The position numbers and the translations under genes were made by a program. The notes beneath the pieces were generated by a model. That model did not search any database and was not told the DNA's origin. It saw only the letters and a program-made list of their open reading frames with translations. From positions 88,222,355 through 88,286,354 of the forward strand of contig NC_132878.1 of NCBI RefSeq assembly GCF_030463535.1: a stretch of 64,000 nucleotides of DNA, read 5' to 3'. The stretch's first letter is position 1, and each line of letters starts with the position of its first letter. Positions 1 through 64,000 of the stretch are shown piece after piece. This DNA comes from Salminus brasiliensis. Lineage: Eukaryota; Chordata; Actinopteri; Characiformes; Bryconidae.

Positions 1-527
1 CTGAAGAAAAAAGACATTTAAAAGTTATATGTTTTGTTACCGCAGCCGCCCAACAGGTGGCGCTCTTCCCTTGCTTTGCTCCCTTTTTAAAATTGTAGCT
101 GAAGTGGGCGCGACGTTATTTGTTGGGCTGTGTTCTAAATCTGTCACTAGTGGCCATCTACTGCACTAACTTGATTTAGAAGCCGTTGTAACATCGTGCC
201 CATGCGCTGTGCACTTTATAGGGAGCATGAGAGTGATTTGGGACTCAGCCGCAGAAGTTGGTCCTGCATTAGGAGAGAGTTGTGTGTTATAATGGCCAAA
301 CTGGTGGCGCTCTTTCTCTCCATTGAACACACACACACACACACGCACACGCATGCATGAGCGGCACCACAGAGGATGTCCACTGGACATTTCTTAGGCA
401 TCAGCCGTAACGACACGAGCAGCAAAATGCCCGAAATTATGGAGCGGAGCTCATACAGCGTGCACGGCGTCGTGTCGCTATAGAGGTCGTGTAGTCGCTT
501 TAGTGCTGGACCTCGGATAAGGCTATA
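1..527 (+). promoter_or_regulatory. fam171a1: 5' flank and probable 5' UTR of fam171a1
   Basis: This is the stretch before the fam171a1 start codon. No TATA box stands out. A block at about 120-265 ('tatagggagcatgagagtg' followed by 'tttgggactcagcc') resembles a dispersed fish DNA repeat, so part of the upstream region is probably transposon-derived. A short AC-rich microsatellite with GCAC interruptions lies at 329-358. The motif 'gtggcgctctt' occurs twice, near 57 and 305. The transcription start cannot be placed from the sequence. Confidence 0.35.
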
Positions 528-44325
<43,798 letters not shown>

Positions 44326-44348
44326 CCCCCCCCCCCCCCCCCCCCCCC
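44326..44348 (+). repeat. Poly-C tract (23 bases) immediately after the fam171a1 stop
   Basis: The TGA stop is followed at once by 23 C residues, so the 3' UTR starts with a homopolymer. Length is likely uncertain. Confidence 0.95.
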
Positions 44349-46254
44349 GGCAGTCGAACTATTCACCTTTGGTCCTGTTTAAATGACAGGAATTGCCTTT
44401 TGAAATGGTAGTTTGGCAAAAATCTAATAAATGCAATTTTCCCCTTATCCCACATGAAATGATTAGCCATGATTCCTGGTGTCTAAAATTTGCTTCATTA
44501 GTTTTGTTCTTAAGCATATATAATAAAGCAGGGCCCCCAGTTCTATTTTGTGGTCCTAGTCCTACTCTGACCCAGAACTGACCCAGAATATGCATTTTTT
44601 AGTGAGTTAAATAAGCATGATGTGGTTTCTGATAAATTGTTAGATTATTACTGTGATTGGTTACATGCCAGTGGTTCTCAGACCTGTCTGCGATGACCCA
44701 CAGATGGTCCACGTTTTGCTGCAGCTCAATTTGTAAAGTATACCAGATTTTTTTCGTGGGACTGTTGGAGGCAATTGAAGACAGTATGTCATACAGTGGC
44801 TTTGGGGCTACATAGAGTAGTATTAATTAATATAGTCAACATTTCTAATGTTTCTAATTTTGAGGTGATTGTAAGAGTATTATGAGACCTGTTTTGCTTA
44901 GATAACTTTATCTATGATACAATCTTGTTCCAGTGGCTGACAATTTCACTTATTTTGCAGATAAAGTTGCTTATTTAAAAATAATACATTTATAAATAAG
45001 TTGAATAATCATTTAATATTGTTAGAACCAGGGGTCGACATTACCCAATGCCCCTGGTCACATTTTGGCCACAAAAAATAGTTTTTTGTTTTGTTTTGTT
45101 TTCTTCTTAGACCTGGCCAAATGATTTTCACACATTTTGGTACTGAAGTATGTGTGTTACAGAAAAAAATACTAGTTTTTAGCAGTCGGTCGGTTGGAGG
45201 CAAGTGAAGGACTGTTAAAGCCAGTGACTACCAACCTTCCTGCTGAAGATTAACACGGTCTGCACAATGTTAACTGACTGGTGGTTATAGGCTTTCATTA
45301 CTTGTAAGCTATAGAACCCTTGTAGCTCCAGTGCAAAACTAAAGAAAGAAACTTCAGACACTAAACATGTCTTGGTTGGCTGTCTGTTTGGGATGAGGAG
45401 GAATATTGTGTGAATATGATTTTTTGCCACACTATCACATTAAGTGCAGGCTTTGGGTTTGCCTATATATATTTTTTGTACTTCCAAAAGCAGAAGCGTT
45501 AAGACTCGAACTGATACAGAATTGACTCCAAGCAGCGCTTTAAAGTTCACAATCCAGGAACTTATGCTTATGTATGAACGAACTGAACTCCTAAAGCGAA
45601 AAAGCACTCCTTTAGAACACATTTATGCACAACAGCTATGCCTTTGTTTTTATTTTTGTAAATGAACTGAGCAAAAAAGATCGGTTGTATGAAGGTAAAA
45701 TGTCTAGCTTTATGTATTTCTTCTGTTGTTCAGGTAAGCAATACAATCTCTGGTTGGTAGCATATAGGCACTGCGGTTTGAGAACAGTAAATGTGTGTGC
45801 AGCCTTTCATGATCATTACTCTCCAGAATTTAACTGTTGTGTTGGGTAGGTAACAGTCTTCCATGTTTTCAAATTCTACTGTTTTGGTCTGTAAAGTTTT
45901 GTCCGTAGAGGATCAACCTCACCAGTGTTTACTTGTTTTATGCATCAGATTCCTAATTCAACACTGAATCCAAAACTTGATCCAAAGTCAGTATCAGTAT
46001 CAGGTGGAGGAGGAGAGGTGATAAAGAGGCTGCCCACAGTGCAAAACCGCTTATAAAAGCATGATACAATCATCTTACACTGCTAGCATGAATGTCACTA
46101 GTGCTGCATTTTTTTTTCCTGTACTACCCAAATATTTCTGGCCCACTTCTAATGAATGCATTCAGCTACTTTAAGTTGCACCATTTGCTGACACAGATGT
46201 GCAAATGCACACACATGGCTTGTCTAGTCCCTGTAGAAAAGTACTGCCATAAAC

Positions 46255-46400
46255 ATGAATCTATTGGCACCATTCCGCCTAATGCCAGGTGTGGGCTAGA
46301 GGGGTGAAAGGCCCCCAACCCTGAGATGTGGAGCAGTGGAATGGGGTTCTGTGAAATGATGGTGCTCCATTCAGTACTTTTTGGTTTGGAGTTGTGGATG
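46255..46400 (-). repeat. Dispersed repeat family R1, copy 3 (reverse)
   Basis: Reverse complement carries 'ggtgctccat'-side wording, 'ccactgctccacatctcag', 'agcccacacctggcatta' and 'ggtgcca', as at 32440-32600. Confidence 0.7.
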
Positions 46401-46584
46401 AGGTGGGGTGGTAATCATCCAACATCCTGACCTCTCCAACACTCTTATCGCTGAATGCAGTCAAATCCTCACAGCAATGCTCCGAAATCTAATAGAAAGA
46501 TTTCCCTGGACAGTAGAGACAGTAAACTCAAATTTCAGAAGAAACAATGAATCAGCAGGTGTCTTAGTACATACACACGCACAC

Positions 46585-46895
46585 ACCCTGATCAGCCAAA
46601 AAATGAGTACCACTTGCCTTATATTGAGTAGATGAACTCAACAAGACCACTGAAGGCACTCTGAGGTATCTGGCACCAAGGCGTTAGCAACAGATCCTCA
46701 AAGTAGGTACTGACCACTGCATTACAGAAAAACCCCACAAGACCTGCCTGATGTTTTGGAGATGCTCTGACCCATCTCAGTCAGGTTCTTGCCAAAGTGG
46801 CTTAGATTCTTACGCTTGCCCATTTCTTCTGCTTTTAACACAACGCTTTGAAGACCTGACTGTTCACTTGCTACCTAATATGTATTAAACCAACA
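46585..46895 (-). mobile_element. Internally deleted Tc1/mariner element, reverse orientation
   Basis: Starts 'ctgatcagccaaaaaatgag' and contains, on the minus strand, 'agcatctccaaaacatcagg', 'gtcagtacctac' and 'gggcaagcgtaagaatc'. These are the same family words as 33575-34045. No complete transposase. Confidence 0.65.
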
Positions 46896-48289
46896 TACAC
46901 ACACACAGTTACAATCAGATATTCCCCTCCCCTTCCCCTTCCTTAAAAGATATTGGGATAATGTGCGTAGGGGTTGGCAATTGAATTGATCAAGAGTGGC
47001 ATCCGACCACAAATCCTTGGTTGTTGAGTTATAAACCCTGACCAGGGGGACTGAATATTGTAATTGTGTGTAAAATATTACAATTTATTTCTTTTGGCAA
47101 CAAATATCATTTAAATGTTGAACAGTACTAACTTAGTTTGCTACATGCAACATTTATGAATTATGCTAGTGCTGCCAAATTTCTATATTACTTCCATCCA
47201 TTGATATTTAATAAATTGGGAAGTGGCATCATTTGCTAAATCACATTTTCTGCTCTCTATTTCTAGCCTCAAATGATATACAAACATCTGACAGTTTAGC
47301 AAACAATGCTAATGCTGAACAATCTTTTTTTTCTATTATTTAATAAAAATTCTCAGAAAGAAAGCCTTTCATCAGGAGATGGTTTCTCTTAGTTTATGAA
47401 CTGCTGATATGCTTCACACACACAGGCTAATAATGCTCACTACAGTGCCACAGCTATGCATTGCGTTAATATTGACAATTTGGAAGCTTAATATGCCATT
47501 TTCTACCATTATATTTCCTACTTTATGGTTTAAATGCAATATTTTAGTGACTGTTTTATCCAGCGAACGTGATGAAAGCGCCTTTGCGTAAGAATGAACA
47601 CATCATGCGCAAGCAGCCAAACCTGCTTTTTCATCCCAAAACTGCTGTTTCTGTCTAAAGTGCCTCGAGCTAATGCGCCCATTTCATCATCACCTCTCTT
47701 CCCTGATCAGATCTCATTACACTGCATTTGACCATTTCTGACATGTAGCGTTTAAACCATGCTTACTGTTGCTTTGTGTGTCTGAGAGAGCGAGAGATGT
47801 TTCTGCTGTATTTTCTGCTTTGTATATGTTTGTGTGTGTTTGTGTATGTACTTCTCTGGCTGTGTTTGATCGGTATTGGGAGTGTATATGATTGCATTTG
47901 TGTGTTTTGTGGACGTGCTACTCCTGCTGCAGATGTAGCTGTTTAACTAAATGCACTGTATATGAAGCTGTATGAATATGAGAGTTGTGTTTAATAGCAT
48001 TTCTAACTGTGAGGGAGCCAATTCGGAGTCAGTACCTTACAGCACTCTCCACCACTCTATTCTGAATGTCTGGACTGGTTGCTTGTATTATAATTAAGGC
48101 TTAATTATCCATTAAAACATCTAAAAAAGAAGTCATACAGTAGTTGTGTTTTTATTAAACCTGCCTTTTTGTGATTGAATAAACACTGTTGCACTGACCG
48201 TGAAATGTCACAGGGTGTTTGGACCAGATTAACCTCTCAGTTCAGGTCGATGGGTGAGATATACAGTGAGATATAAAAGTGAGATATAA

Positions 48290-49566
48290 AGTTCTCCTAC
48301 TTAGAAAGATGAGCGAGGTCTGTAATTTTCATCATGGGTACACTTCCACTCTGAGGGACAAAATGAGAAAAAAATCCAGGAAATCACACCGTAGAAGTTT
48401 TTAAAGATTTTATTTGTAAATTATGGTGGAAAATAAGTATTTGGTCAATAACAAAAGTTCAACTCAATACTTTGTAACATAATCTTTGTTGGCAATCACA
48501 GAGCTCAAACGTTTCCTGTAAGTCTTCACCAGGTTTGCACACACTGTAGCTGGTATTTTGGCCCATTCCTCCATTAGATCTCTTCTAGAGCAGTGCTGTT
48601 TTGGGGCTGTCGCTGGGCGACACAGACTTTCAACTCCCTACACAAATTTTCTGAAGACTGGCTAGGCCGCTCCAGGACCTTGAAATGCTTTTTACAGAGC
48701 CACTCCTTTGTTGCCCGAGCGGTTTGTTTGGGATCATTGTCATGCTGGAAGACCCAGCCATGTTCCATCTTCAATGCTCTGACTGATGGAAGGAGGTTTT
48801 GGCTTGAAATCTCACAATGTTAATTCTGCCCTTAACACGGATCTGTCGTCCTGTCCCCTTTGCAGAAAAACAGCCTCAAAGCGTGATGTTTCCACCCCAT
48901 GCTTCAAAGTAGGTATGGTGTTCTTGGGATGCAACTCCGCATTCTTCTTCCTCCAAACACGACGAGTTGAGTTTGTACCAAAATGTTCTATTTTGGTTTC
49001 ATCTCTTCTGGATCATCCCTATGCTCTCTGGCAAAACTCTCGGGCATGGACATGCACTGGCTTAAGCAAGGGGACGCGCCCGGCACTGCAGGATTGAGTT
49101 CCTCTCGGCGTAGTGTGTTACTGATGGTAGCCTTTGTTACTTTGGTCCCAGCTCTCTGCAGGTCATTCATCAGGTCTCTCCATGTAATTCTGGGGGTTTT
49201 GTTCACCGTTCTCATGATCATTTTGACCCCACGGGATGAGATCTTGCGTGGGGCCACAGATCGAGGGAGATTATTAATGCTCTTGTATGTCTTCTATTTT
49301 CTTACAATTGCTCCCACAGTTGGTTTATTCACACCAACCTGCCACTGAAGTTACAGGTCTGTGAGAGCCAGAAATCTTGCTTTTTTTTGTGGGTGACCAA
49401 ATTACCTTATTTTCTACCATAATTTACAAATAAATTCTTTAAAAATCCTACAAAGTGATTTCCTGGATTTCTTTTTTTTTTTTTTTTTCATTTTGTCTCT
49501 CATAGTTGAAGTGTACCTATGATAAAAGTTACAGACCCCTTTCATCTTTCTAAGTAGGAGAACTTG
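48290..49566 (-). mobile_element. Tc1-family DNA transposon, nearly full length, inactive
   Basis: Terminal inverted repeats start at 48290 ('agttctcctacttagaaaga') and end at about 49566 with the reverse complement. They can be followed for about 160 bp on each side (to about 48450 and 49400), including 'aaattatggtggaaaataag'. The total of about 1.28 kb is the usual Tc1 size. The transposase lies on the minus strand between them but is broken. Exact outer ends and a TA target duplication are not certain. Confidence 0.85.
48574..49257 (-). pseudogene. Tc1 transposase, broken
   Basis: The N-terminal part (49257-48988) reads MAPRKISSRGVKMIMRTVNK and continues ITWRDLMNDLQRAGTKVTKA, the second DNA-binding helix region of Tc1 transposase. 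The C-terminal part (48774-48574) reads [20 protein letters not shown], the second catalytic Asp block, then ENLCREL. The two parts are in different frames and the middle is degraded. The usual length is about 340 residues; this copy cannot encode it. Confidence 0.8.
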
Positions 49567-50289
49567 CACAATCAGTGGCTGCCTGAAATACGTTTTTGCC
49601 CCGCTGTACATGAAGTTATTCCGACTGATTTGGTGAGCAGTGCACAGTTTATAGAGACACTTACTGCTTGAAAACCAGAGATCACAATGTGAAATGCTGC
49701 AAACGTATTTACTGTCCAACACCACCAGTGAAACTGCACTCTTCTGTGTATGTGTAATGTTGATAATGGGTAAATACCGTGGGAAATTCTCAAGGAAAGT
49801 CTAATAATTTCTAGGTATTACAAATGTCATTTTTATTTAATTGGATTGTAGAAGAGAACTTTGCACATATCAGTTACAGTCATATTATATTATATAAGTT
49901 TTGGTTAGAAATAAAAGTTTCAGAAGGCCTTCAGAACATCAACATTGCTGGTCAAGAGTGTGTTTAATCAGTGAAATCCAGGCATCACCTGTTGAAGGTA
50001 ACTGCATCACTTGTCAAATTCATCTGGAGGAAGGAGGGGTCATTAAAAATGCGTGAGAAAGTGAGAGTGTGAGATTAGGTTTTCACACTCAATCTGTGAT
50101 CGTTGGCAGTCTTGACATCAAACCACGCTCTCTGGTGAACCTTTTTAATGAACAAGATCATTTTGACTTGTTGCCATGCCATCATATTAAAATCAATGGC
50201 AAGCTGTACAAAAAAAAAAACCACTGGTGTGAACACAGCCTAACCTACATTCTACAGTTAATGCAAGACTTGTATTTTGAAAGATTTAA
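49567..50289. other. Intergenic, nothing recognised
   Basis: AT-rich sequence between the Tc1 element and the outer end of the inverted kinase arm. No supported gene or repeat. Confidence 0.4.
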
Positions 50290-51960
50290 TTAACTGTATT
50301 ATCTGAATTAAACTCTGAGTAGAAAAGGATAATGTTTCTGACTCACATACACACTCTTGTTATCATCCAGGCTCGTTCTTCCAGATTCGCTCCTATAGAC
50401 TTGTTCCTCTGGGCTCACTCCTCCAGGCTTCTTCCTCCAGGCTTGTTTCCAATCTGTTCCTAAACATGTTCTTTTTTTGTTACCTGCAGGTTTGTTTCTC
50501 AAGGCTTGGTCCTCTAGGCTCCCTCCTTCATGCTCGGCCCTGATCTGTTCTTGAACAACATGATACTAACAATATATACTTTACAGTTACCTCCAGACTT
50601 AATCTTCCAGCTCACTCCTCAAGGCTCACTCCTCAAGGCTTACTCCTGATCTGTTCTGGAACAACATATACCTTGAATGTGAATTATAGTCCTGAATCCT
50701 ACCGTACTGCTGGGAGATGAGGTGTAGGGATTCTCTCTGTCACTCTCTTTAGACTGCCCTCTTCCTGACCCTAATGTGTAGAGGAGGGGGTCATTACAGA
50801 ATATGAATACAAAGATCAAATTTACTTTCTCAAACTGACTTGTTCTGGTGGAAATTTCTGCACATGCTTTAAAAGAATCAGTATGGTGCTAAATCTTCTC
50901 AAAATTCTGGTAAAACAGAGCGTTTTAGACCAAGCATGCTCTGCAGGACTCTGTTCACAGCTTAACTGTTTAATTATGCAGAAATCTAAAGTAGATTATA
51001 AAAATGGGTGTGTTGTGAGGCGAAGACTTACACTCTTACTCTTCCTTGTTTGTAGTGACTGACGGAAGCTTTTCCACAACCTAAAAAAAAAAGAAATGTA
51101 TTTAACTGTAATTAAATTAAAATTACATTTAAAATGTTATAATATGTTTAAACATGATACTCAAGTTCCAGCACAATGATTTACTTACCTTTCTCGCCTC
51201 GACTGCAGCCAAGGGTGCTGTGCCACTTCGGTCATTGAAGGCCGAGTGTGAGGATTGTACTGCAGCATGTATGAGATGAAGGCTTGACACGGCTCCTCCA
51301 CTCTGACCCCCTCTGGATACTTTAAGGGTTCTTTCTGAGCACGTTGGAGACCATCCCTACTGTAAACTTCGAAGGGCAAGTGCCCGGTGAACATAACGTA
51401 AAGAACGACGCCAAGGCTCCACACATCACTCTTTTTGGGATCATGGAGCTCACCCTTAAGAACTTCAGGTGCAGCGTAGAAAGGAGTGCCACAGCCCGTG
51501 TGCGTTAGGTCAGGGGAGCCTCTTGAAAAGCACCCAAGACCAAAGTCTGTTAGTTTGACTTGATTGTCAGCTGTCAGCAGAACATTTGCACACTTAAGGT
51601 CACAATGGGCAATGTCCTGCTGGTGCAGATAAACCATTGCACTAAGGAGTTGAGAAAACCATGTTTTGGCCTGGTTGATGGGTATGAAGATCAGCTCTTG
51701 AATCTTTTGATCGAGATCCATCACGGCAGGCTCCATCACAATAAACACCTCTCTGCTCTCGTAAATTTCATACACCTGAACAATATGGTGACCAATAATG
51801 CTATGTTAAAAACTCAACCCAATTATTTTTAGTATATGCCCAGTTACCATTATTATTTAATTGATTTAGTGTTGGATTTTGACTGTTTTGTTTTGATTAA
51901 GATTAAGAATAATAAATAGATGCATAAATAATGGTACAAATACAGAAATACATCTGGAGC
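50290..51960 (-). pseudogene. Inverted, truncated copy of the TSSK-like kinase gene
   Basis: Read on the minus strand, three exons align to the intact gene at 54317: exon 1 remainder (about 51785-51189), exon 2 (51080-51032, 49 nt) and exon 3 (50770-50703, 68 nt against 83). Splice sites are conserved and exon 3 carries an in-frame 15-base loss. All three stay open. The copy begins at about residue 71, so the glycine loop, the VAIK lysine and the alpha-C glutamate are gone. It has no promoter or leader, and exons 4-5 are deleted: the sequence jumps from about 25 bases after the exon 3 donor into the downstream minisatellite. Relative to the intact copy it also lacks two residues after EIYE (MP) and has R for W in the YSxDG stretch. 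The catalytic loop HCDLKCAN and TDFGLG are kept. Most likely a recent pseudogene; a chimeric transcript from another promoter cannot be excluded. Confidence 0.8.
50370..50700 (-). repeat. Short inverted copy of the kinase-downstream minisatellite
   Basis: Reverse complement gives 'ggaggagtgagcc' type units and 'ctgtaaagtatatattgtta', the same two components as 57000-58740. It has only about 10 units against dozens in the plus arm. Confidence 0.8.
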
Positions 51961-53119
51961 GGCAGAAGCCCAGAGTGTTCATTGTCACCCTTACATTTTA
52001 ATAGTAATGGGACTGTTAGCTGAGGCCATCCATCAGGACCCTGCAGTATTTGGATTCAACTGGGTTCAATTAAATTCCATTTAAATCAGCTGTATTGGAC
52101 ATTATACTAATACAGGGTTGTACAGTACAACAAAACACTAAGACGTGGCAAATAAATACAATACAGTAAACACAAAGATGTGCATGTGCTTGTGCAAATG
52201 TGTGTATTAAGGATTTAAGATGCAGACTGTTACTATACCGAAAAATAAAATATATAGCATATAAGTATAAATATATAATGTACATAAGTACATGCATAAA
52301 TGGAGTACAGTGTACTCCAAGTGGTCTTGAATCTGGTGGTTTTGGCTCCGATGTTCCTTTACCTGCGGGGCTTGTGTTTAGCAGCAGTGGCACTGTTGTA
52401 TCAGACAAAGGAGCGGTTGTGTCAGGTTGACTCTTCTCAGCCTTTAGAGGAATGTAGGCTTTTCTGGGCCTTCCTGACGATGTGTGATGTGTTGAGTGAC
52501 CTGGTGAGATCCTCAGATACGTGGACACAGAGGTACTTACTCTGTCCGCCGCTGTCTTCTCAATGCAAAGCATGCACTCTTCTTCCCCTCCTAAAATCAC
52601 CAATCAGCTTGTTTTCAGTGCGCCGCTCTGCCAGGAGCTTCACTTCACTTCACTTAATCCCTTGTCATTGTGGGTGGTGTTGCCAATTTTTGTGTCATTA
52701 GTGAACTTAATGATGTTGTTGGAACTTTTGCAATGCAGTACAGGGTGTTGAGCATGGGTGAGAGGAAGCAGACTTGTGGGCATCCTGTGCTGAGAGTGAG
52801 GGTGGGGGAGGTGTGGTCACCCATTCTTATGGACAGGCAAGAGATGGTGGCTTTCTTTGGAACTGGGATATGGCTTGTGGCTTAAAGGCAGGCAGGAATG
52901 GTAGACTGTGCCAGGGAGATGTTGAATATGTCTGTGAAGTTAGTAGCCAGGTGGCTGGCACACGCTTTTAGGACTCTATCTGAGATTCCATCTGCGGCTT
53001 TCCATCAGCCGAGAACCAACCTAATACACACATTTGCACGAACACATGCACATATGTGACAGCAAACACCCTGGGCTGTTGCCGTTCCTAATTGATTACT
53101 GTCTTGAATTCTTATTATT
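51961..53119. other. Spacer between the inverted kinase arms
   Basis: A 1.16 kb non-palindromic spacer between the minus arm (50290-51960) and the plus arm (53120-58850). It is mostly occupied by a degenerate LINE on the minus strand. The plus- and minus-strand open frames over 52070-52701 are remnants of that element. Confidence 0.7.
52080..53010 (-). mobile_element. Degenerate LINE with reverse-transcriptase remnants
   Basis: On the minus strand about 52997-52885 decodes to [20 protein letters not shown] and continues [16 protein letters not shown] (family wording: DGI..RVLKACADQLA..FTDIFNLSL). Then 52795-52740 reads LSTGCPQVCFLSPMLNTL, the GxPQG..LSP block. After a frameshift comes SNNIIKFTNDTKIG, the catalytic FADDT block with Ala and the first Asp lost. 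The order is correct for a minus-strand reverse transcriptase; stops and frameshifts make it dead. The part below 52640 is probably its C-terminal and tail region. Confidence 0.7.
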
Positions 53120-53300
53120 TCTGTATTTGTACAATTCTTTGTTTTTTGTATTTCCACATTTATGTATGTTTGTATTATTCTTTGTTAATCAAAACAAAAT
53201 CAAAATCTAACAACATTAAATTAAATATTAATGGTATAAATGAATTAGTAACTGGGCATATACTGTTAATAATTAACAGGGCTACATTTTTAGCATATAA
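53120..53300. repeat. Inner end of the inverted repeat, plus arm
   Basis: 'ctgtatttgtac', 'ttaatcaaaacaaaatcaaa' and 'gtaactgggcatatact' are found as reverse complement at 51960-51800. This marks the inner end of the palindromic duplication. Confidence 0.75.
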
Positions 53301-53679
53301 AAAAAAAAACAGAAATGTGGCTATCCTGAATTCATGCAAAACTGTTTTTTACTGTTTTCTTAAAATGTGAATTTTGCATTTCAATTATTAATTCATTTTC
53401 TGAAATTGGTATAACCCAGTGCTGTCTGGTTAGCTTTAATATGGGTTATGTCAGCCTGTGCATCTATACTGATGTAGATAAACAGTGTTTAGTGTCTGTA
53501 ATTGTAAAACTGTTTGTGTTTTCTAGCTTCAGGCCCAGAAGATTCATTATTGTTCAGGAAACTGAACATGTTGAGGCTCCATAGAGTTTCACAATATAAT
53601 CAACATGATTTTGCTCATAAAATGAATGACATAATAAGAGTGTGTAATATTTCTAATGAGGTTTACTTAATCTAATATA

Positions 53680-53935
53680 ACATTTTAATGGAAGATCTTA
53701 AAGAATGCACTGACAAATACGTGATAAGAGAGAACATCCAGAGGGGGCAAATACTTTTTCACAGCACAGTGTGTACATACAGTCATATACAGTCAGTGAG
53801 GTCAAAGGGAAGCACAGGTCTGCTCCTCATAACAATTCAGAGTGGGATATATGAAAGACCTCTCCATTGTGACATCACACTGATGATGTCACAGTGGCTC
53901 CTATAAAAGGCGGGGTTCTCCCTCACTGGCTCAGT
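53680..53935 (+). promoter_or_regulatory. Promoter of the TSSK-like kinase gene
   Basis: A TATA box, TATAAAA, is at 53902-53908 and an initiator-like CTCAGTC at about 53931-53937, 25-30 bases downstream. Just upstream is a perfect dyad: TGTGACATCA at 53868-53877 and TGATGTCACA at 53884-53893, separated by six bases. Each arm contains a TGACATCA, one mismatch from the CRE/ATF site TGACGTCA. The whole module from about 53580 is repeated almost unchanged at 63560-63935, which supports function. 'gggggcaaatactttttcac' at 53737 resembles a Tc1 transposon terminus. Confidence 0.7.
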
Positions 53936-54109
53936 CAGGATTCAGCAGCTCGAGAGACAGTTGATTTCTGCATTGACATTGAAGCTGATTTCGTTAGGCT
54001 GAGGCTCTTATCTAGAGAACTTTTATTAGAACCAGTTACACGGGTTCTACATCTGCTTTTATTAGAACCAGTTACACAGGTTCTTGTTTAGCTTCTTACA
54101 TAGGACAAG
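53933..54109 (+). other. Untranslated leader exon of the kinase gene
   Basis: Follows the TATA box and ends at donor ACAAG|GTAAGC (54109/54110). The matching acceptor CATCTACAG| at 54309 joins it to the start-codon exon seven bases before ATG. It contains two copies of a 37-bp unit (54021-54092) with 'attagaaccagttacac' and 'ggttct'. No ATG begins a long frame in it. The splice is inferred from sequence. Confidence 0.6.
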
Positions 54110-54316
54110 GTAAGCACCATTTACTGATTACCGATCACATCATTGAACCGCTTAAGGCAAAAAAAAAAAAGTTAAATGCACAACATAGCGTCACATATGC
54201 TAGTGAGAGAGTGAAGGGATTCAATCACAGACTGGGTTAAAGCACGAGGCATTCGCTTTCACTATCTCACAACCTCCTTCTAATCTTCATCTCCACTTTT
54301 CATCTACAGGGTAAAA

Positions 54317-55131
54317 ATGGAAACCAGCAGAGTCCTGAGAAGTTTTGGATTCCAAGTATTGTGCACCATCGGTGAAGGGAGTTATGGAAAGGTCAAGCTT
54401 GCCACATCTGAAAGGCACTGCAAAGAGGTGGCCATAAAAATAATGGACCCTATAATGAAGGCACCTGATTTTTTTTCTAAATATCTGCCCCGGGAACTCG
54501 CCATATTGAAAAAAGTGAGGCACCCACATATTGTTCAGGTGTATGAAATTTACGAGATGCCTAGCAGAGAGGTGTTTATTGTGATGGAGCCTGCCGTGAT
54601 GGATCTCGATCAAAAGATTCAAGAGCTGACCTTCATACCCATCAACCAGGCCAAAACATGGTTCTCTCAACTCCTTAGTGCAATGGTTTATCTGCACCAG
54701 CAGGACATTGCCCATTGTGACCTTAAGTGTGCAAATGTTCTGCTGACAGCTGACAATCAAGTCAAACTAACCGACTTTGGTCTTGGGTGCTTTTCAAGAG
54801 GCTCCCCTGACCTAACGCACACGGGCTGTGGCACTCCTTTCTACGCTGCACCTGAGGTTCTTAAGGGTGAGCTCCATGATCCCAAAAAGAGTGATGTGTG
54901 GAGCCTTGGCGTCGTTCTTTACGTTATGTTCACCGGGCACTTGCCCTTCGAAGTTTACAGTTGGGATGGTCTCCAACGTGCTCAGCAAGAACCCTTAAAG
55001 TATCCAGAGGGGGTCAGAGTGGAGGAGCCGTGTCAAGCCTTCATCTCATACATGCTGCAGTACAATCCTCACACTCGGCCTTCAATGACCGAAGTGGCAC
55101 AGCACCCTTGGCTGCAGTCGAGGCGAGAAAG
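54317..55131 (+). CDS. Kinase gene coding exon 1 (whole kinase domain)
   Basis: Acceptor CTACAG| at 54309, ATG at 54317 (context AAAAATGG), donor GAAAG|GTAAGT at 55131/55132, leaving in phase 2. All catalytic motifs are in this one exon, as in the mostly intronless TSSK genes. Without splicing the frame would stop two codons into the intron. Confidence 0.88.
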
Positions 55132-56695
55132 GTAAGTAAACCATTGTGCTGGAACTTGAGTATCATGTTTTAAACATATAATAACATTTTAATTGTAATT
55201 TTAATTTAATTACAGTTAAATACATTTCTTTTTGTTTAGGTTGTGGAAAAGCTTCCGTCAGTCACTACAAATAAGGAAGAGGAAGAATGTAAGTCTTCAC
55301 CTCACAACACACAACACCCCATTTCTATAATCTACTTTAGATTTCTGAAGATTTAGCACCATGCTAATAGGTTGGCTAAATGGTAATATTACAATAATAA
55401 GGCAATATTAGCCTTATATCTTCAGACCTAAAACTAAAAAATCTCATTTCAGACACCAAACGTGTCTCGGCTGAAATTAGATTTTTAGACAAACTGTTGC
55501 TTTAAAAAACCACTTTCTTTTAAAGCATGTGCAGATATTTTCACCAGAATGAGTTGAAGCAAAACTGTTAATGTTTAACCAGTAAATTTGATCTTTGTAT
55601 TCATATTTTGTAATGACTCTCTCCTCTACACATTAGGGTCAGGAAGAGAGCAGTCTAACTAGAGTGACATATTCCCCTCGCAGTGGAGAAACCCCTACAC
55701 CTCATCCCCCTGCAGCACGGTAGGTTTTAGGACTATAATTCACAAGTTCTGTAGTCATTTTCAGTCTAATACGTAGTATATGAGGTGGGCAGCAGAAAGA
55801 TTGCCCATAAGGAAACATGTACCAATACAGAAATGATCAAAATCCTGTGATTTATTTATCACGTGTGTTGTATCTCTGCTGTCTCCATTAACATGTCAGG
55901 AGTTTGTGTTATAGACTGATTAAAGTCACTCAGAATGAAGAGCTTTTTGTAATAAGTAATTAGTAAATAGGGAATGTACAGTATTAGTTTATTACCAATA
56001 AGTTAAAAATCAAAGAAGACTTATTTTCCACATTGCTTCTGTACCCCCTCCAGAGTTGTTGGCAGATTTGTTGTGACCGTCGTTGAAGAGGATGGAGAAG
56101 GCAGTTTTAACAGAGACGTCAACCCGCTTCAGGAAGACGGCAGCAGTAGAGCTGATGCAAGTTTAACTTGCCAAAGCATAGAGGTTACGGAGGAGGAGGA
56201 GGAGTATGGCTGCTTCAGCTGTTATCCACGTGGTGGTGCAGTTAAAAGAGCAGATAATACTCATGTCCTAGCACCAATTCTCAGATCCTCCCAGTCACTT
56301 CTAGAGAGGATGAAGAGGTTTTTTAGGAGGAACTCTATGGTGCACGACTCCTCTTCTGCTCAGCAGCTTGCTAGTCATTCTGCTGCCTCTACAGAAGCTC
56401 CTGCTTGTTCCACTGAGCAGAGGCATGAAGATGGGGCTCCAGATGTCCTGGTTTGTGAGCCAGTGGTCGAAGCAGAAGCTGTGGAGGCACAGTCCACAGT
56501 GCGGCAGAGATCCAGGAGGCTGAGATTCTCCATGTTTAAGGTATGCGAGTCAGTACTGAGTGATTGTAAGAGCTTCAGATTTTAAACCTTAAAATCACTT
56601 TAAATATTTGTCATAAATGTCTCAGTTGGTCCATCATTATCAATTTGTTTCTCCAACAGATCCTGAAGAAGACGAACAGGGTTCACCCCTTGTAG
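54317..56695 (+). CDS. TSSK-like serine/threonine kinase with C-terminal extension, 5 coding exons
   Basis: Exons 54317-55131, 55240-55288, 55637-55719, 56054-56540 and 56660-56695 join in frame to 1,470 nt (489 aa) with GT-AG introns. Kinase domain residues 12 to about 270: glycine loop GEGSYGKV (19-26), Lys41 in VAIK, Glu60 in LPREL, catalytic loop HCDLKCAN with Asp135 and Asn140, DFG at 153-155, APE at 178-180, and WSLGVVLYVMFTGHLPF. GEGSYGKVK, AP.DF..K.LPREL, DLKC.N and YAAPEVL are the wording of testis-specific serine kinases (CAMK group). The Arg of HRD is Cys134, so this is a non-RD kinase, but Lys, Asp, Asn and DFG are all present and it is probably active. The tail (273-489) is basic, then serine/acid-rich, holds GRFVV at 319-323 (RFxV type) and ends RRLRFSMFK plus ILKKTNRVHPL. 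Known TSSKs act in spermatids; the role here is inferred only. An inverted truncated copy lies at 50290-51960. Confidence 0.85.
55240..55288 (+). CDS. Kinase gene coding exon 2 (49 nt)
   Basis: Acceptor TTGTTTAG| and donor AAGAAT|GTAAGT. Encodes LWKSFRQSLQIRKRKN, a basic linker. It is conserved in the inverted copy at 51080-51032 with the same length and splice sites, which supports the exon. Confidence 0.8.
55637..55719 (+). CDS. Kinase gene coding exon 3 (83 nt)
   Basis: Acceptor CACATTAG| and donor GCACG|GTAGGT. Encodes GQEESSLTRVTYSPRSGETP plus TPHPPAA. The inverted copy keeps it with a 15-base in-frame deletion, consistent with selection or recent origin. Confidence 0.75.
56054..56540 (+). 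CDS. Kinase gene coding exon 4 (C-terminal extension)
   Basis: Acceptor CCCTCCAG| and donor TTTAAG|GTATGC, leaving in phase 0. Encodes VVGRFVVTVVEEDGEGSFNR and onward, an acidic EEEEEYGCFSCYP patch, the basic LLERMKRFFRRNSM and the end RQRSRRLRFSMFK. If the intron is retained the frame continues to TAA at 56583-56585 with an unrelated 15-residue end. Confidence 0.75.
56660..56695 (+). CDS. Kinase gene coding exon 5 (last 11 residues)
   Basis: Acceptor CTCCAACAG| gives ILKKTNRVHPL and TAG at 56693-56695. The TAG is followed directly by ATG and an open frame in the same phase to 56881, see the separate entry. Confidence 0.6.
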   Translation: MLKKTNRVHPL

Positions 56696-56881
56696 ATGTC
56701 TACCATGGCTCCCAGGAATGATGATGTATGGGCTGGGTTTAAGTTTGAAGGGAACGTCCCGCTCCATGGGCTGGTGGTGGAAGCAGAAATTTTGCTCCCA
56801 CAGCCCAAAGTGATGCAGGAACCCTGGAGACTGAGGCTTCTGCTCCCCTTTCAGATGATCCAAACGAAGGTTCAACTTTAA
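56696..56881 (+). other. In-frame 61-codon extension after the kinase TAG stop
   Basis: The frame continues without a stop from 56696 to TAA at 56879-56881. It contains LVVEAEILLPQPKVMQEPWR followed by LRLLLPF, which aligns with PVVEAEAVEAQSTVRQRSRR and LRFSMF in exon 4. DNA similarity at about 56768-56850 to 56460-56540 supports an old internal duplication. Either the TAG is a recent nonsense change, it is read through, or this is decaying 3' UTR. Confidence 0.45.
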
Positions 56882-56999
56882 AGTATGTGGAATGTTTTCT
56901 TTCTATCTTCTTGATCGTCGATGTGAGCTTTAGGACACACACTCAGGAGTGAGCCCAGAAGAACGAGACCGGAGAAAAGAGCTGTAGGAGTAATTCTGG

Positions 57000-58745
57000 A
57001 GATCTGAGACAGGAGTCTGAGCTTGGAGAATTGACTCTGGGGGTTACTGTAAAGTATATGTTGTTAGTATCATGTTGTTCAGGAACCGATCAGGAATGAT
57101 TCTGGAGAAACAAGCATTAAAAAACAACCCTGGAGATGTGAGCCCCGAAGAAGGAGTCTGGGGGTGATACTAAAGGAGCGAAAGAATTAGGCTGGAGGAG
57201 AGTCTGGAGGTAACTGTAAAGGATATGTTGTTAGTATATTGTAGTTTAGGAACAGATCAGGACTAAATATGGAGGATTGAGCCTGGAGGAACAAGGAAAT
57301 TGAGCCTGGAGGATTGAGCATGGAAGACTGAGCCTAGAGAAACAAGCCTGGAGGAATGAGTCTGAAAGAATGAGTCTGAAAGAATGAGTCTTCTGGAGGA
57401 TTGAGTATGGAAAAGTTAGTCTAAAACAATTAGTCTGGAAAATTGAGCGTGGAGAATTGAGCCTGGAGAACAGAGCCTAGAGAAACATGCCTGGAGGAAT
57501 GAGTCTGAAAGAATAAGTCGGAGAGAATGAGTCTGGAGGAGTGAGCCTGCAGGTAACTGTAAAGTATATGTTGTTAGTATATTGTAGTTCAGAAACAGAT
57601 CAGGACTAAATATGGAGGATTGAGCCTGGATGATTTGAGCCTGGAGAAACAAGCCTGGAGGAGGGAGCATAAAAGAATGATCATGGAGGAGAGTCTAGAG
57701 GTAACTGTAAAGTATATGTTGTTAGTATATTGTAGTTCAGAAACAAATCAGGACTAAATATGGAGGATTGGGCCAGGATGATTTGAGCCTGCAGAAACAA
57801 GCCTGGAGGAGGGAACATGAAAGAATGAGTCTGAAAGAATAAGTCTGGTAGAGGATTGAGTCTGGAAAATTGAGCCTAGAGGTTTGAGCCTGGATAACGG
57901 AGCCAACAAAAACAAGCCTGGAGGAATAAGTCTGAAAGAATGAGTCTCAAAGAATGAGTCTGGAGGAGTCAACCTGGAGGAGTGAGCCTGGAGGTAACTG
58001 TAAAGTATATGTTGTTAGCATATTGTCGTTCAGAAACAGATCAGGACTAAATATGAAGGAATGAGCCTGAATGATTTAAGCCTGGAGAAACAAACCTAGA
58101 GGAGGAAACATGAAAGAATGATCCTGAAAGAATGCTCCTGAAAGAATGAGCCTGAAAGTATAAACCTGAATAAATGAGCCAGGAGGAGTCAGCCTGGAGG
58201 AACGAGCCTTGAAGAACAACCCTGGGGATGTGAGCCCAGAAAAAAACGAGTCTGGACGTGATTCTAGAAGAGTGAAAGAATTAGCCTGGAGAAGAGTCTG
58301 GAGGTAATTATATATACGTATATATTTAAGTATATGTTGTTAGTATCTTGTAGTTCAGAAACAGATCAGGACTAAATATGGAGGATTTGAGCCTGGAGAA
58401 ACTAGCCTGGAGGAGGGAGCAAGAAAGAATGATCATGGAGGAGTGAGCCTGGAGGAGTGAGCCTGGAGGAGTGAGCCTGGAGGAGTGAGCCTGGAGGAGT
58501 GAGCCTGGAGGAGTGAGCCTGGAGGAACGAGGCTGGATGAGTGATCCTGGAGGAACGAGCCTGGAGGAGTGATCCTGGAAGAGTGATCCTGGAAGAGTGA
58601 TCCTGGAAGAGTGATCCTGGAGAAACGAGCCTTGAGGAGTGAGCTTGGAGGAGTGAACCTGGAGGAGTGAGCCTGGAGGAACAAGCCTGGAGGAGTGAGC
58701 TTGGAGGGACTAGAGGAGCGAGTCTGGAAGAATGAGCCTGTATGA
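57000..58745 (+). repeat. Composite minisatellite downstream of the kinase gene
   Basis: The small unit is about 15 bp, 'ggaggagtgagcctg' and variants (aacgagcctgg, atgagtctgaaag), most regular at 58437-58710. Interspersed is a longer module, 'taactgtaaagtatatgttg' then 'ttagtatattgtagttcaga' and 'aacagatcaggactaaatat', at about 57044, 57212, 57555, 57702, 57993 and 58308. So there is a higher-order structure with spacings of roughly 150-340 bp. Open frames through it on the minus strand (SRLTPPGSLLQ repeats) are artefacts. Confidence 0.9.
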
Positions 58746-58850
58746 AACAGCCTGTGTTAAAGTAATAAAATACTGAATAACAAGATGTAGTGTGTATTTG
58801 AGTCAGAAACATTATCATCTTCTACTCAAAGTTTAATTCAGGTAATACAG
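58746..58850. repeat. Outer end of the inverted repeat, plus arm
   Basis: 'gagtcagaaacattatcatc' and 'tttaattcaggtaatacagt' match the reverse complement of 50290-50365, so the plus arm extends to here. Confidence 0.75.
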
Positions 58851-59964
58851 TTGTGTGAGGTTAGATTTCATTAAATATTTAAATGGTAACAAATTAAAAT
58901 TACTTTGTCCATAAATATGTTCACCACAGAGTGTGGTTTGATGTCAGGGCTGCCAAATGTCACAGATTGGCTGTGAGACTCCAATTAGCTCTAATCTCAC
59001 ACTGTCAAACTTGCCATTTCTCTCACATTTTTAGTTTACTCCTTGTTCCTCTCCTAAAGAATCTCTGGATTAATTTGACAACTTTATCAGTATCCTTCAA
59101 CAGGTGTTGCTCCAGATTTAACTGATTAAACATACTCTGGACTGGCAATGCTGGCTTTATAACATTTTATTTTGAACTAAAACTAAGATAAGATCAAAAT
59201 AAGACAAGTACTTGCAGAGTTAAACCAATTCTATACTACAATCAAATTCTATTAAATAGAAATGAACTAAAAGTGCACATATTTTACCCAGAAATCATTA
59301 AACATTCTCTGATGGCCTAGGAGGCCCTAAGGGTTCTGTATGCACAAGAAAGTAGTTTAATTAAAACACTACTACCGTTTGATTCCTGATATATGTGTAA
59401 ATTGATAATTAGGCCTTAATTAGAATACAAGCTCACAGAAATGCTATTAAACATAACTCTCGTGCAGATTGGCTGAGACAACCTGCATTAAATAATGACA
59501 GTATGTCCATTTTATTTTTTGGTGAGGTGTTTTGGTACTGTTCTGGTTTGATTAGTGACCTGGGGTACCTGGAGATTTAATAAATTTACTTCATATATTC
59601 TAGAAGTCTAAGATACATTGAAAAATCTGAATTTTGAAAGTTAATAAATATCTGAACCCTGTCTGTGAATGTTTCCTTGAGAATAAAAAATCACATATGC
59701 CTGCAAACCTTCCCAGGCTCCTATCTCAGCCAGCGATGTGTTATGTGAGAAAATTCCTATCAAAATAGCTTTTGCTTCTCTGAAAAACAGGTGCCTACAG
59801 AGGTCCTTCAGAAATTAAATTGTCCAAACAAAAAGTCTTAGAAAGTGTTTTGTATTCTTATATCCAGAACTATGTGGTCTCTTGCTTTTGTTGCCACTGT
59901 CCAGGGAAGGCTTTCTACTAGAATATGGCAACAAGAGAGTTAGTGAGGTCAGGATAGTGATAGT
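58851..59964. other. Intergenic, nothing recognised
   Basis: AT-rich sequence without a supported gene or clear repeat. Confidence 0.4.
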
Positions 59965-60190
59965 TAGTGATGTTGGATGCTTACCACCCCACCTCATACC
60001 CCCAACTCTCCAACTCATCCCATGAAGCACCATCGTTCCCAGCGAACACAGTTCCACTGCTCCACAGCTCAACAGGTTCATGTTTTTCTGCTCCAGAGTC
60101 CTTCTGTATTGACTACACTTCTCTACAGGGACTCTACAGTAGCTGATTACATTTATTAGAAGGGGTGTCCACAAACATTTAGATATGTAA
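59965..60190 (+). repeat. Dispersed repeat family R1, copy 4
   Basis: 'cacagttccactgctccaca', 'aggttcatgtttttctgctc' and 'ggggtgtccacaaacattta', as in the other R1 copies. Its right part belongs to the direct duplication 60087-60375 / 62034-62335. Confidence 0.75.
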
Positions 60191-60375
60191 TGTCAAACAA
60201 AAAAACAACACAGTTTTGGCACTCAGGTTAACACTTACTGTATGTTCCAATACTATTGTGTTTAAATAACCCATTAAACATGAATTTACAGTGATTTCTA
60301 CATTCAGTAAATCACATGTAAGTATGGTGGCTCATTGTAAAGTATATTGCCATTTATTTTCTTCTTCATCATCAT
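60087..60375 (+). repeat. Direct duplication D, copy A
   Basis: From 'tctgctccagagtccttctg' to 'cttcttcatcatcatc' it matches 62034-62335 nearly base for base (a 'tgatcattc' insertion and a few substitutions differ). Copies are about 1.95 kb apart. Copy A continues into 'ttctgacagac'; copy B runs straight into the 37-bp minisatellite. Confidence 0.85.
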
Positions 60376-60509
60376 CTTCTGACAGACTTTTTGTCATGTA
60401 ACTTGTCCCAAGTACCTTTCCTCAGTTTTCCACTTTTTAAAATGCACATTGTTCTGATTGTCTGATTTTGCGATTCAGGCTTGTATACAGATTTTGATTG
60501 GATGTGTTT

Positions 60510-60640
60510 TTCTGCATAGCAACCATCTTGGACACTATAGCAACCATCTAGCAACCACTTGGGAAATCATATCAACCACTTAGCAATACCATAGCAACCA
60601 TCTAGCAACTCCATTGCAGGTACCTAGCAAAAAGACTAGA
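60510..60640 (+). repeat. 'tagcaaccatc' minisatellite
   Basis: About seven diverged units of 'agcaaccatctagcaaccac' type. A similar 'tagcaacca' minisatellite is common in fish genomes. Confidence 0.75.
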
Positions 60641-61579
60641 ACGTTTCACTTAGAAACAACTGTCTGTGCAACCACTGTGCATTATGCACAACCATTCTGT
60701 AAATGCAGTAATTTAGCTACAGTGTAATGTAGCAAAACACAACTATGGGCAAACCTTGTAAATCCCTTCTAAAGATTGTGGTGTTTGACAGAATTGTTGC
60801 TTTGTATATTTGCAAAGCATCAAATACCTGAAAAGCGACCCAAATAGCGACAACCATATAATATATAATGTATAATACATGTAATAGTGTTAATGTTTAT
60901 GAAATTATTTCTATCTTTTATATCATAAAGTTAGTAGTTACACTGTTCATTACACTGTAATATTATTATGAAATAGTGTTGCCTAATGAGCAGAGTATAA
61001 TGTTTCTGTGCTGAAGTCATTTCCTCGTTGTTGGCTTTCAGGTCCAGTGAGATAAGTGTTGCTCCCTGCTCTGTTTACAGCTGTGACATTTCTAATGCCC
61101 ATGGTGATTAAATGACTGAAAAAGACAAGCTGAGAGGTGTAATTCTTACATTAGCATAGCTGATGTTATTTAAACTAGCTAGTTAGCTGTGCTTCTCAAT
61201 TCATATTCTTCATAATGAGACCACCCACCCTGTAGACTTAATTAAAGTAAGAATATAATTATAAATGACCTAAACAGATTGTCTGCATATACTATATTAG
61301 CTCTTAGCTAATATCTACAGGGAAGGCTACTCAAGCATTTTTACTCAAGTAAAAGTACAGTCAAACATGCACACAAATGTACCTAAAGTTTAAAAGGGGA
61401 CAATTTCTTAATGTTAAACATTTCTTGAATTACAGATTAACAAAACCATGACACTGAGTGCAAATATTGGTTTATGCAAAATCATACAAATGACATTTAA
61501 ATTTTTGTCCAGAAAAAAATAAACATAAAATTGATGTAATTAAAATAGAGAATTTACCAGTTTCATATTCACAGTTCAC
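60641..61579. other. Intergenic, nothing firmly recognised
   Basis: AT-rich. 'tactcaagtaaaagtac' near 61340 is a word frequent in dispersed fish repeats. No supported gene. Confidence 0.35.
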
Positions 61580-61830
61580 AGATGATCAAGTCAAGTCAAG
61601 TCAGATTTATTTGTATAGCGCTTTTTTCAACTGATGTCGTCACAAAGCAGCTTTACATAAATAGTGATTAATAAAAGATAGAGAGAAAGAAGAAAGAAGA
61701 AAATAACGTAAGACATGATGGATCATAGACCCCCAATGAGCAAGCCAATGGCGACAGTGGCAAGAAAAAACTCCCTCAGAGCTGGAGGAAGAAACCATGG
61801 GAGGAACCAAGACTCATATTAATGATAAAA
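61580..61830 (+). repeat. Dispersed fish repeat ('tttatttgtatagcgctttt')
   Basis: 'agatttatttgtatagcgct', 'cacaaagcagctttacataa', 'atgagcaagccaatggcgac' and 'gcaagaaaaaactccct' appear in the order of a very widespread fish interspersed repeat. Non-coding. Confidence 0.75.
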
Positions 61831-62033
61831 AATACTAAACCAGGTATAACAGATAGTTAAAAATGGTTTTAACATGGTCACTAAACAGGTAGCAGTGGTA
61901 GGCGGGTGAGCCGCAGGTCTGCCATGGGTGGTGGTGGGTGGGGGGCCTGCTGGTTGGACCGGTAGGTGGCAGCTGGTCACTGTGGTCAAATATGGTTCTC
62001 AGCTCTTATACCCTAAACATGTGATTAACCATC

Positions 62034-62335
62034 TGCTCCAGAGTCCTTCTGTCTTGACTACACTTCTCTACAGGGACTCTACAGTAGCTGATTACATTTA
62101 TTAGAAGGGGTGTCCACAAACATTTAGATATGTAATGTCAAACAAAAAAACAACACAGTTTTGGCACTCAGGTTAACACTTACTGTATGTTCCATACTGA
62201 TCATTCACTATTGTGTTTAAATAACCCATTAAACATGAATTTACAGTGATTTCTACATTCAGTATAAATCACATGTAAGTATGGTGGCCCATTGTAAAGT
62301 ATATTGCCATTTATTTTCTTCTTCATCATCATCAT
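62034..62335 (+). repeat. Direct duplication D, copy B (includes an R1 fragment)
   Basis: Matches 60087-60375. Its left part is the R1 end with 'ggggtgtccacaaacattta'. It abuts the 37-bp repeat array without a gap. Confidence 0.85.
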
Positions 62336-62678
62336 TCGCTTTTTATTAGAACCAATTACACAGGTTCTACATCTGCTTTTGATTAGAACCAGTTACACAG
62401 GTTCTACATCTGCTTTTCATTAGAACCAGTTACACGGGTTCTACATCTGCTTTTTATTAGAACCAGTTACACGGGTTCTACATCTGCTTTTCATTAGAAC
62501 CAGTTACACGGGTTCTACATCTGCTTTTTATTAGAACCAGTTACACAGGTTCTATGTCTGCTTTTTATTAGAACCAGTTACACAGGTTCTACGTCTGCTT
62601 TTTATTAGAACCAGTTACACAGGTTCTATGTCTGCTTTTTATTAGAACCAGTAACACAGGTTTTATGTCTAAAGGTAA
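62336..62678 (+). repeat. Nine-copy 37-bp tandem array, orphan kinase leader
   Basis: Nine units of 'tttttattagaaccagttac' + 'acaggttctacatctgc', with small differences. The last unit runs into 'taaaggtaagcaacattt', which matches the leader-exon donor and intron start of the kinase gene (54100-54130). The intact gene has two units in its leader. No promoter precedes this copy and no kinase reading frame follows. Each unit holds the inverted pair AGAACC/GGTTCT. Confidence 0.85.
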
Positions 62679-63539
62679 GCAACATTTATTTATTACTAAT
62701 CAGAACAACATCAAACCGCTCAATCCAACAAAAGTTCAAAATGCACTAATGTTTGTGTGAATCGGTTCTTTAGGGGGCAATTCAGTGCTAAATGTCCTTA
62801 AAAATTCTATAACGATCTTCTAATGTCTACAGAAAAAGAAAGAGTGCATTGTGATTCGGTTTTCTGAGCTGAACATGCAATTTGCAATTACAAGTTATGT
62901 CAGAAATTGTACTACCGGTCCACATGTTTTACTCACTGTGTTTAAGTATGTATAGCTCATTATTCCAAGGTCGTCTTTGACCACTTGATCAAAAATGAGA
63001 ACCTGTTGAGACCTTCTGAAAACCTCTGAATCTCCAGCACTTACCCATCGTCTTTTAAAACTTTACAGAGTTGCTTGTGCTGGATCCCAATAATCACCGC
63101 TTGCAGGTGTATTTTCCCCCTTCTCTCCAGCGCTCTTACTAACTGACCCTGCGGATTGGCCGGCTCTAAAGCTCTATGAGATGTCACAGGCTGACTTAGA
63201 CAGAATAAATTAAGTTGTTTTAGCATGGTTTTATCTGTTTAAGGAAGAGCAAGAACCTCAAATTAGAAATGTGGCTAGGATTAAGATCAGAGGAAATGGG
63301 TCCTTACAACGGATCACATTATAATCAACATGAAAAAGCATGTGGGTGGGCATGGTAGAGTAATTATACAAGACTTAATACTAATATGACTAGGGTTTAA
63401 CTGCATAATGCAGTTCTTATGAGTGTTTTTCCTTCACACCTCTTCAAAGTTACACAGAGAAACGTAGAGTAAAAATGATAAAGACACTATTGTCCTTATT
63501 ACACGTCAGTGGAGCATCACAGTGATTTTGAAGCTGTTA
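62679..63539. other. Sequence after the orphan leader; no kinase frame
   Basis: The first ~80 bases match the intact gene's leader intron ('aacatcaaaccgctcaatcc' against 'atcattgaaccgcttaaggc'). After that the similarity fades. A minus-strand frame at 63041-63226 has no recognised domain. No gene called. Confidence 0.45.
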
Positions 63540-63559
63540 TTTATTAAGGTAAATGTTTC

Positions 63560-64000
63560 ACATTATAATCAGCATGACTTTCCTCTTTAAATAAATGTCA
63601 TAATAAGTGTCACTTGTTTCTGATGAGGTTCACATCATCCAATAGATCATTTTAATGGAAGATCTAAAAGAATGCACTGACAAATACGTGATAAGAGAGA
63701 ACATTCAGAGGGGGCAAATACTTTTTCACAGCACAATGTGTACATACGTACAGTCATATACAGTCAGTGAAGTCAAAGGGAAGCACAGATCTGCTCCTCA
63801 TAATACTTTAGAGTGGGAGATAAAACTGACCTCAGTGACCTGAGGCAACCTCTCCATTGTGACATCACACTGATGATGTCACAGTGGCTCCTATAAAAGG
63901 CGGGGTTCTCCCTCACTGGCTCAGTCAGGATTCAGCAGCTCGAGAGACAGTTGATTTCTGCATTGGCATTGAAGCTGATTTGATTCCTTATCTAGAGCCG
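63560..64000 (+). promoter_or_regulatory. Second kinase promoter and leader start, running off the window
   Basis: Near-identical to 53590-54020: the dyad arms are at 63858-63867 and 63874-63883, TATAAAA at 63892-63898, and the leader start 'ctcagtcaggattcagcagc' at about 63921. The spacing between the two TATA boxes is 9,990 bp. The sequence ends inside the leader, so a second kinase copy probably starts beyond the edge; it is not visible here. Confidence 0.7.

Follow-up and report, generated by a model that had tools for sequence, protein, structure and literature searches.

Architecture of the locus

Within the 64,000-nucleotide stretch of Salminus brasiliensis DNA analysed here (the window), two arms of a TSSK6-like kinase gene lie on opposite strands with their 5' ends facing. 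The plus arm P1 (53116–58976, plus strand) heads a tandem series of four intact plus-strand copies (P1–P4) of a 489-residue TSSK6-like gene, an array missing from an earlier note on this DNA. Coding exon 1 of P1 (54317–55131) encodes a complete TSSK6-like kinase domain and is followed by exon 2 (55240–55288), exon 3 (55637–55719), the tail-encoding exon 4 (56054–56540) and exon 5 with the stop codon (56660–56695), all on the plus strand, as is a 3' minisatellite with a 14-bp unit (57301–58707). A promoter-like module at 53870–53908 (plus) combines a TATA box with a pair of CRE-like octamers spaced 14 bp apart. It is present in all four plus copies, although as a motif it is only suggestive of testis or spermatid expression. 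The promoter and leader region of P2, the second tandem copy, occupies 63555–64000 (plus), with its ATG 331 bp past the end of the window.

The P1 product matches the Pfam Pkinase family (217 bits), and its best PDB match is TSSK6 (8otz; E 9.7e-81, query residues 4–268) with 274 bits, compared to 151 bits for the next molecule. Among solved kinases it is closest to TSSK, and its kinase domain is complete and about equal in length to that of the testis-specific serine kinase TSSK6 (SSTK). Unlike TSSK6, the P1 gene has five coding exons and an extra tail of ~217 residues, and HCD replaces HRD in the catalytic loop of the five C1-cluster copies.

The minus arm M (50083–51950, minus strand) is a truncated relic of the same gene without the promoter module, delimited by reverse-strand matches to P1, with its outer part scoring best against P1–P4. 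The exon 1 remnant (51189–51787, minus), part of a near-identical core, retains the kinase C-lobe from codon 71, lacks two codons (MP) and has no N-lobe ahead of it. The 49-bp exon 2 remnant (51032–51080, minus) retains GT-AG. The exon 3 remnant (50703–50770, minus) is a net 15 bp shorter than in P1 and has a TAG in its unspliced donor, and a remnant of the 14-bp-unit minisatellite is found at 50335–50647 (minus).

The spacer between the arms (51951–53115) contains a repeat fragment at about 52073–53003, previously described as a dead LINE. The repeat is indeed dispersed in the genome (454 first-look candidates, of which 40 were scored), but its assignment to the LINE class was not confirmed: a Pfam search limited to its two longest open frames gave no family at E <= 1. 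Upstream lies a plus-strand FAM171A1-type gene, with its C-terminal domain at 42.5–44.3 kb.

A head-to-head duplication with losses in one arm

The earlier proposal of a head-to-head inverted duplication with one internally deleted arm is confirmed by opposite-strand alignments at the inner flank, the core and the outer end. M mirrors P1 in the inner flank, the stretch from the kinase C-lobe into intron 2, the third exon, the minisatellite remnant and the outer flank, so that flanks match both inside and outside the genes. The core alignment (54527–55347 versus 51787–50979, minus) has 96.5% identity over 822 bp. The inner flank (53116–53297/51950–51802) scores 114, whereas the minus side, shuffled by single bases 200 times, never scored above 34, and the outer end (58777–58852/50363–50292) scores 110 compared to a maximum of 29 in 200 shuffles. 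Intron 2–exon 3 (55515–55744/50877–50678) and the minisatellites are also alignable. Furthermore, homology extends ~200 bp past the outer ends first reported (58883–58976/50177–50083, 80%).

A search of the 1.07 Gb genome with 53100–53600 gave three places only, namely P1, the inner end of M (73%) and P3 (from 53431 on), and the idea that the inner ends are a dispersed repeat was thus rejected. A derivation of the outer arm of M from another family branch was likewise rejected, as P1–P4 score best and other places match weaker or shorter pieces. A false palindrome introduced by assembly was also considered. A false join is expected to give near-identical arms, whereas M and P1 are 4 to 11% apart in noncoding DNA and differ by large deletions, and the window is without any N; we regard such an artefact as extremely improbable.

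The deletions listed previously were recovered in M: the promoter, leader and N-lobe; exons 4–5; and most of the minisatellite. An additional gap of ~150 bp in intron 2 (about 55362–55514 in P1 numbering) had not been listed. These missing parts are losses in M, because P1–P4 have them and an outlier gene at C1:80.76 Mb has the N-lobe and exon 4. Retaining intron 1 and portions of intron 2 but devoid of the promoter module, start, N-lobe and exons 4–5, M has the make-up of an unprocessed pseudogene.

Uneven divergence between the arms

The duplication had been taken to be recent. This dating is probably wrong, as near-identity is limited to the core while the flanks are 7–11% diverged with many indels. 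Noncoding substitutions between M and the plus copies amount to 10/256 (3.9%) in the core and 48/427 (11.2%) in the flanks (Fisher p = 6e-4), a high-identity tract within more diverged homologous DNA. The segment limits were chosen after the data were seen, and the contrast is significant for three of four choices of flank pieces, dropping to p = 0.14 (flanks 14/193) once the outermost piece is left out together with the inner flank. Gap columns number 2 in the core and 73 in the flanks (p = 5e-12, with columns that are not independent events). The shift in identity occurs at about 50880 in M, coinciding with the extra intron 2 gap. In exon 3, 11 of the 69 bases that align with P1 are different, and the kinase C-lobe departs from P1 by six substitutions (three synonymous, three nonsynonymous, too few to show selection) and a 6-bp deletion.

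The best match of the M core is P3 rather than P1, including ~80 bp common to M and P3 that are absent from P1, P2 and P4. Hence, M is not simply a copy of P1. Single variants are held in common with P2 (54856) and with P1 (54929), for which parallel change is possible. The plus copies themselves differ by 0–2.5% in the compared intron pieces and by ~2–7% (gaps counted) in intergenic matches, so the array appears more alike at the genes.

A history in which P1 was duplicated once and recently in inverted orientation, with rapid deletions in one arm thereafter and no gene conversion, would account for the 96.5% core identity, the few changes in the C-lobe and the retained splice sites of M. We nevertheless consider it unlikely, given the divergence and many gap columns of the flanks and a core that is closest to P3, with the ~80 bp that P1 lacks. 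The core of M may instead have been overwritten from the array. Two points could be raised against conversion: the ~80 bp could be ancestral to M and P3 and lost in P1, P2 and P4, and the core could be alike since much of it is coding.

Coding and RNA potential of the minus arm

As stated in the earlier note, the frame of M reads open through exon 3 and its splice sites are conserved. The open frame comprises ~239 codons with GT-AG sites and internal methionines, and terminates at the TAG within the unspliced exon 3 donor. No in-frame ATG is present between the C-lobe remnant and the upstream stop, and the CRE/TATA module was not found within 700 bp upstream of M. The open frame therefore means little, since the upstream in-frame ATG and promoter module are gone, it ends at a TAG, and the core is possibly overwritten from the array. 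We infer that M lacks function.

M might still be expressed as a catalytically dead fragment without an N-lobe, acting on intact kinases or their partners as a dominant-negative or decoy. The open frame with its splice sites and methionines would allow this, and other copies lacking the N-lobe exist in the family (see below). However, the lack of both the module and a preceding ATG, the divergence of exon 3 and the even, uninformative 3:3 ratio of substitutions in the core make this reading very unlikely.

By analogy, the inverted pair could give rise to double-stranded RNA (820 bp, 96.5% identical arms) and to small RNAs against the kinase array. The arm geometry fits, and read-through transcription from the FAM171A1-type gene could, in principle, cross M in the antisense direction. 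There is also a precedent in the Drosophila testis hairpin-RNA loci, which, as outlined in PMC10317233, likewise form an inverted repeat of gene pieces near their parent genes. Unlike those loci, M/P1 has a long loop (~2.7 kb) with the P1 promoter-like module inside it and belongs to a different phylum from the flies. A hairpin role is thus highly improbable.

Relics elsewhere in the family

The TSSK6-like family is large, with further arrays on several chromosomes. Neither such arrays nor a TSSK expansion in fish was reported in the titles and abstract beginnings among the matches listed. Self-comparison of eight other family loci (leaving out L007, L009, L011, L012 and L016) revealed inverted pairs in L013 (C3) and L017 (C8); none was seen in the other six, L008 (C2), L010 (C29), L014 (C16), L015 (C11), L018 (C26) and L019 (C28). 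An opposite-facing relic lies beside intact copies in 9/9 C3 copies among the matches listed, plus one C8 locus. The C3 relic was rejected as the same event as M: it matches the C26-type gene (L018) at 88–95% but its own mirrored locus at 73–89%, and hence represents a similar architecture reached by another route. The N-lobe is likewise missing at all three C28 places where the match spans the junction; of these, L019 was read. Its breakpoint (codon 68–69) lies near that of M (codon 71), which we treat as coincidence, the inner flank of M being found only in the C1 cluster.

It is conceivable that truncated opposite-strand relics are a recurring, co-amplified part of the arrays with a regulatory role, as a source of antisense or double-stranded RNA or as dead-kinase decoys, in a conflict over sperm kinases. 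With six of the eight self-compared loci lacking an inverted pair, we consider this very unlikely; M is most likely ordinary gene-family decay.

Discussion

We consider it likely that M arose by an old head-to-head duplication and was inactivated by an asymmetric deletion close to its centre, and that gene conversion later homogenised part of it with the array. In the order of events we infer, a TSSK6-like gene and its unique upstream flank would first have been duplicated in inverted orientation, giving M. Deletions in one arm only, one of them nearest the symmetry centre (promoter, leader and N-lobe), would then have inactivated M and broken the palindrome. The surviving plus gene would have expanded to four tandem copies, and gene conversion with these would have rewritten M from the C-lobe to the 5' part of intron 2. 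In this proposed history, the core of M looks young and the rest old because the core was rewritten by later conversion.

An amplified sperm-type kinase family with an altered member is also known in the mouse, that of the Smok/Tcr responder kinase, which M/P1 resembles in this respect. Primary work on the asymmetric deletion of long inverted repeats is reportedly that of Akgun 1997 and of Collick. Most tandem array gene pairs are parallel, and asymmetric deletions abolish the central symmetry of opposite-strand tandem genes, as outlined in PMC2547482. M/P1 is alike in being an inverted pair with its central symmetry destroyed by a one-arm deletion. The stabilising deletion is pictured there as harmless to genes (e.g. 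in introns), whereas at M/P1 it destroys one gene; furthermore, unlike in the system outlined in that source, exchange appears to have continued in the remaining arm.

M/P1 offers a natural case of a palindromic gene pair seemingly resolved by one-sided central loss, with apparently continued sequence exchange between the adjoining stretch and the array. Had only the best-matching stretch been used for dating, the M event would have been called recent. The presence of TSSK6-like kinase arrays across several chromosomes of one genome may deserve separate study.

An inverted pair of kinase genes

The only long reverse-strand match of the region in a self-comparison of the window lies between 54527-55347 and 51787-50979 (822 bp, 96.5%), linking a truncated minus-strand kinase copy, M (50083-51950), to an intact plus-strand copy, P1 (53116-58976). 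Gapped local alignment also pairs the inner flank, 53116-53297 with 51950-51802 (score 114, against a maximum of 34 in 200 single-base shuffles), and the outer end, 58777-58852 with 50363-50292 (score 110, against a maximum of 29 in 200 shuffles). Intron 2 to exon 3 (55515-55744 with 50877-50678) and the minisatellite align between the arms too, and the arms reach farther outward at 80% (58883-58976 with 50177-50083). By order and orientation of the pieces this is a head-to-head inverted duplication, as an earlier note had read it. Elsewhere in the window are a FAM171A1-type gene and a Tc1-type transposase remnant (48289-49565) between inverted repeats 48289-48456 and 49385-49565, with a Tc1-type transposase domain (HTH_Tnp_Tc3_2) at 48991-49293. 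The FAM171A1-type gene, the transposase domain and the genome size point to a teleost as the probable host.

A genome search with 53100-53600 (1.07 Gb, 103 contigs, very common words skipped) matched three places: P1, the inner end of M (73%) and, from 53431 on, P3, another plus-strand copy. The outer part of M (50060-50882) scores highest against the four plus copies P1-P4 (77-78% over the first 200 bp, with gaps), matches elsewhere in the genome being shorter or weaker. A rare flank is therefore common to both arms, and M is a member of the cluster on this contig (C1), of which the window covers 88222355-88286354.

The intact gene and the losses of its partner

P1 is predicted to encode 489 residues in five plus-strand coding exons (54317-55131, 55240-55288, 55637-55719, 56054-56540 and 56660-56695), with all junctions GT-AG. 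The kinase domain scores 217 bits against Pfam Pkinase, and the nearest solved structure is TSSK6 (8otz, 274 bits; next molecule 151 bits). The VAIK lysine is present, as are the DFG and APE motifs. The catalytic loop (within 54317-55131) reads HCD instead of HRD; genome-wide, an HCDLKCAN-type DNA pattern has five exact matches, P1-P4 and M, and HCD in these five compares with HRD in the 7 other family copies aligned.

P1 is preceded by a TATA box and a pair of CRE-like octamers 14 bp apart, a set present in 4/4 plus copies and, among seven further family genes examined, in four (at C1:80.76 Mb and on C3, C29 and C26). Of the remaining three, the C2 gene combines a single octamer with a TATA box, the C16 gene has an octamer but no TATA, and the C11 gene has neither. 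Given what is generally known of CREM and of TSSK (PMC7401350), the TSSK6-like gene may be expressed in spermatids. A 37-bp tandem repeat (8.8 copies, 62338-62662) lies upstream of P2; its unit recurs in the P1 leader region (54020-54098), and P4 too has a similar array upstream.

Alignment confirms that M has lost ~1.23 kb holding the promoter module, leader and N-lobe (53298-54526 in P1), ~1.3 kb with exons 4-5 (55745 to ~57049 in P1) and most of the minisatellite, as previously claimed, plus ~150 bp of intron 2. The segments missing from M are retained in P1-P4, and both the N-lobe and exon 4 are present in a relative at C1:80.76 Mb (81% over the kinase exon). Neither CRE-like octamers nor a TATA box occur within 700 bp upstream of M. 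The remnant frame is open across exons 1-3 and ends where the unspliced donor of exon 3 creates a TAG; in the 90 bp upstream there are in-frame stops, the last of them followed by no in-frame ATG, and methionine codons are present within the remnant. Since M lacks the glycine loop and catalytic lysine, kinase biology implies that it would not encode a working kinase alone.

Copies across the genome

P2, P3 and P4 follow downstream of P1 on the plus strand in units of ~10-11 kb, and all four copies encode 489 residues with conserved junctions. A kinase-exon genome search scored 40 places of 446 first-look candidates, and its counts are lower bounds: 5 in this cluster including M, 1 at C1:80.76 Mb, 23 on C2, 9 on C3 and 2 on C29. 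Of these 40, 38 have plus-strand orientation on their contig. More family copies are found on C8, C26, C28, C11 and C16. The TSSK6-like family is large, its tandem or dispersed arrays being spread over several chromosomes (e.g. C2:32.61-32.87 Mb and C3:19.89-21.32 Mb).

Age of the pair and probable gene conversion

The duplication had been described as recent, a reading not supported by the noncoding substitutions that separate M from the plus copies. These amount to 10/256 in the core (intron 1 and the 5' part of intron 2) and 48/427 in the flanks and other intron pieces (Fisher p = 6e-4). The flank value becomes 30/333 when the outermost piece is dropped (p = 0.02), 32/287 without the inner flank (p = 0.002) and 14/193 without both (p = 0.14). 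Gap columns number 2 in the core against 73 in the flanks, although such columns are not independent events. The core of M looks much younger than its remainder. Divergence among the plus copies is 0-2.5% over the compared intron pieces and ~2-7%, gaps counted, in intergenic matches; taken together, these measures, which differ in kind, suggest that the inverted pair predates the tandem array.

The high-identity tract of M begins at the deletion edge (51787) and extends to ~50883. P3 matches it best (911 bp, 97.0%), because ~80 bp of intron 2 are common to M and P3 and absent from P1, P2 and P4; ancestral retention might also account for this segment. At two single sites M further agrees with just one plus copy, P2 at 54856 and P1 at 54929, and either could be a parallel change. 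The mosaic of variants fits exchange, in either direction, with several plus copies.

Truncated relatives and a possible origin

At two C3 loci (L012, L013) a minus-strand kinase truncated from codon 219 faces two intact plus copies (in L013, 1641-3065 with 4999-7052), and 9/9 C3 kinase copies listed have, 1.6-2.1 kb upstream, a minus-strand stretch that matches this relic. A C8 locus (L017) matches the relic-bearing unit over 8 kb at 95.5%. The relic is nearest to a C26-type gene (L018, 88-95%), which rules out a local mirror copy of the C3-type genes it faces. On C28, 3/3 matched copies cross a junction; in the one read (L019), the N-lobe is gone up to ~codon 68. This copy (4851-5465) lacks the promoter region and N-lobe, and its breakpoint at codon 68-69 falls ~6-9 bp from that of M at codon 71. 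Six of the eight family loci self-compared outside the C1 cluster (C2, C29, C16, C11, C26 and C28) contain no inverted pair, which speaks against a general rule. Truncated copies occur more than once in the family, a recurrence that implies no function.

Opposite-strand tandem duplicates form long inverted repeats that provoke recombination and conversion and persist once asymmetric deletion removes the central symmetry (PMC2547482); one-arm deletion following inverted amplification is described in yeast (PMC4689423). In head-to-head genes the 5' end is centre-proximal, so a symmetry-breaking deletion takes the promoter and N-lobe of one copy. The pattern in M matches, and such a deletion may have caused its loss of both. 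M is best filed as an unprocessed pseudogene that stems from an old inverted duplication and later underwent gene conversion.
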